Shown: in pieces, positions 1-64,000 of the stretch
Position numbering within the stretch: position 1 is the stretch's first letter
Layout: every line of letters begins with the position of its first letter
Source of the DNA: Myroides odoratimimus
GTDB lineage: Bacteria; Bacteroidota; Bacteroidia; Flavobacteriales; Flavobacteriaceae
Assembly (NCBI RefSeq): GCF_001485415.1
Contig: NZ_BCMQ01000005.1
Location: forward strand, 62,001 to 126,000
DNA: 64,000 nucleotides
Direction of reading: 5' to 3'
Made by a program: the position numbers and the translations under genes
The notes under the pieces: model-generated
What the model was told of the DNA's origin: nothing
The model's input: only the letters and a program-made list of their open reading frames with translations
The model's database searches: none

Positions 1-791
1 AGAAAGAAGTAGAAGCTGGTGCCAAACCTAAAAGTGATTTCTATGATATAGAATACATCTATCACAGTGAGACTATTAGTATAGAGCAGACAGAGAATAC
101 TTTATTGAATCAGAAACTAAAGCTACTTCATTTATTAAATATAGAAGATTTAGGAGTGAATGAGTTTAGTGTGGTACAAAAGGAGGAATCTATAGCACAA
201 ATAGAAGGATATGAGTTTAATCCAACACTAGAAAAAACTAGACTGAAACAACAAGTTTTAGAACAAGAGAAGAAACTGATTAAGTCTAAGAATTTACCTC
301 GATTAGTTGGGAATTATCAATATGGTTCTTTCTATTCTAAGCCGTTTAATAGTGATATAGAATTGCGCACTAATTCTTTCTCAAAACAGATGGGAGATAA
401 CAAGAGTCAGTACGTTAGTTTTGGATTGAGTATACCAGTTTTTCAAGGTGGAAATATACGTAGACAAGTAAGAGTGAAAAATGAAGAAATACGTTTGAAT
501 ACCTTGCAAATAAAGGAGAGTGAAGTTAATCTAAACAATCAAATTACAGAGCTAAAAGCAGAAATTGCACAGTTAGAAAATATCGCAAAACAGCTTCAAA
601 AAAGTATTGAGCTATCAGAGAAATCATTCAGTACAACACAAGCAAAGTATGAGAATGGAAAGGTTGATATTTTCTCATTTAATGCTTCAAAAAATCAATT
701 ATTGAACTCTCAATTTGCTTTGATTAAGAACGCTTATAATCGTTCTTTTATGGAAAACAAGCTTAAACTTTTCAATACAAATACACTATAA
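1..791 (+). CDS. TolC-family outer membrane efflux protein, C-terminal part (5' end outside window)
   Basis: The frame is open from the first bases of the window, so the true start lies to the left; a TTG at 105 is only an internal codon. About 262 residues are visible. The family forms the outer-membrane and periplasmic channel of tripartite RND/ABC efflux pumps or type I secretion. The visible part starts with GAKPKSDFYDIE, the glycine/proline/aspartate turn usual between helices of the first TolC repeat. It is followed by long amphipathic helices, an AQLENIAKQLQKS-type coiled coil, and a second turn (YENGKVDIFSF) equivalent to the first. Pump partners would be expected upstream. Which pump it serves cannot be told from here. 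Confidence 0.85.
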   Translation, partial: KEVEAGAKPKSDFYDIEYIYHSETISIEQTENTLLNQKLKLLHLLNIEDLGVNEFSVVQKEESIAQIEGYEFNPTLEKTRLKQQVLEQEKKLIKSKNLPRLVGNYQYGSFYSKPFNSDIELRTNSFSKQMGDNKSQYVSFGLSIPVFQGGNIRRQVRVKNEEIRLNTLQIKESEVNLNNQITELKAEIAQLENIAKQLQKSIELSEKSFSTTQAKYENGKVDIFSFNASKNQLLNSQFALIKNAYNRSFMENKLKLFNTNTL

Positions 792-854
792 ATATTAGTT
801 ATAACATTATTTGTATTTAGAATATATTAACATTAAAAGTTCAAATATTCCCAC

Positions 855-862
855 TATATTTG
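855..862 (+). promoter_or_regulatory. -7 box (TAnnTTTG) upstream of mrp
   Basis: TATATTTG matches the Bacteroidota -7 consensus TAnnTTTG and lies 46 bases before the mrp start codon. No convincing -33 TTG element at the expected spacing was found. It is a candidate start site for mrp and the nifU-like gene. Confidence 0.55.
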
Positions 863-908
863 CGTTAGTCAGAATTTATATTAAATTGTTGAAAACGAAT
901 CGCATATA

Positions 909-2039
909 ATGAAATTAGATAGAAAAGAAATCCTTAAGGCTTTAGAGAGCATTTCTCTAGCTGGAGAAGGAAAAAATATGGTGGAGAGTGGAGCTGTAAG
1001 TAATGTAATGACTTTCGGAGACGAAGTAGTAGTGGACTTAGTACTTAGTACACCAGCTTTACACATTAAGAAAAGAGCAGAAGTTGACGTGATGAAAGTA
1101 ATTCACGATCAAGTATATGACAAGGCGAAAGTAAAAGTAAATATAAAAGTAGAGGCTCCTGAAAAGCCTGAGATTAAAGGAAAAGCTATTCCTGGTATTA
1201 AAAACATTGTTGCTATCTCTTCTGGTAAGGGGGGAGTAGGTAAATCTACAGTTACTGCTAATTTAGCTGCTAGTTTAGCTAATATGGGCTTTAAAGTAGG
1301 AGTGTTAGATGCAGATATCTATGGACCATCTATGCCAATCATGTTTGATGTAGAAGGAGCTAAACCTATTTCAGTAGAAGTAGAAGGACGTTCTAAGATG
1401 AAGCCTGTATCATCGTATGGAGTAGAGATCCTTTCTATCGGATTCTTTACAAAAGGAGACCAAGCAATAATCTGGAGAGGACCTATGGCTGCAAAAGCAT
1501 TAAATCAAATGATTTTTGATGCAGACTGGGGAGAACTAGACTTCTTATTATTAGACTTACCTCCTGGTACAGGAGATATTCACTTATCTATTATGCAGTC
1601 TCTTCCTATTACAGGGGCTGTAGTGGTATCTACACCACAAGCAGTAGCGCTAGCTGATGCTAAAAAAGGAGTATCAATGTTTATGTCAGAGAGTATCAAT
1701 GTTCCTGTATTAGGTATCGTTGAGAATATGGCGTATTTCACTCCAGAAGAATTACCAAATAACAAATACTATATCTTCGGTGAGAATGGTGCTAAGAACT
1801 TAGCAGCAGACTTAGATGTTCCTTTCTTAGGAGAAGTACCTATCGTACAGAGTATCCGTGAGGCTGGTGATTATGGTCGTCCAGCAGCATTACAAAACGA
1901 TACTATCATCGCAAAGGTATTCGAAGATTTAAGCAGAAATGTAGTAGAACAAGTAGTGTTGAGAAATGAGTCATTACCTGCTACTGAAGCTATCAAAATT
2001 ACAACTATGGCAGGATGTTCATCAGTTGCTAAAAAATAA
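909..2039 (+). CDS. Mrp/ApbC/NBP35-family Fe-S cluster carrier ATPase
   Basis: 376 residues. Residues 1-85 form a MIP18 (DUF59) domain, followed by a deviant Walker A P-loop SGKGGVGKST at 105-114, the DADIYGPS switch region (about 134-141) and DLPPGTGD near 217-224, all typical of Mrp. The family binds and transfers Fe-S clusters in the cytoplasm in an ATP-dependent way. The CxxC cluster-ligand pair found in E. coli ApbC after the ENM segment is absent; that stretch reads YFTPEELPNN. The only C-terminal cysteine is the one in AGCSS. From memory, other Flavobacteria also lack the pair. The next gene, a NifU-like scaffold, starts 21 bases downstream and is probably in the same operon. Confidence 0.93.
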   Translation: MKLDRKEILKALESISLAGEGKNMVESGAVSNVMTFGDEVVVDLVLSTPALHIKKRAEVDVMKVIHDQVYDKAKVKVNIKVEAPEKPEIKGKAIPGIKNIVAISSGKGGVGKSTVTANLAASLANMGFKVGVLDADIYGPSMPIMFDVEGAKPISVEVEGRSKMKPVSSYGVEILSIGFFTKGDQAIIWRGPMAAKALNQMIFDADWGELDFLLLDLPPGTGDIHLSIMQSLPITGAVVVSTPQAVALADAKKGVSMFMSESINVPVLGIVENMAYFTPEELPNNKYYIFGENGAKNLAADLDVPFLGEVPIVQSIREAGDYGRPAALQNDTIIAKVFEDLSRNVVEQVVLRNESLPATEAIKITTMAGCSSVAKK

Positions 2040-2060
2040 GACTTAATACAAGAAAAATAT

Positions 2061-2300
2061 ATGGCATCACAAACTATAAAACAGAATGTAGAAAAGGCGT
2101 TAGATGAGATCCGTCCATTTTTACAAGCAGATGGTGGAGATATCACTCTTATTGATATTCAAGATGACAAAGTTGTACAAGTTCGCTTAGAAGGCGCTTG
2201 CACGGCTTGTAGTGTTAATCAAATGACCTTAAGTGCTGGAGTAGAGACTACGATTAAAAAGTATGCTCCAGAGATCGAATCTGTAGTTAATGTGGGATAA
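2061..2300 (+). CDS. NifU-family Fe-S scaffold/carrier (NifU C-terminal domain only)
   Basis: 79 residues that consist solely of the NifU C-terminal (Nfu-type) domain. The conserved ADGGDI segment at 23-28 and the cluster-binding CTAC motif (Cys47, Cys50) are both present. Such proteins hold a labile 4Fe-4S cluster between two subunits and pass it to target enzymes. It lies directly after the Mrp ATPase, which supports a joint Fe-S maturation unit. The length is normal for the short Nfu proteins of Bacteroidota. The start ATG is the only one that gives a full domain. Confidence 0.93.
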   Translation: MASQTIKQNVEKALDEIRPFLQADGGDITLIDIQDDKVVQVRLEGACTACSVNQMTLSAGVETTIKKYAPEIESVVNVG

Positions 2301-2309
2301 AAATAACAT

Positions 2310-2369
2310 AGTCAATCTTGAGTAATTGAAGGCTTTATTAGCACTAGTTACTTAAGATTGACTTTTATC
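2310..2369 (+). terminator. Long-stem terminator after the mrp-nifU unit
   Basis: Arms 2310-2325 and 2348-2363 pair over 16 positions with one G-U pair; a 22-base loop separates them. A short T-rich tail (TTTAT) follows. The tail is weak, so termination may be partial. Confidence 0.6.
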
Positions 2370-2393
2370 ATTTTTAATAAATTTCGCAAAGGA

Positions 2394-2401
2394 TACCTTT
2401 G
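2394..2401 (+). promoter_or_regulatory. -7 box (TACCTTTG) upstream of the ferredoxin reductase gene
   Basis: TACCTTTG fits the TAnnTTTG consensus and ends 17 bases before the start codon at 2419. It lies just beyond the preceding terminator, as expected for an independent unit of reductase plus ferredoxin. Confidence 0.6.
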
Positions 2402-2418
2402 CACTAAAGAACTACATC

Positions 2419-3471
2419 ATGATTGAGACCGATATAATAATTATTGGAGCGGGCCCTACTGGTCTGTTCGCTGTATTCGAAGCAGGATTATTAAAACTAA
2501 AATGCCATCTTATCGATGGACTTCCACAACCAGGAGGACAGTTAACAGAATTGTATCCTAAGAAGCCAATCTTTGATATTCCAGGATATCCTAGCGTTGG
2601 AGCTGGTGAGCTAGTAGATAATTTAATGGAACAAATAAAGCAGTTTCAACCTGGCTTTACATTAAATGAAGTAGCGGAGAATATTGAGAAGTTAGAAGAT
2701 GGTACGTTTATCGTGACAACTAACAAGGGGACAAAACATCATGGTAAAGCAGTTGCTATCGCTGGTGGTTTAGGATCTTTCGAACCTCGTAAACCAGAGA
2801 TAGAGAATCTTGCATTCTATGAAGATAAAGGAGTAGAATACTTCGTTAAAAAACCAGAAATGTTCGCTGGTAAGAAAATAGTTATTGCTGGTGGGGGTGA
2901 CTCTGCTCTAGATTGGAGTATTTTCTTAGCAGATGTAGCTGCTGAAGTAAGTCTGGTACATAGACGTAATGAATTCCGTGGAGCATTAGACTCTGTAGAG
3001 AAAGTACAGGTTCTTAAAGACCAAGGAAAGATTAATATGTTAACTCCAGGCGAAGTTGTTGAGTTAAAAGGAGCAGATAAATTAGAAGCGGTTGTCGTAG
3101 ATATCGATGGAGAGAAACGCGAAATAGCTTGTGATTATTTTATTCCATTATTTGGTTTAACACCTAAGTTAGGACCTATTGCAGATTGGGGATTAGAGAT
3201 TGAAAAGAATGCTATTAAGGTTAATAATGCATTAGATTATCAAACAAACATACCTGGTATTTACGCGATTGGTGATATCAATACTTACCCAGGTAAGTTA
3301 AAATTAATTCTATGTGGATTCCACGAAGCTACTTTGATGTGTCAGAGTGTGTTCAATATGTTGAATCCAGGTAAGAAATTTGTATTAAAATATACTACTG
3401 TATCAGGTATCAACGGATTCGATGGTACACGTAAAGAAGCAGAAAAAGCAGTAGTGAAATCTATAGACTAG
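2419..3471 (+). CDS. Thioredoxin-reductase-like ferredoxin/flavodoxin-NADP+ reductase
   Basis: 350 residues, the usual size for the TrxR-like (type 2) FNR. The N-terminal FAD-binding GxGxxG is at residues 10-15 (GAGPTG), followed by GLPQPGGQL, which contacts the flavin in this family. The second dinucleotide fold has AGGGDSALDW near 157-166, with HRRNEFR downstream, basic residues that usually select NADPH. The CxxC redox pair of true thioredoxin reductases is missing, which separates it from TrxB. It most likely passes electrons between NADPH and the 2Fe-2S ferredoxin encoded 2 bases downstream. FAD-containing and cytoplasmic. Confidence 0.92.
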   Translation: MIETDIIIIGAGPTGLFAVFEAGLLKLKCHLIDGLPQPGGQLTELYPKKPIFDIPGYPSVGAGELVDNLMEQIKQFQPGFTLNEVAENIEKLEDGTFIVTTNKGTKHHGKAVAIAGGLGSFEPRKPEIENLAFYEDKGVEYFVKKPEMFAGKKIVIAGGGDSALDWSIFLADVAAEVSLVHRRNEFRGALDSVEKVQVLKDQGKINMLTPGEVVELKGADKLEAVVVDIDGEKREIACDYFIPLFGLTPKLGPIADWGLEIEKNAIKVNNALDYQTNIPGIYAIGDINTYPGKLKLILCGFHEATLMCQSVFNMLNPGKKFVLKYTTVSGINGFDGTRKEAEKAVVKSID

Positions 3472-3473
3472 TT

Positions 3474-3815
3474 ATGGCTGAGGATATAAAAGTAACCATT
3501 ATCGATCGCGAAGGAGAGACTCATGTTATAGATGCCCCAACGGATATGGGGATGAATATGATGGAAGTTGTTCGTGCTTATGAACTAGCAGAAGACGGTA
3601 CATTCGGTATATGCGGAGGTATGTTGATGTGTGCTTCTTGTCAATGCTATATGATTAATGGAGATGAAGTGGAATTACCAGAGAAGGGTGATGAAGAAGA
3701 CGCATTGTTAGATTCGGATGCTCGTAATGTTAAACCTACTAGTAGACTAAGTTGTCAGATACCTGTAGATGAGAAGGTAGAAGGATTAGTCTTCGAAATC
3801 GCACCAATAGGATAG
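3474..3815 (+). CDS. 2Fe-2S ferredoxin (adrenodoxin/ISC type)
   Basis: 113 residues with the cluster ligands Cys47, Cys53, Cys56 and Cys94 (C-X5-C-X2-C-X37-C), the spacing of adrenodoxin-type and ISC ferredoxins. The start codon lies 2 bases after the stop of the reductase gene, so the two are translationally close and probably form a redox pair. Such ferredoxins supply electrons for Fe-S cluster assembly or for oxygenases. The Fe-S genes just upstream favour the first role, by inference only. Confidence 0.93.
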   Translation: MAEDIKVTIIDREGETHVIDAPTDMGMNMMEVVRAYELAEDGTFGICGGMLMCASCQCYMINGDEVELPEKGDEEDALLDSDARNVKPTSRLSCQIPVDEKVEGLVFEIAPIG

Positions 3816-3837
3816 AATAGAGATTTAATATATCTTA

Positions 3838-3879
3838 ATAAAATAAGGCTTGTATCGTACGATACAAGCCTTATTTTAT
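3838..3879 (+). terminator. Palindromic terminator after the ferredoxin gene
   Basis: A perfect 42-base palindrome centred on 3858/3859, with a T-rich 3' end and an A-rich 5' end. It can act in both directions and isolates the plus-strand redox unit from the minus-strand dedA unit. Confidence 0.85.
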
Positions 3880-3931
3880 GGTTTCATGTAAGAGACCTTT
3901 TCTTATTAAAAGTAGCTGTAAAGGATTAAAA

Positions 3932-3966
3932 AAAGGAAGTAAAGTACAACATACTTTACTTCCTTT
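3932..3966 (-). terminator. Terminator after the dedA gene
   Basis: Arms 3932-3946 and 3952-3966 form a perfect 15-bp stem with a 5-base loop. On the minus strand a run of T residues follows (3925-3931 region), placing it 5 bases beyond the dedA stop codon. Confidence 0.85.
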
Positions 3967-3971
3967 ATATA

Positions 3972-4670
3972 TTATATCTCTTCGCTTTCTTCTTTATCCT
4001 TCTTCTTGCTTTTAATCACTTTCATTACGATAGGTAATGTAGTCACTAATACTAAGAATAAGATAATGTATTCGATGTAGTGTTTTAAGTCTATATCATA
4101 GCTGTCTAATAACCATACTTGTAGGTAGTGACCTGCAAAGATTAATGTAGTAGCCCATAAGAAAGAACTGATCACATTGTATAGCATGAACCTCTTGATG
4201 TCCATGTGTACAATACCTGCTATAATAGGAGCGAATGTTCTTACTACTGGTAAGAAACGAGCGAATATAATTGCTCTTCCTCCATGTCTTTCGAAGAATA
4301 CCTTAGATTCGTATAAGTATTTCTTCTTGTAGATAAAGTTGTCTTTGACATTGTAGAGATAGTTTCCACTCTTTTTACCGAACCAATACCCAAAACTGTT
4401 ACCGAGGATACCTGCCAAGGCGACTAGAGTAGATAATAAGGCTACATTTAAGAAGTCACTTTCTATCGGTACTACTTCAGCCATTAGAGCTGTACTGTAT
4501 ATCCCTGATAAGAAAAGTAAACTATCTCCTGGTAAAAAGAAACCTGCGAATAAGCCTGTCTCTGCAAATACAATAAATAATACGACATATATACCTATTG
4601 AATGTCCTGCTATCTGTAAGTTTATATAGAATTCAGGGTTTATAAGTTGTGCTATTGAAAATTCGTCCAT
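3972..4670 (-). CDS. DedA-family (VTT/SNARE-associated) inner membrane protein
   Basis: 232 residues with about five hydrophobic segments. The hallmarks are ETGLFAGFFLPGDSLLFLSG near the N-terminus, a GNSFGYWFGKKSG segment, and FARFLPVVRTFAPIIAG with the conserved arginines. The family flips undecaprenyl phosphate or phospholipids across the inner membrane. The C-terminus is basic/acidic (KKKDKEESEEI). It is the second gene of a likely pair with the symporter upstream on the same strand (21-base gap). The substrate of this member cannot be deduced. Confidence 0.92.
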   Translation of the reverse strand: MDEFSIAQLINPEFYINLQIAGHSIGIYVVLFIVFAETGLFAGFFLPGDSLLFLSGIYSTALMAEVVPIESDFLNVALLSTLVALAGILGNSFGYWFGKKSGNYLYNVKDNFIYKKKYLYESKVFFERHGGRAIIFARFLPVVRTFAPIIAGIVHMDIKRFMLYNVISSFLWATTLIFAGHYLQVWLLDSYDIDLKHYIEYIILFLVLVTTLPIVMKVIKSKKKDKEESEEI

Positions 4671-4691
4671 AGTGCTTTTATGTTCTGTAAT

Positions 4692-5936
4692 CTAACTTAA
4701 TTGTTTAGTTTGTTCATTGTTTGTTTCAAATTTATCTATCGCAGCAGTTGATAAAGCATTTCCTAATACATTAGTCATACTTCTTCCCATATCACAGAAG
4801 TGATCGATCGGTAAAATAAACGCAATTCCTTCTGGCGGGATATTAAACATAGCACATGTAGCTACGATAACGATTAGTGAAGCACGAGGTACTCCTGCTA
4901 CACCTTTACTTGTTACCATTAGGACTAACAGCATCAAGATTTGATCTGCTAGGCTCATATGTACATCATATATCTGAGCAATGAAGATAGAAGCGAATGT
5001 TAGATACATCATACTTCCATCTAGATTAAATGAGTACCCCAAAGGTAAGGTAAATGATACGATTTTTGGAGAACATCCGTAAGCTTTTAATTGCTCTACT
5101 AATTTTGGGAATACTGCCTCGCTACTAGTTGTAGAGAAGGCGATTAGTAGAGGCTCTTTGATTGCTTTTAACAGTCTCCATACATCTTTACCGATGATCA
5201 AGTAACCAACTAAGATTAAGACTGCCCATAAAACAGCCAATCCTGATGCGAAGGCTAATAGATACTTACCATACGTTAAGAAAATAGAAAGACCGTATAG
5301 TGCTACTGCACTTGCGATAGCTCCTAATACCCCTAGAGGTGCAGTCCACATGATATAAGTTACCATCTTTAAGACTACCTCTGATATTTTGTCAAATAAT
5401 TTGATTACTGATTTTCCTTTTTTACCTAATGTAGATAGCGCGATTCCAAAGAATACTGAGAACACTACTATCTGAAGAATTTCATTATGGGCAAAGGCTT
5501 CGAATATACTTTTTGGAATTAAGTGTTCTACGAATGATTGTAAGCTTAATGAATCAGTTTTAGTTAGTAAGTCACTAGCTCCTGAGACATTGTTTAAATC
5601 AAAGTTAGCTCCGATACCTGGCTTGAACCAGTTCACTAATACTAAACCTATCGTTAGAGAGACTAGTGAAGCAGTGATGAACCATCCCATTGCTTTAGCA
5701 CCTACTCTTCCTACCATACTCATATCTCCCATTTTGGCGATACCTACTACTAGGGTACAGAATACTAGTGGAGCAATAATCATCTGTACTAAACGGATGA
5801 AGATAGTACCTAATAATTTAATGTTTTCTGCAAATCCTAATTTGTATTCTGGGAATGAATAGTGATAAATACTTCCAACGATTACACCAAGTACTAGCGC
5901 AATGATGATCGCTATAAAAAGTTTATTGTTTTTCAT
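4692..5936 (-). CDS. Dicarboxylate/amino acid:cation symporter (DAACS, GltP/DctA-like)
   Basis: A longer frame begins at a TTG at 5978, but the ATG at 5936 opens directly on the first membrane helix (MKNNKLFIAII), so I use it; this gives 414 residues. Family marks: the serine-rich re-entrant segment FSTTSSEAVFP, GYSFNLDGSMMY (NMDGT-like motif of hairpin 2 and TM7), and the C-terminal IDHFCDMGRSMTNVLGN that binds substrate carboxylate and the amino group. The family imports glutamate, aspartate or C4-dicarboxylates with Na+ or H+. The Asp and Arg in DMGR favour an acidic amino acid or dicarboxylate. Probably cotranscribed with dedA. Confidence 0.9.
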   Translation of the reverse strand: MKNNKLFIAIIIALVLGVIVGSIYHYSFPEYKLGFAENIKLLGTIFIRLVQMIIAPLVFCTLVVGIAKMGDMSMVGRVGAKAMGWFITASLVSLTIGLVLVNWFKPGIGANFDLNNVSGASDLLTKTDSLSLQSFVEHLIPKSIFEAFAHNEILQIVVFSVFFGIALSTLGKKGKSVIKLFDKISEVVLKMVTYIMWTAPLGVLGAIASAVALYGLSIFLTYGKYLLAFASGLAVLWAVLILVGYLIIGKDVWRLLKAIKEPLLIAFSTTSSEAVFPKLVEQLKAYGCSPKIVSFTLPLGYSFNLDGSMMYLTFASIFIAQIYDVHMSLADQILMLLVLMVTSKGVAGVPRASLIVIVATCAMFNIPPEGIAFILPIDHFCDMGRSMTNVLGNALSTAAIDKFETNNEQTKQLS

Positions 5937-6240
5937 GTAAATCAAATTTGAGCGTGAAAATACCTCTTTTTTTTTCAAATCAAGACGATTTTAAAAAAAA
6001 ATAACGTACTATAATGGTGTGAAATTCAATTATTATCGTTTAGGTTGTTTTTTTACTTTTTTATTATCAATAATACTATTAATTAAATCTACGCTCAGTA
6101 TTATAGAAGTACATTATTTATTAGAGTACACTATTTGTTGTCGTTTGTATAAGAAAGAATGTCTAAACTAAGAGAATTAGTTAACTTTCGAGCAAAATCA
6201 AAAGAAAAGCCTATTTTTACGCTTTAATAAAACCCTAACA
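5937..6240. other. Divergent promoter region, AT-rich
   Basis: About 300 non-coding bases between the symporter (minus) and the S9 peptidase (plus). Very AT-rich with homopolymer A and T runs. TATTTTTA at 6212-6219 is a poor -7-like box for the peptidase. I see no RNA gene, repeat family or further reading frame. Confidence 0.5.
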
Positions 6241-8142
6241 ATGAAAAAAATATTCTTATTTGCTTTAAGCTTAGCGAGTTTATCTGCTTTTTCTCAAGAA
6301 GTAATGACTAAAGAGCTTCTGTGGAAATTAGGTAGAGTAAGTCCAGTAGGAGTTACTAAAGATGGTAAAAACTTAATCTACAAAGTAAGCCACGCTAATA
6401 TGACAGAAGATAAGTTTGATTCTAAGACTTATCAAATTCCTGTAACTGGAGGTACTCCTGTTGAAATTAAGGAATACAAACACTTACTTAATGATAAAAA
6501 CATTTCTCCTGATGGAAAATTAGTTTTATTCGATGAGGCTGTAAAAATCAATAAAGTATTAGGTAAAGACCTATATCCTACGATGGAGAAGTCTGATGCA
6601 TATGTATATGACGGATTAGACTATAGACATTGGGATACGTGGAACGATGGTACACATAATCACGTATTATATGCTCCTACAGATAATAAAGAAGCGAAGA
6701 TAGATATCTTAGGTAACGAACCTTATGATGCACCACAGAAGCCATTCGGTGGAGACGAAGATTATGTATGGACTCCTGATGGTAAAGGTATTGTGTATGT
6801 GTCTAAGAAGAAATTCGGTACGGAGTATGCTACAAGTACGAATACTGACTTATACTTATACGACTTAGCGACTAAACAGACTAAGAACTTAACAGAAGAA
6901 AATAAAGGATATGATACACATCCTACTTACTCTCCAGAAGGACACCTAACTTGGTTACAGATGAAGCGTGATGGGTATGAGGCTGATAAGAATGATATCA
7001 TTGTAGACTACAATGGAATCAAAATGAACCTTACTGCAGGATGGGATGGTACTGTAGATAGTTACAGATGGAGTAAAGATGGTAAGAAGATTTACTTTAT
7101 CGCAGCTGTAGGAGGTACTGTGCAGTTGTTCGAAGTGAACTTCCCTGGTAGAACACGTATCGCTATCAACGTAAGACAAATCACTGATGGTAACTTTGAC
7201 GTGACGAGTATCGTAGATGTGACAGGAGATGTAGCACTAGTGACTCGTACAGACTTTAACCATGCTTCTGAGGTATATGCTTATAATATGGCTAAGAAGA
7301 CTTGGAATCAAGTGACTAAAGTGAATAATGACGCTTATTCTAAGATTGCATTGAGCAAGAGTGAGAAGAGAATCGTGAAGACTGTAGACGGTAAAGATAT
7401 GGTTACTTGGGTAGTATATCCACCTAACTTTGATCCAAACAAAAAATATCCAACATTGTTATATGCACAAGGAGGACCACAGTCAGCATTGTCTCAGTTC
7501 TATTCTTTCCGTTGGAACTTCCAATTAATGGCAGCAGAGGGATACATTATAGTAGCTCCTAACCGTAGAGGAATGCCAGGACATGGAGTAGAGTGGAATG
7601 AAGCAATCTCTAAAGACTGGGCTGGAAAACCAATGCAAGACTACTTAGCAGCTATTGATGACGTAGCGAAAGAGAAGTATGTAGATAGAGATAGATTAGG
7701 AGCTGTAGGAGCTAGTTATGGAGGATATTCAGTATTCTACTTAGCAGGTATCCATGAGAACCGTTTCAAATCGTTTATTTCACACTGTGGAGTATTTGAT
7801 TTAGTAAGTATGTATGGTACTACAGAAGAGGTATTCTTCCCTAACTTTGATACAGGTGGAGCATACTGGGAAAAAGATAATAAGGATGCTCAGAATGCAT
7901 ACACTAACTTTAACCCTATTAATAATGTAGATAAGTGGAATACGCCTATCCTAATTATCCAAGGTGGTAAAGACTACCGTGTGCCTATTGGACAAGGACA
8001 AGAAGCATTCCAAGCTGCTCAATTAAGAGGTGTGAAAAGTAGATTCTTATATTTACCAGATGAAAATCACTGGGTAGTAAGACCACAAAACGCACAAGTA
8101 TGGCAAGGTGAATTCTTCCGTTGGTTGAAAGAAACGTTGTAA
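6241..8142 (+). CDS. Exported S9-family (prolyl oligopeptidase-like) serine peptidase
   Basis: 633 residues. A signal peptide (MKKIFLFALSLASLSAFSQ) ends near residue 19, so the enzyme is exported, probably to the periplasm. Residues 25-380 form a WD40-like beta-propeller with repeated DGK blades. Residues 390-633 form the alpha/beta hydrolase, with oxyanion-region QGGP (410-413), nucleophile Ser492 in GASYGGY, Asp578 in GGKDYRVP and His610 in DENHW. This is the dipeptidyl/acylaminoacyl peptidase type, which cuts short peptides. A role in peptide catabolism is likely, as in asaccharolytic Flavobacteria. It is a single-gene unit closed by a strong terminator. Confidence 0.93.
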   Translation: MKKIFLFALSLASLSAFSQEVMTKELLWKLGRVSPVGVTKDGKNLIYKVSHANMTEDKFDSKTYQIPVTGGTPVEIKEYKHLLNDKNISPDGKLVLFDEAVKINKVLGKDLYPTMEKSDAYVYDGLDYRHWDTWNDGTHNHVLYAPTDNKEAKIDILGNEPYDAPQKPFGGDEDYVWTPDGKGIVYVSKKKFGTEYATSTNTDLYLYDLATKQTKNLTEENKGYDTHPTYSPEGHLTWLQMKRDGYEADKNDIIVDYNGIKMNLTAGWDGTVDSYRWSKDGKKIYFIAAVGGTVQLFEVNFPGRTRIAINVRQITDGNFDVTSIVDVTGDVALVTRTDFNHASEVYAYNMAKKTWNQVTKVNNDAYSKIALSKSEKRIVKTVDGKDMVTWVVYPPNFDPNKKYPTLLYAQGGPQSALSQFYSFRWNFQLMAAEGYIIVAPNRRGMPGHGVEWNEAISKDWAGKPMQDYLAAIDDVAKEKYVDRDRLGAVGASYGGYSVFYLAGIHENRFKSFISHCGVFDLVSMYGTTEEVFFPNFDTGGAYWEKDNKDAQNAYTNFNPINNVDKWNTPILIIQGGKDYRVPIGQGQEAFQAAQLRGVKSRFLYLPDENHWVVRPQNAQVWQGEFFRWLKETL

Positions 8143-8165
8143 TATATAGTATATTAATAGTTAAG

Positions 8166-8204
8166 AACAGTGTATCTCTGATATCAGAGGTACACTGTTT
8201 TTTT
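8166..8204 (+). terminator. Terminator after the S9 peptidase gene
   Basis: Near-perfect hairpin over 8166-8199, centred on 8182/8183 with one G-U pair, followed by T residues to 8204. The outer arms (AACAGTGTA / TACACTGTT) recur almost unchanged in the terminator at 9260, a small shared cassette. Confidence 0.85.
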
Positions 8205-8381
8205 ATGTCAATATTTTTATTTTATCGTTTCGGTATAATTATTTGATTTATGTTAAAAACCACTTTTAAATATGTGATTAGTATAAAAGTGTGGTTATTT
8301 CGATAGTAAAAATGGAATAATTAATTCATCTGTACAAAGTATATGCTTGTTAACTTAAATTTGCATAAAAATAAATTAGCT

Positions 8382-9197
8382 ATGAAAAAGATTATTTTTA
8401 GTGCTTTAGCAGCACTTGCATTTGTTGGAGTATCATCATGTAGTTCAGATGATAATAGTACACCTACGACAACAGAACCTAATAAAGTCATTAAGAACAT
8501 TGAGAAGATAGATGTAGTTGTTTATGAAGATGGAGATAAGGAAGAAGACAAAACGTTTAACCTGAGTTATGCAGCAGATGGTAAACTTACTTCTATTGAA
8601 TATATTAAACGTAAGAAGGGTGGTAGTATCTTTGAAAATAGTAAAGGAGATATAGCATACGGAAGTAATAAGAAAGTAGAGAAAATCACTACTCCTAAAG
8701 AGGTGATATTGATAAAAGATTTATTGGTATACCAAAACTCGGCTTATAAATATGGTAAAGTACTTAAGTATGACAACAAAAAGAATCCATCTGAAATCCT
8801 TGCTTATAATAAGGAGATGGAAGAGTATGTAATTAAAATTACGTATGACGACAAACCTTTCTTTGGATTCCACACATTAAGAGCTGCAGGAGTTATTGAT
8901 TTATTAGATGGTGTTGAATTAAATCTTGCTAGTCCAAGCGTACCAGCAGAGTTAAAAATGGCTAAAGAATTGTTGCCTAATAATAATCCTATTGCTTATA
9001 CTTATACGAATAAAGATGGAATTGTACTGGATGACTTAAAAATAACTTACTCTTATGACGAGAATAATTATCCTACTAAAACAGTTTTAAAAGGAACTAG
9101 ACAAATGGATTTTGGTGATTATGTTGATGGTAAATATGTTCCGGATTGGTTGTCTAATGACATAGAAGTTGTAACTACTTATAGTTATTCAAAATAA
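8382..9197 (+). CDS. Hypothetical lipoprotein with YD-like repeats
   Basis: A GTG/TTG-type extension up to 8343 exists, but the ATG at 8382 begins a lipoprotein signal with lipobox VSSC (Cys20), so I start there (271 residues). The mature part begins with an S/D/N/T-rich linker, then beta-strand segments such as NLSYAADGKLTSIEYI and ITYSYDENNYPTKT. These resemble the Y-D-x-G/N repeat segments of Bacteroidota surface lipoproteins (DUF4595-like). SSDD after the lipid cysteine resembles the flavobacterial lipoprotein export signal, so surface exposure is possible. Function unknown. It stands alone between two terminators. Confidence 0.8.
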   Translation: MKKIIFSALAALAFVGVSSCSSDDNSTPTTTEPNKVIKNIEKIDVVVYEDGDKEEDKTFNLSYAADGKLTSIEYIKRKKGGSIFENSKGDIAYGSNKKVEKITTPKEVILIKDLLVYQNSAYKYGKVLKYDNKKNPSEILAYNKEMEEYVIKITYDDKPFFGFHTLRAAGVIDLLDGVELNLASPSVPAELKMAKELLPNNNPIAYTYTNKDGIVLDDLKITYSYDENNYPTKTVLKGTRQMDFGDYVDGKYVPDWLSNDIEVVTTYSYSK

Positions 9198-9259
9198 AAT
9201 ATATGTACTCTTTCTATTAATTGAAAAGAGACTTTATACTATTCAGTTAGTATGTTAAG

Positions 9260-9297
9260 ACAGTGTATTCTAGAATATAGATACACTGTTTTTTTAT
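9260..9297 (+). terminator. Terminator after the 8382 lipoprotein gene
   Basis: Outer arms 9260-9268 and 9281-9289 (ACAGTGTAT / ATACACTGT) pair perfectly and are followed by seven or more T residues. The inner loop is imperfect. Confidence 0.8.
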
Positions 9298-9392
9298 TAT
9301 ACGACTTTTCGTTTATAAAAGTGATATTTACCTTTCTTATATAGGTTAATCAAAGAATGATTATAGGGTGTTTTTTACCACTTTTTGAGGGG

Positions 9393-9474
9393 TGGTCGGC
9401 TTGTGGTCGGCTTGTGATGGGCATTTGGTCGGCTTAAAAGTACCAAAAATAGCCTATCACTACCCGATCACATT
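9393..9474 (+). repeat. 11-bp tandem repeat block A (TGGTCGGCTTG)
   Basis: Four abutting 11-mers occupy 9393-9436: TGGTCGGCTTG twice, a diverged TGATGGGCATT, and TGGTCGGCTTA. After 16 bases two more 11-mers with another word follow (CCTATCACTAC, CCGATCACATT, 9453-9474). The GC content is well above that of the surrounding spacer. I do not recognise it as a named element. Confidence 0.75.
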
Positions 9475-9700
9475 GGGAACATATTGTAATCATAGTAACT
9501 ATAGCTAAATCTAGAGGAGTGTAATAGTAGGATGTAACGAAAATGAGTTAATGGGGAGTGAGATGGAGTGAAAGAGTGTTAATGAAGTAGTTATTCAGAC
9601 GATTTTGTATGAATATGCTAAAGAAATGTAGTTTTGTGGTAGAAGGTAAGGCTGTTTAAATCACTTTTTTTATCTTTACGATTCTAACAAACCTAACGAT

Positions 9701-10900
9701 ATGTATAAAAATCAATTAAAAGCATGGGTTTTAGCCCTTATGTTGTCGGCTGGATATTCTGTTACTACAGTAGCGCAAGATAACTTAGTAAACTCATTAA
9801 AATTAAATGCAAGTGCAAAGAGTAAAGAGCTTTACACGTTTACAGATGTAGTGAATATTGAAAACACTTCTGTGAAAAATCAAGGTTCTTCAGGGACATG
9901 TTGGTCTTACTCAGCGAACTCATTTATCGAGTCAGAAATGATGAGAATGGGAAAACGCCCTGTAGAGATTTCTCAGATATTCTCTGCTCGTAATGCATAT
10001 ATCGAAAAAGGAAAAATGTATGTAAGAATGCATGGTGCGGTAACGCTAGGTGATGGTGGTGCGTTTCACGATGTGATGAATATGTATAGAATGTATGGAG
10101 CAGTACCTCAGTCTGTATATGATGGACTGAACTATGGTACGACGATTAATAAATTTGGAGAGATGGCTGCGGTACAAGAAGGTATCTTAAAGGCGGTAGT
10201 ATCTAACCCGAATAGAAAATTAACTCCGAACTGGGAGAAAGCATATACTGCTGCTATAGACGCCTATCTAGGAGAGGCTCCTAAGGAGTTTACATGGGAA
10301 GGTAAAAAATATACTCCACAGAGCTTTGCGAAAGAGGTAGTAGGGATTAACGCTGATGATTATGTAGAGATAGGATCAGACCTAAACTACCCTATGTACG
10401 AGAAGTTTGTATTATTAGTGCCTGATAACTGGGCTTTTAATCAAGTGTATAATGTACCAATGCAGGAGCTAACTGAGATCATCGATCACGCTGTAAATAA
10501 CGGATTTACTGTAGCATGGGCTGGTGATGTGAGTGAGAAATACTTTAGCTGGAAAAATGGTGTAGCTTTCGTTCCTGAGAAGGATTGGGAGGATATGTCT
10601 GCTGAAGAGAAAGAAGAAATGTTTAACGGACCAAAACCAGAGAGAAAAGTAACTCCTGAGATGCGTCAAGAGGCATTCGATAACTATACGACTACAGATG
10701 ATCACGGGATGCACATCGTAGGTATCGCTAAAGATCAAAAAGGTAGAGAGTACTATATCATCAAGAACTCTTGGGGAACTACGAATGACTATAAAGGATA
10801 TATGTATATGAGTAAAGAGTTCGTGAAGTATAAAACAACGGATATCATGATCCATAAAGATGGTATCCCAAAGGGAATCGCTAAGAAAATGAAATTGTAA
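9701..10900 (+). CDS. Exported C1-family (papain-like, bleomycin hydrolase/PepC type) cysteine peptidase
   Basis: 399 residues with a signal peptide ending near AQ at 25-26. The oxyanion glutamine and nucleophile are Gln61 and Cys67 in NQGSSGTCWSY. The catalytic His338 is in GMHIVGI and Asn356 in IKNSWG. The large insertion between Cys and His and the overall length match the C1B (aminopeptidase C/bleomycin hydrolase-like) group of Bacteroidota rather than plain papain. It probably trims peptides in the periplasm or at the cell surface. The following mscS gene starts 20 bases after the stop and may be cotranscribed. Confidence 0.92.
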   Translation: MYKNQLKAWVLALMLSAGYSVTTVAQDNLVNSLKLNASAKSKELYTFTDVVNIENTSVKNQGSSGTCWSYSANSFIESEMMRMGKRPVEISQIFSARNAYIEKGKMYVRMHGAVTLGDGGAFHDVMNMYRMYGAVPQSVYDGLNYGTTINKFGEMAAVQEGILKAVVSNPNRKLTPNWEKAYTAAIDAYLGEAPKEFTWEGKKYTPQSFAKEVVGINADDYVEIGSDLNYPMYEKFVLLVPDNWAFNQVYNVPMQELTEIIDHAVNNGFTVAWAGDVSEKYFSWKNGVAFVPEKDWEDMSAEEKEEMFNGPKPERKVTPEMRQEAFDNYTTTDDHGMHIVGIAKDQKGREYYIIKNSWGTTNDYKGYMYMSKEFVKYKTTDIMIHKDGIPKGIAKKMKL

Positions 10901-10920
10901 ATAAAAATAAAAAAAATGTT

Positions 10921-11751
10921 ATGGAAAAATTTGCTGGAGGAATAGAGAATATGATTACTAATACTTTGGGAGCTCTACCTAAAATCGGTGTTGGAATATT
11001 AATACTAGTTATTGGTAGTTTTATTGTTAAAGCTATTTTAAAAGGATTAGGTCGTCGTTTTGAGAAGCGTGATATGGAGAAGTCTTTAAGGGGATTCTTA
11101 TTGAGCATTATTAAAGTGGTTTTATATATCTTATTGATATTAACTGCTGCTTCTACTATGGGTATTCAGACGACATCGTTCTTAACGATATTCGCCTCTG
11201 CTGGTTTAGCTATTGGTTTAGCGCTTCAGGGGAGTTTATCTAACTTTGCAGGAGGAGTATTAATCTTATTGTTTAAACCTTTTAAGGTTGGGGATTATGT
11301 ATCTAATACTAGTGGTACAGAAGGTACTATAGATAAGATAGATTTGTTATATACTACTCTAACAGGACCTACTGGATTAAAGATTTTTAGTCCTAATGGG
11401 CCTTTAGCCAATTCTGTGATTACTAATTATAGTGATATATCTTCACGTAGATATGACTTCGTAGTAGGTATCTCATATGATACTAATATTAAGACAGCAC
11501 AGAATGTTATCCAAGAAGCATTAGCGAAGCACAAAGAGGTGAAGCAAGATCCGAAGCCAATCATTTTTGTGAATAGTTTAGCAGATAGCTCTGTAAACTT
11601 AAATGTACGTGTATGGATGGATAAAGCTAATTACTGGGATACAGTATTCGCGATTCAGCAGATAGTGAAGAATGCTTTAGATGATGCTAATATCGAGATT
11701 CCATTTCCACAGAGAGATATACATGTTATCTCAGATAAAGAAATAAAATAA
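10921..11751 (+). CDS. Small-conductance mechanosensitive ion channel (MscS family)
   Basis: 276 residues. Three N-terminal hydrophobic segments (about 16-40, 60-80, 84-115) precede the MscS beta-domain. The pore helix carries the alanine/glycine packing pattern GLAIGLALQGSLSNFAGG, followed by LLFKPFKVGDYV, the usual TM3b-to-beta junction. Such channels open under membrane tension to release solutes in hypo-osmotic shock. The length equals that of E. coli MscS. It sits 20 bases behind the C1 peptidase and is closed by its own terminator. Confidence 0.95.
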   Translation: MEKFAGGIENMITNTLGALPKIGVGILILVIGSFIVKAILKGLGRRFEKRDMEKSLRGFLLSIIKVVLYILLILTAASTMGIQTTSFLTIFASAGLAIGLALQGSLSNFAGGVLILLFKPFKVGDYVSNTSGTEGTIDKIDLLYTTLTGPTGLKIFSPNGPLANSVITNYSDISSRRYDFVVGISYDTNIKTAQNVIQEALAKHKEVKQDPKPIIFVNSLADSSVNLNVRVWMDKANYWDTVFAIQQIVKNALDDANIEIPFPQRDIHVISDKEIK

Positions 11752-11765
11752 ATAAGAATAGTAGA

Positions 11766-11797
11766 AAACTCCTTTCAAATCGAAAGGAGTTTTTTTT
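11766..11797 (+). terminator. Terminator after mscS
   Basis: Perfect 11-bp stem, arms 11766-11776 and 11782-11792, 5-base loop, followed by a T run to 11797. Confidence 0.9.
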
Positions 11798-11845
11798 GCT
11801 ATGATTTGTAGCGACTGTTTTATTTAAGTTGATACAATATTGCTA

Positions 11846-11853
11846 TATCTTTG
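11846..11853 (+). promoter_or_regulatory. -7 box (TATCTTTG) upstream of the DJ-1/PfpI gene
   Basis: TATCTTTG ends 14 bases before the ATG at 11868. A TTG lies at 11829-11831. This position makes the longer frame that begins at 11829 very unlikely and implies a short or absent 5' leader. Confidence 0.55.
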
Positions 11854-11867
11854 AGAAAAAGAAGAAG

Positions 11868-12455
11868 ATGGAAGCAAATCATATTTACATTTACTTATTT
11901 GATGGATATTCAGATTGGGAGATTGGATATCTGATGCCTGAATTAATACAAGATAGTCGATACCAGGTATTAACTGTCTCTAATACAGGTGCTGATGTTA
12001 CTTCGGTAGGAGGGTTAAAGGTTAAGGTAGACTGTAGTCTAGAGGATATAGACATCTCTACACTGAAACTTTTAATACTGCCAGGAGGAGAGATGTGGGA
12101 AAAGAGTACAAATAACTTTAATGCTATTGATAGGGTAGTTTATGGGATTTATAAATACCAGTTACCAATAGCTGCTATTTGTGGAGCTACGCTTTATTTA
12201 GCTCAGAAAGGTATGCTAGACTACGTGAAGCATACGAGTAATGCCTTGTTCTATATGAAAGGATTTGTACCTACTTATCACGGAGAGAAGAACTATGTAG
12301 ATCAGCTCGTGGTAAGAGATCAAAATGTAGTAACAGCTAGTGGTATAGGAGCTACAGAGTTTAGTAGAGAAGTGATGAAGGTGCTAGACTTTAACAGTGA
12401 ATATGTAGATAGATGGTTTCAGTTGTTTAAATATGGTATTTTTCCAGCAGCGTAA
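11868..12455 (+). CDS. DJ-1/PfpI-family (class I glutamine amidotransferase-like) protein
   Basis: 195 residues from the ATG at 11868; a TTG start at 11829 would place a promoter box inside the gene. The fold is marked by IYLFDGYSDWEIGYL at the N-terminus, the LILPGGEMW segment, and the nucleophile elbow AAICGATLYLA with its cysteine. The DWEIG glutamate matches the conserved acid near the reactive cysteine in DJ-1 relatives. Members act as glyoxalases/deglycases, peptidases or regulators. Nothing in this sequence or its neighbours picks one of these. Probably monocistronic. Confidence 0.88.
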   Translation: MEANHIYIYLFDGYSDWEIGYLMPELIQDSRYQVLTVSNTGADVTSVGGLKVKVDCSLEDIDISTLKLLILPGGEMWEKSTNNFNAIDRVVYGIYKYQLPIAAICGATLYLAQKGMLDYVKHTSNALFYMKGFVPTYHGEKNYVDQLVVRDQNVVTASGIGATEFSREVMKVLDFNSEYVDRWFQLFKYGIFPAA

Positions 12456-12540
12456 TACTAACGGAGCCAGAAATGCGTTTATAAACAGAAACCAATAAAA
12501 ATAGTTCGCTTCAGAGGACATTTTGGTATAGTTAGTGATA

Positions 12541-12566
12541 ACATAATTATGCGCTAGTAATTATGT
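12541..12566. repeat. Short inverted repeat in the spacer between the PfpI gene and dusB
   Basis: Perfect 9-bp arms ACATAATTA (12541-12549) and TAATTATGT (12558-12566) around an 8-base loop. It has no T tail. It could stabilise the 3' end of the upstream message or be chance in AT-rich DNA. Confidence 0.4.
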
Positions 12567-12631
12567 GAATAATTTCATTTAGTAAGTCTGTGAATCAGAG
12601 ATTACAGTATAGAAATTGTTTTGAAAAAGAG

Positions 12632-12662
12632 AAAAAACCACCTATTAATAGGTGGTTTTTTT
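12632..12662. terminator. Bidirectional terminator between convergent genes
   Basis: Palindromic hairpin centred near 12646/12647 (arms AACCACCTAT / ATAGGTGGTT) with an A run before and a T run after, so it can serve the PfpI gene and dusB alike. Confidence 0.88.
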
Positions 12663-12673
12663 ATGTATAAGAT

Positions 12674-13666
12674 TTACTCTATTACGTAGTCTTTATATTC
12701 TTCTGCTATTCTATCGAATAGGGATAATAACTCGATAGGGTCATCAGTAGTCACTAATTTTAAACGATGTGGTTTAAAACCGTGTATTCCTTTAAAGTAA
12801 TTAGTGTAGTGACGTCTCATCTCTACGATACCTAATCGCTCTCCTTTCCATTCCATAGACCAGATCAAATGATTTTTAGCAGCTTCTAATCTATCCTTGA
12901 TAGTAGGAGGAGGTAATATCTCTCCTGTGTTAAAAAAGTGCTTGATCTCATCGAATATCCACGGATAACCAATAGCAGCACGACCGATCATCATACCATC
13001 TAACCCAAAAGTCTCTTTGTACTCTAAGGCTTTTTGTGGGCTGTCTATATCTCCATTCCCGAAGATAGGAATCTGGATACGTGGATTATTCTTAATGCGC
13101 TCTATATGTGTCCAATCAGAATGACCTTTATACATCTGCGCTCTAGTACGTGCATGTATAGTCAATGCCTGAACCCCTACATCTTGTAAGCGTTCTGCTA
13201 CTTCGTCAATATTGATAGATTCTTCATCCCATCCTAGACGTGTCTTCACTGTCACAGGTAAGTGAGTACTCTGTACTACTGCCTTGGTCAGGCGAATCAT
13301 CAAGTCAATATCTTTTAGTACACCCGCACCTGCTCCTTTAGATACCACTTTCTTTACAGGACAACCAAAGTTAATATCAACTAAATCTGGCTGTACAGTC
13401 TCTACGATTCGAGCAGATTCTGCCATCGCTTCTTCATCACCACCGAATATCTGTATCCCTACAGGGCGTTCATAGTCGAAGATGTCTAATTTCATTTTAC
13501 TTTTCATCGCATCTCTAATCAGTCCTTCAGAAGAGATAAACTCTGAGTACATTAGATCTGCACCGTGCTTCTTACACAGACGGCGAAAAGGTGGGTCACT
13601 AACATCCTCCATTGGAGCTAATAACAATGGGTGATCTGGTAGTTCTATATTGCCTATTTTAATCAT
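12674..13666 (-). CDS. dusB: tRNA-dihydrouridine synthase (DusB-type)
   Basis: A TTG-initiated frame reaches 13690, but the ATG at 13666 (MIKIGNIELPDHPLLLAPM) gives the normal 330-residue protein. FMN-binding APMEDVSDPPFRRL lies at the N-terminus. The catalytic cysteine is in DINFGCPVKKV, followed by KTRLGW, TIHARTRAQ and the FGNGDI and MIGRAAIG phosphate-binding loops. The enzyme reduces uridines in the tRNA D-loop with NADPH. In Flavobacteria this gene is usually annotated dusB; the exact uridine positions are not deducible. It is transcribed alone. Confidence 0.93.
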   Translation of the reverse strand: MIKIGNIELPDHPLLLAPMEDVSDPPFRRLCKKHGADLMYSEFISSEGLIRDAMKSKMKLDIFDYERPVGIQIFGGDEEAMAESARIVETVQPDLVDINFGCPVKKVVSKGAGAGVLKDIDLMIRLTKAVVQSTHLPVTVKTRLGWDEESINIDEVAERLQDVGVQALTIHARTRAQMYKGHSDWTHIERIKNNPRIQIPIFGNGDIDSPQKALEYKETFGLDGMMIGRAAIGYPWIFDEIKHFFNTGEILPPPTIKDRLEAAKNHLIWSMEWKGERLGIVEMRRHYTNYFKGIHGFKPHRLKLVTTDDPIELLSLFDRIAEEYKDYVIE

Positions 13667-13821
13667 ATTCGTTCTAGAAATTTGAGGCAAAAGTACGATT
13701 TTTTTAGATTTCAGGTTTTTAGTTTTGATATTGTTGTGAAATAGGAAAATTAGAGGATGTGATAAGTGTAATGTAAAAGTGAGAATTTCGTATCTTTATC
13801 TCCTAAAGCACCTAACATATT

Positions 13822-16188
13822 ATGAGACTCGCCACTTTTGATTATACCCCGTTTGATATCAAATTTTCTTTTCACCGTCTGGTGGAAGCTATGCAAGCTT
13901 TTATCGATGATCCTGAGAAGAATGAAATGAAGAAGACGTATTTTAGAGACTTATTAGGTCGTATCAATGAAGTGCCATGTTTGCTTGAGATCATAGAAGA
14001 TTATAATCTATTAGTAGAACATGAGGCATTGATAGGGGAGTTACTAGAGATATTATTTCCGATAGCCTTGACGGATAATGAGATTAAGGCAGTGGGGATG
14101 CCTCTTCAGAAGTTGATGTTTAATCACAGTAGAAGGTTTAGAAAGATTATCGAGGAGAGTGGTGGTAACTATAATATAGAGATCAGAGATTTTAACCAAC
14201 AGCAGTATTATATAGCGTGCTGTTGTATTATCATGAATCATTATTTTAAGGCGACATTTGACTTAACTCGTCCTCTGTTTGTAGACTTGCCAGACGCTAA
14301 GGGGATTATCCATCACTATAGAGTACTGTATAATGCAGACTTCGTAGAGGTAGTGCCTACAGAAGATGCGGTCATGCTGACTAAGGAAGATATCGAGCTA
14401 CTAGAAGATAATTTTGATAATCTAGAGTTGTGGAAAGAGAAGTTTCCTCAGAAGAGTTGGGTGCTGAAAGGATTCGGTATTATTAGTCTAGTAGATGCCA
14501 CAATAGAGAATGCGATGTCTTTATTAAAAGAGAATTTCTTAAAAGCAGAGTTACAACGTGAACCAATAGGAGCTATCTTAGGGCAACTATTCAGCTCTAT
14601 ATTCAGAGTGCCTAATCTGCGTATAGGGTACACGCCCTTAGTAGTAGATACATTGATACAGAAGGAGACTAATGAGATGATGGCTATGCCTAGTTTTTTA
14701 CTAGATGAGGAGAACTCTTCTATTCTCTTATCAGAGAAGGCGTATGCGACTGTGGTTGATCAAAAAGGATATTATAGTATCTCTGATGTGGATGTAGTAT
14801 TAGCTAATGATAAGGAGTGCGTGATGTGCTTACACCTTAAAAGGCATGGGGTGCGCAGTGGACTGTTTAGCCCTGTAGTACTGTCTAGTGGTGTAGAAGG
14901 TGTATTCGAGATAGTCTCAGAAGAACCTAGAGTATTGAATAGTGTGAATGCACAGAAGCTAAATGCTTTGATGCCGATTATATCAGAGACTTTCCAACGA
15001 GTGAAGTCAGATATGCTTAATCAGGTAGAGGCTATTATCCAACGAGAGTTTACGACGATACACCCTAGTGTTTATTGGAAGTTCTTAGAAGAAGCTCGAC
15101 GCAACTATATCGATAGTGTAGCAGATAAAGATTACTTTATTAATCCTATTGCATTTCAGAATGTATATCCTTTATATGGAGAGATAGATATAAAAGGATC
15201 TGGAGCACTCCGCAACGAGGCTATTCTAGGTGACCTAAGAGAGCAGCTAGAGAAGTTAATCGCTGTGTTTCGCAATTGTACTTTTAGCGAGAATGCGTTA
15301 ATCTTAGAAAGACATATTCTAAAGTTAAAAGCCTATTTGAGACACTTAGAAGAGGACTTCGTGACAGGGTTAGAACAGCGCATTCAGAACTATGTGACCA
15401 ATGAGGTACACCCTTATTTATTAAAGGATGAACACTTATTCTATAGACCTCGATTAGACGAGTACTTTTCTTATATAGATGAAGAGCTAGGTATCTATTA
15501 TAGATATAGAAAGATATATGATACTCAGGTGGGTAAGATGAATAAGACTTTCACTGATCTATTAGATCAGAGACAAGAGTCTGTACAGAAAGTTTTTCCT
15601 CATTATTATGAACGATTTAAGACAGATGGGGTAGAACACAATATTTATATAGGTAGTTCTATCAGCCCGATGAAGTCTTTTGACTTTACTTATCTACACA
15701 ATCTCCGTTTGTGGCAATTACAGGTGATGTGTGAACAGATGTGTATACACTATCGCAATAATGTACATGAACCATTAAAGATGGATGTGACTGTACTAAT
15801 CTTAGTATATGATTCTTCTCTTGGTATTCAGTTCAGAATGGACGAGAAGCGCTTCGATATCGATGGTGCATATAATACCCGATATGAAATAATCAAAAAA
15901 AGATTAGATAAAGCGAATATAAAAGATTCGACTGAACGCATCGTACAACCCAAAAAGATTACAATTGCCTTTGCTTCTACTTATGATTTAGAAGAATATC
16001 TAGGATACATTGAGTTTGGTCAAAAGGCAGGTCTTCTAGACCATAATTTAGAGCAGTTCCTAATCGAAGATATGCAGAGTGTATCTGGTCTTATAGGACT
16101 GCGTATAGGTGTGAATCTAGACTTTGATATAGAATCATTAGATTATGATACACTGATGCATAATTACCTTAAAAACCAATACCTCTAA
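13822..16188 (+). CDS. Large conserved cytoplasmic protein, GAF-domain type
   Basis: 788 residues without signal peptide or membrane helices. I recognise it as a long GAF-annotated protein widespread in Flavobacteriaceae, whose function I do not know. The middle (about 290-400) has GAF-like alternation, with a segment around SEKAYATVVDQKGYYSISDVDVVL. The rest is mostly helical, with several charged stretches. No kinase, cyclase or DNA-binding motif is visible. A TATCTTTA box at 13791-13798 is a plausible promoter. Its 3' end overlaps the convergent HD/PycTM gene by 20 bases, so the two transcripts are antisense at their ends. Confidence 0.75.
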   Translation: MRLATFDYTPFDIKFSFHRLVEAMQAFIDDPEKNEMKKTYFRDLLGRINEVPCLLEIIEDYNLLVEHEALIGELLEILFPIALTDNEIKAVGMPLQKLMFNHSRRFRKIIEESGGNYNIEIRDFNQQQYYIACCCIIMNHYFKATFDLTRPLFVDLPDAKGIIHHYRVLYNADFVEVVPTEDAVMLTKEDIELLEDNFDNLELWKEKFPQKSWVLKGFGIISLVDATIENAMSLLKENFLKAELQREPIGAILGQLFSSIFRVPNLRIGYTPLVVDTLIQKETNEMMAMPSFLLDEENSSILLSEKAYATVVDQKGYYSISDVDVVLANDKECVMCLHLKRHGVRSGLFSPVVLSSGVEGVFEIVSEEPRVLNSVNAQKLNALMPIISETFQRVKSDMLNQVEAIIQREFTTIHPSVYWKFLEEARRNYIDSVADKDYFINPIAFQNVYPLYGEIDIKGSGALRNEAILGDLREQLEKLIAVFRNCTFSENALILERHILKLKAYLRHLEEDFVTGLEQRIQNYVTNEVHPYLLKDEHLFYRPRLDEYFSYIDEELGIYYRYRKIYDTQVGKMNKTFTDLLDQRQESVQKVFPHYYERFKTDGVEHNIYIGSSISPMKSFDFTYLHNLRLWQLQVMCEQMCIHYRNNVHEPLKMDVTVLILVYDSSLGIQFRMDEKRFDIDGAYNTRYEIIKKRLDKANIKDSTERIVQPKKITIAFASTYDLEEYLGYIEFGQKAGLLDHNLEQFLIEDMQSVSGLIGLRIGVNLDFDIESLDYDTLMHNYLKNQYL

Positions 16189-17332
16189 ATGCTAATGTAA
16201 AGGTAATAACAGATAAAATAATACCTAATGTGAAAACAGCATAAGTGATACGCAAGAACTTATACTTCTTGTTTAAGACAATACCTAGGCTATATAAGTC
16301 CTTAGTCAGGGCATGGTGTAGGTATTGTTTGTCTTTCATGATTTCACTTAGAGATTCTTCATATTCTTCAAAAGGCATCTGATGGAAAGTACCAAAGAAT
16401 AATAGGTTTACTTCTCTGTTTTCTACTTGTTCTTTAGTGAATTTACCTGACGTTAATTTGGGTCTAGTAGATTGTATTGCAAAGATGATAGTTGCCACAC
16501 TAAATATTAATAATACAAATGTAGGCACAATCAAATGAGCATTGCTCGGACTGTCTAGTTTAGGTATTAATGTCGATAGACAGATAGAGATAATAATCGC
16601 ATTGACAGATAATAAGATATTCGCCTTTCTATCTGCTATGGCACTAAGTTGAGTATGGTTACGCAAAGTAGTTCTGAATAGAGTATCGATTGTTCTATTC
16701 GATTCTATCTTCTCTTTTTTCTTTTTGTTAGAGTTGATTTTATCTATTTTAGACAGTACATCTAGCAGATTCTTTTGTTTAGTAGGTTGCCAATTTTGTT
16801 GAGCATAGTTGGTGTAATAGCGATGTCTATACAGCATCACATCTCTATTCTGCTCTAACCATTCTAGTCTAGTAAATGTTTTAGAACATAAGTTTTCTAT
16901 TTCTTTCTTTAGCAGATTACTAGTCTCTACATAATTCTCGTCTGAGAAGTGTGCGAAGTCTGCATCTTTAATAATACACTCTAAGTCATTATCTGGAACA
17001 TAGTCTAGCTTAGTAGCACGTATTAATTGCATAACGGTTAATACGTCATCATGAGGTACTCCGTTCTCTAATAGGTAAGTTTGTGCCATCTGTGCACCTC
17101 GTTCTTCATGTCCTTCCCAAGAATTAATATAACCTATATCGTGAAACCATGCGGCATATCTCAATAAATTAGCATTATGACTATCTACTGTTAAATGATT
17201 TAAAATTTCTTCTAAACCATTAACAACACGTACTGTATGGTTAAAATTGTGGTACGTATATTGATGTGATAGTGTATCTTTGTGTATCTGAAAGATGTGT
17301 TCTTCAATCTTTTGTAGAATCGTCATAGTCAT
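16169..17332 (-). CDS. HD-domain phosphohydrolase fused to a Pycsar-effector-type transmembrane domain
   Basis: 387 residues in two parts. Residues 1-190 are an HD domain with all metal ligands: His32 in FNHT, His64-Asp65 in FHDIGY, His75 in GHEERGA, and Asp123 in IKDADF. Residues 215-387 match the Pycsar effector membrane domain (PycTM, DUF5706-like): an amphipathic lead RNHTQLSAIADRKANILL followed by hydrophobic spans at about 237-257, 266-287 and 362-382. HD domains cleave phosphomonoesters, nucleotides or cyclic dinucleotides; PycTM domains respond to cyclic nucleotides in anti-phage systems. No cyclase gene is adjacent. It diverges from the pseudo-phosphoesterase gene with a 21-base gap. 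The fusion is clear; its role is unknown. Confidence 0.85.
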   Translation of the reverse strand: MTMTILQKIEEHIFQIHKDTLSHQYTYHNFNHTVRVVNGLEEILNHLTVDSHNANLLRYAAWFHDIGYINSWEGHEERGAQMAQTYLLENGVPHDDVLTVMQLIRATKLDYVPDNDLECIIKDADFAHFSDENYVETSNLLKKEIENLCSKTFTRLEWLEQNRDVMLYRHRYYTNYAQQNWQPTKQKNLLDVLSKIDKINSNKKKKEKIESNRTIDTLFRTTLRNHTQLSAIADRKANILLSVNAIIISICLSTLIPKLDSPSNAHLIVPTFVLLIFSVATIIFAIQSTRPKLTSGKFTKEQVENREVNLLFFGTFHQMPFEEYEESLSEIMKDKQYLHHALTKDLYSLGIVLNKKYKFLRITYAVFTLGIILSVITFTLAFRGIGF

Positions 17333-17353
17333 AACCTTTATAACCCCTAAAAT

Positions 17354-20300
17354 ATGAAAATATTTTCTGAAACACCGTTAAAGCTTTCAAAAATCGCTGT
17401 TGTACTTTCTTTAACCTCTTTAGTAGGTCTAGTATCTTGTGCAACATTAGAGCCTCAGTACGGTACTAAAAGCGGGGCGTTTTCTCAAGAACGCAATAGC
17501 AATCAAAAAATTGTGCATACTTATTATTTGGTTGGAAACTTAAGCCAAGCAAATAATACGGAGGAACAAGAGCATTTAGAAGCTTTTAAACAGATGTTGA
17601 GTCAAGAGAGTGATAAGAACTCAACATTAGTATTATTAGGGAATAATACCAAGAAAGGAATGCCAGGTACTTCTTCTAAAAAAAGAAAGAAAGCAGAAGA
17701 TGGCTTAGTGAGTCACTTGGGGTTATTGGAGAGTAATAAGGGAACGACAGTATTCATTAACGGTGAATCAGATTGGCAAGGTAGTTATGAAGGAATTAAG
17801 AATCTAGATAAATATTTAGTCGAAAGAACAGGGAATAAGAAAGCTCTACTTCCTCGTAAAGTATGTGGACTAGAAAGGCTTAAGGTAAATGATGAGACTG
17901 TGCTAATCGTGATTGATAGTCAGTGGTACATTGAGAATTGGGATAACCATCCGAATATCAATGAAGACTGTGATATAAAGACGAGAGAAGATTTCTTCGA
18001 AGAAGTAAGAGGTGAGATTAATAAGAATCAGAATAAGGTGGTGGTATTAGCGATGTATCACCCTGTATATAGCAATGGTAATCATGGAGGGAAGTTCTCT
18101 GTGCAAGATCATTTGTTTCCTTTAGGAGGGAGTGTGCCTCTACCAGTTATAGGCAGTATATACAACTATACTAGACAGATGTCTGGAATCAATCCTCAAG
18201 ATCTTCAAAGCAAAAAATACAATGAGCTAAATAAGCGCATAAGAACAATCGCGCAAATGTATACAAATGTAGTGATAGCATCAGGTCATGAGCATAATCT
18301 ACAGTATATAGACAGAGGTGGTGTAAAGCAGATAATAAGTGGAGCGATGAGCAATCTTACGCCTGCTAGAGCGGTTGTAGAAGGAGATTTCTCTGCTGGG
18401 GTGTTTGGGTATTCTAAGCTTGAGATTAGAGAAGATAAGAGTGCTAAGCTTTCTTTCTATGGTTATCAAGATGGGGGATATACAGCTTTATATAGCACTG
18501 TGATGTTAGATAACTTTGGAGGTGGAAAAGAAAACCGAGATATAGATAATAAAGAGCTTGAACAACAAACAGCACAAGCTAGTGTATATCCTAAACAATG
18601 GACAGAAAAGAGTAAGTTCTATCGATTCTTATGGGGGGAGCATTATCGCAATGTATACGGTACACCGATAACGGCGTCTGTAGCAGATTTGACTACTCTA
18701 AAAGGAGGACTTACACCTACTATATCTGGAGGAGGTAATCAGTCTATGTCTTTAAGACTAGTAGATAAAGAGGGTAAAGAGTATGTGATGCGTGGTGTGC
18801 GTAAGAGTGTGTCTCGTTTTGCACAGACTGCCGTGTTTAAGGATCACTATGTGATGAATGCTTTTGACAATACTTGGACAGAGCGATTTATATATGACTT
18901 CTATACGACTTCACATCCATATACACCATTTATACTTGATGGTTTAGCAGATAAGATAGGGATGTATCACACTAATCCAGAGTTGTATTATGTACCTAAG
19001 CAGTCTGTCTTAGGTAGGTTTAATGATAACTATGGGGACGAATTGTATATGATTGAGGAGAGACCTTCGTCAGGATATGAGGATGAAGTAAGCTTTGGGA
19101 ACGTTAGTAATATTATCAGTACAACTGATGTTATTGCGAAGTTGAGAAAAGATGAGAAGTATGAGGTAGATCAGACGGCTTATATGCGTGCTAGAATCTT
19201 TGATATGCTTATCGGGGATTGGGATAGACATGGTGACCAGTGGAGATGGTCAGAGTTTACAGAAGGAGATAAAGTTATCTATAGACCAGTACCTAGAGAT
19301 AGAGATCAGGCTTTTGCTAAGATAGATGGTGCTTTGTTATCATTGATAAAGAAGCTACCACCACTTAGACATATGCAGAATTATACAGAAGACTTCGCTA
19401 ATCCTAGATGGATTAATAAAACAGCTTTTCCATTAGATCAATACTTGTTAAAAGGTACTTCTTTAGAAGATTGGTTGAGAGAGGCTAAGGATGTTGTAGA
19501 GAAGTTAGACGATGAGGCTTTAGACGAGGCGTTTAGTAAATTGCCTCAAGAAGTACTAACAAAAGAGGTAGAAGAAATCAAAAGAATATTCAAAGCAAGA
19601 CGTAGTAAGATAGATGCTTTCTTGCCGAAATATTATAAACAGTTACGCGAGTATGTCATCTTATCAGGAACTGATAAGAAAGAGATGTTTGATATTGAGA
19701 GATTGGCTGAAGGGAATGTTCGTGTAAAACAATATAGAGCTAAAAAGACTGGAGAAGAACTAGTATTCGATAAGGTATATAATGCTACTGAGACTAAAGA
19801 GATTTGGGTATATGGACTGAACGATGAGGATACTTTTAAAGTAAGTGGAGATGAGAAAGCGAAGATTAAGATTAGATTAATAGGTGGTAAGAATCAAGAC
19901 ACTTTCTTAGTAGATAATGCTTCTAAAGTAATCGTGTATGATTATGCGGATAAGAAGAATGAAGTAAAGATGGAAGGTTCTAATGGAAGAACAATACTGA
20001 CTAATAAGTATGACATTAATAACTTTAATTATGAGCGAGTACCTCTTAACTTGAATATGTTATTGCCAAATATTGGTTTTAATCCGGAAGATGGTGTTAA
20101 GCTTGGCTTTTTATACAGTTCTACACGTTCTAAGTTTATTCAAGATCCTTATACAGCAAAGCATGTGTTGAAAGGTTTCTACTCTTTTAATACAAAGGGG
20201 TTAGAGGCAGAGTATAAAGGGTATTTCCCTAATGCGACTAATGACTGGATGTTTACGATAGGCGGTAGAGCGACTAGTCCTAACTTTGCAGTTAATTACT

Positions 20301-21094
20301 ACGGACTGGGGAATGAAACGTATTATTTTGATAAAGAAAAAGGCAAAGATTATAAGAGAGTACGCATTGAGAGCTATTCTGTTTCTCCTGGGTATAGATA
20401 TGAAGGAAAACAGGGAGCTAGTTTTGAAGCAAACTTAGAATATGATGCCTTAAAGGTAAAACATCAAACGGATAGATATATCACCGATGATGTAAATGGT
20501 GTAGATACTAAGGTTTTTGATTTTCAACAGTATGGAGGTCTTAAGGTAGAGTATAACTATGAGCAGTATAATTATCCTGCTAATCCAACAGTTGGCTTTG
20601 GTTTTAATTCAAAACTTGGGTGGAGAATGAATTTAGAGGAGACTAAGCAGAACTTTGCGTATTTAGACCTTAAAGCGAGTTTCTTACACTATATTGATAG
20701 AGGTGAAAGATTAGTACTTGCGACTAATTTTACATACCAAACAAGGTTTAATGATAACTACGATTTTTACCACGCAGCCACTATAGGGGGTAATGCTAAC
20801 TTAAGAGGTTTTAGACCAGAGCGTTTTACAGGAAAGACATCTTTTGTACAAACAACAGATTTAAGATTTAATGCAGGTCAGTTTACAGCAGGGTTTCTTC
20901 CTATGAGTTATGGTTTCTATGGAGGCTTCGATTACGGTAGAGTATGGCAGCCAGGGGAGTCTTCTACTAAATGGCATAACTCTTATGGGGCAGGACTGTG
21001 GATAAGTGCTGTAGAACAAGCGACTCTACACTGCTCTTTCTTTAACAGTGTAGATGGAGGTCGCTTTGTATTTGGATTAGGGTTTGGGTTTTAA
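17354..21094 (+). CDS. Giant lipoprotein: degenerate metallophosphoesterase, kinase-like centre, outer-membrane barrel
   Basis: 1246 residues. Lipoprotein signal with lipobox LVSC (Cys29). Residues 52-375 follow a calcineurin-like phosphoesterase, but the metal motifs are altered: the first two blocks read LVGNLSQ and LLGNNTKKG where Asp is usual, the GNHD block reads NGESDW, and only His236 and GHEH (311-314) remain. Residues 420-760 hold IGDWDRHGDQWRW (620-632) and PVPRDRDQAF (646-654), which resemble the catalytic and metal motifs of CotH/FAM20/HipA-like kinases. Residues about 920-1246 look like a BamA/Omp85-type barrel ending in FGLGFGF with a terminal Phe. A related architecture without these changes is, from memory, common in Flavobacteria. 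It overlaps the next convergent gene by 18 bases. Confidence 0.8.
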   Translation: MKIFSETPLKLSKIAVVLSLTSLVGLVSCATLEPQYGTKSGAFSQERNSNQKIVHTYYLVGNLSQANNTEEQEHLEAFKQMLSQESDKNSTLVLLGNNTKKGMPGTSSKKRKKAEDGLVSHLGLLESNKGTTVFINGESDWQGSYEGIKNLDKYLVERTGNKKALLPRKVCGLERLKVNDETVLIVIDSQWYIENWDNHPNINEDCDIKTREDFFEEVRGEINKNQNKVVVLAMYHPVYSNGNHGGKFSVQDHLFPLGGSVPLPVIGSIYNYTRQMSGINPQDLQSKKYNELNKRIRTIAQMYTNVVIASGHEHNLQYIDRGGVKQIISGAMSNLTPARAVVEGDFSAGVFGYSKLEIREDKSAKLSFYGYQDGGYTALYSTVMLDNFGGGKENRDIDNKELEQQTAQASVYPKQWTEKSKFYRFLWGEHYRNVYGTPITASVADLTTLKGGLTPTISGGGNQSMSLRLVDKEGKEYVMRGVRKSVSRFAQTAVFKDHYVMNAFDNTWTERFIYDFYTTSHPYTPFILDGLADKIGMYHTNPELYYVPKQSVLGRFNDNYGDELYMIEERPSSGYEDEVSFGNVSNIISTTDVIAKLRKDEKYEVDQTAYMRARIFDMLIGDWDRHGDQWRWSEFTEGDKVIYRPVPRDRDQAFAKIDGALLSLIKKLPPLRHMQNYTEDFANPRWINKTAFPLDQYLLKGTSLEDWLREAKDVVEKLDDEALDEAFSKLPQEVLTKEVEEIKRIFKARRSKIDAFLPKYYKQLREYVILSGTDKKEMFDIERLAEGNVRVKQYRAKKTGEELVFDKVYNATETKEIWVYGLNDEDTFKVSGDEKAKIKIRLIGGKNQDTFLVDNASKVIVYDYADKKNEVKMEGSNGRTILTNKYDINNFNYERVPLNLNMLLPNIGFNPEDGVKLGFLYSSTRSKFIQDPYTAKHVLKGFYSFNTKGLEAEYKGYFPNATNDWMFTIGGRATSPNFAVNYYGLGNETYYFDKEKGKDYKRVRIESYSVSPGYRYEGKQGASFEANLEYDALKVKHQTDRYITDDVNGVDTKVFDFQQYGGLKVEYNYEQYNYPANPTVGFGFNSKLGWRMNLEETKQNFAYLDLKASFLHYIDRGERLVLATNFTYQTRFNDNYDFYHAATIGGNANLRGFRPERFTGKTSFVQTTDLRFNAGQFTAGFLPMSYGFYGGFDYGRVWQPGESSTKWHNSYGAGLWISAVEQATLHCSFFNSVDGGRFVFGLGFGF

Positions 21095-21958
21095 TGTACC
21101 CAAATCCACTTTATAAATTTTACCACCTTTTTTATCTTTTACCTCGTCAGCTAAATAGATAGTATTGTTGTCTCCAAAAGTCACAGACTCTTTTTGAGAG
21201 ACGTGGTGTAGTTTGTGCTCACTAATCTTTCCATCCATAATAGCGTTGGGATTAAAACCGTCTATTATCCAAAGTTTAGAATGAGATAGCAGTACAAAAG
21301 TCTTCTCGTCTGGACTGATAGCAGCGCCTGTGATAGCACAGTGTTTGTATATATTACATCCATTGAATGTTTGTACATGTTCAGCTTTGTGATGCCCTGC
21401 TTGATTAGGTATTTTATATACTAAAGAGGTTCCATCGAAGCCTTTACTTCTATTTTTAGTGAAGATGTAGAAGTTATTATTGTATAAGATAAAAGCTTCT
21501 GCGTCATATAATAATTCAGTCTCTTTAGGAGGGAAGGCTTTTTGTTCAGGGTATTCAAATGAGATTACTGCAGCTACCTCTGTCTTATCTTTTTGCAAAT
21601 CGTCTTTGTTTATCTTTAAGATGCGTAGATCCTTTCTAGTATTCTTATTATTTCCAAAGTCTCCGATATAAAGATTGCCTTCTTTATCTGCAGTTAATTC
21701 TTCCCAGTCTATATTCTTTTGGTCTTTTATTTTTAGAGTATGGCTTATTTTACCATCAGCTTTGATTTGATATAACTCATTCTTATTGCCACTATCTTGT
21801 AGTGCCCAGAATGAATTAGAAGTAGCATCATAGTATAGCCCTGATACCTCTTTAAGGTTATTCGGAAGTATGATATGATCTTTTGTGATATCACTCTTTT
21901 GTCCGCAACTTACTAAGGTCGCTAAAGAGAATAAGGATATTGTAAGTAATGATTTCAT
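21077..21958 (-). CDS. Lipoprotein with a beta-propeller-like (SdiA-regulated type) domain
   Basis: The frame extends to 22051, but the ATG at 21958 starts a lipoprotein signal (MKSLLTISLFSLATLVSCG, lipid Cys near residue 18), giving 293 residues. The mature part opens with LKEVSGLYYDATSNSFWALQDSG and proceeds through repeats of the form NLYIGDFGNN and TIYLADEV, a six-bladed propeller pattern seen in SdiA-regulated and phytase-like proteins. The LPNNLKEVSGL segment is a hallmark of a Bacteroidota family of unknown function. It would sit in the periplasm or outer membrane. Its 3' end overlaps the large barrel lipoprotein gene. Confidence 0.78.
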   Translation of the reverse strand: MKSLLTISLFSLATLVSCGQKSDITKDHIILPNNLKEVSGLYYDATSNSFWALQDSGNKNELYQIKADGKISHTLKIKDQKNIDWEELTADKEGNLYIGDFGNNKNTRKDLRILKINKDDLQKDKTEVAAVISFEYPEQKAFPPKETELLYDAEAFILYNNNFYIFTKNRSKGFDGTSLVYKIPNQAGHHKAEHVQTFNGCNIYKHCAITGAAISPDEKTFVLLSHSKLWIIDGFNPNAIMDGKISEHKLHHVSQKESVTFGDNNTIYLADEVKDKKGGKIYKVDLGTLKPKP

Positions 21959-22112
21959 AGTGTATTCTTTTATGAATATAAAGTTACTAAATGTGTCTTT
22001 ATAAAACATAGAATAGACTACTAAATCTAATGCAATAGATATTATAACCAATTTCTTTTAAATAAAGGGAGATTGTAAGACAGAAAAATAACTAAAAATT
22101 GAAACTTTAAAG

Positions 22113-22120
22113 TATATTTG
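22113..22120 (+). promoter_or_regulatory. -7 box (TATATTTG) upstream of lepA
   Basis: TATATTTG fits TAnnTTTG and lies 132 bases before lepA, leaving a leader of about 120 bases. That leader holds two small inverted repeats (ATTCTTT/AAAGAAT and TTGAAA/TTTCAA) of unknown meaning. Confidence 0.5.
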
Positions 22121-22251
22121 CAAAATATAGGCTAGGTAGATTCTTTAATTAAAAGAATGTAAGAGCCTTAGAATCTAGATTATATGATTATTGAAAGTGG
22201 TTTCAATACTTCTAATGGGCATATAATCCAATAAACTTTGATATTACGAAG

Positions 22252-24048
22252 ATGAAGAACATTAGAAACTTTTGTATTATTGCTCATATTGACCATGGTA
22301 AAAGTACGTTAGCAGATAGATTACTTGACGCTACACAGACTGTAACTGCTCGTGAGCAACAAGCTCAGCTTTTAGACAGTATGGACTTAGAGCGTGAAAG
22401 AGGTATTACTATTAAATCTCACGCTATCCAAATGGAATATACTCATAAAGGAGAGAAATATATACTTAACTTAATTGATACCCCAGGACACGTAGACTTT
22501 TCTTATGAAGTTTCTAGGTCTATTGCAGCGTGTGAAGGTGCGTTATTGATTGTTGATGCTGCTCAGAGTATCCAGGCTCAGACTATTTCTAACTTGTATT
22601 TAGCATTAGAGAATGATTTAACGATTATTCCTGTATTAAATAAGATTGACTTACCAAGTGCTAATCCAGAAGAAGTAAGCGATGATATCGTTGATTTATT
22701 AGGATGTGACTATGAAGAGATTATTCCTGCATCAGGTAAGACAGGATTAGGGGTAGAAGATATCTTGGAAGCTATTATCGAGAGAGTTCCTGCACCTAAA
22801 GGGAATCCTGAGGAGCCATTACAAGCTTTAATATTTGACTCTGTATATAACCCATTCCGTGGAATTGAGGTAATCTTTCGTGTGGTTAATGGTACGATTA
22901 AGAAAGGTCAGAGGATTAAGTTCATGGCTACTAATAAAGAGTATTTCGCAGATGAGATTGGAACACTTAAATTAAATCAAGTAGCTAAACAAGAGATTAA
23001 AACAGGTGACGTAGGTTACTTAATCTCTGGTATTAAAGAAGCAAGAGAAGTAAAAGTAGGAGATACCATCACTGATGCAAAAGAACCTACTCAAAATATG
23101 ATCGAAGGGTTTGAGAACGTAAAACCAATGGTATTTGCGGGTATCTATCCTGTAGACACAGAAGATTATGAAGAGTTGCGTAACTCTATGGAGAAGTTAC
23201 AACTTAACGACGCTTCATTAGTATTCGCAGCAGAGAGTTCTGCCGCTTTAGGTTTTGGTTTCCGTTGTGGATTCTTAGGAATGTTACACATGGAGATCAT
23301 CCAAGAGCGCTTAGAGCGTGAGTTTAACATGACTGTTATTACTACTGTACCTAACGTTTCTTACTTAGCATATACTAAGAAAGAACCTGATACACCTATT
23401 ATAGTAAATAACCCATCTGACTTACCAGAACCTTCTAAATTAGAAAGAGTAGAAGAACCATATATTAAAGCGACTATTATTACTAAAGCTGACTTCGTTG
23501 GACAAGTAATGAGTCTTTGTATTGATAAGCGTGGTATTATCACTAACCAAACTTACCTTACAGAAGATAGAGTTGAGTTAATGTTTGATATGCCATTGGC
23601 AGAGATTGTATTTGACTTCTATGATAGATTGAAGACTGTATCTAAAGGATATGCTTCGTTCGATTATTCTCCTATCGGAATGCGTACTTCTAACTTAGTG
23701 AAAGTAGACGTAATGCTCAATGCTAACGTAGTGGATGCATTATCAGCATTAATGCACGCTGATAACGCTTATCATATCGGTAAGAAGATGTGTGAGAAAT
23801 TAAAAGAACTTATCCCACGTCAGCAGTTCGATATTCCTATTCAGGCAGCTATCGGAGTAAAAGTAATTGCTCGTGAAACAGTAAAAGCTCTTCGTAAAGA
23901 CGTAACAGCTAAGTGTTATGGAGGGGATATCTCTCGTAAACGTAAATTACTTGAAAAACAAAAAGCAGGTAAAAAGCGTATGCGTCAAGTAGGAAACGTA
24001 GAAATCCCACAAGAAGCATTTATGGCTGTATTAAAGTTAAATGACTAA
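22252..24048 (+). CDS. lepA: Translation elongation factor 4 (LepA), GTPase
   Basis: 598 residues, the standard length. The G1 motif AHIDHGKST is at 11-19, G3 IDTPGHVDF near 78, and G4 NKID near 131. The C-terminal domain ends in [28 protein letters not shown], specific to LepA rather than EF-G. The protein binds the ribosome and promotes back-translocation or biogenesis of the small subunit. The gene starts at ATG 22252 after a long leader and is closed by a hairpin just beyond the stop. Cytoplasmic or membrane-associated. Confidence 0.97.
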
Positions 24049-24072
24049 ATACAGCTTTTAAAATATTTAATG

Positions 24073-24105
24073 AAAAGACTATCAACATTGGTAGTCTTTT
24101 TTTTT
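24073..24105 (+). terminator. Terminator after lepA
   Basis: Arms 24073-24083 and 24090-24100 with one T-G pair, followed by nine or more T residues. It also shows that the frame starting at 24070 is not the true start of the next gene. Confidence 0.88.
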
Positions 24106-24141
24106 GATTTAAAATGTAAATATAACAGACCAATATACGAT

Positions 24142-24957
24142 ATGAAAAAAACCTTGTTCATATTCACACTACTTGCATTGGTAGGGTGTAAAGAAACAAA
24201 AGAGAAAGAAGTGATTCCTGAGGTTAAACCTTCTACAGAAGAAGTAGTAACTGCGACAGAAGAAGAAAAACCTGCTCTAACAATATATGGTAAGGAAGAA
24301 AACATCATTCTAGACATTCTTATTCCTAGATATTACGACAAGGATTTCCACCAAGAAGAATTCAATAAGGTCAATGATAAATGGTTAGCTTTTGAAGAAA
24401 AGAAAGGACTTTTTCAAGTTATTAAAGCAGATTATGCCATCAGTGAAGAGATGAATGAGTGTACAGAAAGTGAGCAACTAGGAATCTTCTCTACAGGCCC
24501 TGTGGAACCTATTTTTTTCTTAGGTCCCAATGCAATGATCAAGAAAGGCACTAAGACTGCTCTAAACATTAAAGAGCAACCTTTATGGCCTGATGCTCCA
24601 CAGGAGTATCTATTTAATGGGAAACAGTATATTTTGAGAGCAGAAGGTGAGCAAGTAGATTCTTATGACTATACAGATGATAGTGGTAAGACTAAGAAAT
24701 ATAAGAAGTTTAAAGATTATAAGTTATACCTTACAGTCAATGGAGAGGCAGAACAAGTAATCCTTGATATCCCAAGCTTTAATGACACCTTTGTACAGTT
24801 GTTGTTTGTTGGGGATTTAGACGGAGATGGCAACTTAGATTTTGTGTTCGATGCTTCACCTGAATATGAAATACAGTCTGTAGAAGTATATTTATCTAAA
24901 GGAGCTCAACATTTTATCTACTTAGCAGGAGCTATATCTGTAGACTTTAGTTGTTAG
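24142..24957 (+). CDS. Hypothetical lipoprotein with an FG-GAP/VCBS-like calcium motif
   Basis: I start at the ATG at 24142, because the upstream extension runs through the lepA terminator. 271 residues with lipobox LVGC (Cys16) and an acidic linker rich in Glu, Lys and Val. The mature domain contains VGDLDGDGNLDFVFDAS, a Ca2+-binding D-x-D-G-D-x-x-D loop as in FG-GAP/VCBS repeats, but only one copy. The same type is found in Bacteroidota lipoproteins of unknown role. Alone between two terminators. Confidence 0.8.
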   Translation: MKKTLFIFTLLALVGCKETKEKEVIPEVKPSTEEVVTATEEEKPALTIYGKEENIILDILIPRYYDKDFHQEEFNKVNDKWLAFEEKKGLFQVIKADYAISEEMNECTESEQLGIFSTGPVEPIFFLGPNAMIKKGTKTALNIKEQPLWPDAPQEYLFNGKQYILRAEGEQVDSYDYTDDSGKTKKYKKFKDYKLYLTVNGEAEQVILDIPSFNDTFVQLLFVGDLDGDGNLDFVFDASPEYEIQSVEVYLSKGAQHFIYLAGAISVDFSC

Positions 24958-24982
24958 TAAATGGACTAGTGTATATAAATAT

Positions 24983-25015
24983 AAAAGCCGACTGAGTAAT
25001 CAATCGGCTTTTTGT
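24983..25015. terminator. Bidirectional terminator between convergent genes
   Basis: Arms 24983-24991 (AAAAGCCGA) and 25004-25012 (TCGGCTTTT); an A run precedes and T residues follow, so it can serve the lipoprotein gene and the M16 peptidase gene on the other strand. Confidence 0.85.
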
Positions 25016-25031
25016 TTAAAGGTTATTTGCT

Positions 25032-27767
25032 TTATTTTTTAGTAAAATCACCAGCGTAAACTGTTGTGAATTTAGAAGGCTGTAAGTACTTCTTAGCAGC
25101 GTCGTTCACTTGTTTGACAGTTAGTTTGTCTATCTCAGCATTTAATTTGTCATGCTCTGTAAATGGAGTGTCGTATAACAAGAATAAAGAAGATAAATAT
25201 ATTAAGTATCCATCGCTACCTAGATTTGCTTGTTTTGCATTCTTCCATGAAGATTTGTTAGCAGTTAATTCATCTTCAGTAATACCTGAAGTAATTAATT
25301 TATTAAACTCTTCATTCAAAGCTTTTTCTACATCAACGCGTTTAGTAGGGTTCATAAAAGCGTATATAGACCAAGAAGCATTCACGTTTTTAGGATCACT
25401 AGGTACACTTAATGAGGTACCTGCACCATAGCTAATTCCTTCTTTTTCGCGTAAGCGTTGAGGGATACGCGCAGTCATAAATCCACCTCCCATTACTTCG
25501 TTTGCAAATACTAATGCAGCATAGTCAGGATTTGATTGATTCATCTCAAAGTTTAGTTTACCTATAGCTACAGCATTTTCTTTGTCTGGAGTTTCGAATA
25601 TTTCTTTTACTTGTTTAGTGTCTATAAACTTAGGATATGCTTTTTCATATTTAGCTTTACTATTAAAGTTACCGAACGTGTTCTCTAATAGCTTATCCAC
25701 AGCTTCTTTGTCTTTCATACCTATTACTGTAGCAATACCGTTATTGGCACCAAAGAAATTCTTGTGGAAGTCCTTAATTTCCTCTAGTTTAACTTTTTTA
25801 ATACCATCAATGTTCTCTTGAGTTGATGGAGTATAGAAGATACTTCCTTTTTCTTCTTTCTCTGTTAATTGAGAGATTTTGTTGGAAGCGATAGCTTGAG
25901 GATCACTTAGTTGAGACTCTAAATTAGTAATATAGTCTATTTTTAATTTCTCTAATTCTGTTTCAGGGTAGATAGGGTTAGTCAATAAATCTTTAAGAAT
26001 AACCATCGTTTCTTCTATACTACTTCTGTATGATGATACTCCTATGCTAATATTTTGACCATTAAATCTAACAGATATAGTTGACTTTAATTGATCTAAC
26101 CTATCTTTTATCTGTTGTTTAGTCATAGTCTTAGTCCCAGCATTCAATAGGTTTGCTGCAAAAGAACCTATGTATTGTTTGTTTAATAAGTCTTTTTGAT
26201 TACCTACTGGTAGTGTCATACTTATTTGTACTTTCTCCCCTTTGATATCTTTATCTATAATACCATATTTAAGCCCATTTCCAAGTTTAGCAGTAGAATA
26301 ATTCTTCTGTAAATTAGCAATAGATGCTTCGAATGGTCTTAACTCTTCTGATGCTTCTTTTCCTTTATAGTTCTCTACTAGCGCCTTAATGTCTTTATCT
26401 AAGAACTCAGTTGGCTTCACTCTTATTTCATCCTTAGAAGGGATAAACATACCTACTGTACGGTTATTATCTTTAAAGTACTTTTTAGCTACCCTATTGA
26501 TATCTTCTAGTTTTAAGTTCTCTACATTATCTCTGTACAAATTAGCCAGGCGATAGTCTCCAGCTCCGATAATCTCTGTTAAGTTAATAGCAGTTCGGAT
26601 AGTATTGTTCTTTAAATCTTCTAGACCTTTTGAGATTCTTGTTTTAGCTCTATCTAAGTCTTCTTGTGTGTACTTGATAGTTTCTATTTTAGCTAAAGCA
26701 GTCTTGATATCTTTCAGTGTCTCATTTTGATCTTTATCAAGAGGAATATCAAAGTTAAATAAGATAAAACTTGCATCTCTCACTGTAGGGCTAAAAGAGT
26801 ATAGTGATGATACCTTCTTAGTCTCTACTAAATCTTTATATAAATATCCAGAGGGGTCATTAGTCAGTATAGATTGTAGTGCTACAAGTGCCGCAAAGTC
26901 TTTATCTGCGTATGAAGCAGTGTGGTATAAGGTCTGTATATGCTTAGAATCACCTGCACGTCTTACTTCTACAAATTTCTCACCATCTTGAGCAGGTTCT
27001 ACAGTTAATATTTCATCTAATACACGTTTAGGTTTAGGAATCACAGAGAAGTAATCTTCTACGTATTTTAATGCTTTAGCCTCATCAAACTTACCAGCTA
27101 TAAGTAGAGTAGCATTATCAGGTTGATAGTATTTTTCGTAGAATCGTCTTAATTGAGGAGCTTTAACACGTTCGATATCCTCTTTTGACCCGATGGTACT
27201 AAGCCCGTAATTATGCCATAAGTAAGCTGTATTAATAGTTCTTTCCATTAATACTCTACTAGGGTTATTCTCTCCTATCTCAAATTCGTTTCGCACTACA
27301 GAGAACTCTTTGTCTAAATCAGATTGAAGTATAGTAGCGTTAATCATACGATCTGCTTCCATCTCTAGTGCCCATGCTAGATTCTCATCAGAAGTAGCGA
27401 ATATCTCATAGTAGTTTGTACGGTCATACCAAGTAGTCCCCTGTGCTTGGCCACCTTTGTCAGAGAGCATTTTTTTGATATCGCCTAGTTTAGTAGTGCT
27501 TTTAAAAAGCATGTGCTCTAATAGGTGAGCCATACCTTTCTCTCCATATCCCTCATGTTTAGACCCTACGTTGTACACGATATTAACTATCACATTATTC
27601 TGAGTAGCATCAGGAAGTAAGAGTACCTTTAGCCCATTAGACAGTTTGTATTCTTTAATGTCTTCAACAGAGGTTACGAAAGTTGGTTTCTCCTTCTGTT
27701 GAGCATGAGCGTAATCTGCAGCACTTATTGTCAATGCAAACATAAGTGTATACATTATTTTTTTCAT
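25032..27767 (-). CDS. M16-family zinc metallopeptidase (two-domain, pitrilysin/PqqL-like), exported
   Basis: 911 residues with a signal peptide (MKKIMYTLMFALTISAADYAHAQ). The inverted zinc motif HLLEH is at His81-Glu84-His85, and the third zinc ligand is a glutamate in the NEFEIGENNPSR segment near 165. Residues 30-470 are the active half; residues about 490-911 are the structurally similar inactive half, with the R/Y segment ARIPQRLREKEGISYGAGTS. The family degrades peptides inside a closed chamber. As an exported enzyme it fits with the S9 and C1 peptidases of this window in peptide scavenging. Confidence 0.93.
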   Translation of the reverse strand: MKKIMYTLMFALTISAADYAHAQQKEKPTFVTSVEDIKEYKLSNGLKVLLLPDATQNNVIVNIVYNVGSKHEGYGEKGMAHLLEHMLFKSTTKLGDIKKMLSDKGGQAQGTTWYDRTNYYEIFATSDENLAWALEMEADRMINATILQSDLDKEFSVVRNEFEIGENNPSRVLMERTINTAYLWHNYGLSTIGSKEDIERVKAPQLRRFYEKYYQPDNATLLIAGKFDEAKALKYVEDYFSVIPKPKRVLDEILTVEPAQDGEKFVEVRRAGDSKHIQTLYHTASYADKDFAALVALQSILTNDPSGYLYKDLVETKKVSSLYSFSPTVRDASFILFNFDIPLDKDQNETLKDIKTALAKIETIKYTQEDLDRAKTRISKGLEDLKNNTIRTAINLTEIIGAGDYRLANLYRDNVENLKLEDINRVAKKYFKDNNRTVGMFIPSKDEIRVKPTEFLDKDIKALVENYKGKEASEELRPFEASIANLQKNYSTAKLGNGLKYGIIDKDIKGEKVQISMTLPVGNQKDLLNKQYIGSFAANLLNAGTKTMTKQQIKDRLDQLKSTISVRFNGQNISIGVSSYRSSIEETMVILKDLLTNPIYPETELEKLKIDYITNLESQLSDPQAIASNKISQLTEKEEKGSIFYTPSTQENIDGIKKVKLEEIKDFHKNFFGANNGIATVIGMKDKEAVDKLLENTFGNFNSKAKYEKAYPKFIDTKQVKEIFETPDKENAVAIGKLNFEMNQSNPDYAALVFANEVMGGGFMTARIPQRLREKEGISYGAGTSLSVPSDPKNVNASWSIYAFMNPTKRVDVEKALNEEFNKLITSGITEDELTANKSSWKNAKQANLGSDGYLIYLSSLFLLYDTPFTEHDKLNAEIDKLTVKQVNDAAKKYLQPSKFTTVYAGDFTKK

Positions 27768-27873
27768 AAGTCAGTAATTAAGGTTAATTGTCATAAATAT
27801 ATAATATTAATTCTAATAAATTGAACAACTGATATATAGCAGGGTTTTAATCTTTGAATAGTATTATAAAAAG

Positions 27874-27905
27874 TAAGGCTACCTTTGATAGGTAGCCTTA
27901 TTTTT
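27874..27905 (-). terminator. Terminator after the thioredoxin gene
   Basis: Arms 27874-27884 and 27890-27900 (TAAGGCTACCT / AGGTAGCCTTA) around a 5-base loop; on the minus strand a CTTTTTAT tail follows. It closes the sulfur-gene unit. Confidence 0.8.
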
Positions 27906-28221
27906 AATAATTATGCTTATACTGATCGATATGACCTAATAATGTCTGTTTATCCATATATCCAGATTGTTTCCACAGAAGTTTACCTTTTCTAAAAAGC
28001 ATTAGTGTAGGTACACCTCTCATCTGGTATTGTGTGCTGTACTGTGTGGTAAGAGCCGTATTCTTATCTACATCTATTTTGATAATAGAGATATCATCCT
28101 GTAGCTCTTTTTTTACTTCTTCTAGCACAGGAGCTAGCATCTGGCATGGACCACACCACGTAGCGAAGAAATCAACTAAAGTTAACTGATCTCTATCGAT
28201 TAACTCTTGAAAATTACTCAT
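27904..28221 (-). CDS. Thioredoxin
   Basis: 105 residues, a compact thioredoxin with the active-site dithiol Cys23-Cys26 in FFATWCGPC and the cis-proline in RGVPTLMLF. It starts 4 bases after the stop of the MBL-rhodanese gene and is surely cotranscribed with it. The context suggests a reductant for persulfide or sulfite chemistry by the neighbouring enzymes, rather than the main housekeeping thioredoxin; that is inference. Confidence 0.93.
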   Translation of the reverse strand: MSNFQELIDRDQLTLVDFFATWCGPCQMLAPVLEEVKKELQDDISIIKIDVDKNTALTTQYSTQYQMRGVPTLMLFRKGKLLWKQSGYMDKQTLLGHIDQYKHNY

Positions 28222-28225
28222 TGTA

Positions 28226-29656
28226 TTATTGTTTAGTTGTTGGACATGTTGCTGTACAGCTACCTCCTTCTTGTAATGGGATAGAGGTGTTCTTGATAGC
28301 GCCGAAACCTCCGATTACATCGATCATATTGTGGTATCCTCTAGCTTTTAGGATAGAAGACGCGATTAATGAACGGTATCCTCCTGCACAGTGGATAAAG
28401 AATTTACCTTCTGTTGGGAAGTCAGCGATATTATCATTGATATAATCTAATGGAGAATGAGTCAAGTTTTTATAGTTGATATGAGCAGAATTGTACTCTC
28501 CTGGCTTACGTACATCTACTACCTTGATATCTTCATTCACTATTTTATCAGCTAGTTCTTCTGCTGTTACTTGTTGTACAGTATCGTATTCAAAACCTTC
28601 TGTTTTCCAAGTAGAGAATCCTCCTTTTAAGTACCCTAACGTATTGTCATATCCTACACGAGATAGACGAATCACAGCTTCTTCTTCACGTCCTTCTGGA
28701 GTGATTAATAAGATAGGTTGTTTAATATCTGTGATTAATGCACCTACCCAAGGAGCGAATTGACCATCTAATCCGATAAAGATAGCTCCTGGTATATGTC
28801 CACTAGCGAAGTCTGAAGCAGAACGTACGTCTAATAATAAGGCACCAGACTCTTCTGCTAAAGCTTGGAACTCTTTTGGAGTAAGGGCTTTGTTGTTATT
28901 GATGATCGTCTCTACATTCTCATATCCTTCTTTATTTAACTTCACATTTAGTGGGAAGTATGCAGGAGGAGGTAGTAGACCATCTGTTACTTCTTTTACG
29001 AACTCTGCTTCTGTCATATCAGCACGTAGTGCATAGTTCGTTTGTTTTTGATCCCCTAGGGTACCAACAGTTTCTTTGCTTAAGTTCTTTCCACAAGCAG
29101 ACCCAGCACCATGCGCAGGATATACGATAACATCATCTGCTAACGTCATAATCTTCGTGCGTAAGCTATTGTATAGCGTAGCTGCTAATTGCTCTTGAGT
29201 CAAGTCAGCCGCTTTCTGAGCTAAGTCAGGACGACCTACATCACCTAAGAATAACGTATCTCCACTGAAGATAGCGTGATCTTTTCCATTCTCATCTTTT
29301 AGTAAGTACGTAGTACTCTCCATCGTATGCCCCGGAGTGTGTAATGCTGTGATTGTGATATTTCCTATTTTAAATACCTCTCCATCTGTAGCGATATGTG
29401 CCTTAAACGTTGGGTTAGCATTTGGTCCGTATACGATAGGAGCATTTGTTTTCTCAGCTAATGTAACGTGTCCACTCACGAAGTCTGCGTGGAAGTGTGT
29501 TTCGAAGATATATTTAATCGTCGCATTATCTTTAGCCGCTCTGTCTAAGTAAGGCTGTACCTCTCTTAGTGGATCGATGATAGCAACTTCTCCGTTGCTC
29601 TCTATATAGTAAGCTCCTTGAGCTAAACATCCTGTATAAATTTGTTCTATTTTCAT
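28226..29656 (-). CDS. MBL-fold hydrolase with two rhodanese domains (persulfide dioxygenase-like)
   Basis: 476 residues. The metallo-beta-lactamase part (1-245) has THFHADFVSGH (His54, His56, Asp58), HTPGH near 106-110 and YPAHG at 180, as in ETHE1-type persulfide dioxygenases and related sulfur-transfer fusions. The first rhodanese (260-355) has DVRSASDFASGHIPGA but Thr-Pro instead of the catalytic cysteine (LITPEG, 317-322). The second (365-455) keeps Cys423 in HCAGGYRS. A short tail holds two cysteines (Cys467, Cys471). The likely job is oxidation or transfer of sulfane sulfur. It has its own upstream operator and is followed by thioredoxin. Confidence 0.9.
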   Translation of the reverse strand: MKIEQIYTGCLAQGAYYIESNGEVAIIDPLREVQPYLDRAAKDNATIKYIFETHFHADFVSGHVTLAEKTNAPIVYGPNANPTFKAHIATDGEVFKIGNITITALHTPGHTMESTTYLLKDENGKDHAIFSGDTLFLGDVGRPDLAQKAADLTQEQLAATLYNSLRTKIMTLADDVIVYPAHGAGSACGKNLSKETVGTLGDQKQTNYALRADMTEAEFVKEVTDGLLPPPAYFPLNVKLNKEGYENVETIINNNKALTPKEFQALAEESGALLLDVRSASDFASGHIPGAIFIGLDGQFAPWVGALITDIKQPILLITPEGREEEAVIRLSRVGYDNTLGYLKGGFSTWKTEGFEYDTVQQVTAEELADKIVNEDIKVVDVRKPGEYNSAHINYKNLTHSPLDYINDNIADFPTEGKFFIHCAGGYRSLIASSILKARGYHNMIDVIGGFGAIKNTSIPLQEGGSCTATCPTTKQ

Positions 29657-29712
29657 ATTGTAGTTTATTTCTTTGTTTGTAGTAAAAGTAAGAAGATGTT
29701 TTTAAAATGACA

Positions 29713-29726
29713 GTAACTTAGGTTAC
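29713..29726. promoter_or_regulatory. GTA-N8-TAC palindrome upstream of the MBL-rhodanese gene (putative Crp/Fnr operator)
   Basis: GTAAC-TTAG-GTTAC is a 5+4+5 inverted repeat and fits the GTA-N8-TAC pattern bound by some Crp/Fnr-family regulators such as NtcA. It lies 57 bases before the MBL start codon. A near copy stands at 32313 and a half-matching one at 31187, all inside the cluster that encodes a Crp/Fnr regulator. Confidence 0.6.
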
Positions 29727-29729
29727 AAA

Positions 29730-30521
29730 CTATAAAAACACTTCCTTAATTAGGATATAAATAGCCATGATTAGTACGAAATAACCAAAGCACTTTTTTA
29801 AATTTTTATCAGGAACGTACTTTGTTAAATAGATACCGATGAAGATCCCTACCATAGATATCCCGCTAAAAGTAAGTAGCATCGCCCAGTCCATAGCGGT
29901 ATGACCTAGATCGCCTAAGAATCCTATTAAGGACTGTATAGCGATAATGCATAATGAGGTGCCGACAGCTTGTCTCATAGGCATTTTGGCAAATAAGACT
30001 AAAGCGGGAATGATTAAGAATCCTCCTCCAGCACCTACTGTACCTGCTAGCAGTCCGATCAAGATGCCTTGTAATACTAGCCCTGATAAGGCTGGCTTAG
30101 TATCTATTACCTCTATTTCTTTTTTTGGTCTGATCATTTTAGTTGCCGAAGTGAACATCACTAAGGCAAATAAGACCATCAGCACAATATTCTTATCTAT
30201 ACTCCAGCTACCGATGGATATTACATCTGGTACAAGTGGGAGTAAGTAGGCTCTCGTGATATATACTGTGATGACAGAGGGTATCCCGAAGAGCAATACT
30301 GTTTTTAGATCTACTTTTTTGTCTATATAGTTTTTTATACCACCTACTAGAGAAGTAGATCCTACTATGAATAGTGAGTATGCTGTAGCTACGAAGGGCT
30401 CTACCTTCATGATATACACGAGGATAGGTACGGTGAGTATAGATCCACCACTACCGATAAGGCCTAGTGATATCCCGATAAGTAAGGCTAGTGCATACCC
30501 TATTAATGCTGTATAATCCAT
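29730..30521 (-). CDS. TauE/SafE-family sulfite/organosulfonate exporter-like membrane protein
   Basis: 263 residues with about eight hydrophobic spans in two related halves. The first half opens with GISLGLIGSGGSILTVPILVY and the second with GLLAGTVGAGGGFLIIPALVLFAKMPMRQAVGTSL, the two signature repeats of TauE/SafE. The family moves sulfite, sulfoacetate or related anions across the inner membrane. Placement between the Crp/Fnr regulator (8 bases upstream) and the MBL-rhodanese gene supports export or uptake of a sulfur oxyanion. Confidence 0.92.
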   Translation of the reverse strand: MDYTALIGYALALLIGISLGLIGSGGSILTVPILVYIMKVEPFVATAYSLFIVGSTSLVGGIKNYIDKKVDLKTVLLFGIPSVITVYITRAYLLPLVPDVISIGSWSIDKNIVLMVLFALVMFTSATKMIRPKKEIEVIDTKPALSGLVLQGILIGLLAGTVGAGGGFLIIPALVLFAKMPMRQAVGTSLCIIAIQSLIGFLGDLGHTAMDWAMLLTFSGISMVGIFIGIYLTKYVPDKNLKKCFGYFVLIMAIYILIKEVFL

Positions 30522-30529
30522 ATCTGTAC

Positions 30530-31162
30530 TTAAGGCTTAAGTAGCTCGATATATTTTCTATTGAGCTGTATAATACCTTCGTTTTCTAAAGTTTTTAGTA
30601 TTCTAGAGATCACTACTCTAGAGGTATTTAGTTCGTCAGCTAATTCTTGATGTGTATTGTTGATAAAGCGACTGTTGTATATCTTCGCTTTACTTCTCAG
30701 TAAGTTACATAGACGTTCTTCCATATTCATGAAGGCAAGACTATCTATAGCAGTTAGCATTTCGTTCATACGGTTGTTATAACTGTTGAGTACGAAGTTG
30801 CGCCAACTCTTATATTTTACCAGCCATTCATCCATTTTTCCTACAGGAACTAAGACTACACTACCATCGCGTTCTGCTATAGAGCGCACCTGACTCTTCG
30901 TCTCACCTAAGCAGCAGGTCAGTGTCATCGCGCAGGTATCTCCTTCTTCTATATAGTATAGGACTATCTCTCCCTCTCGCTGATCTTCTCTGATGATTTT
31001 GATAGCACCTTCTAGGAGTAGAGGAATCTTCTTAATGTATTCTCCTATCTCCATCAACTTTTCTCCTTCTTTAAAGTCTTTTATAGTAGATACTTCTATG
31101 ATTTCTTCTAATAACTTCTCCTCGAAGGTAGAGCGGTACTTGTTTCGTATGATATGTTCCAT
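30530..31162 (-). CDS. Crp/Fnr-family transcriptional regulator of the sulfur cluster
   Basis: 210 residues: an N-terminal cupin-like sensor domain (about 20-130) and a C-terminal winged helix with recognition region HQELADELNTSRVVISRILK (about 167-186). The sensor domain has an unusual cysteine group, Cys77, Cys83 and Cys84, in DTCAMTLTCCLG, where nucleotide-binding residues would be in Crp. No N-terminal FNR-type Fe-S cysteines are seen. The cysteines could sense sulfide or persulfide, by inference. The gene lies inside the cluster it probably controls, with a half-conserved operator copy 25-37 bases before its own start. Confidence 0.9.
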   Translation of the reverse strand: MEHIIRNKYRSTFEEKLLEEIIEVSTIKDFKEGEKLMEIGEYIKKIPLLLEGAIKIIREDQREGEIVLYYIEEGDTCAMTLTCCLGETKSQVRSIAERDGSVVLVPVGKMDEWLVKYKSWRNFVLNSYNNRMNEMLTAIDSLAFMNMEERLCNLLRSKAKIYNSRFINNTHQELADELNTSRVVISRILKTLENEGIIQLNRKYIELLKP

Positions 31163-31186
31163 AAAAGAATAAACAAATGAATTAAT

Positions 31187-31199
31187 GGTTCTAAGTTAC
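31187..31199. promoter_or_regulatory. Degenerate copy of the sulfur-cluster operator before the Crp/Fnr gene
   Basis: On the minus strand it reads GTAACTTAGAACC: the first nine bases equal the site at 29713, while the second half-site is lost. It lies 25-37 bases before the Crp/Fnr start, closer than the other copies, as an autoregulatory site might. Confidence 0.4.
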
Positions 31200-31251
31200 T
31201 TTATCGTGACAATATATCAAAAGTATTAGTTCCTTTAATCCATATTGTTTA

Positions 31252-31665
31252 TTAATGAGGAAGCCATCTTCTGATCAATCCATAGAACCAAGTCCCTAAT
31301 AATGCTCCGATGATGGCAATCAAAATAGGTAAAAAGCCTGCTCCAAATAAGGCAAACATAGGTCCGGGACAAGCTCCTCCTAATGCCCATCCTAACCCGA
31401 AAAAGATTCCTCCTATCAGATAGCGTGGTACACTCTTCTCTTTTGGGGTGAACTCTATCGGGTTACCAGAGAAGTCTTTGATATTCTTTTTCTTGATAAT
31501 ATAGGTTGCGATAACAGCGATTGTTAACGCAGTTCCCATAATACCATACATGTGGAAGCTGTCGAATTGAAACATTTCATATATTCTGAACCACGATGCC
31601 GCGCCAGACTTAAACATCCCTATCCCGAAAAGCATTCCGACTAATAAATAGGCTAATTTTTTCAT
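31252..31665 (-). CDS. YeeE/YedE-type membrane protein, short C-terminal partner (DUF6691-like)
   Basis: 137 residues with about four hydrophobic spans. GMLFGIGMFKSG near the N-terminus and GGIFFGLGWALGGACPGPMFALFGAG with a conserved cysteine are the repeat signatures of YeeE/YedE thiosulfate transporters. In Bacteroidota the transporter is often split into two half-proteins; the other half is the next gene upstream (37-base gap). Together they probably form a thiosulfate or related sulfur transporter. The gap of 89 bases to the Crp/Fnr gene holds the degenerate operator. Confidence 0.88.
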   Translation of the reverse strand: MKKLAYLLVGMLFGIGMFKSGAASWFRIYEMFQFDSFHMYGIMGTALTIAVIATYIIKKKNIKDFSGNPIEFTPKEKSVPRYLIGGIFFGLGWALGGACPGPMFALFGAGFLPILIAIIGALLGTWFYGLIRRWLPH

Positions 31666-31702
31666 TGTATCTTATTGATATAAATATTGTTAATCACTTG
31701 TG

Positions 31703-32263
31703 TTAGAAAATAAAAGGGAACAGTAGGTGTACCATAATTAACCCTCCTATAAAGAAACCAATTACAGCTATCAAGGAAGGCAATTGTAGATTACTCAACC
31801 CACTGATTGCATGTCCTGAAGTACATCCTCCTGCATATCTAGAACCAAACCCTACGAAGAACCCTGCTAATAATAGTAGTCCGATAGATTTAATAGAACC
31901 GAATACTTCATTAGAGAATAGCTCTGTCGGTATATATGCCTTGCCAGCACTTTCTATACCTAGTGTATGTAGCTTCTCTATCGTCTGATCGGCTAGTGGT
32001 ATCGCTGCTGGCTCTACACTCAAGAAGTGGTATGCGATGAACCCTCCTAGGATAGTACCTACTAAGAAAAGTAAGTTCCACGTCTGAGCTTTCCAGTTAA
32101 AGCAGAAGAAATCACAACTCTTACCTGCTCCCATCATCGAGCACATGGTGCGTAGATTAGAGGAAAACCCAAAAGATTTGCCCATTAATAAAAGTAATAT
32201 AAGTGTAGTAGCGATGAATAAACCTCCTACATACCAAGGCCATGGGCCATATATCCATTCCAT
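31703..32263 (-). CDS. YeeE/YedE-type membrane protein, N-terminal partner (sulfur transport)
   Basis: 186 residues with about four to five hydrophobic spans and two conserved cysteine segments: GAGKSCDFFCFNWKAQTWN and GSRYAGGCTSGHAISGLSN. The latter (GGCTSGH) is the typical YeeE core motif whose cysteine relays thiosulfate in TsuA-type channels. First gene of the minus-strand sulfur unit, with a GTA-N8-TAC palindrome 50-63 bases before its start. Confidence 0.9.
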   Translation of the reverse strand: MEWIYGPWPWYVGGLFIATTLILLLLMGKSFGFSSNLRTMCSMMGAGKSCDFFCFNWKAQTWNLLFLVGTILGGFIAYHFLSVEPAAIPLADQTIEKLHTLGIESAGKAYIPTELFSNEVFGSIKSIGLLLLAGFFVGFGSRYAGGCTSGHAISGLSNLQLPSLIAVIGFFIGGLIMVHLLFPFIF

Positions 32264-32288
32264 AACATTTAATTTAATAAGACAAAGT

Positions 32289-32326
32289 TCTCGATTAAAA
32301 TCGAGAAGAAATGTAACCTAGGATAC
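32289..32326 (-). promoter_or_regulatory. Operator (32313-32326) and leader inverted repeat (32289-32306) before yeeE
   Basis: GTAACCTAGGATAC at 32313-32326 fits GTA-N8-TAC and matches the site at 29713 at 12 of 14 positions. Seven bases nearer the gene lies a perfect inverted repeat, TCTCGATT-AA-AATCGAGA, in the presumed leader. The first is the likely binding site of the cluster's Crp/Fnr protein; the second may be an RNA hairpin or another operator. Confidence 0.55.
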
Positions 32327-32922
32327 ACAGCACTTCTTTTTTGTTAGTACACCATTTATATTGAAAGATGATTGGATATAGGAATGTAAGTGAAAATTAA
32401 TACTACGTAATACTGTGATAAGAGGAGAATACTGGGTGTATAAAAGGTGTATTGTTGGAGAAAAGTGCTTCTATGTCCATCATTCTCGGGGTATTGTCCA
32501 TGTATTGTCGAAGGAAATGCCTCTAAAGCCTTATTTTACTAAGTATAAGGGGAGTATTGTGATTGAGGTGGTATAGGGGTGTTTTAGGGTTATTGTATTG
32601 ATAATTAGTGTATTGTTGTTTTTTTGGTGGTAAAAAAAGTAAATTGTTTTTTTAGAAAAATTGTTCTTATAGATGGTTTTTGAGGTAATTTTTTTAAAAA
32701 AGAAGGTGTTGAAAGAGAATTTTGGGTATAAATAGGAACTTATTTATGCTGAAAACAAAAAAAAGAAATTCCTTTTTTTGAAAGGATAGATTTAGATCTG
32801 AATAGAATTTTAAACAGAATAGTAGCAAAAGTTTGTGAGAGTTTATTAGTCGATATGAGTGGTTTTTAGTAGTTTTATAGAACTTAAAAAATAGAACCCA
32901 AAACTTAAAAATAGATATACTT
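32327..32922. other. Long non-coding spacer between yeeE and dsrE
   Basis: About 600 bases between divergent genes. It contains the GTATTGT repeat zone (32448-32616, separate entry) and then an A/T homopolymer-rich stretch (32616-32900). A minus-strand reading frame at 32694-32942 is a low-complexity Phe/Lys/Leu string and I do not accept it. No RNA gene was recognised. Confidence 0.6.
32448..32616 (+). repeat. 11-bp periodic repeat block B (GTATTGT and GGGGTGTTTTA words)
   Basis: GTATTGTCCAT and GTATTGTCGAA abut at 32491-32512. GAGGTGGTATA, GGGGTGTTTTA and GGGTTATTGTA abut at 32565-32597 and share G..., T and terminal TA positions. Further GTATTGT copies stand near 32449, 32554 and 32610. 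Different words from block A, but the same 11-bp unit length. Confidence 0.65.
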
Positions 32923-33282
32923 ATGAAAAATACAAAGCACAACGTTGTATTTCAATTAAACACAGACAACATTAACGAACAGAATGCACTAATGACTTAT
33001 GTATCTAATGTTAGAAATCACTGGAAAGAGGATGTAACGATACAAGTAGTCGTGCATGGGCCTGGTATCGGAATGCTTAGAAAAAGCAAGACGATGGTAG
33101 GAGAACCTCTTAAGGCAGTGATGCAAAAAGGTATACAATTCTTTGCGTGTGAGAATACAATCAATGCTCGCAAAATAGATAAATCAGATATTATCGAGAA
33201 TGTAGGATTCGTACCTTCAGGATTAGTTTATATTATCGAAAAACAAGAAGAAGGGTGGTCTTATATAAAATGTAATTTTTAA
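32923..33282 (+). CDS. DsrE-family small sulfur-relay-like protein
   Basis: 119 residues with the DsrE/F/TusD fold pattern: VVFQLNTDNI, VVVHGPGIGML, and IQFFACENTINARK with a cysteine at the position where sulfurtransferase members carry their active cysteine. It is encoded divergently from the yeeE-led cluster, across 660 bases. DsrE-type proteins bind or carry sulfane sulfur, so it likely belongs to the same physiology; no operator copy was seen near it. A small hairpin (AGAGAG/CTCTCT, near 33297-33314) follows the stop. Confidence 0.85.
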   Translation: MKNTKHNVVFQLNTDNINEQNALMTYVSNVRNHWKEDVTIQVVVHGPGIGMLRKSKTMVGEPLKAVMQKGIQFFACENTINARKIDKSDIIENVGFVPSGLVYIIEKQEEGWSYIKCNF

Positions 33283-33317
33283 GATTTTATATAGATAGAG
33301 AGTGGTATGACTCTCTT

Positions 33318-33325
33318 TACCTTTG
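33318..33325 (+). promoter_or_regulatory. -7 box (TACCTTTG) upstream of murF-alr
   Basis: TACCTTTG matches the consensus exactly in the fixed positions and ends 21 bases before the start codon at 33347. Confidence 0.6.
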
Positions 33326-33346
33326 TGTATCAAATAAGGCAAAATA

Positions 33347-35788
33347 ATGAAATTTAATACGGATGCGTTCTGTTCATTCATTGGAGCAGACATTATAGGA
33401 AACAGTAAGAGTGAATATGTAGATATTTCGAATATATCCGTAGACAGTAGGTCATTGCAGAATGATCAACACACTTTATTTTTTGCATTAAAAGGAGGTA
33501 ATCATGATGGTCATGATTATATCGAAGAATTGGTAAATAAAGGAGTCAGATATATCGTCATCTCTGACCAGACTAAGGTACGTCCTATAGAAGGAGTACT
33601 TTTCTTTAAAGTAAATAATACATTAGCTGCACTTCAGGGTGCGGCTATTTTTCATAGAGATCGTTTTGATTTTCCAGTTATCGGAATTACAGGTAGTAAA
33701 GGAAAGACGGTAGTAAAAGAATGGCTTAACTATCTACTGAGCGAAGAGTATAAGATCATCAAGAGCCCTAAGAGTTATAATTCTCAGACGGGTGTGCCAC
33801 TATCTGTATTTGGGATAGAGGAGAAGCACAACTTAGGTATCTTCGAAGTTGGAATATCTACTGTGGGTGAAATGGAGAGACTTGCTAAGGTGGTCAAGCC
33901 TACTATAGGTGTTTTTACAGCACTTACAGAAGAGCATGGAGAAGGTTTTCGCTCATTAGAAGAAAAAGTGAGTGAGAAAGCTAAACTATTCCAGGATGCT
34001 GAGGTAGTTATTTGTGAGCAGAATGAGTTGTTATTACAATATTTTAGTTCTGTTGCTTCTGTATATACTTGGAGTCTGACAGATACGTCAGCGAATGTCT
34101 ATGGACAGCTTTATTCCTCTAGTCTTACTGTATCTATTGATCAAGGTGATTCGTACTCAGTAGAACTTCCATTCACAGATGATAGTTCTGTGCGTAATAT
34201 AATGACTTGTATTAGTACGATGTCTTACTTAGGGTATGACTTAGAGAAGATAGCACAGCGTATCCAAGGACTCTATCCAGTAGAACTGCGTATGCAGGTA
34301 AAGAATGGTGTGAATAACTGTACGATAATAGATGATGCGTATAATGCAGATTATCAGTCACTATCTATCGCTCTTGACTTTCTAGAGAAGCATAAGGTGA
34401 GTGCGTCTAAGACTGTGATACTATCAGATATGTTTAAGAGTGGGTATGAGGAGGAGGAGATATATGGTCAGCTAAAAGAGCTGTTGTCTACACATCAGAT
34501 AACTCGTGTGATCGGTATAGGAGAGCATATAAGTAAGTATCTAATCGGGACGACGAACACTTATCTATATAGAGACACTGAAGAGTTCTTACAGAAAGTA
34601 TCTGTAGAGGATTTTAGTGATGAGAATATCTTAGTCAAAGGGGCTAGAGGATTCCGCTTTGACAGAATCGTCACGATGCTAGAGAAGAAAACGCATGAGA
34701 CTGTACTAGAAGTTAATCTTACTGCGATGTGTCACAACCTTAATTTCTACCGTTCAAAGCTAAAGCCAGAGACTAAAGTGATGGTCATGGTGAAGGCATT
34801 CGGATATGGTAATGGTAGCTATGAAGTAGCGAAATTATTAGCTCATGAGAAGGTAGATTATCTAGGAGTAGCTTTTGCAGATGAGGGAATAGAATTGCGC
34901 AAGGCTGGTGTGAATACTAAGATTATCGTGATGAATCCTGAGATTAATGCATTCTCAGCGATGATAGCGTATGATCTAGAGCCAGAGGTGTACTCTGTAC
35001 GTGAGCTTAATGCATTCTTAAAAGTAGCTAGAGAACGCAACTGCTATGAATATCCTATCCATATCAAGCTGGATACGGGTATGCATAGACATGGTTTTTT
35101 GACTGAAGATCTAGACGAGTTAATAGAAGTGCTTAGACATACTAATGTGGTCGAAGTCAAATCTATATTCTCACATCTATCATCAAGTGATATGCCTGAA
35201 TATACAGACTTTACACTTGGACAGATAGAGATGTTTACAGATAACTCAGATAAACTAATACAAGAATTAGGGATTAACCCAATACGTCATATTCTGAATA
35301 CATCCGGTATTTTTAACTTTTCGGAGCATCAGTTTGATATGGTTCGATTGGGAATAGGATTGTATGGAGTTGGTAATGATAGAGAAGAAATGCAACAATT
35401 GGCTAATGTTAGTACGCTTAAAACTCGCATTATGCAAATCAAAGAAATCAAAGATAAAGACAGTGTAGGATACGGTCGGAGATTTCGCGCAGAAGGTAAA
35501 ACACGTATCGCCACTGTGCCCATAGGATATGCTGATGGAGTACATCGCTCATGGGGACCTGTGGGCTATGTCTTAGTAAATGGGCAAAAAGCAGAGATCA
35601 CAGGATCTATCTGTATGGATATGTTAATGATCAATGTAACAGAAATAAAATGCCAAGAAAATGATGAGGTTGTTATTTTTGGTAAAGACCTGCCAGTCAC
35701 TATTATAGCAGATAAAATAAAAACAATACCATATGAGATTTTAACGAGTATTGCACTTCGCGTTAAAAGAATTTTTTTTATAGAGTAA
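33347..35788 (+). CDS. Bifunctional UDP-MurNAc-tripeptide:D-Ala-D-Ala ligase / alanine racemase (MurF-Alr fusion)
   Basis: 813 residues. The N-terminal half (1-450) is MurF-like with the ATP loop ITGSKGKT (near 122-129) and a DDAYNAD segment near 330. The C-terminal half (from about 455) is a fold-type III alanine racemase with the PLP lysine in MVKAFGYGNG, HRHGF near the PLP phosphate region, and a GYGRRF catalytic segment followed by GYADG. The fusion is a well-known feature of many Bacteroidota. It makes D-alanine and adds D-Ala-D-Ala to the peptidoglycan precursor. mscL starts 44 bases later. Confidence 0.93.
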   Translation: MKFNTDAFCSFIGADIIGNSKSEYVDISNISVDSRSLQNDQHTLFFALKGGNHDGHDYIEELVNKGVRYIVISDQTKVRPIEGVLFFKVNNTLAALQGAAIFHRDRFDFPVIGITGSKGKTVVKEWLNYLLSEEYKIIKSPKSYNSQTGVPLSVFGIEEKHNLGIFEVGISTVGEMERLAKVVKPTIGVFTALTEEHGEGFRSLEEKVSEKAKLFQDAEVVICEQNELLLQYFSSVASVYTWSLTDTSANVYGQLYSSSLTVSIDQGDSYSVELPFTDDSSVRNIMTCISTMSYLGYDLEKIAQRIQGLYPVELRMQVKNGVNNCTIIDDAYNADYQSLSIALDFLEKHKVSASKTVILSDMFKSGYEEEEIYGQLKELLSTHQITRVIGIGEHISKYLIGTTNTYLYRDTEEFLQKVSVEDFSDENILVKGARGFRFDRIVTMLEKKTHETVLEVNLTAMCHNLNFYRSKLKPETKVMVMVKAFGYGNGSYEVAKLLAHEKVDYLGVAFADEGIELRKAGVNTKIIVMNPEINAFSAMIAYDLEPEVYSVRELNAFLKVARERNCYEYPIHIKLDTGMHRHGFLTEDLDELIEVLRHTNVVEVKSIFSHLSSSDMPEYTDFTLGQIEMFTDNSDKLIQELGINPIRHILNTSGIFNFSEHQFDMVRLGIGLYGVGNDREEMQQLANVSTLKTRIMQIKEIKDKDSVGYGRRFRAEGKTRIATVPIGYADGVHRSWGPVGYVLVNGQKAEITGSICMDMLMINVTEIKCQENDEVVIFGKDLPVTIIADKIKTIPYEILTSIALRVKRIFFIE

Positions 35789-35832
35789 AAAAGTTATATT
35801 TTTAACTATTCAAAACTTAAACAATAAAGACT

Positions 35833-36270
35833 ATGGGATTTGTAAAAGAATTTAAAGAATTCGCTGTCAAAGGCAATGTAATGGACCTAGCGGTAGGGGT
35901 AATCATCGGGGGAGCATTCGGTAAAATTGTAACGAGTGTTGTAAACGATGTTATTATGCCATTAGTATCTGCTATCATCGGAACACCTGATTTCACTAAT
36001 ATGTATGTAGTGTTAAAAGGAGATGCACCTGATGGGGCACCTCTAGCAGCAGCAAGAGGAATAGACGGTAATGTTGTATTTGCTTATGGTAGCTTTATTA
36101 CAGAGGTAATCAACTTTACATTGTTAGCTCTATGTGTATTCCTTTTAGTAAAAGGAGTTAACTCATTAAGAAAGAAAGAGGAGGCTGCACCAGAAGCACC
36201 TGCAGGACCACCAGCACCTACTCAAGAGGATCTTTTAGCAGAAATCAGAGATTTGTTAAAGAAACAATAA
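35833..36270 (+). CDS. mscL: Large-conductance mechanosensitive channel MscL
   Basis: 145 residues. [33 protein letters not shown] is the S1 helix plus first membrane span that forms the gate; a second span ([16 protein letters not shown]) and a cytoplasmic helix bundle ending in [12 protein letters not shown] follow. The loop before TM2 is somewhat longer than in E. coli. Pentameric safety valve for severe hypo-osmotic shock. Closed by a strong terminator. Confidence 0.97.
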
Positions 36271-36309
36271 TATTATGACTGTGGTTTCTTAAAATCGCTT
36301 TGTGATAAT

Positions 36310-36345
36310 AAAAAAGGGTATACTTTATGTATACCCTTTTTTATT
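36310..36345 (+). terminator. Terminator after mscL
   Basis: Perfect 14-bp stem, arms 36310-36323 and 36329-36342, 5-base loop, with the T run partly inside the 3' arm. Confidence 0.9.
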
Positions 36346-36537
36346 TACCTTATCTGACATAGTAGTTAATATAAATAAATTATAGTGTGTAATTTTTATT
36401 AAATATATTTAAAAGTTTATATTATTTAATAAATAGTGTATTATGATGATAATTTGATAAAAATCACATTACCTCTAGTTTTTGATAATATTATGTTATT
36501 TATTTGTTAATGATAAATTAATTAATAGTTAACAAGT

Positions 36538-39500
36538 ATGAAGAAAGGTTTACTTAAATTCTTTTTCTTCTCATTAGCACTTACAGTTACTGGAAGTGTG
36601 TATGCGCAAGAAAAGGTAATTAAAGGAAGAGTTGTGGCTTCTGATGATGGTTCATCATTGCCTGGCGCTACTATATTTGTCAAAGGTACTAAAGAGGGAG
36701 TACAGACAGATATAGATGGAAATTACTCTATTAAGGTAAATGGTAAGGACGCCGTTCTTGTGTTTGAATTCATGGGATTCAATTCAGCAGAGAAGAAAGT
36801 CGGAGAGCTAGCAGTTATCAATGTTTCTTTAGGAGAAGCAACGGAGATGATTGACGAAGTAGTGATTAATACAGGGTATCAGACTATTACTAAACGTAAG
36901 GAGGCTGGAGCTGTAAGTCGTATCGAAGCGAAAGATCTGAAGGTAGATGGGGTAGCGGATGTGAGTAGAATGATCGAAGGTAAGGTAGCAGGGGTAACTA
37001 TACAAAACCCTTCAGGTACTTTCGGAGCTGCTCCTAAAATTACTATTCGTGGAGCTTCTTCTATTATGGGAGATACTAAACCACTATGGGTAATTGATGG
37101 TGTAGTACAGGAAGATATTGTGAACGTATCATTTGAGCAGTTAGCTTCAGGTAACTCAGAGTCTATTTTAAGTTCTGCTTTGTCTGGAATTAATGCGGAT
37201 GATGTATTGAGTATTGACGTACTTAAGGATGCTTCTGCGACGGCTATTTATGGATCTCGTGCCATGAATGGGGTAGTGGTGATCACTACTAAATCTGGTA
37301 GAAGAGATACGCCTATGTCTATTAGCTATACGATGGAGAATACACTGCGTCCTATACCTCAGTACAATCAATATGATGTGATGAATTCACAAGATAATAT
37401 GATGGCGTATAGAGAGCTTCAGAATAAAGGCTATTTAGATTATGCTTCTATGTTATATGGGAGACATAGTGGAGCATACGGAATTATGTATCGTGCTATG
37501 AATGAATTTGATCCTGTGCATAATCAATATGGGGTGCATAATGGGGAAGCTGCACAAAATAAGTTTTTACAAACTTATGAAAAAGCAAATACAAATTGGT
37601 TTAAAGAATTATTTAGGCCTTCTATTGTACAACAACATTCATTAAGTTTTAATGGAGGAGGAAAAAATAATGCCTATTTTGCCTCTATTGGTTACTTAGC
37701 TGATTCAGGATGGTCTATTGCTGATAAAGTACACCGTCTGACATTGAACCTAAAGAATACATTCTTTGTAAATGATAAGTTAAAAATATCGTTATCATCT
37801 ATTGCTTCAGTACGTGATCAGAAAGCACCAGGGGCTTATGATGCAGAAAAAGATGTAGTAAATGGATCTGTAAAACGTGATTTTGACATTAATCCATTTA
37901 GTTATGCTTTAAATACAACTAGAACGTTACGCCCTTATGATGACAATGGAAACTATGAGTACTATAGAAGTAACTGGGCTCCATTTAATATCATGAATGA
38001 GTTAGACAATAACTATATGGATATTGATGTAAAAGATATTCGTTTTCAATTGGATTTAGATTATAAGTTATTACCTAACTTAACGTATAATTTAAGTGGA
38101 TCTGCTCGCTATGCAACTACAAAACGTGTGCATAATGTGACTCAGGATTCAAATGTGATAGGTGCTTATAATGCAGATAAGTCAACAGTAGAACGCGATC
38201 AAAATATCTTTTTATATAGAGATCCTGATCAAAAAGAAGTTCCTCCAATGCCTATTATGACAAATTCAGGGCTAAAGAGAACATTTACGAATGATATGAC
38301 ATCTTTCTTATTGAGAAACAGCTTTACTTATGACAATGTGTTTAACGATTTACATGAATTAGATGTTTTCGGAGGTACAGAGATGAGAGTAGTAAACCGT
38401 GATAAAGATTATTTCTTAGCTCAAGGAGTTCAATTTGACAAGGGTTTAACTACTTATCCAGAGTTATTAGCAATGCGTAAATTGTTAGAGCAAGGGGGAG
38501 AGTATTTTACTTATGGTGAAGAGAAAGAAAGAACAGTAGCCTTCTTTGCTAGAGCAGCTTATACCTATGATAGACGTTATACAGTGGCTTTAACAGGGCG
38601 TTACGATGGGTCAAATAGACAAGGAGATACAGGTTCTTCTAGATGGTTACCAACTTGGACTGCTTCAGGAAAGTGGAATATCTCTAGTGAAAAGTTTATG
38701 GAGAACTCACATACGGTGAGTAATTTAGCATTACGTGCTTCTTATGGATTAACTGCTACATCTGGACCAGCAACGAATTCTTTAGCAATCTATAGACCAT
38801 ATGTTACGCCTAGACCTGATTTGAATACTATAGAGAATGGTATTTCTATTAAGGATCTTCAAAATACAGAGCTAACATGGGAAAAACAACATGAAGCAAA
38901 TATTGGTATTGACTTAGGTTTATGGAATAATAGAGTGCAGTTAGTAGTAGATGCCTACCAAAGGAATGCTTTTGACTTAATTGATTATGTACGTACATCA
39001 GGTGTAGGTGGTCAAAATGTTAAGTTAGGTAATAATGCAGATATGCGTACTAGAGGTATTGAGTTCGGTATTACGACTACTAATATTAAAACACCTGAGT
39101 TTAGCTGGTCTACTACATTGAACGGATCTTACTACAATCAAGAAGTTACTAGGTTACAAAATACTCCTCGTGTGATTGATTTAGTACAAGGATTTAATGG
39201 TAACGTAGTAGGAAGACCTCGTAATGCTTTATATTCTTATCAATTTACAGGGCTAGATTATAGAGGATTACCAACTTTTTTACAAGCACCTGGTCAAACA
39301 GATGTAATTGGTGGAGCTAATTTTCAAGATACCAATAATCCAACAGGTTATTTAAAATATGAAGGATCGATTGAACCAAATAAGACTTTAGGGTTAACGA
39401 ATACATTCACTTATAAAAATTGGAGTTTAAATTTCTTGATTGTAGCATCAGGAGGAAATAAAATTCGTTTATATCCATCTTATGCAGCTAGATATAGTGA

Positions 39501-39897
39501 TACAGATGTATTTAGTAAGTCATTTGAAGATCGTTGGATTAATCCAGGTGATGAGAATATTACTAATGTACCTGTTATACCTGATAATACCCTTGTAAGT
39601 GTGTTAGGAAGTAGAGTCATGGAAAGAGCTTATAATACTTATAATTATTCTTCAGAGCGTGTAGCTGATGGTGGATTTGTGAGATTAAAGAACGTTTCAT
39701 TGACTTATGAATTCCCTGATCATTTCAAACGCTCTATGAAAATGTCTAATTTCTCATTGCGTTTTAATGCAACTAACCCATGGTTAATCTATGCAGATAA
39801 AAAGCTTAATGGAGAAGATCCAGAATTTTACAGAACAGGAGGGGTAGCTATGCCACAAACAAGTCAATACACATTGACACTTAATGTTGGTTTTTAA
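36538..39897 (+). CDS. SusC/RagA-family TonB-linked outer membrane transporter
   Basis: 1119 residues. Signal peptide to about residue 24 (VYAQ), then a carboxypeptidase-regulatory-like domain (26-100: VIKGRVV...LPGATIFVKGT), plug (about 105-235, with IRGASSI and AIYGSRAMNGVVVITTK), and a 22-strand barrel ending in YTLTLNVGF. It imports large nutrients, with the SusD lipoprotein as lid. From about 37,560 the DNA becomes more AT-rich than the first kilobase of the gene and than the rest of the window. The neighbours (SusD, zinc metallohydrolase, DUF4302) suggest a protein- or peptide-derived substrate rather than a glycan; no glycosidase gene is near. Confidence 0.93.
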   Translation: MKKGLLKFFFFSLALTVTGSVYAQEKVIKGRVVASDDGSSLPGATIFVKGTKEGVQTDIDGNYSIKVNGKDAVLVFEFMGFNSAEKKVGELAVINVSLGEATEMIDEVVINTGYQTITKRKEAGAVSRIEAKDLKVDGVADVSRMIEGKVAGVTIQNPSGTFGAAPKITIRGASSIMGDTKPLWVIDGVVQEDIVNVSFEQLASGNSESILSSALSGINADDVLSIDVLKDASATAIYGSRAMNGVVVITTKSGRRDTPMSISYTMENTLRPIPQYNQYDVMNSQDNMMAYRELQNKGYLDYASMLYGRHSGAYGIMYRAMNEFDPVHNQYGVHNGEAAQNKFLQTYEKANTNWFKELFRPSIVQQHSLSFNGGGKNNAYFASIGYLADSGWSIADKVHRLTLNLKNTFFVNDKLKISLSSIASVRDQKAPGAYDAEKDVVNGSVKRDFDINPFSYALNTTRTLRPYDDNGNYEYYRSNWAPFNIMNELDNNYMDIDVKDIRFQLDLDYKLLPNLTYNLSGSARYATTKRVHNVTQDSNVIGAYNADKSTVERDQNIFLYRDPDQKEVPPMPIMTNSGLKRTFTNDMTSFLLRNSFTYDNVFNDLHELDVFGGTEMRVVNRDKDYFLAQGVQFDKGLTTYPELLAMRKLLEQGGEYFTYGEEKERTVAFFARAAYTYDRRYTVALTGRYDGSNRQGDTGSSRWLPTWTASGKWNISSEKFMENSHTVSNLALRASYGLTATSGPATNSLAIYRPYVTPRPDLNTIENGISIKDLQNTELTWEKQHEANIGIDLGLWNNRVQLVVDAYQRNAFDLIDYVRTSGVGGQNVKLGNNADMRTRGIEFGITTTNIKTPEFSWSTTLNGSYYNQEVTRLQNTPRVIDLVQGFNGNVVGRPRNALYSYQFTGLDYRGLPTFLQAPGQTDVIGGANFQDTNNPTGYLKYEGSIEPNKTLGLTNTFTYKNWSLNFLIVASGGNKIRLYPSYAARYSDTDVFSKSFEDRWINPGDENITNVPVIPDNTLVSVLGSRVMERAYNTYNYSSERVADGGFVRLKNVSLTYEFPDHFKRSMKMSNFSLRFNATNPWLIYADKKLNGEDPEFYRTGGVAMPQTSQYTLTLNVGF

Positions 39898-39910
39898 ATT
39901 TTAGATTATT

Positions 39911-41452
39911 ATGAACAGAGTAAAGATATTAGTAGGATTATTAATCTTGGCAACTGCTACAGTAGGCTGTAGTGACTTTCTTTCAGAAGTGCCAGATAAT
40001 AGAACTCAAATAGATACACCTAAAAAGGTGGGAGAATTATTGGTAGGAGCTTATCCAAATACTAGTCATGCTGAATTTGCTGAACAGATGAGTGATAATG
40101 TTGTTGATAGTGGGCGTTTGCATTTTACTTCTTTGCAAACAGAACAAAATTATCAATGGTTACCTGCTACAGAGGAAGATATAGATTCTCAATATGCTTT
40201 TTGGATGGATAGTTATAAAGCGATTGCTAGTGCTAATAAGGCTTTGGAGGCTTTAGAAGAAATGCAGAAAGAATATGCTAATAAACCTTCATCTAATTAT
40301 GGATTAAAACAGTTGAGAGCAGAGGCTTTATTAGCTCGTGCTTATAATCATTTTATGCTTGTAAATTTATGGGCGAAAAGTTATAATCCAGCTACAGCAG
40401 AAAGTGATTTAGGAGTACCTTATGTTACTACTGTTGAAACACAGTTAAAACAAGAGTATAAAAGACATAGTGTCGCTGAAGTTTATAAATTCATAGAACA
40501 GGATTTATTAGAAGGTCTTGAAGGAATAAAAGGAGCGTCATATAGTAGCCCTGAAATTGCTAAGTATCATTTTACAGAGGCTTCAGCTAAAGCTTTTGCA
40601 GCTCGTTTTTATTTGTTTAAGGGAGATTATGCTAAAACAATAGAGTACTCTAATCAGCTTGGAAATGTGCCAGTTGGTAAACTTAGAGATGTTTATGATT
40701 CTAGAAAGTGGGATGATAAACAGAATAATAGAGAATTTGCTAAAACAGATAAAGTAACTAACTTATTAGTTGCTAATTCAGAATCAATAAAAGGTAGAAG
40801 CCAACATACAACACGCTTTGTATTAACATCTGCTGTAGCTAGTAGAGATAAAGGATTATTTACTGCTGATGCAAACCCATTAGGAATAACGTGGAATTAT
40901 CCTAGTGCTACTTATCAGAATAATGATGTGTATTATGTTCCTAAATTCTATGAGTATTTTAAAATCAAAGACTTTACGAATATGACGGGTAATCCATATG
41001 TTGCTTTTGTGCTGTTTTCTAATGATATGTTATATTTAGATCGTATGGAAGCATTTGTGATGGAGGATAGAATTGATGAGGCTTTAAAAATGTATTCTTA
41101 CTTAGTGTTAAGTCGCTCTTTGATTAAACCAGAGTTGAAACCAGAGGATTTATTAGATGTTATGGAGTATGAGTATGTGGAAGAATTATTTCCATATGTT
41201 CCAGGAAAATATACTCCTTTAAAAACTATTAATGAGAAACAAGCAGTAATGCTTGAAGCTGTAGCTGATATGAGAAGAAGAGAAGGTTTTGAAGAAGGAT
41301 ATCGTTGGTTTGATATTAGAAGATTTGGTTTGGAAGTAAAACATCAAATGGTAGGAGGTCCTGAAATTATTCTTAAAAAAGGAGATCTAAGATATCAATT
41401 ACAAATTCCTCAAGTTGCAATAGATAATGGAATCCAAGCTAATCCAAGATAA
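39911..41452 (+). CDS. SusD/RagB-family nutrient-binding lipoprotein
   Basis: 513 residues with lipobox TVGC (Cys20). TPR-like helical segments such as AEALLARAYNHFMLVNLWA and the C-terminal RRREGFEEGYRWFDIRRFG are the standard SusD signatures. It forms the surface lid over the SusC barrel encoded 13 bases upstream. Residues that would touch ligand cannot be assigned. DNA is AT-rich, like the other genes of this locus. Confidence 0.93.
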   Translation: MNRVKILVGLLILATATVGCSDFLSEVPDNRTQIDTPKKVGELLVGAYPNTSHAEFAEQMSDNVVDSGRLHFTSLQTEQNYQWLPATEEDIDSQYAFWMDSYKAIASANKALEALEEMQKEYANKPSSNYGLKQLRAEALLARAYNHFMLVNLWAKSYNPATAESDLGVPYVTTVETQLKQEYKRHSVAEVYKFIEQDLLEGLEGIKGASYSSPEIAKYHFTEASAKAFAARFYLFKGDYAKTIEYSNQLGNVPVGKLRDVYDSRKWDDKQNNREFAKTDKVTNLLVANSESIKGRSQHTTRFVLTSAVASRDKGLFTADANPLGITWNYPSATYQNNDVYYVPKFYEYFKIKDFTNMTGNPYVAFVLFSNDMLYLDRMEAFVMEDRIDEALKMYSYLVLSRSLIKPELKPEDLLDVMEYEYVEELFPYVPGKYTPLKTINEKQAVMLEAVADMRRREGFEEGYRWFDIRRFGLEVKHQMVGGPEIILKKGDLRYQLQIPQVAIDNGIQANPR

Positions 41453-41471
41453 ACCTTAAAAAAGAAAGATT

Positions 41472-42356
41472 ATGACAGTAAAAAATATAATAAAAGGAGT
41501 TGGTTTAGTTTTTACAGCCTCTGTATTATTAAGTGCTTGCTCTAGTGATGATAAATTAAGAGATGAATCTATTTTTGATACTACAGAAAAACCTAAAACA
41601 GAATTAGATCAATGGATTGAAAATAAGTATACAAAGCCATATAATATTTCGGCTACTTATTTATGGGATGAATCATTAGGAAAGCCTGATAAAACATTGT
41701 TTCCTCCTAAAGTGTCTAGTGTAAAACCAGCTTTGCAAGTTATCAAGAAAATATGGATTGATACTTATACAGAGATAGGTGGTGAGGATTTTGTTAAGAA
41801 ATTAGCACCTAGACAATTACATTTCATAGGAAGTTACAATCTGAATCATAATGGTACAATTGTATTAGGAGATGCTGGAGGAGGTGCGAGAATTACGATG
41901 TATAATACAGATTATATTAACTATAAAAGTTTAGCAAGTGTTAGACAGTTTGTACATACTATTCAACACGAGTATATTCATATTCTAAATCAAACTAAAC
42001 CTTATGATTTGAAAGCTTGGAGTAAAGTAGCAAGTTTAAAAGGAGGATATACATCAAGTTGGTATATTGAGCGCGATGATGTTAGTAATAATTTAGGCTT
42101 CGTGACACCTTATGCTCGTAGTAATTATGATGAGGATTTTGCTGAAACGGCAGCTTTTGTACTATTGAGATCAGAGGCAGAAAAACAAGCATTTTTGAAA
42201 GATATTAAAGATGCTGAAGGGAGAAAAATTATTGAGCAGAAGTTTCAATTAGTAGAACAGTATTTTAAAAATCAGTTTGATATGGATTTTTATGCACTAC
42301 GTGATGCTGCTGAGAGAAATACACAAGCAGTGATGGCAGGTGATCTAGAAGAATAA
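41472..42356 (+). CDS. Substrate import-associated zinc metallohydrolase lipoprotein
   Basis: 294 residues with lipobox LSAC (Cys23) followed by SSDD, a likely surface-export tag. The zinc motif HEYIH is at His166-Glu167-His170, with an acidic third-ligand candidate in YDEDFAETAAF (Asp222 or Glu225). This matches the family encoded beside SusC/SusD pairs in Bacteroidota. It probably cleaves a substrate, likely peptidic, at the cell surface before import. It is third in the locus, 19 bases after susD. Confidence 0.88.
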   Translation: MTVKNIIKGVGLVFTASVLLSACSSDDKLRDESIFDTTEKPKTELDQWIENKYTKPYNISATYLWDESLGKPDKTLFPPKVSSVKPALQVIKKIWIDTYTEIGGEDFVKKLAPRQLHFIGSYNLNHNGTIVLGDAGGGARITMYNTDYINYKSLASVRQFVHTIQHEYIHILNQTKPYDLKAWSKVASLKGGYTSSWYIERDDVSNNLGFVTPYARSNYDEDFAETAAFVLLRSEAEKQAFLKDIKDAEGRKIIEQKFQLVEQYFKNQFDMDFYALRDAAERNTQAVMAGDLEE

Positions 42357-42377
42357 TACTTATTAAGATTTAGAATT

Positions 42378-43733
42378 ATGAAAAAATATATAACTAAAGC
42401 TTTTTTAGCAACAATAATTCTTGCTGGAATAGCTTCTTGTCAAAAAGAAGAGGATCGAGTTTTCGATGAATCTGTTGCAGAACGTCTTTCTGAGCAAGAA
42501 AAAAAATTACAAGATTTACTATTGTCTTCAGAGTATGGATGGAAATTAGTATATAATACTTCTGAAGGAGATTTTGGTAGTTATACTTATTTGATGAGAT
42601 TTAAAGATACTCGTAATGTTGAAATGGTATCTGATTTTGATGCATCAGGGCCTATTAGTGAGGTTACAGAATATGCTATTCATCAAAGAGCAACTGCGAG
42701 TTTAGTATTTACAACTCGTTCCAAAATACATCAATTATCAGATCCTGCTAATTCACCGTATGCTGCAGGTAAGGGATATTATGGAGAGTATCAGTTTGGC
42801 TATTATGGTAATACTGAAAATGAGATTTATTTTCGAACTCCAAAACAAGATCAAGAGTTAACATTTGTCAAAGCAACTAAAGAAGATTGGGAAACATTTA
42901 ATCAACAATATACTATGGTTGATAATATGAATTCACTATCTAAACCTTATTTTAGAGTTGTAGATGTTGAAGTAGCTGGTAAGGTTGAGAGATTCGACTT
43001 TACGAATCTAGGTTCTGTAAGAATGGTTGATTTACAAGGTAATAAACTTTTTAAAGATAGTGATTATGCTTTGACTTATAATACTAGAGGGTTTATTGTA
43101 ACTCCTGCGATGGAAGTTGGAGGACAGAAGATAACATCTTTTTTATATGATGAGATAAGCGATTCCTTTATTGGAAAAGAAGGTAATGTTAAGGTTAGTT
43201 TTAAATATTCAAATAAACCTGTTGTTTGGACTGATATGAGCTATAAAAAACTATTGTCTTTACCTACTAATCCTAAAGAACCTTATTTTATGTTTAGAAC
43301 AGGTAGTTCTTATCAAATTTTAGGATCTAAATTTACTTCAGTATTTCTTAGAAACAAAATTGCAGAGTATGGAAAAGGAGCCAATGGTGAATATAAAATG
43401 TCAGCAGTTAATTTAACTTTTAATACAACTGTTAATACAGGAAGTGGAGTAGTGCCTTGTGCTTTGTCAGAATATGTTTTTGAAGGAAAAAGTTACGTTT
43501 ACTTCTTCCAATTAAAAGAATTACAAGGGAATGTTGTTCAAGTTGTTCCTCTAGGTTGGAATACATTAAGTTTACCTGCCCAAGTAATTGAATTAAATGA
43601 TTTATTCCTAGGAGAGAATTTATATATTAGAAAAGAGAGAGGTACTGTACAATACAGTAATCCTGTTATTACTTTTATTTCTAGTAAAGCTCCTATAGTT
43701 TTACCAACATGGGATTATGATGTTATTTTTTAA
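42378..43733 (+). CDS. DUF4302-type surface lipoprotein
   Basis: 451 residues with lipobox IASC (Cys21), then a helical stretch and SSEYGWKLVYNTSEGDFGSYTYLMRF, which I recognise as the start of DUF4302. The remainder is beta-rich with many aromatic residues. Such proteins regularly follow SusC, SusD and a zinc metallohydrolase in Bacteroidota loci, and are thought to be additional surface ligand binders; function is not established. Last gene of the locus, before a terminator. Confidence 0.85.
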   Translation: MKKYITKAFLATIILAGIASCQKEEDRVFDESVAERLSEQEKKLQDLLLSSEYGWKLVYNTSEGDFGSYTYLMRFKDTRNVEMVSDFDASGPISEVTEYAIHQRATASLVFTTRSKIHQLSDPANSPYAAGKGYYGEYQFGYYGNTENEIYFRTPKQDQELTFVKATKEDWETFNQQYTMVDNMNSLSKPYFRVVDVEVAGKVERFDFTNLGSVRMVDLQGNKLFKDSDYALTYNTRGFIVTPAMEVGGQKITSFLYDEISDSFIGKEGNVKVSFKYSNKPVVWTDMSYKKLLSLPTNPKEPYFMFRTGSSYQILGSKFTSVFLRNKIAEYGKGANGEYKMSAVNLTFNTTVNTGSGVVPCALSEYVFEGKSYVYFFQLKELQGNVVQVVPLGWNTLSLPAQVIELNDLFLGENLYIRKERGTVQYSNPVITFISSKAPIVLPTWDYDVIF

Positions 43734-43752
43734 TTAAATATATTGATTAGTT

Positions 43753-43780
43753 AAAGCCGCTCACTCGAGCGGCTTTTTTT
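43753..43780 (+). terminator. Terminator after the SusC/SusD locus
   Basis: Arms 43753-43762 and 43767-43776 (AAAGCCGCTC / GAGCGGCTTT), 4-base loop, T run to 43780. It is GC-rich against its surroundings. Confidence 0.9.
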
Positions 43781-43845
43781 GTGGATTAAAAAGTCAGTAT
43801 GTACCATTGAGTGAAATGTTTCTTTAGGATTTTTTATTATTCAAG

Positions 43846-43853
43846 TATATTTG
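43846..43853 (+). promoter_or_regulatory. -7 box (TATATTTG) upstream of the PPTase gene
   Basis: TATATTTG lies 22 bases before the start codon at 43876. Confidence 0.55.
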
Positions 43854-43875
43854 TCTGCGTAATTAAATAGATAAG

Positions 43876-44487
43876 ATGCCTTTAGTAAAAGAAATCAAAG
43901 GAATAACCTACAAGGTGTTAGTTTGGAAAGTAGAAGAGAATCTCGTGGAACTGATGAACGGTGTTATGCTACAAGAGCGCTCTGCTGAGCGATTAAAAGG
44001 AATGAAATCTGAAGTACACCAAAAGGGATTTATGGCAGTCAGACAGTTGCTGCACCATGGAGGATATAGTGATAGCGACTTGTGTTATGATATAAACGGT
44101 AGACCTAGTCTTAGTGATAGTTCATTTATCTCTATTTCGCATTCGTTTGAGTATGCTAGTATTATCATAGGCAAGGAGAATGTGGGTATAGATGTAGAAA
44201 TGAAGCGCGATAAAATAAAGCGTATTGCAAATAAGTTTTGCAATGAAGAAGAACTAAACACGGCCTTAAATTCTTCGGATGAGATTGATACATTGACAGA
44301 GATATGGTGTGCGAAAGAAGCTATGTTTAAGATGTGTGAGTCACGTAGCCTGAGTTTTAAAAGTGATATGCAGGTAGAACTTAAAACGAAAGAATGTTTT
44401 GTTAATAATGAAGTTTTTAATCAAAAATTCGAATATAAAACAATAGAATTAGATAACTTTGTGTTGGTTTATGCATTAGAGTCTTAA
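43876..44487 (+). CDS. 4'-phosphopantetheinyl transferase superfamily protein
   Basis: 203 residues. The Mg2+-binding GIDVE motif (Asp106, Glu108) and the WCAKEAMFK motif (Trp144, Lys147, Glu148) are intact, with the N-terminal half carrying a divergent SISHSFEYA. The length and two-part layout resemble the Sfp-like group more than AcpS. It would transfer phosphopantetheine from CoA to a serine of a carrier protein. No carrier or synthase gene is near, so the partner is unknown. Confidence 0.88.
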   Translation: MPLVKEIKGITYKVLVWKVEENLVELMNGVMLQERSAERLKGMKSEVHQKGFMAVRQLLHHGGYSDSDLCYDINGRPSLSDSSFISISHSFEYASIIIGKENVGIDVEMKRDKIKRIANKFCNEEELNTALNSSDEIDTLTEIWCAKEAMFKMCESRSLSFKSDMQVELKTKECFVNNEVFNQKFEYKTIELDNFVLVYALES

Positions 44488-44516
44488 TGCAATAGTAATT
44501 TTAAAAAGATAATTAG

Positions 44517-44524
44517 TACTTTTG
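44517..44524 (+). promoter_or_regulatory. -7 box (TACTTTTG) upstream of the Bax-inhibitor-1 gene
   Basis: TACTTTTG lies 12 bases before the start at 44537 and fits TAnnTTTG. Confidence 0.5.
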
Positions 44525-44536
44525 AGAAAAATATAG

Positions 44537-45259
44537 ATGATGAAAAACAATTTTGAAAATGTTGATTACACGCTACCTGTAGCTATGGAATCTGAAGTAG
44601 TAAGAGCACAGTTTTATAAAAAGACGTATGCTACTTTAGCAGCAGGAGTATTAGCTTTTATTGTATTAGAAGCTATTATGTTGAACACACCTTTCATTGT
44701 AGAAGGGATGTTTACTATTATTGGGATGGGTAAGTTCTCATGGTTGATCGTGCTAGGTGCCTTTATGGGGATCACTTGGTATGCACAGAGACTTGCTGAT
44801 AACTCAGTAGATAAAAAGGTTCAGTATGCTGGACTGTTTCTATATGTATTAGCAGAGGCATTTATCTTTGTGCCTATTTTATATATCGCTATGTCTATGA
44901 CTAATGACCTTACTCTGATTTCTCAGGCAGGTATTATGACATTGGCTTTATTTGGTGGATTGACTGGAGTAGTATTTAGCTCTAATGCTAACTTCTCTTT
45001 TATGAGATCTATCCTTAGTATTGGATTCTTCTTAGCTTTAGGTACTATTATTTGTGGTATGATCTTCGGATTTAACCTTGGGTTATGGTTCTCTTTAGCG
45101 ATGGTAGCTTTAGCTTCTGGATCGATCTTATACTCTACATGGCAGATTAAAAATGAATACGCAGCTAACCAACACGTACCAGCTGCTCTATCATTATTTG
45201 CTTCGTTAATGTTACTTTTCTGGTATATTCTGAGAATTGTAATGAGTAGAAACAACTAA
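44537..45259 (+). CDS. Bax inhibitor-1/YccA-family integral membrane protein
   Basis: 240 residues (two adjacent ATG codons, 44537 or 44540, could start it). Seven hydrophobic spans follow a short N-terminal segment; GGLTGVVFSSNANFSFMRS and the aspartate/asparagine near the last loops fit the TMBIM/YccA pattern. Members form pH-sensitive Ca2+ leak channels or modulate membrane proteases. No cellular role can be assigned here. It is alone between promoter and terminator. Confidence 0.9.
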   Translation: MMKNNFENVDYTLPVAMESEVVRAQFYKKTYATLAAGVLAFIVLEAIMLNTPFIVEGMFTIIGMGKFSWLIVLGAFMGITWYAQRLADNSVDKKVQYAGLFLYVLAEAFIFVPILYIAMSMTNDLTLISQAGIMTLALFGGLTGVVFSSNANFSFMRSILSIGFFLALGTIICGMIFGFNLGLWFSLAMVALASGSILYSTWQIKNEYAANQHVPAALSLFASLMLLFWYILRIVMSRNN

Positions 45260-45275
45260 TTAGAAAGATATATTA

Positions 45276-45283
45276 TACTTTTG
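45276..45283 (+). promoter_or_regulatory. -7 box (TACTTTTG) upstream of pnuC
   Basis: TACTTTTG ends one base before the terminator hairpin that closes the preceding gene, so a transcript from here would begin in or just after that hairpin. It lies 49 bases before the pnuC ATG at 45332. Confidence 0.4.
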
Positions 45284-45316
45284 AACCGCATTCCATGAAG
45301 AGTGCGGTTTTTTATT
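45284..45316 (+). terminator. Terminator after the Bax-inhibitor-1 gene
   Basis: Arms 45284-45293 and 45300-45309 with one G-T pair, followed by T residues. It shows that a GTG at 45302 is not the start of the next gene. Confidence 0.8.
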
Positions 45317-45331
45317 TTAAGTGTATTTGTT

Positions 45332-45958
45332 ATGATTGACTTTTTTTTTGGAGCATATAGAGAGACTAGTACGCTTCAGATAGTGTTAGAATCTATCGTA
45401 TTTATCTTTGGGATTATGAGTGTATGGTATGCAGGTAAGGAGAACATCCTTGTCTACCCTACAGGCATTATTGCTACGATTATCACTGTTTACTTACTCT
45501 ATGTGATAGGATATTATGGAGATATGATTTTGAATGGGTATTATTCTATCATGAGTGTTTATGGGTGGTATAACTGGTCTAGACAGAAAGACGGAGATAC
45601 TCTTCTGAAGATTAGTCGTACGAACACTAGTGAGAAGATAAAAGGACTTATCATATTCGCAGTTACTCTTGTGATCATCTATGGCGTATATCACTTCTCT
45701 GGCAAAGAGATCCTACCTGAGAACTATATAGATATTATCACATCAGGTATCTTCTTCACAGGAATGTACTATATGGCACTAAAGAAGATAGAGAACTGGA
45801 CACTGTGGATTATAGGAGATATTATCTCTGTTCCGTTATATGCTTATAGAGGATATGGGATATTAGCAGTACAATTTGCTATCTTTACAGTATTAGCTAC
45901 GATGGCTTATATATCGTGGTATAAAACAATAAATAGAGAAAAATGCTTAGAGAAATAA
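45332..45958 (+). CDS. PnuC-family transporter (nicotinamide riboside or thiamine)
   Basis: From ATG 45332, 208 residues with about seven hydrophobic spans. PnuC marks are KENILVYPTGIIATI, NGYYSIMSVYGWYNW and NWTLWIIGDIISVPLYAYRGY. The family facilitates uptake of vitamin precursors that are trapped by phosphorylation; PnuC takes nicotinamide riboside and PnuT takes thiamine. Sequence alone does not settle it. A TPP-riboswitch-controlled TonB receptor lies only 640 bases downstream, which favours a thiamine role weakly, but the riboswitch is not in front of this gene. The stop overlaps the arfB start by 16 bases. Confidence 0.85.
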   Translation: MIDFFFGAYRETSTLQIVLESIVFIFGIMSVWYAGKENILVYPTGIIATIITVYLLYVIGYYGDMILNGYYSIMSVYGWYNWSRQKDGDTLLKISRTNTSEKIKGLIIFAVTLVIIYGVYHFSGKEILPENYIDIITSGIFFTGMYYMALKKIENWTLWIIGDIISVPLYAYRGYGILAVQFAIFTVLATMAYISWYKTINREKCLEK

Positions 45959-46341
45959 TCGAAAGAGAACTGACATTTAAGGCTGTGCGCAGTAGTGGAG
46001 CTGGTGGTCAGAATGTAAATAAAGTATCGTCTAAAGTGGTTCTGTCTTGGGACTGTCTAAACTCTCAAGGAGTAACAGAAGAAGAGAGAACACTGCTATT
46101 AGAACGTCTGAAAAATAGATTTAATAAAGAAGGTGTACTTATTCTAGACGCAGATAATACACGTAGTCAGGTTAAGAATAAAGAGATTGTCATTGATCGT
46201 TTCTTTCAGTTATTAGCGATAGGATTACACATCGAGAAAGAACGTAGAGAGACGAAAACTCCTCGTAGAGTATTGCAAAAAAGAAAAGACAATAAACAAC
46301 AGAATTCTTTAAAGAAAGCCTTGAGAAAGAGAGTGTTTTAA
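45943..46341 (+). CDS. arfB: Alternative ribosome-rescue factor / peptidyl-tRNA hydrolase (ArfB, YaeJ)
   Basis: 132 residues. The release-factor-like GGQ (21-23, in SSGAGGQNVNKV) hydrolyses the peptidyl-tRNA ester, and a basic C-terminal tail (KRKDNKQQNSLKKALRKRVF) enters the empty mRNA channel of stalled ribosomes. Size and layout equal YaeJ/ICT1. It overlaps pnuC by 16 bases, so the two are translationally coupled, an odd pairing of functions that is probably historical. Confidence 0.93.
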   Translation: MLREIIERELTFKAVRSSGAGGQNVNKVSSKVVLSWDCLNSQGVTEEERTLLLERLKNRFNKEGVLILDADNTRSQVKNKEIVIDRFFQLLAIGLHIEKERRETKTPRRVLQKRKDNKQQNSLKKALRKRVF

Positions 46342-46403
46342 CCCAAAAGGTGTTAAACATCTCTTCTTCTTAGATATAGTTGTTTTTCTCTAGAAAAACA
46401 GCC

Positions 46404-46411
46404 TATATTTG
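46404..46411 (+). promoter_or_regulatory. -7 box (TATATTTG) of the TPP-riboswitch transcript
   Basis: TATATTTG lies 10 bases before the riboswitch, placing the transcript start at about 46,418, immediately before the aptamer. Confidence 0.65.
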
Positions 46412-46420
46412 TACCATAAA

Positions 46421-46490
46421 TCTCAAAGGGGTGCCGTACGGCTGAGATCATACCCATAGAACCTGGGCGGGTAATGCTGCCAAGGGAGTA
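46421..46490 (+). promoter_or_regulatory. TPP riboswitch (thi box) controlling the TonB receptor
   Basis: All conserved blocks appear in order: GGGGTGC (46428-46434), GCTGAGA (46441-46447), ACCC, GAACCTG (near 46459), GTAATGC (46471-46477) and the closing AAGGGA. Downstream are a perfect hairpin (ACAGTTC/GAACTGT, 46494-46513) and GCCCCTTTTA at 46551-46560, whose CCCCTTT can pair with AAAGGGG at 46425-46431 of the aptamer's first strand, so an alternative fold is possible. Thiamine pyrophosphate should shut off the TonB receptor gene. Confidence 0.93.
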
Positions 46491-46582
46491 TATACAGTTC
46501 ATTCTAGAACTGTTGTGGACTAGTGTAATTATTAATTAATAAGAATAATTGCCCCTTTTATTTGTAGATATTTTTTTTACGA

Positions 46583-48724
46583 ATGAAAAAAACATTACTT
46601 CAATCTTTATTGTTAACTGCTGTTTGTGCAAGTTCGACCTATGCACAAGAGAAACAAGTTAAAGATTCTGTTCAACAATCAACACTTAACGAGATCGTAT
46701 TATCAGCTGTGCGTGCAGATGAGAAGACGCCTATCGCTTATGCTAACTTGTCTAAGAATGAGATCGGAAAGCGCAATCTCGGACAAGATATCCCTACCAT
46801 CATGTCTTATATGACCTCAGTAGTGACTACTACAGATGCCGGTAATGGGATAGGGTACTCTAGCTTCAGGGTACGAGGATCAGACGCTACACGTGTCAAC
46901 GTGACCTTAAATGGGATTCCCTATAACGATGGAGAGTCACAAGGTTCGTTTTGGGTAAATATGCCAGACTTTACATCATCTGTCCAGAATCTACAGTTAC
47001 AGCGCGGTGTAGGTACTTCTACTAACGGATCAGCAGCATTCGGTGCGAGTCTTAATCTAAAGACAGATGACTTCTCACATGAGGCGAATGGAGAAATCTC
47101 TAATTCTTTTGGAAGTTATAATACGCGTAAGTCTACTGTCAAGTTTAGTACAGGATTGATCAATGATAAGTTTGAGATTGCTGGTCGTCTATCAGATATG
47201 AAGTCTGATGGATATATAGACCGTGCGTCTTCTAGGATGAAGTCATACTACTTACAGGGAGTGTATGTAGGTGAGACATCATTAGTGAAGGCTGTCGTAT
47301 TCGGTGGTAAACAGAAGACCTATCAAGCGTGGAATGGTGTATCTCAGGCAGACATAGATAAGTATGGTCGTCGTTATAACCCTGCAGGGAAGTATAAGGA
47401 TGATCAAGGCAATACACAGTTCTATGACAATGAGACTGATAATTATATCCAGACGCACTATCAACTACATTGGAGCGAGAAGTGGTCATCAGCGTGGTCA
47501 TCTAATGTGTCACTTCACTATACTAAGGGAGATGGATATTATGAGAACTATAAGACGAACCAGAAGTTTAAGACTTATGGTTTCCAACCTATCATCGTAG
47601 ACGGTAAGGAGGTAAATAAGACAGACCTTATCAGACAGAAGAGTTTAGCGAATCATTTCTACGGTATGGTGTTTAATACGAGCTACACTACAGATAAGCT
47701 TAATGTAATCTTAGGTGGAGGGGCTAATAAATACGAAGGAGACCACTTCGGTAATGTGTTGTGGACTAGAGAACCTGTGAAGATAGCACCTAACTATGAG
47801 TACTACAGAGACGATGCTGTAAAGACAGACCTTAACTTCTACGCGAAGGCTACTTGGCAGTTCGCTGATCAGTGGAGCTTATATGGAGATATGCAGTATA
47901 GACGTGTTACTTATGAGGCTAACGGTATCGAGACAGGGCTAGTAGATGATAAATTTAACTTCTTTAACCCAAAAGGAGGTATTACTTATCAGTTGAATGA
48001 TTCGAACCAACTATATTTCTCTTATGCTAAAGGGAATAGAGAGCCGAATAGAAAGGACTACGAAGGCGAAGGAAAACCTAAGTCTGAGAGCATGGATGAC
48101 TATGAGCTAGGATGGAGATTTAAAGGAGACCGTGCTACTGTGAATGTGAATGCGTACTATATGAAGTATAGAAACCAACTTATCTTAACAGGAGAAATAA
48201 ACGATGTAGGAGCCATGTTAAGAGCAAATAGTGGTGATAGTTATAGAGCAGGTATCGAGATCGATGCGAATGTGAGAATATTAGATAAGTTATATTGGGC
48301 ACCTAGTATGACTATTAGTGCTAATAAGAATAAGAACTTTATGACTACAGTAGCTGATTTACCTGTAAACCTAGGTACTACGAATATCGCATTCTCTCCT
48401 GATTTTATTGCTTCTAATGCCATTACGTATTTACCTGTAGAGGGGATGAGTGTATCTCTTCTAACGAAGTTCGTAGGAGAACAATATATGGCCAACTTAG
48501 ATGCTAAGGAATCAAAGCTTGATTCATACTTTATCAACGATCTAAGTGCTACTTATGAGTTCCCGATTAAAGGATGGGTAAGATCTGTAGGCGTATCTGT
48601 ATTAGCAAATAATATATTTAATGTAAAATATATGTCTAATGGATATTATGACCCAGAATGGGGACCTGCTTATTATCCACAGGCAGAGTTTAATATCTTG
48701 GCAGGACTGACTATTAAGTTCTAA
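46583..48724 (+). CDS. TonB-dependent outer membrane receptor, predicted thiamine transporter
   Basis: 713 residues with a signal peptide ending in TYAQ (near residue 22). Plug domain about 35-165 with FRVRGSDATRVNVTLNGIPYNDGESQGSFW; barrel with segments LYFSYAKGNREPNRKDY and a C-terminus in GLTIKF with terminal Phe. The TPP riboswitch directly upstream ties it to thiamine; Bacteroidota are known to have riboswitch-controlled outer membrane thiamine receptors (OMR1-type). It lacks the carboxypeptidase-like domain of SusC. Energy comes from TonB-ExbBD, not encoded here. Confidence 0.9.
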   Translation: MKKTLLQSLLLTAVCASSTYAQEKQVKDSVQQSTLNEIVLSAVRADEKTPIAYANLSKNEIGKRNLGQDIPTIMSYMTSVVTTTDAGNGIGYSSFRVRGSDATRVNVTLNGIPYNDGESQGSFWVNMPDFTSSVQNLQLQRGVGTSTNGSAAFGASLNLKTDDFSHEANGEISNSFGSYNTRKSTVKFSTGLINDKFEIAGRLSDMKSDGYIDRASSRMKSYYLQGVYVGETSLVKAVVFGGKQKTYQAWNGVSQADIDKYGRRYNPAGKYKDDQGNTQFYDNETDNYIQTHYQLHWSEKWSSAWSSNVSLHYTKGDGYYENYKTNQKFKTYGFQPIIVDGKEVNKTDLIRQKSLANHFYGMVFNTSYTTDKLNVILGGGANKYEGDHFGNVLWTREPVKIAPNYEYYRDDAVKTDLNFYAKATWQFADQWSLYGDMQYRRVTYEANGIETGLVDDKFNFFNPKGGITYQLNDSNQLYFSYAKGNREPNRKDYEGEGKPKSESMDDYELGWRFKGDRATVNVNAYYMKYRNQLILTGEINDVGAMLRANSGDSYRAGIEIDANVRILDKLYWAPSMTISANKNKNFMTTVADLPVNLGTTNIAFSPDFIASNAITYLPVEGMSVSLLTKFVGEQYMANLDAKESKLDSYFINDLSATYEFPIKGWVRSVGVSVLANNIFNVKYMSNGYYDPEWGPAYYPQAEFNILAGLTIKF

Positions 48725-48767
48725 TCCATATTAATAAACAATCTAATAGGCTAGATTATTTATAGAG

Positions 48768-48796
48768 ACCACCATAGCGATATGGTGGTTTTTTTT
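48768..48796 (+). terminator. Terminator after the TonB receptor gene
   Basis: Arms 48768-48776 and 48781-48789 (ACCACCATA / TATGGTGGT), GCGA loop, then a T run. Confidence 0.88.
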
Positions 48797-49125
48797 GACC
48801 TCGTTTTATCGTAATGTTGCTTTTAGTAAGATGCTGTAGGTCTTATAAGATCTAATGAACTAATATAGAGAGAATGACTCTATTTGCTCTTTTTGACTTA
48901 TAATGGAGAATTGTTTTTGTTTTAAATGATTGAAATATAAGTGTTTATTCTTTTTTGTTTTTATTTCGTTCGGAAGCTATTCGGTAATAACTAGTATTTA
49001 CTTGGGTTGAGAAGGGGTTTACCGAACCGTACTAAATCTCTACCCGAACCATCTCCACAAGAGAGTAAGGTACAAAAAAATACTCCGATGAAGGAGTATT
49101 GATATAGATTGATAGGATTTACTTA
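48797..49125. other. Spacer between TonB receptor and the minus-strand lipoprotein
   Basis: About 330 bases. The middle (48969-49053) carries an 11-bp periodic block entered separately. Toward 49080 a small hairpin (ATACTCC near 49080 and GGAGTAT near 49094) may serve the lipoprotein gene on the minus strand. No reading frame or RNA gene was recognised. Confidence 0.5.
48969..49053. repeat. 11-bp periodic repeat block C (TTCGG / CCGAACC words)
   Basis: TTCGGAAGCTA and TTCGGTAATAA abut at 48969-48990. GGGTTGAGAAG and GGGTTTACCGA abut at 49004-49025. ACCGAACCGTA and CCCGAACCATC stand exactly 22 bases apart (49021 and 49043). TTCGGTAA (48980-48987) and TTACCGAA (49019-49026) are also perfect inverted copies, so the block has dyad symmetry. 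Confidence 0.65.
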
Positions 49126-49581
49126 TTAATAAGTCACGAAGATATTGTCACCACTTTTTCTTACTGGATAAGGCTTCAGTTGGTTGTATTTTAACCCTGG
49201 TTTTATAGACTGCCCATTACCTAGATAGAAGGCAGGTTCCTCTCCGTTATGTTGATGTTTATTGGTACAGTATACATACGGATCATTAGGTTTTTTTTGT
49301 ACTAATCTAGAGGTAACAGGGTCAAAGGCATGGTCAGGACAGGTTAGATCATAAGCGAAATATTGTGAGCCAGCGTTGAATATTGCTACACCTATAATGC
49401 CTTGACTATAATTCACATAAGTACCGTTCTGATATCTTAGGTAGTCTGCATCTGCTTGGTACAGATTTACCATAAGATTGACTTTTACATTAGGTAGATA
49501 AGGGTTGTGATACCCACTACCGCTTTTACTACATGCTATAGATATTAGTAAAGTAAATAGGATTAGAAATAATTTCTTCAT
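49126..49581 (-). CDS. Lipoprotein with two Cys/His pairs, Rieske-like
   Basis: 151 residues with lipobox SIAC (Cys17). The mature part includes Cys81-x2-His84 (CPDH) and Cys105-x3-His109 (CTNKH, followed by His111), which recalls the two-Cys/two-His cluster ligands of Rieske domains, though the spacings (C-x-H, C-x2-H) are not canonical. Similar small lipoproteins occur in Flavobacteria; their function is unknown to me. Could bind an Fe-S cluster, zinc, or nothing. Transcribed alone. Confidence 0.7.
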   Translation of the reverse strand: MKKLFLILFTLLISIACSKSGSGYHNPYLPNVKVNLMVNLYQADADYLRYQNGTYVNYSQGIIGVAIFNAGSQYFAYDLTCPDHAFDPVTSRLVQKKPNDPYVYCTNKHQHNGEEPAFYLGNGQSIKPGLKYNQLKPYPVRKSGDNIFVTY

Positions 49582-49673
49582 TTTAATAAACTATTTGAAA
49601 AACAAATTTAATTATTTAACTTTGACAAATATAGTAGAACAGTTAATTATTGATTTAACGATAAAAATAAAAA

Positions 49674-49681
49674 TATCTTTA
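49674..49681 (+). promoter_or_regulatory. -7 box (TATCTTTA) upstream of greA
   Basis: TATCTTTA differs from TAnnTTTG at the last base; a TTG at 49650-49652 gives a plausible -33 element 21 bases away. A transcript from here would carry the hairpin at 49688. Confidence 0.5.
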
Positions 49682-49687
49682 TAGCGA

Positions 49688-49714
49688 AGAATCCCGTTTT
49701 TATGGGATTTTTTC
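49688..49714 (+). terminator. Terminator-like hairpin in the greA leader
   Basis: Arms AATCCC (49690-49695) and GGGATT (49704-49709), extendable by G-T and A-T pairs, followed by a T run. No plus-strand gene lies upstream to be terminated, and the hairpin starts a few bases after the putative greA promoter, so it looks like an attenuator. Confidence 0.65.
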
Positions 49715-49736
49715 TATTTATATAAACGTGTTAATT

Positions 49737-50213
49737 ATGAGTAAGATTTCGTATTATACTGCGGAGGGTCTTAAAAAACTAAAAGACGAGTTAGAGCAGT
49801 TGAAGAGTGTGGAGCGTCCAAAGGCATCTCAAGCTATTGCAGATGCGAGAGATAAGGGAGACTTATCTGAGAATGCAGAGTATGATGCCGCTAAGGAAGC
49901 ACAAGGTTTATTAGAACTAAAAATAGCAAAAGTAGAGGAAGTAGTAGCTAATGCTAGGTTGATAGACGAATCTCAGTTAGATATGTCTAAGGCTTTAGTA
50001 TTATCTAAAGTGAAAATAAAGAATCAAGCTAATGGAATGGAGATTACCTATACATTAGTAGCTGAAAGTGAAGCAGACTTAAAAGCTGCAAAAATTTCAG
50101 TAACTTCACCTATCGGAAGAGGACTTCTAGGCAAATCTGTTGGAGATGTAGCTGAGATCCAGGTTCCTAATGGAATCATGAAGTTTGAGATTCTTGAGAT
50201 CACTAGAGACTAA
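49737..50213 (+). CDS. greA: Transcription elongation factor GreA
   Basis: 158 residues from ATG 49737 (an upstream GTG at 49728 would add three residues). The N-terminal coiled coil carries the tip acidic pair in GDLSENAEYDAAKEAQ, which stimulates transcript cleavage by RNA polymerase, and the C-terminal FKBP-like domain ends in SPIGRGLLGKSVGDVAEIQVPNG. Normal length. The HIT-family gene starts 16 bases after its stop and is probably cotranscribed. Confidence 0.97.
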   Translation: MSKISYYTAEGLKKLKDELEQLKSVERPKASQAIADARDKGDLSENAEYDAAKEAQGLLELKIAKVEEVVANARLIDESQLDMSKALVLSKVKIKNQANGMEITYTLVAESEADLKAAKISVTSPIGRGLLGKSVGDVAEIQVPNGIMKFEILEITRD

Positions 50214-50229
50214 TTTTAAAAAGTATATT

Positions 50230-50619
50230 ATGAGTTCTATTTTCACTAAAATCATTACTGGAGAAATTCCTGCCTATAAGGTAGCAGAGGATGATAATTT
50301 CCTTGCATTCTTAGATATTAATCCGAATGCAAAGGGACATACACTATGTATTCCAAAAAAGGAAATCAATAAGATTTTTGATATGGAAGAGGATCATTAT
50401 ATGGAATTGATGAGGTTCTCTCGTAAGGTGGCTAAGGCGTTAGAGCTAGCTGTACCGTGTAAGAGAGTAGGGATGGCTGTAGTAGGGTTAGAAGTACCTC
50501 ATGTACATGTGCATTTAATCCCTCTTCAAGAAATGGATGATATGCGTTTCATTAAGAAAGAAAAGCTAACTCCAGAAGAGTTCGAGAGTGTAGCTAAAGC
50601 TATTAACAGTCATTTATAA
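50230..50619 (+). CDS. HIT-family nucleotide-binding protein (histidine triad)
   Basis: From ATG 50230, 129 residues; the frame continues upstream into greA but lacks family features. The triad is H-V-H-V-H-L in EVPHVHVHLIPL, with IFTKIITGEIPAYKV and AFLDINPNAKGHTL at the N-terminus, the HinT-type layout. It would hydrolyse adenylated substrates such as AMP-lysine or Ap4A-like compounds. It follows greA closely, a pairing seen repeatedly in Flavobacteria as far as I recall. Confidence 0.93.
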   Translation: MSSIFTKIITGEIPAYKVAEDDNFLAFLDINPNAKGHTLCIPKKEINKIFDMEEDHYMELMRFSRKVAKALELAVPCKRVGMAVVGLEVPHVHVHLIPLQEMDDMRFIKKEKLTPEEFESVAKAINSHL

Positions 50620-50640
50620 GACTGTATGGATAATGTAACA

Positions 50641-50674
50641 AAGGCTGTCTAGATTATAGATCAGCCTTTTTTTT
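50641..50674 (+). terminator. Terminator after the HIT gene
   Basis: Arms AAGGCTG (50641-50647) and CAGCCTT (50662-50668) with a second, bulged inner stem, followed by eight T residues. Confidence 0.8.
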
Positions 50675-51808
50675 GTGATATGTGATACAGAATGTAGTTC
50701 CTTTACCTATTTCTGATTGCGTTACTTTAATCTTTCCGTTTTGGAATTCTTCTACGATTCTCTTCGTTAGAGATAGTCCTAGCCCCCATCCACGTTTTTT
50801 AGTGGTATAACCAGGCTCGAATATTTTATTAAACATCTTCTTCGGTATCCCGCTTCCTGTATCTGTTACATAGATATTGACAGTCTTCTCACTATCCTGT
50901 ATCAGGATAGCTAGTTTTCCTTTTCCTTTCATGGCATCGATAGCATTCTTGATTAGGTTCTCTATAGTCCAGCTATGTAATTCCTTGTTTAGAGGAATAT
51001 TAATTTCGTAGTCAGGACAGTCTAGCGTGAAGATAATCTGCTTAGAGTTTCTCAGAGAGAAATAATCAAATGACTTCCTCGTCTCTGATACGATATCTAC
51101 ATTAGTTAGCTTCGGTATAGACCCGATCTTAGAAAAACGATCTGCTATTATCTGAAGTTTTTTGACATCTTTTTCTATTTCATCTGTAATTTCAGGGCTT
51201 ACATTATCTAGCTTCATGATCTCTACCCAACCTAATAGTGAGGATAGAGGTGTACCTATCTGATGGGCTGTTTCTTTCGCCATTCCTGTCCATAGCTTGT
51301 TCTGAGTAGCGATCTTATTACTTCTATAGAAGTAGAATAGCAGAACTGTGAAGAATAAGAATATAAGTACTAATGTGACAGGGTAGTACTTTAGCTTGGT
51401 CAGTAAGGATGAGTTACCATAATAGACATACTGAGTTTGCTTACCTACTTTTAGGATAATAGGAGGGTTCTGAAACTTCAGTTTGCGCAGTAGAGCTTCT
51501 TTTTTCTCAGGAGTATTGACTATTTGTTCGTCTATATTGTTTAGAGAGATGATCTTATCATGCTCATCTGTCTGGATAATAGGGATAGTCTTATTCTCCA
51601 TGATAATCAGAAAGGGTAGAGAAACGTCAGCTTCTATAGAAGTAGCTATATCAAGTGTATTCAGCGCTTCTGCCCATATTTTCATCTTGGTTCTCTCTTC
51701 TGTCTTATAGGTTTGAAAAAAGGAATAGGTGTTCCATAGGATGACTAATAAGGTGATTAAGGCTGCAGTAATGACTGACCAACGAAATATTTCTTTTTTA
51801 CTTCTCAA
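50654..51808 (-). CDS. Sensor histidine kinase, orphan
   Basis: 384 residues: TM1 about 10-30, a periplasmic domain of roughly 105 residues, TM2 about 141-161, then a dimerisation/phosphoacceptor domain with His182 in ETAHQIGTPLSSL and a HATPase with ENLIKNAIDAM (N box), DTGSGIP (G1) and GWGLGLSLTKRI (G2). It autophosphorylates in response to an unknown periplasmic or membrane signal. No response regulator is next to it, so the partner is elsewhere. The H-box Q-I-G-T-P resembles the NtrY/ZraS-like group. Confidence 0.92.
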   Translation of the reverse strand: MRSKKEIFRWSVITAALITLLVILWNTYSFFQTYKTEERTKMKIWAEALNTLDIATSIEADVSLPFLIIMENKTIPIIQTDEHDKIISLNNIDEQIVNTPEKKEALLRKLKFQNPPIILKVGKQTQYVYYGNSSLLTKLKYYPVTLVLIFLFFTVLLFYFYRSNKIATQNKLWTGMAKETAHQIGTPLSSLLGWVEIMKLDNVSPEITDEIEKDVKKLQIIADRFSKIGSIPKLTNVDIVSETRKSFDYFSLRNSKQIIFTLDCPDYEINIPLNKELHSWTIENLIKNAIDAMKGKGKLAILIQDSEKTVNIYVTDTGSGIPKKMFNKIFEPGYTTKKRGWGLGLSLTKRIVEEFQNGKIKVTQSEIGKGTTFCITYHKKKADL

Positions 51809-51941
51809 GTTCTGATATGGGTTTTATGAACATTTAAAAGTAATTAAAATAAATGAATTGAATTTAGTTTAATGAAGTATTAAAAATTTTATGGTTCCTA
51901 AAAGCTTTTGTAACTTTACTTTTCTTCAATTAAATATACAT

Positions 51942-52814
51942 ATGAAATCTATAGAACCTAAAGATATATCTGTAGTAGAATTACAGAGATTAATGCAGAC
52001 GTCTATCGGACCTCGTCCTATAGCACTAGCAAGTACCGTAGATGCTGATGGTAGACCTAACCTGTCGCCGTTTAGCTTCTTTAATATGGTGAGTACTAAC
52101 CCGCCTATATTGGTCTTCTCTCCGTCTAGACGTGTAAGAGATAATACGAATAAACATACCTTATTTAACGTACAAGCTAATCTACAAGTAGTGATTAACG
52201 TGGTGACTTATGATATGGTACAGCAGACTTCTCTATCTAGTACAGAATATAAGGATGGGGTGAATGAGTTTGTCAAATCAGGATTGACGATGGTGCCATC
52301 TGATATCGTGAAGCCATTCAGAGTCAAAGAAAGTCCAGTGCAGTATGAATGTGTGGTACAGGAGGTAATCGGACTGGGTAATGATGGAGGTGCTGGTAAT
52401 CTAGTAATCTGTGAGGTGGTAAAAATACATGTCAATGAGGAAATATTAGATGAGAACGGACAGATAGATCAGCATAAGATAGATCTAGTAGCACGTATGG
52501 GAGCGAACTGGTATACTCGTGCGAATGATGGTATATTTGAAGTAGAAAAACCATTGACTACACTAGGCCTAGGAGTAGATGCTCTACCAGAAGGAGTAGT
52601 GGAGAGTGGAGTGTTCTCTGGTAATGACCTTGGAGTATTAGGTAATGTAGAGCAGCTGCCTACGGAAGAGGAGGTTGCTTCTTTTGTGAATGCAAATGAA
52701 GAGTTAAAAGAAATTTTGGTTGCTAAGAATCAAATCAATAAATTTAAATTAGCAAAAAAATATTTAGAAGAAAATAATGTACCTTTGGCTTGGAAAACAA
52801 TTTTAGCCAAATAG
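51942..52814 (+). CDS. Flavin reductase-like (FMN-binding split barrel) protein
   Basis: From ATG 51942, 290 residues; a TAACTTTA box at 51911-51918 supports this start over the frame reaching 51891. The core has SIGPRPIALASTVDADGRPNLSPFSFFNMVSTNPPILVFSPSRR, as in FMN-binding oxidoreductases of the flavin reductase family. The last 60 residues (EEVASFVNANEELKEI...) are a helical extension that does not belong to the barrel. Likely NAD(P)H:FMN-type reductase or FMN carrier; physiological partner unknown. Separated by 25 bases from the DUF3127 gene. Confidence 0.88.
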   Translation: MKSIEPKDISVVELQRLMQTSIGPRPIALASTVDADGRPNLSPFSFFNMVSTNPPILVFSPSRRVRDNTNKHTLFNVQANLQVVINVVTYDMVQQTSLSSTEYKDGVNEFVKSGLTMVPSDIVKPFRVKESPVQYECVVQEVIGLGNDGGAGNLVICEVVKIHVNEEILDENGQIDQHKIDLVARMGANWYTRANDGIFEVEKPLTTLGLGVDALPEGVVESGVFSGNDLGVLGNVEQLPTEEEVASFVNANEELKEILVAKNQINKFKLAKKYLEENNVPLAWKTILAK

Positions 52815-52839
52815 ATTGTAATTAAAAAAAGAGATTAAA

Positions 52840-53499
52840 ATGGAAGTTACAGGAAGAATCAAATTAATTGGACATACACAAGATATCAGTTCATCATTCA
52901 GAAAGAGAGAAGTAGTAGTAACTACGGAAGAGCAATATCCTCAGCACATTATGATTGAGTTTACACAAGATAAAGTAAATTTATTAGACTCTTATCAAGT
53001 AGGTGAGCAAGTACGTGTATCTATTAATTTGAGAGGTAGAGAGTGGCAAAGTCCACAAGGAGAAATCAGATACTTTAATACAATCCAAGGGTGGAGAATA
53101 GAACACATGATGCCAGTTCAACAAGGTGGTAACATGGGACAAAACCAACAACCTTATATGGGACAACAAGATAATATGCAGTCTCAATACGGAAATGCTG
53201 GTATGCAACAACAATCTAACCAACAACAAGGTTTCGCTCAGAACAATCAAGCTCAACAAATGGGTGGGTTTAATCAAGGGCAACAAGGTGGTTTCGCTCA
53301 AAATAACCAAGCTCAACAAGGAGGATTTAACCAAAACCAACAACAAGGTTTTGCTCAGAATACTCAATCTCAACAAATGGGAGGGTTCAATCAAAACCAA
53401 AACCAACAAGGTTTTAACCAAGGACAAAGTAATATGGGACAACAGTTTCCTCCTGCTTCAAGCTATATGGAGGAAGATCACGATGATTTACCATTCTAA
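52840..53499 (+). CDS. DUF3127 protein with SSB-like OB fold, Q/N/G-rich repeat and acidic SSB-like tip
   Basis: 219 residues. Residues 1-90 are DUF3127: five-strand pattern with REVVVTTEEQYPQHIMIEF and VSINLRGREW, which resembles an OB fold of single-strand DNA binding proteins. Residues 95-208 are almost only Q, N, G, M, F, A and S, with three imperfect copies of a GFAQNNQAQQ-type unit (131, 151 and 170). The last residues EEDHDDLPF closely match the acidic, hydrophobic-ended tip by which SSB recruits repair and replication enzymes. I infer a paralogue of SSB or an RNA/DNA binder. It lies 25 bases after the flavin reductase. Confidence 0.85.
   Translation: MEVTGRIKLIGHTQDISSSFRKREVVVTTEEQYPQHIMIEFTQDKVNLLDSYQVGEQVRVSINLRGREWQSPQGEIRYFNTIQGWRIEHMMPVQQGGNMGQNQQPYMGQQDNMQSQYGNAGMQQQSNQQQGFAQNNQAQQMGGFNQGQQGGFAQNNQAQQGGFNQNQQQGFAQNTQSQQMGGFNQNQNQQGFNQGQSNMGQQFPPASSYMEEDHDDLPF
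53227..53409 (+). repeat. In-gene tandem repeat of about 57-66 bp in the DUF3127 linker
   Basis: Three diverged direct copies begin with CAACAAGGT at about 53226, 53281 and 53341 and encode the Gln/Asn/Gly-rich units. Unit lengths differ by multiples of three, which keeps the frame open and permits length change by slippage. Confidence 0.65.
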
Positions 53500-53516
53500 A
53501 AATATTCTTTTAAGAT

Positions 53517-53546
53517 GTCCCTAAGATTATTCTTAGGGACTTTTTT
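53517..53546 (+). terminator. Terminator between DUF3127 gene and aat, touching the aat start codon
   Basis: Arms GTCCCTAAG (53517-53525) and CTTAGGGAC (53532-53540), followed by six T residues (53541-53546). The ATG of aat follows at 53547 with no base between. Confidence 0.85.
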
Positions 53547-54197
53547 ATGCCTATGATAACACTCTTAGACAGTAATTACTTATACTTTCCAGCAGTAGAT
53601 AATACGCATGAGTCAGGTATTTTAGCCATCGGTGGTGATTTATCTGCTAATAGATTGATATTAGCGTATAAGTCTGGGATATTTCCTTGGTTTGAAGATG
53701 GAGAGCCTATTACATGGTGGTCTCCTAATATGCGTATGGTGCTAGAGCCTGATGAGGTATATATCTCTAAGAGTATGCGTAGTATCTTAAAGAAAAATAT
53801 ATTTACAGTTACTTTTAATACTTGTTTTGCAGATGTAATTAATAATTGCCAGAACGCTAAGCGCGATGGGCAGTTAGGTACTTGGATTACAGATGATATG
53901 ATCAAGGCATACTGCAATCTACATGACTTAGGCATCGCTAAATCTGTAGAGGTTTGGCAAGATGGAGAACTGGTAGGTGGTCTCTATGGTGTAGATATGA
54001 AACCTGTGTTCTGTGGAGAGAGTATGTTCTCCTTCGTACCAAATGCTAGTAAAGTAGCTTTTATCTACTTATGTGAATATCTAAGTGATAAAAAGTATAA
54101 GCTACTAGACTGTCAAGTATATAATGATCATCTAAGTTCTTTAGGTGCTTATGAGATACCTAGAGAGGTATTTCTAGAATATTTACCTAAGAGGTAA
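53547..54197 (+). CDS. aat: Leucyl/phenylalanyl-tRNA-protein transferase
   Basis: 216 residues (ATG at 53547 or 53553). Signatures: YLYFPAVDNTHESGILAIGGDLSANRLILAYKSGIFPWF, PITWWSPNMRMVLEPDE and the GGLYGVDMKPVFCGESMFS core. The enzyme adds Leu or Phe to N-terminal Lys or Arg of proteins and so marks them for ClpS-ClpAP in the N-end rule pathway. The start codon directly follows the T run of a terminator, so the message must be read-through or nearly leaderless. The 3' end overlaps thiF by 11 bases, tail to tail. Confidence 0.95.
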   Translation: MPMITLLDSNYLYFPAVDNTHESGILAIGGDLSANRLILAYKSGIFPWFEDGEPITWWSPNMRMVLEPDEVYISKSMRSILKKNIFTVTFNTCFADVINNCQNAKRDGQLGTWITDDMIKAYCNLHDLGIAKSVEVWQDGELVGGLYGVDMKPVFCGESMFSFVPNASKVAFIYLCEYLSDKKYKLLDCQVYNDHLSSLGAYEIPREVFLEYLPKR

Positions 54198-54909
54198 CGC
54201 TACCATACTTCAGTTTATTTATTTCCCAGGTCAATGTGTTGAGGATAAGAAGTTGACCAGAAAGGGAGGGAAGGTCTAAGATGACTTTCAGTGTCTCATG
54301 AGCCATAATAGTTCCTATTATACCAGGGAATGTACCAAGTACCCCATTAAGACTACAGTTAGGGACATCTTCTGGAGCAGGAGGCTCTGGGAAGAGATCA
54401 CGGAGGTTGGCATTGTTATGATGATTAAAGACACTCACCTGACCTTCAAAACCTAATATAGTACCATAGACTAGTGTCTTATCTAATGCTACACATGTGT
54501 CATTCACTAGATAACGTGTGCTAAAATTATCACTACCATCTACGATAATATCGAATGAACTCAGAATAGCTACTGCATTGTCAGAGGTTAACTGTTCATC
54601 GTATATTGTGAAGTGGATATGTGGGTTTATTTGTTCGATGCGTTGTTTGGCTATACTAGTCTTGTTTTTGTTGATGTCAGCTTCTGTAAATAGTATTTGT
54701 CTGTGAAGGTTGTGATGTTCGATAGTATCAAAGTCTATTACCGCTAGTGTGCCTACACCACAACTAGCAAGGTAAGTTAGCACTGGAGAACCTAATCCTC
54801 CAGCACCTATTACTAATACCTTAGCTTGTTTTATCTTCATCTGACCGTCTATTCCTACTTCAGGTAGATTCATCTGTCTGTTATATCGCAAGAAATCTGT
54901 TGTATCCAT
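54187..54909 (-). CDS. thiF: ThiS-adenylating enzyme ThiF (HesA/MoeB/ThiF family)
   Basis: 240 residues. Nucleotide loop GAGGLGS (35-41), the DxDxxxxxNLHRQ-type segment IDFDTIEHHNLHRQ (58-71), DGSDNFSTRYL (124-134) and a cysteine in NCSLNGVLG (Cys185), the position of the ThiF cysteine that can bond ThiS. The zinc CxxC pairs usual in MoeB/ThiF are missing; the expected CYRC position reads NLRD. It adenylates the C-terminal Gly of ThiS. Last gene of the thiamine operon, 15 bases after thiH. Confidence 0.9.
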   Translation of the reverse strand: MDTTDFLRYNRQMNLPEVGIDGQMKIKQAKVLVIGAGGLGSPVLTYLASCGVGTLAVIDFDTIEHHNLHRQILFTEADINKNKTSIAKQRIEQINPHIHFTIYDEQLTSDNAVAILSSFDIIVDGSDNFSTRYLVNDTCVALDKTLVYGTILGFEGQVSVFNHHNNANLRDLFPEPPAPEDVPNCSLNGVLGTFPGIIGTIMAHETLKVILDLPSLSGQLLILNTLTWEINKLKYGSVTS

Positions 54910-54924
54910 ACTATAGTTTTTTAT

Positions 54925-56034
54925 TTATTGATAGGCTTTATCCCAGTCTTTCCATACAGGATCATATCCTGCTTCTTTTATCAGGTGGTATATCTCTGAT
55001 GTACTTCTTGAGTCACATATTTCAAATTGTTCTAGAGAGTTTTCATCTACACTATATCCTCCAGGATTGGTCTTAGAACCTGCACTCATCGTAGTAGCAC
55101 CTAGTTTAAATACATTGTTTCTCAGTATTTCACTCTCACGGGTAGAGATAGATATCTCAAGGTCTTCATTCCATATTCTGTATGCACATAAGAGCTGTAT
55201 GAGGTCTCTATCTTCCATGATGAAGTTAGGCTCTATAACGCCTTCTGCAGGTCTTAGCCTAGGGAAGGAGACAGAGTACTTCGTTTGCCAATAAGTCTTT
55301 TGTAGATAGTCTATATGTAGTGCATTAAAGAAACTATCTACTCGCCAGTCTTCTAGTCCAAGGAGTACACCTAATCCTATCTTATGTATGCCAGCTCTCC
55401 CTATTCTATCAGGGGTGTCTAATCTATATTCAAAGTTGGATTTCTTCCCTTTTGGGTGGTATTGTTTATATACTTCTTTATGGTAGGTCTCTTGATATAC
55501 TAGTACAGCATATACACCTAGATCAGCTAACTGTACATACTCATCTTGTTTTAGGGGTTGTACCTCTATAGAAATGGTAGAAAAAGACTGCTGTATCTGT
55601 TCTATACTCTGTTTGAAGTAATGGATATTGACTACGTGATTAGCTTCTCCTGTTACGAGTAATATATGATCATACCCTTGTGCTTTGATTACTTTGACTT
55701 CTTGTTCTATTTCTTTTGGAGAGAGAGTCTTTCTACGAATGTTGTTATCTAAGCTGAAGCCACAGTAGGTACAGATATTATTGCACTCATTACTAAGATA
55801 CATCGGAGCATATAGTGATATCGTCTTGCCAAATCTCTTTTGAGTAAGCTGTTGACTCTGCTGAGCCATCTCTTCTAGATAGGGTGTAGCAGCAGGAGAG
55901 ATAAGATGGATAAAGTCTGTGAGGGTCTTCTTATTCTTAGCTAAGATCTGTTCTACTTGTACAGAGGTTGTCTCATAGATTGTTCTCTTAATCTCTTCCC
56001 AGTCGTATTGTTCATAAGTTTGTATAAAAGACAT
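54925..56034 (-). CDS. thiH: 2-iminoacetate synthase ThiH (radical SAM)
   Basis: 369 residues, normal length. The radical SAM motif is CNNICTYC (Cys84, Cys88, Cys91), binding a 4Fe-4S cluster, and the ThiH-type C-terminus contains SAGSKTNPGGY. It cleaves tyrosine to iminoacetate and p-cresol, giving the C2-N unit of the thiazole. Its presence, rather than a ThiO glycine oxidase, is typical of anaerobic-lineage thiazole routes. Between thiG (3-base gap) and thiF. Confidence 0.95.
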   Translation of the reverse strand: MSFIQTYEQYDWEEIKRTIYETTSVQVEQILAKNKKTLTDFIHLISPAATPYLEEMAQQSQQLTQKRFGKTISLYAPMYLSNECNNICTYCGFSLDNNIRRKTLSPKEIEQEVKVIKAQGYDHILLVTGEANHVVNIHYFKQSIEQIQQSFSTISIEVQPLKQDEYVQLADLGVYAVLVYQETYHKEVYKQYHPKGKKSNFEYRLDTPDRIGRAGIHKIGLGVLLGLEDWRVDSFFNALHIDYLQKTYWQTKYSVSFPRLRPAEGVIEPNFIMEDRDLIQLLCAYRIWNEDLEISISTRESEILRNNVFKLGATTMSAGSKTNPGGYSVDENSLEQFEICDSRSTSEIYHLIKEAGYDPVWKDWDKAYQ

Positions 56035-56037
56035 AGT

Positions 56038-56814
56038 TTATTCTGTTAGAAATGCTGTTAGTGGACTAGAAGCTTGAGCGTGATTTACTACAGTAGCTAG
56101 CTTAGCCTCATACGCTAGGCGACCAGCTCTGACAGCGAGTTTAAAGGCAGTAGCCATTTGTTCAGGGTTACCAGCTACTGCTATAGCAGTATTGACAAGT
56201 ACAGCATCAGCGCCTATCTCCATAGCCTTAGCTGCGTCCGAAGGCGCTCCGATACCAGCGTCTACAATAACAGGAACTTTACTATTCTCTATGATAATTT
56301 CTAAGAAGTCCATTGTTTTTAACCCTTTATTGGTACCTATAGGGGCTCCTAAAGGCATGACAGCTGCTGTACCTACTTCTTCTAGTCGTTTACACAATAC
56401 AGGGTCTGCGTGTATGTATGGCAAGACAACAAACCCTAGTTTGGCTAGTTCTTCTGTCGCTTTTAGGGTTTCGATAGGATCGGGAAGTAGGTATTTAGGG
56501 TCTGGGTGTATTTCTAGTTTAAGCCAGTTTGTCTCTAGTGCTTCTCTAGCTAGTTGTGCTGCGAAGACTGCTTCTTTAGCATTTCTTGCTCCTGATGTAT
56601 TAGGTAGAAGGTGGATATGTGGGTACTGTAGATGAGTGAGTATAGCATTGGTGTCAGTGGTCGTGTCTATTCGCTTCAGAGCGACTGTAACTAGTTCGCT
56701 TTCGGATGCTAATGTAGCGATTTCCATATCTGCGTTAGAACCGTATTTACCCGTTCCTAAGAATAAGCGTGACTGAAAGGTCTTATCCGCTATTGTAAGT
56801 GGTTGTGTATTCAT
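56038..56814 (-). CDS. thiG: Thiazole synthase ThiG
   Basis: 258 residues. TIM-barrel enzyme; the catalytic lysine is Lys99 in WLKLEIHPD (it forms the imine with deoxyxylulose phosphate), with LPDP following and [25 protein letters not shown] at the phosphate site. It makes the thiazole phosphate from DXP, iminoacetate and ThiS thiocarboxylate. Overlaps the thiE stop by 4 bases (ATGA type) and is followed by thiH. Confidence 0.96.
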
Positions 56815-57431
56815 TTGAGTATATAGTTTAGTTGTTGTAGTAATGTTTTTTTATCAGTGCTGTTTTGAAGTAAACCAGATATCGCTATGCCATGTAGTCC
56901 TGCTTGTTTTAAGTCTTCTACATCTTCTAGTTGTATGCCACCTATAGCTACTACGGGGATGTTGATATCTAGTTCTTGCATCTGTTTTAGGAGCTGTTGA
57001 TAACCTGCTAGACCAAGTATAGGGCTTAGCTTCTGTTTAGTAGTAGTAAATCGATAAGGGCCTAGACCGATATAATCACAACCTTCTGCATGTCTAAGTT
57101 GGATGTCTTCTATTGTATTAGCTGTACCTCCTATGATCTTGTTAGGCAAATAAGCTTTGGCTTGTGTGATGCTTAGATCAGTAAGTCCTAAGTGGACACC
57201 ATCGGCCTCTATAGCTTTAGCTAAGTCTACATGATCATTAATGATCAGAGTAGCTTGATATTGTTCACATAGCTTCTTGACCTGTTCTGCTGTTTGCCAC
57301 AGGGTAGTATTCGTCGTATTTTTGAAGCGATACTGTATCCACTGTTGTCCCGCTCCTAATACAGTTTCTATGTGATATAATTGTTCTTGTGGAGTATCTC
57401 CATGACTGATGTATTGTATTTTATTTAGCAT
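56811..57431 (-). CDS. thiE: Thiamine-phosphate synthase ThiE
   Basis: 206 residues. QYRFKNT near 33-39 and [21 protein letters not shown] are the pyrophosphate/pyrimidine segments; [13 protein letters not shown] and AIGGI complete the ThiE pattern. It joins HMP-PP and thiazole phosphate to thiamine phosphate. The start overlaps thiD by 11 bases. A second member of the same superfamily is encoded three genes upstream in the operon (58140-58772); this one has the more complete motifs and is the likely synthase. Confidence 0.94.
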
Positions 57432-58173
57432 GATATCCGAGTAAGGTATGATTAGAGTTGAAGAATGTTTCTATGTAGGCTTTAGCCTTCTGAATAGCTG
57501 TCAATGTGTGATCTCCTTTTGCAATATTAGCTGTTATCGCAGAGGATAATACACAGCCAGAACCGTGTTTAGGATAATCTGATAGCTGAGTTGGAGGTAT
57601 AGTTTGTATCACCTCTTTACTCACATAGTAATCAAAGCCCAATGCATTAGGATTATGTCCTCCTTTTAGCAGAACATCACAGTATTGACTTAATCGCTGT
57701 GCTTTTTGAATAGCATCGTCATTCGTAGTGACTAATTGGTGTATCTCTAGGTAGTTTGGCGTAATCAGATCTATCTGTTGTAAGACAGTAGTTAAAGAAT
57801 CTATTCGTTCAATAGTCTGAAAGTCAAAACCACTAGATGAACGCAATACAGGATCCCAAATAACTTTGGTCGTTGGAGATAAACCTTTGATAGTATCCAC
57901 ATATAGCTTCAATGTATCAAGGTCTCTGACAATACCTATTTTTACTGCTGCTATAGTGTAGTTCTCAAGTATAACAGATAATTGACGGATAGTATATTCT
58001 TCTTCCCATCTTACATGGATAAAGTTATCTTCTGTCTGTATCGTATTAGCAGATAGCACCGCCATGGGGTATACTTGATGATGTTCAAATGTTTTGATGT
58101 CTGCCATAACCCCAGCACCACTAGTAGGGTCAAAGCCAGCTATTGCCAATGCAATTGGTCGTAATATTGACAT
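57421..58173 (-). CDS. thiD: Hydroxymethylpyrimidine/phosphomethylpyrimidine kinase ThiD
   Basis: 250 residues, ribokinase-like. AGFDPTSGAGVMADIKT (12-28), LKGGHN and HGSGCVLSSA (the anion hole and catalytic region) are all present. It phosphorylates HMP twice to HMP-PP. The start lies 34 bases inside the preceding tenI-like gene, so translation is likely coupled. No fused ThiE or TenA domain. Confidence 0.95.
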   Translation of the reverse strand: MSILRPIALAIAGFDPTSGAGVMADIKTFEHHQVYPMAVLSANTIQTEDNFIHVRWEEEYTIRQLSVILENYTIAAVKIGIVRDLDTLKLYVDTIKGLSPTTKVIWDPVLRSSSGFDFQTIERIDSLTTVLQQIDLITPNYLEIHQLVTTNDDAIQKAQRLSQYCDVLLKGGHNPNALGFDYYVSKEVIQTIPPTQLSDYPKHGSGCVLSSAITANIAKGDHTLTAIQKAKAYIETFFNSNHTLLGYHAK

Positions 58174-58772
58174 AATTCAAATTGTTTTAAGGGTTGCTCA
58201 GCTTCCCATATTGTTCCTAATAAGGCATAATCATCAAATCCCATTGTATGAATAGATTCGATGTGAAAAGGCGTGATACCTCCAAGGGCAACTAAGGTTA
58301 CTCTGTTATTAGTTCTTTGCTTTAATTCCTCTGTCCAATCAATAGTTGAGACATACCCTCTCTTAGATATACTAGGATAGATAGGACTGATGAATGCTCT
58401 GTCTATGTTTGTTGATAACTTATTAACCTCACTTATACAATGAACAGATGTTGATAACTTAGGCAGTTCTACACTATAGTTATTAACATATAAACAATCA
58501 GTTGTTGATAAGTGTGTATAAGTACTGTTTATCTTGTTGATAAGTGCTTTATATTGTTTAAAAACGTGTTCATTGTTGTTAATAACTATTGTTGGTATGT
58601 GTATAACTAAGTACGGATGATAGTAATTGTCGATATTATTCACCCATTTTACTAACTCTTCATAGGACATATTCGGTTTGCGAACATGAAGTAGAGGCAA
58701 GCCTTTCTCAAACATTTTGTTGATAAGGCTTGTCTCGTTTTCTATAGGAGTAGGGTAGGTTATGACCACCAT
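58140..58772 (-). CDS. TenI/ThiE-like protein (second thiamine-phosphate-synthase superfamily member)
   Basis: 210 residues. HVRKP near the N-terminus, SVHCISEV, FISPIYPSISKRGY and VALGGI fit the ThiE/TenI barrel in order, but are weaker than in the neighbouring ThiE. TenI aromatises the thiazole tautomer produced by ThiG; that role would suit the operon, yet a back-up ThiE cannot be excluded. The coding DNA is odd: five exact TTATCAACA nonamers and two TTATACACA nonamers (minus strand), in different reading frames. It is 12 bases after thiC and overlaps thiD by 34 bases. Confidence 0.82.
   Translation of the reverse strand: MVVITYPTPIENETSLINKMFEKGLPLLHVRKPNMSYEELVKWVNNIDNYYHPYLVIHIPTIVINNNEHVFKQYKALINKINSTYTHLSTTDCLYVNNYSVELPKLSTSVHCISEVNKLSTNIDRAFISPIYPSISKRGYVSTIDWTEELKQRTNNRVTLVALGGITPFHIESIHTMGFDDYALLGTIWEAEQPLKQFELCQYYDQLHWQ
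58410..58726 (-). repeat. Cluster of DnaA-box-like nonamers inside the tenI-like gene
   Basis: On the minus strand TTATCAACA occurs at 58410-58418, 58449-58457, 58503-58511, 58535-58543 and 58718-58726, and TTATACACA at 58513-58521 and 58598-58606. The latter fits the DnaA box consensus TTATNCACA, the former differs at one position. TTATTAACA also occurs on the plus strand at 58480-58488. Three copies are read as Leu-Ser-Thr, the others in other frames. Confidence 0.6.
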
Positions 58773-58784
58773 CTCTGTTCTCTT

Positions 58785-60605
<1,821 letters not shown>

Positions 60606-60644
60606 TTAGTTTTAAGAGTTATTTAGTTTTTTAAACGAATGGAA

Positions 60645-60851
60645 TCAACCACCTTGTGTAGCAGTTATAATTAAGATATCATCACTAGTAGATAAGTGAT
60701 AAGTAGACCATAGGGGTTTAGCAATAACAGTTTGGTTCACAGCTACCGCTATCCCTTTTTGTTTCTGTGGATAATAAATATCCAACATAGCCTGAATACT
60801 CAAGGTATCCGTGTCAAATAGTACTTGTTGATTGTTGATTTTTAGTTCCAT
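60645..60851 (-). CDS. thiS: Sulfur carrier protein ThiS
   Basis: 68 residues, ubiquitin-like, ending in the required Gly-Gly (ATQGG) that is adenylated by ThiF and thiocarboxylated. IAVAVNQTVI is the usual central strand. First gene of the thiamine operon, about 80 bases after the riboswitch. The start codon lies within the 3' arm of an 8-bp perfect inverted repeat, which may control access of ribosomes. Confidence 0.94.
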   Translation of the reverse strand: MELKINNQQVLFDTDTLSIQAMLDIYYPQKQKGIAVAVNQTVIAKPLWSTYHLSTSDDILIITATQGG

Positions 60852-60908
60852 TCCTTTTCGTTTTGATATATAACTTTAGGAATGGCTACAATAGGGTACG
60901 AACGTACC
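60848..60908 (-). promoter_or_regulatory. Possible riboswitch expression platform covering the thiS start codon
   Basis: On the minus strand CCATTCCT (60885-60878) pairs perfectly with AGGAATGG (60855-60848), the latter containing the thiS ATG and the AGGA before it. Just upstream is a second hairpin, GGTACG-TT-CGTACC when read on the plus strand (60895-60908). No T-rich terminator is seen, so control would be translational. Confidence 0.55.
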
Positions 60909-60929
60909 TATCTAATGAAGTCATCTTAC

Positions 60930-61010
60930 TTTTCCCTACGCTAGTATTAACTAGATCAGGTTCCAAGGGTGAAGTCTCAGCCTACAAAGTCTTGTAGACA
61001 CCCCTAAAGC
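60930..61010 (-). promoter_or_regulatory. TPP riboswitch (thi box) controlling the thiamine operon
   Basis: Read on the minus strand the conserved blocks are GGGGTGT (61004-60998), GCTGAGA (60981-60975), ACCC (60970-60967), AACCTGA (60962-60956), a GTTAATAC-like segment and TAGCGTAGGGA (60943-60933). All are in the correct order and spacing. Binding of thiamine pyrophosphate should repress thiS-C-tenI-D-E-G-H-F. Confidence 0.95.
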
Positions 61011-61016
61011 TTGAGG

Positions 61017-61024
61017 CAAATATA
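61017..61024 (-). promoter_or_regulatory. -7 box (TATATTTG) of the thiamine operon
   Basis: TATATTTG on the minus strand, ending 7 bases before the riboswitch, exactly the arrangement at the TonB-receptor riboswitch (46404). Confidence 0.65.
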
Positions 61025-61077
61025 GGTCTTTTTTTGAACTGTGCAAATTAGGTGTAGGGATAACATGATATAATAAA

Positions 61078-61107
61078 AAAACGCTGAGGGAATTCCTCAG
61101 CGTTTGT
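61078..61107 (-). terminator. Terminator after the methyltransferase-like gene
   Basis: Arms ACGCTGAGG (61081-61089) and CCTCAGCGT (61095-61103), extended by A-T pairs; the T run is on the minus strand (61074-61080). It separates this gene from the thiamine operon promoter. Confidence 0.88.
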
Positions 61108-61111
61108 ATAC

Positions 61112-61633
61112 TTATATTTTTTCAGCGTAAACGATATAGTATCTAGGGGTAAACCATCTAAAGATCGGACGTATCCCTAGTTTTTTGATAGGGTGTGTCC
61201 ACATATCTCTATCTATGATTTTATACCCTGCTTTCTCTACTAGCCAGTCTAATTGCCAAGCTTCGAATTCGTGATAATGCCTGTCTAGCATATCTGTTTT
61301 ACTTCTATATGCAGTACTAAACCACAAACGCAAAGGAACAGAAATCATTATTTTAGAAGCTTTACACGACTTTAATACCGTATAAGGATTTAGTAAATGC
61401 TCTACAATTTCAAAAGCTGTTAGCACATCATAATCAGTATTTAAAAGTACACTTTGATCTTCGTCTAAGTCCTCGCCAGAAGTATTGATTACTTGATAGC
61501 CATCTTCTTTCATTATTTTGGCTAGTGGGTTAACTACTCCTAGATCTAGTATTTGTGAGTCTTTTGAAATGTGCTTATTGACAAACTCCATTGTCTTTTT
61601 AAATCTCTTACTCGGATATGTTTTCTCGTACAT
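61112..61633 (-). CDS. Class I SAM-dependent methyltransferase-like protein
   Basis: 173 residues. Motif I appears as ILDLGVVNPLA, where the usual glycine-rich loop is degenerate; motif IV-like YDVLTAFEIVEHLLNP and a WLVEKAGYKII segment follow, as in ubiquinone/menaquinone-type or lipid/sugar methyltransferases. It lacks the full N-terminal length of most UbiE-type enzymes. Activity is therefore uncertain and the substrate unknown. It lies 21 bases after the stop of the symporter gene upstream and could be cotranscribed. Confidence 0.78.
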   Translation of the reverse strand: MYEKTYPSKRFKKTMEFVNKHISKDSQILDLGVVNPLAKIMKEDGYQVINTSGEDLDEDQSVLLNTDYDVLTAFEIVEHLLNPYTVLKSCKASKIMISVPLRLWFSTAYRSKTDMLDRHYHEFEAWQLDWLVEKAGYKIIDRDMWTHPIKKLGIRPIFRWFTPRYYIVYAEKI

Positions 61634-61654
61634 AATTGTGAATTCGCTAGAACA

Positions 61655-62830
61655 TTATGCTTCTGTTATAGCTGTGTTTTTAGATATTCTGTTTACTATA
61701 ATAGCGATAGCTCCATCCCCCATAACGTTACAAGCTGTACCGAAGCTGTCCATAGCGATGTATAGTGCAATCATTAAACTTTGTTGTTCTGTATCAAATC
61801 CTAAGATAGAACTTAGTACTCCTAAAGAAGCCATAATAGCACCTCCAGGTACACCAGGCGCTGCTACCATCGCAACTCCTAACATACAGATAAAACCAAC
61901 CATTAACGTAAAGTCTACAGCTTGCCCTTGTACTAACATTAATGCAACAGCACACGCTACAATTTTTAATGTACTACCTGCTAAGTGTATTGTCGCACAC
62001 AAAGGTATAGCAAATCCAGCTATTTTAGGATCTACATTATTCTTTAATGTTTGTTCTAATGTCACAGGTATTGTTGCCGCAGAAGATTGTGTCCCTAGAG
62101 CTGTAAAGTACGCAGGTAACATATTTTTCATTAGCTTAATAGGGTTCTGCTTACTTATCGTACCTGCTATTATGTATTGGAACAGTAGAACGAAGATGTG
62201 TAGTAAGAAGATTACTCCTATGATTTTTATAAAGGTGTCTAGTACAATGAATACTTGCCCATTATAAGTCATATTCAAGAATATACCGAAAATAAAGAGC
62301 GGTAAGAACGGAATAATGGCTTTGTTGATTAATGACATGATAATACTCTGAAAGTCGTTAAAAACACCCTCTAAGTATTTGAAATTACCTTTAGAGATTC
62401 CTATTCCTAAAATAAAAGAGATGATTAAGGCACTCATGACATCAAACATTGGAGGCATTTCGATATTAAAGTAAGGAGCTAGGTTCTTTGTTGATTCTGT
62501 AATATCTCCCATTTGTTCTGTCGCTAGTATACTTGGGAATGTCGATATACTCACTCCATAAGATATAAAACCTGCGAATAGGGTAGAACCATAAGCAATA
62601 GCTGTGGTAATGATAAGTAATTTACCTGCATTTTTACCAATGTTACCAATCGCAGGAACGATTAGCCCTAAAATGATAAGCGGGATAGAGAAGCCTAGAA
62701 AGCCACCGAATATACTGTTAAAAGTACTGAATATTCTACCTATTGATTCTGGTAGATAGTTTCCTAACACACTACCTAAAGCGATAGCGATAATGATCTG
62801 CACTAGCAGATTGTTCTTTAATAATTTCAT
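61655..62830 (-). CDS. Dicarboxylate/amino acid:cation symporter (DAACS family)
   Basis: 391 residues, about eight spans with two re-entrant segments. SSAATIPVTLEQTLKNN (serine-rich hairpin), GSTLKIVACAVALM and a C-terminal MDSFGTACNVMGDGA are the family's substrate-site elements; the Asp-Gly-Ala end differs from the DMGRSMTN of the symporter at 4692, so another substrate, perhaps a neutral amino acid such as serine or alanine, is likely. Second member of the family in this window. Confidence 0.88.
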   Translation of the reverse strand: MKLLKNNLLVQIIIAIALGSVLGNYLPESIGRIFSTFNSIFGGFLGFSIPLIILGLIVPAIGNIGKNAGKLLIITTAIAYGSTLFAGFISYGVSISTFPSILATEQMGDITESTKNLAPYFNIEMPPMFDVMSALIISFILGIGISKGNFKYLEGVFNDFQSIIMSLINKAIIPFLPLFIFGIFLNMTYNGQVFIVLDTFIKIIGVIFLLHIFVLLFQYIIAGTISKQNPIKLMKNMLPAYFTALGTQSSAATIPVTLEQTLKNNVDPKIAGFAIPLCATIHLAGSTLKIVACAVALMLVQGQAVDFTLMVGFICMLGVAMVAAPGVPGGAIMASLGVLSSILGFDTEQQSLMIALYIAMDSFGTACNVMGDGAIAIIVNRISKNTAITEA

Positions 62831-62865
62831 AATAAAATTAGTTGTGTCAGGTAAAAGTAATAAAA

Positions 62866-62896
62866 AAAAGCCTCAGAATTAACTGAGGCTTTTCTA
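62866..62896 (-). terminator. Terminator after tsf
   Basis: Arms AAAAGCCTCAG (62866-62876) and CTGAGGCTTTT (62883-62893); the minus-strand T run is at 62862-62869. Confidence 0.9.
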
Positions 62897-62918
62897 AATA
62901 TTGCTAAAAGGTTATTGA

Positions 62919-63884
62919 TTAACCTAAAGAAGCTCTTTTGAATCCAGTGATTTCTACGTTGAAACCTTTTACATAGTCAGCAACTTTTTTAGACTCATCT
63001 TTAATGAAGTTTTGGTCTAATAATGCTTTCTCTTGGTCTAAAGTAGTGTTGTCACTGATGAAACGTTGGATTTTACCTGGTAAGATTCTATCCCAAATGT
63101 TTTCTGGTTTACCTTCAGCTTTTAATTCAGCTTTAGCATCTTCTTCCGCTTGTTTTAATACTTCTTCAGTAAGTTGAGCGTAAGAAATATATTGAGGTAC
63201 ATTTTTAAGAGTTTTCCCTAAACGTACTAATTCTTCGTTTTCTTTTACGATAACAGCGATACGAGCCTCAGTTTCTTTAGCAACGAATTCTGCGTCAAAA
63301 TCTTTGTAAGATAATGTTTCAGCACCCATTGAAGCAACTTGCATAGATACGTCTTTAGCAATCTCGTCAGCTTTAGCAACAGCTTCAGATAAAGCAGTGA
63401 TAGCAGCGATTTTGTTTCCGTGAACGTAAGAACCGATGAAAGCACCTTCTAATACTTCGAAAGAACCGATCTCGATTTTCTCACCGATAACTCCTGTTTG
63501 CTCAACACATTTTTCAGCAACAGTCATTGTAGCGTCGAATGGAGATGCTAAGAATTCTTCTTTAGTGTTAAAGTTGATAGCTTTCTCAGCTAATTCTTTT
63601 GCTAAAGCTTGGAATCCTTCGTTTTTACCTACGAAGTCAGTCTCACAGTTTAATGTGATAACTACACCTCTAGTTTTGTCTGCATTAACTAAAGCTACAG
63701 CAGCACCCTCGCTTGACTCACGGTCAGAACGGTTAGCAGCAACTTTTTGTCCTTTTTTACGTAAAACTTCGATAGCTTTATCGAAATCTCCTTCAGCTTC
63801 AACTAAAGCTTTTTTACAGTCCATCATTCCGGCACCTGTTTGTTGTCTTAGTTTATTTACTTCTGCAGCAGTAATATTTGCCAT
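62919..63884 (-). CDS. tsf: Translation elongation factor Ts
   Basis: 321 residues, the long form found in Bacteroidota. N-terminal LRQQTGAGMMDCKKALVEAEGD (UBA-like helices), then VVITLNCETDFVGKNEGF, the residues that open the EF-Tu nucleotide site. The C-terminal part contains an extra region around NIWDRILPGKIQRFISDNTTLDQE. The upstream neighbour ends in A-K-A at the window edge, as expected for rpsB. A separate -7 box and a hairpin lie in between, so tsf may be expressed partly on its own. Confidence 0.96.
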   Translation of the reverse strand: MANITAAEVNKLRQQTGAGMMDCKKALVEAEGDFDKAIEVLRKKGQKVAANRSDRESSEGAAVALVNADKTRGVVITLNCETDFVGKNEGFQALAKELAEKAINFNTKEEFLASPFDATMTVAEKCVEQTGVIGEKIEIGSFEVLEGAFIGSYVHGNKIAAITALSEAVAKADEIAKDVSMQVASMGAETLSYKDFDAEFVAKETEARIAVIVKENEELVRLGKTLKNVPQYISYAQLTEEVLKQAEEDAKAELKAEGKPENIWDRILPGKIQRFISDNTTLDQEKALLDQNFIKDESKKVADYVKGFNVEITGFKRASLG

Positions 63885-63910
63885 TTTAAAAGAGTATTAA
63901 TGAGTTAATA

Positions 63911-63969
63911 AAAAAAAGTCGTTATCGACAGTGTATACAAAGGTAGACAACTATCAGCATAACGACTTT
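63911..63969 (-). terminator. Hairpin with T run between rpsB and tsf
   Basis: Arms AAAGTCGTTAT (63915-63925) and ATAACGACTTT (63959-63969) enclose 33 bases; on the minus strand eight or more T residues follow. The loop contains the tsf -7 box. It would trim transcription from rpsB into tsf. Confidence 0.7.
63938..63945 (-). promoter_or_regulatory. -7 box (TACCTTTG) upstream of tsf
   Basis: TACCTTTG on the minus strand, 54 bases before the tsf start codon and inside the loop of the rpsB-tsf hairpin. Confidence 0.5.
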
Positions 63970-63986
63970 ATGATATTGTTAAAAAA

Positions 63987-64000
63987 TTATGCCTTAGCAG
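63987..64000 (-). CDS. rpsB: C-terminal end of a gene running off the window, probably 30S ribosomal protein S2
   Basis: Only the last three whole codons (Ala-Lys-Ala) and the TAA stop are inside the window. The assignment rests on gene order: rpsB lies directly before tsf in nearly all bacteria, and AKA-type tails are common in flavobacterial S2. The sequence itself cannot confirm it. Confidence 0.55.

Follow-up and report, generated by a model that had tools for sequence, protein, structure and literature searches.

An SSB-like DUF3127 protein of Myroides odoratimimus points to a probable second SSB family in Bacteroidota and their phages

Few proteins are regarded as necessary to nearly every bacterium, and the single-stranded DNA-binding protein SSB is one of them. 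A gene of Myroides odoratimimus raises the question of whether this activity could also come from a family to which Pfam gives no described function. The gene lies on contig NZ_BCMQ01000005.1, in the 64,000-nucleotide stretch of DNA that was analyzed here as a whole (the window; Table 1), and residues 2-88 of its product match DUF3127 (PF11325) with an E-value of 6.1e-31, scoring 106.9 bits where the cut-off is 27; it is the single DUF3127 match in the genome. Followed across other genomes, the finding seems to grow from one SSB-like protein into a second SSB family that has taken over in symbionts.

Table 1. Features of the DUF3127 locus and its surroundings, in window coordinates
Feature	Position	Strand	Evidence
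DUF3127 gene, SSB-like protein, 219 aa, ATG start	52840..53499	+	ORF, Pfam and PHROG
OB-fold domain (predicted), residues 1-96	52840..53127	+	AlphaFold, Foldseek, VIA-align, profile alignment to 1eyg
Nearly uncharged Q/N/G-rich linker, residues 90-209	53107..53466	+	composition; disorder inferred from composition
60-bp tandem repeat within the linker, 3.3 copies	53218..53414	+	Tandem Repeats Finder
Acidic tip EEDHDDLPF, as in SSB C-termini	53470..53496	+	sequence, homologue comparison
Flavin reductase-like gene, upstream neighbour, 25 bp gap to the DUF3127 gene	51891..52814	+	domain match
Terminator-like hairpin and T run, 3' of the DUF3127 gene, abutting the aat start codon	53517..53540	+	hairpin scan
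aat (Leu/Phe-tRNA protein transferase), downstream neighbour	53547..54197	+	domain match

From an 86-sequence alignment, AlphaFold predicted an OB fold of the SSB type for residues 1-96 (a monomer model, mean pLDDT 95.4, pTM 0.82), with strands at residues 2-10, 21-29 and 36-42, a helix at 43-51 and further strands at 57-70 and 76-89. A first-pass annotation of this DNA had read an OB-like N-terminus from the letters and had called for such a structure prediction, which bears it out. Foldseek returned 119 PDB matches at E<=0.001, and SSBs made up 50 of 50 among the matches listed (best E 3.8e-6). VIA-align placed the Salinibacter SSB (Z 11.5) level with PriB (1woc_C, Z 11.3), so fold alone does not tell SSB from PriB and it is sequence that separates them; a fold class missing from the VIA-align list is no evidence against that class. 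PriB is not known to have a C-terminal tail or a tip. It shares the OB type of the DUF3127 protein, but the latter carries both.

At the level of sequence, a profile of 86 DUF3127 homologues (A2) retrieved only SSBs from the PDB at E<=1, 14 sequences in total, the best match (4.5e-5) being the Deinococcus radiodurans SSB (1se8/3udg), and a smaller DUF3127 profile (A1) found none in the PDB at E<=1. Aligned by hhalign with 26 SSBs of the same order, the family gave an E-value of 3e-5 and a probability of 73. Among the residues that one report names as stacking on bases in E. coli SSB (W40, W54, F60 and W88; PMC3991886), the one whose position was mapped onto DUF3127 is W88 (mature numbering). 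This residue, the W of TRKW in 1eyg, aligns with W69 of the window protein, the W of GREW, and an aromatic residue fills this position in 219 of 220 homologues (a pattern recognised 215 of them and inspection by eye four; L286 is the remaining one). Matches to IF3_C at E<=0.1 occurred in 35 of the 86 members (best 0.0033), and IF3_C was rejected as the identity of the domain, being under its cut-off in every result table.

The canonical SSB family PF00436 scored 14.8 bits on the window domain, under its cut-off of 26, and the earlier assignment of the N-terminus to DUF3127 and not to SSB stands. By its features this would be an SSB-like protein outside PF00436 membership. With canonical SSB (PF00436, TIGR00621) it shares the predicted OB fold, a flexible-looking linker, an acidic tip ending in PF and the aromatic residue at the W88 position; it differs in its separate Pfam family and in a core of about 90 residues, against about 105 in SSB. 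We regard the DUF3127 core as a remote homologue of SSB, on the strength of the profiles, and as resembling it in predicted fold. Taken with the tip, which is conserved family-wide, this makes the first-pass description of a protein built like an SSB stronger than that annotation had thought.

In the window protein the acidic DxPF end stands behind a linker whose flexibility is suggested by its composition. The PF end was present in 31 of 31 proteins of a first phylum-wide set (the protein itself and the top 30 out of 171 genomes), in 78 of 80 proteins on named genome contigs (the 80 highest-ranking among 427 relatives), in 28 of 29 near relatives, the exception, L201, being cut off by the end of its contig, in six of six proteins from family f2, and in all 12 proteins read from the family of the 345-kb genome G344 (11 reduced genomes and the 1.3-Mb G353). 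Viral homologues kept it in 79 of 100 cases. The two misses among the 80 are L040, in which DDLPF is followed by seven residues, and L111, which has an early stop. The homologue in G024 (L295) was missed by a filter that demanded a PF end and was left out of the tip reading. The tip had been called very close to that of SSB, with its conservation among homologues as one of two points, next to the OB fold, on which the idea would stand or fall, and in these sets it is widely conserved.

Several proteins of both families carry one to seven extra residues after PF (L228 and L229 in PF00436; L040, L139, L144 and L285 in DUF3127). If docking depends on the terminal carboxylate, these additions should prevent it. 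In L111, from a Winogradskyella MAG, the DUF3127 frame is broken by a stop at codon 5 (L111:6001-6015), maybe through an assembly or sequencing error.

How this protein relates to ordinary SSB depends on the genome in which it is found. DUF3127 is present in 171 of 296 Bacteroidota genomes and, among 14 control genomes, only in Bacteroides ihuae. PF00436 is present in 293 of the 296, the exceptions being G024 and G220, which have DUF3127, and G136, which has neither; 169 genomes therefore have both families, 124 only PF00436, two only DUF3127 and one neither. Because the 125 genomes that are without DUF3127 all have PF00436, apart from G136, DUF3127 is evidently dispensable where an ordinary SSB exists. 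M. odoratimimus itself has two PF00436 proteins besides DUF3127: one lies in a MutY-SSB-GldD locus and ends NNDNLPF, and the other (L002:1486-1821, plus strand) is 111 residues long, with no tail and no tip. Such tail-less canonical SSBs recur in the order, accounting for seven of the 26 sequences in a canonical-SSB profile (A3). In the free-living G012, the sole PF00436 protein, of 110 residues, ends right after the OB domain, and its DUF3127 protein ends GDDDDDLPF, so that the tip, which docks partners in ordinary SSB, was found on DUF3127 only; this arrangement is not general, since in G095, a member of that family, one of two PF00436 proteins does bear a tip.

The reduced genomes of symbionts supplied the most telling test. 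G344 has kept DUF3127 and gave no PF00436 match, and its family was sampled with 61 genomes, 60 of about 200-600 kb and the one of 1.3 Mb (G353). DUF3127 was found in 57 of the 61, with a partial domain match only in G375, and in a search run to E<=10 PF00436 rose over its cut-off in one, G353. The other PF00436 rows within that limit were a RecG-like stretch in G370, similar stretches in G406 and G399 (two rows), and, in G353, a frame that is broken. Profile A3, built from 26 canonical SSBs of the order and searched at E<=1, returned 35 rows over the 61 genomes, one of which was the true SSB of G353 (E 9.4e-30). All of the other 34 (2.8e-5 to 0.76, in 33 genomes) overlap the DUF3127 gene, and 28 of the 61 genomes gave no row. 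Thus, where a search for canonical SSB lands at all in the reduced genomes of this family, it lands on DUF3127. One of the reduced symbionts can be named: G381 is the cockroach symbiont Blattabacterium sp. str. Bge, its small contig being 100% identical to that strain's plasmid over 3000 of 3000 bases. In four of the 60 reduced genomes neither family was found, even at E<=10 (G354, G361, G371 and G377; two are in 8 and 20 contigs and two were scored 72-73% complete). These may be very reduced cells without either SSB, or their genes may be too divergent or absent from the assemblies.

Outside this family, PF00436 was not found at E<=0.001 in five genomes of 1.6-1.9 Mb (G337, G349, G412, G413 and G340), all five of which have DUF3127. 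In the family of G337 (four of four genomes examined) and in the single-contig, 1.9-Mb G340, the DUF3127 protein ends DDLPF, the one from G337 being read from an inner Met onward. No SSB-like gene other than DUF3127 was detected in 56 of the 60 reduced symbiont genomes, nor in five genomes elsewhere in the order. It had been proposed for the window protein that it may compete with or specialise from SSB; that part is possible in M. odoratimimus, with its two PF00436 SSBs, but does not describe a family that can apparently stand alone elsewhere.

Two observations on these small genomes may be added. A RecG-like helicase is present in G370, where canonical SSB was not found, and RecG is among the SSB-tip partners reported in PMC10164576. 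In G344, a protease-like protein (L289:714-2951, minus strand; HtrA-like by eye) has long DLKN, DDEYNK and KDKIE repeats, which are odd in a genome as small as 345 kb.

The phage copies place DUF3127 in a setting familiar for SSB, for which the company of an annealase, an exonuclease and a primase is the usual place in phage genomes. The domain occurs in 115 phage records. In Nonlabens phage P12024L the genes ahead of it encode an Erf annealase and a YqaJ exonuclease, and a primase comes three genes later; in Cellulophaga phage phi18:3 a RecT lies about 1.4 kb upstream, in phage Gundel_1 a NinG two genes on, and phage Fpv5 has a RusA and a DNA polymerase no more than 3 kb away. Among 148 neighbouring ORFs, from 37 of 52 usable loci (of 100) and without a control set of distant ORFs, the commonest named families were exonucleases (two PHROGs with 10 each), helicases (as many as eight) and primase/polymerase (six), with Erf or RecT annealases at three to four each; most of the ORFs match none of these families. 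Of the 21 viral homologues that have no PF end, 13 are 94 residues or shorter (88-94 residues: L131, L136, L143, L146, L152, L159, L162, L169, L170, L186, L188, L273 and L275). Such short, tip-less versions might coat DNA without recruiting host partners. A tree of about 100 columns, of which only coarse points hold, mixed viral and chromosomal rows (at least four changes are forced by its starred branches) and united its nine rows of the G344 family as one side of a branch (SH-aLRT 85).

Part of this relationship was already in databases. Residues 1-91 of the window protein match PHROG 4932, "single strand DNA binding protein", at E 2.2e-36 (profile positions 1-92 of 117), and RefSeq phage records also give the DUF3127 protein this name. 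PHROG 4932 matches the core, but it is a family of phage proteins, its label is the annotation of its members, and some phage copies have no tip. NCBIfam had no model over its cut-off for the window protein or two reduced-genome homologues, which gave weak rows only. The first-pass annotation did not know an SSB link as described. Among the papers listed from the open-access literature (most subscription papers lay outside the scope of the search) we found none on the cellular DUF3127 protein or on SSB replacement in Blattabacterium, but the databases do carry the link. The sole open-access paper found with the word DUF3127 concerns a Pantoea phage and uses the name for a domain within an ordinary phage SSB (PMC8004638).

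We therefore consider it probable, at roughly 85%, that DUF3127 is a second, tip-bearing SSB family of Bacteroidota and their phages that is able to serve as the sole SSB. From what was computed, namely the predicted fold, the remote SSB homology, the tip, the phage context and the retention without an ordinary SSB, we infer single-stranded DNA binding, an oligomeric state, docking of partners and sole SSB function. The OB-fold core, probably as an oligomer, would coat single-stranded DNA; the acidic tip ending in PF would dock the replication and repair partners of ordinary SSB, and the linker would merely set the reach between the two. Where PF00436 is also present, the two proteins would share or divide the work; Blattabacterium and its relatives, which have lost it, would be cases in which DUF3127 does the job alone. 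Against this reading count the PF00436 score under its cut-off, the empty PDB result of profile A1 and chromosomal neighbours unrelated to repair, and likewise the 125 genomes that do without DUF3127, the four reduced genomes with neither family, the 28 genomes in which A3 gave no row, the partial domain of G375 and the 21 viral homologues with no PF end. On essentiality the genomes point both ways, with retention in the 56 reduced genomes that are without PF00436 and absence from the 125 of 296 Bacteroidota.

A stronger version of the same idea, which we hold only tentatively and would not bet on, is that the main, replicative SSB of Flavobacteriales would be DUF3127, with ordinary SSB in an accessory role there. 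This would explain why obligate symbionts lost the ordinary SSB and kept DUF3127, why G012 keeps just a tail-less ordinary SSB, and why in M. odoratimimus it is DUF3127 that has a long linker like that of E. coli SSB. If true, the role of a core replication protein would have passed, within one bacterial phylum, to a non-orthologous one.

Conversely, DUF3127 may be an accessory SSB for recombination, competence or phage-related functions, in the manner of SsbB, and not replicative even in symbionts. SsbB is a close paralogue of SsbA, whereas DUF3127 is a distant family. The likeness lies in a second SSB alongside the main one in a single genome, as described for Bacillus and Streptococcus in PMC3128108. 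An accessory role fits the 169 of 171 sampled DUF3127 genomes that carry both families, the phage copies near recombination genes and the many genomes that do without DUF3127, and in free-living genomes it overlaps with the second-family explanation that we prefer. As a full account it is unlikely, because an accessory gene would be expected to be lost first, and this one is kept in nearly all reduced genomes that are without PF00436; in G012, moreover, the tip is on DUF3127 while the sole PF00436 protein is tail-less.

The linker invites a further suggestion. In residues 90-209 of the window protein, Q accounts for 35%, N for 15% and G for 17% (67% together); D occurs once, and K, R and E are absent. 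Among 118 chromosomal DUF3127 proteins with an intact tip, 101 are 120-129 residues long and only seven have 140 or more; the M. odoratimimus protein, a member of PF11325, has a longer linker than most members seen. The repeat is thus lineage-specific, and a long linker is not a family trait; in the Myroides lineage the linker would have grown by a 20-residue repeat. The linker was accordingly set aside as the main point of the locus. Of the disordered repeat linker originally described, the Q/N/G-rich composition and the 60-bp repeat are there, with disorder suggested by composition, but the long linker is not family-wide. The linker of E. coli SSB resembles it in composition only.

The long Q/N/G linker could make the Myroides protein a condensate-forming SSB variant with a lineage-specific role, an idea compatible with a second SSB family. 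It is encouraged by the composition, with a single charged residue in 120, by the tandem repeat, by the shorter, charged tail that the genome's own tip-bearing canonical SSB has instead, and by a report that ties the E. coli SSB linker to condensation (PMC12143593). We think it rather improbable all the same, as long linkers are rare in the family and repeats readily expand without function. Least likely by far is a PriB-like or RNA-binding OB protein whose tip regulates SSB partners without coating single-stranded DNA: the VIA-align scores and the IF3_C matches lean that way, but the profile matches in the PDB are to SSBs only, the W88-equivalent position stays aromatic, and it is hard to see what a protein that only regulates would do in genomes in which no other SSB was found.

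Should DUF3127 be all the SSB that Blattabacterium and its kin have, a distant relative that is without a function in Pfam has replaced a core replication protein there, and gene inventories that score SSB as missing in such small genomes would be wrong. For the genetics of Bacteroidota, the question becomes which SSB is essential and whether the two share partners through the same tip.

On chromosomes the gene has stable company of another kind. Across 80 named loci, 67 of them with full flanks, GreA, HIT, a histidine kinase, the flavin reductase and aat recur as its neighbours, each at 70 to 78 of the 80, with the flavin reductase beside the DUF3127 gene in 72 and aat in 78; the idea of a DNA-repair neighbourhood was rejected on these grounds. 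None of the conserved neighbours is retained at five loci from reduced or SSB-less genomes. The terminator-like hairpin between the DUF3127 gene and aat is weak, one having been found against 1.3 expected in shuffled sequence. Since with its T run (53517-53546) it directly precedes the aat start codon, aat may need its own transcription start or readthrough.
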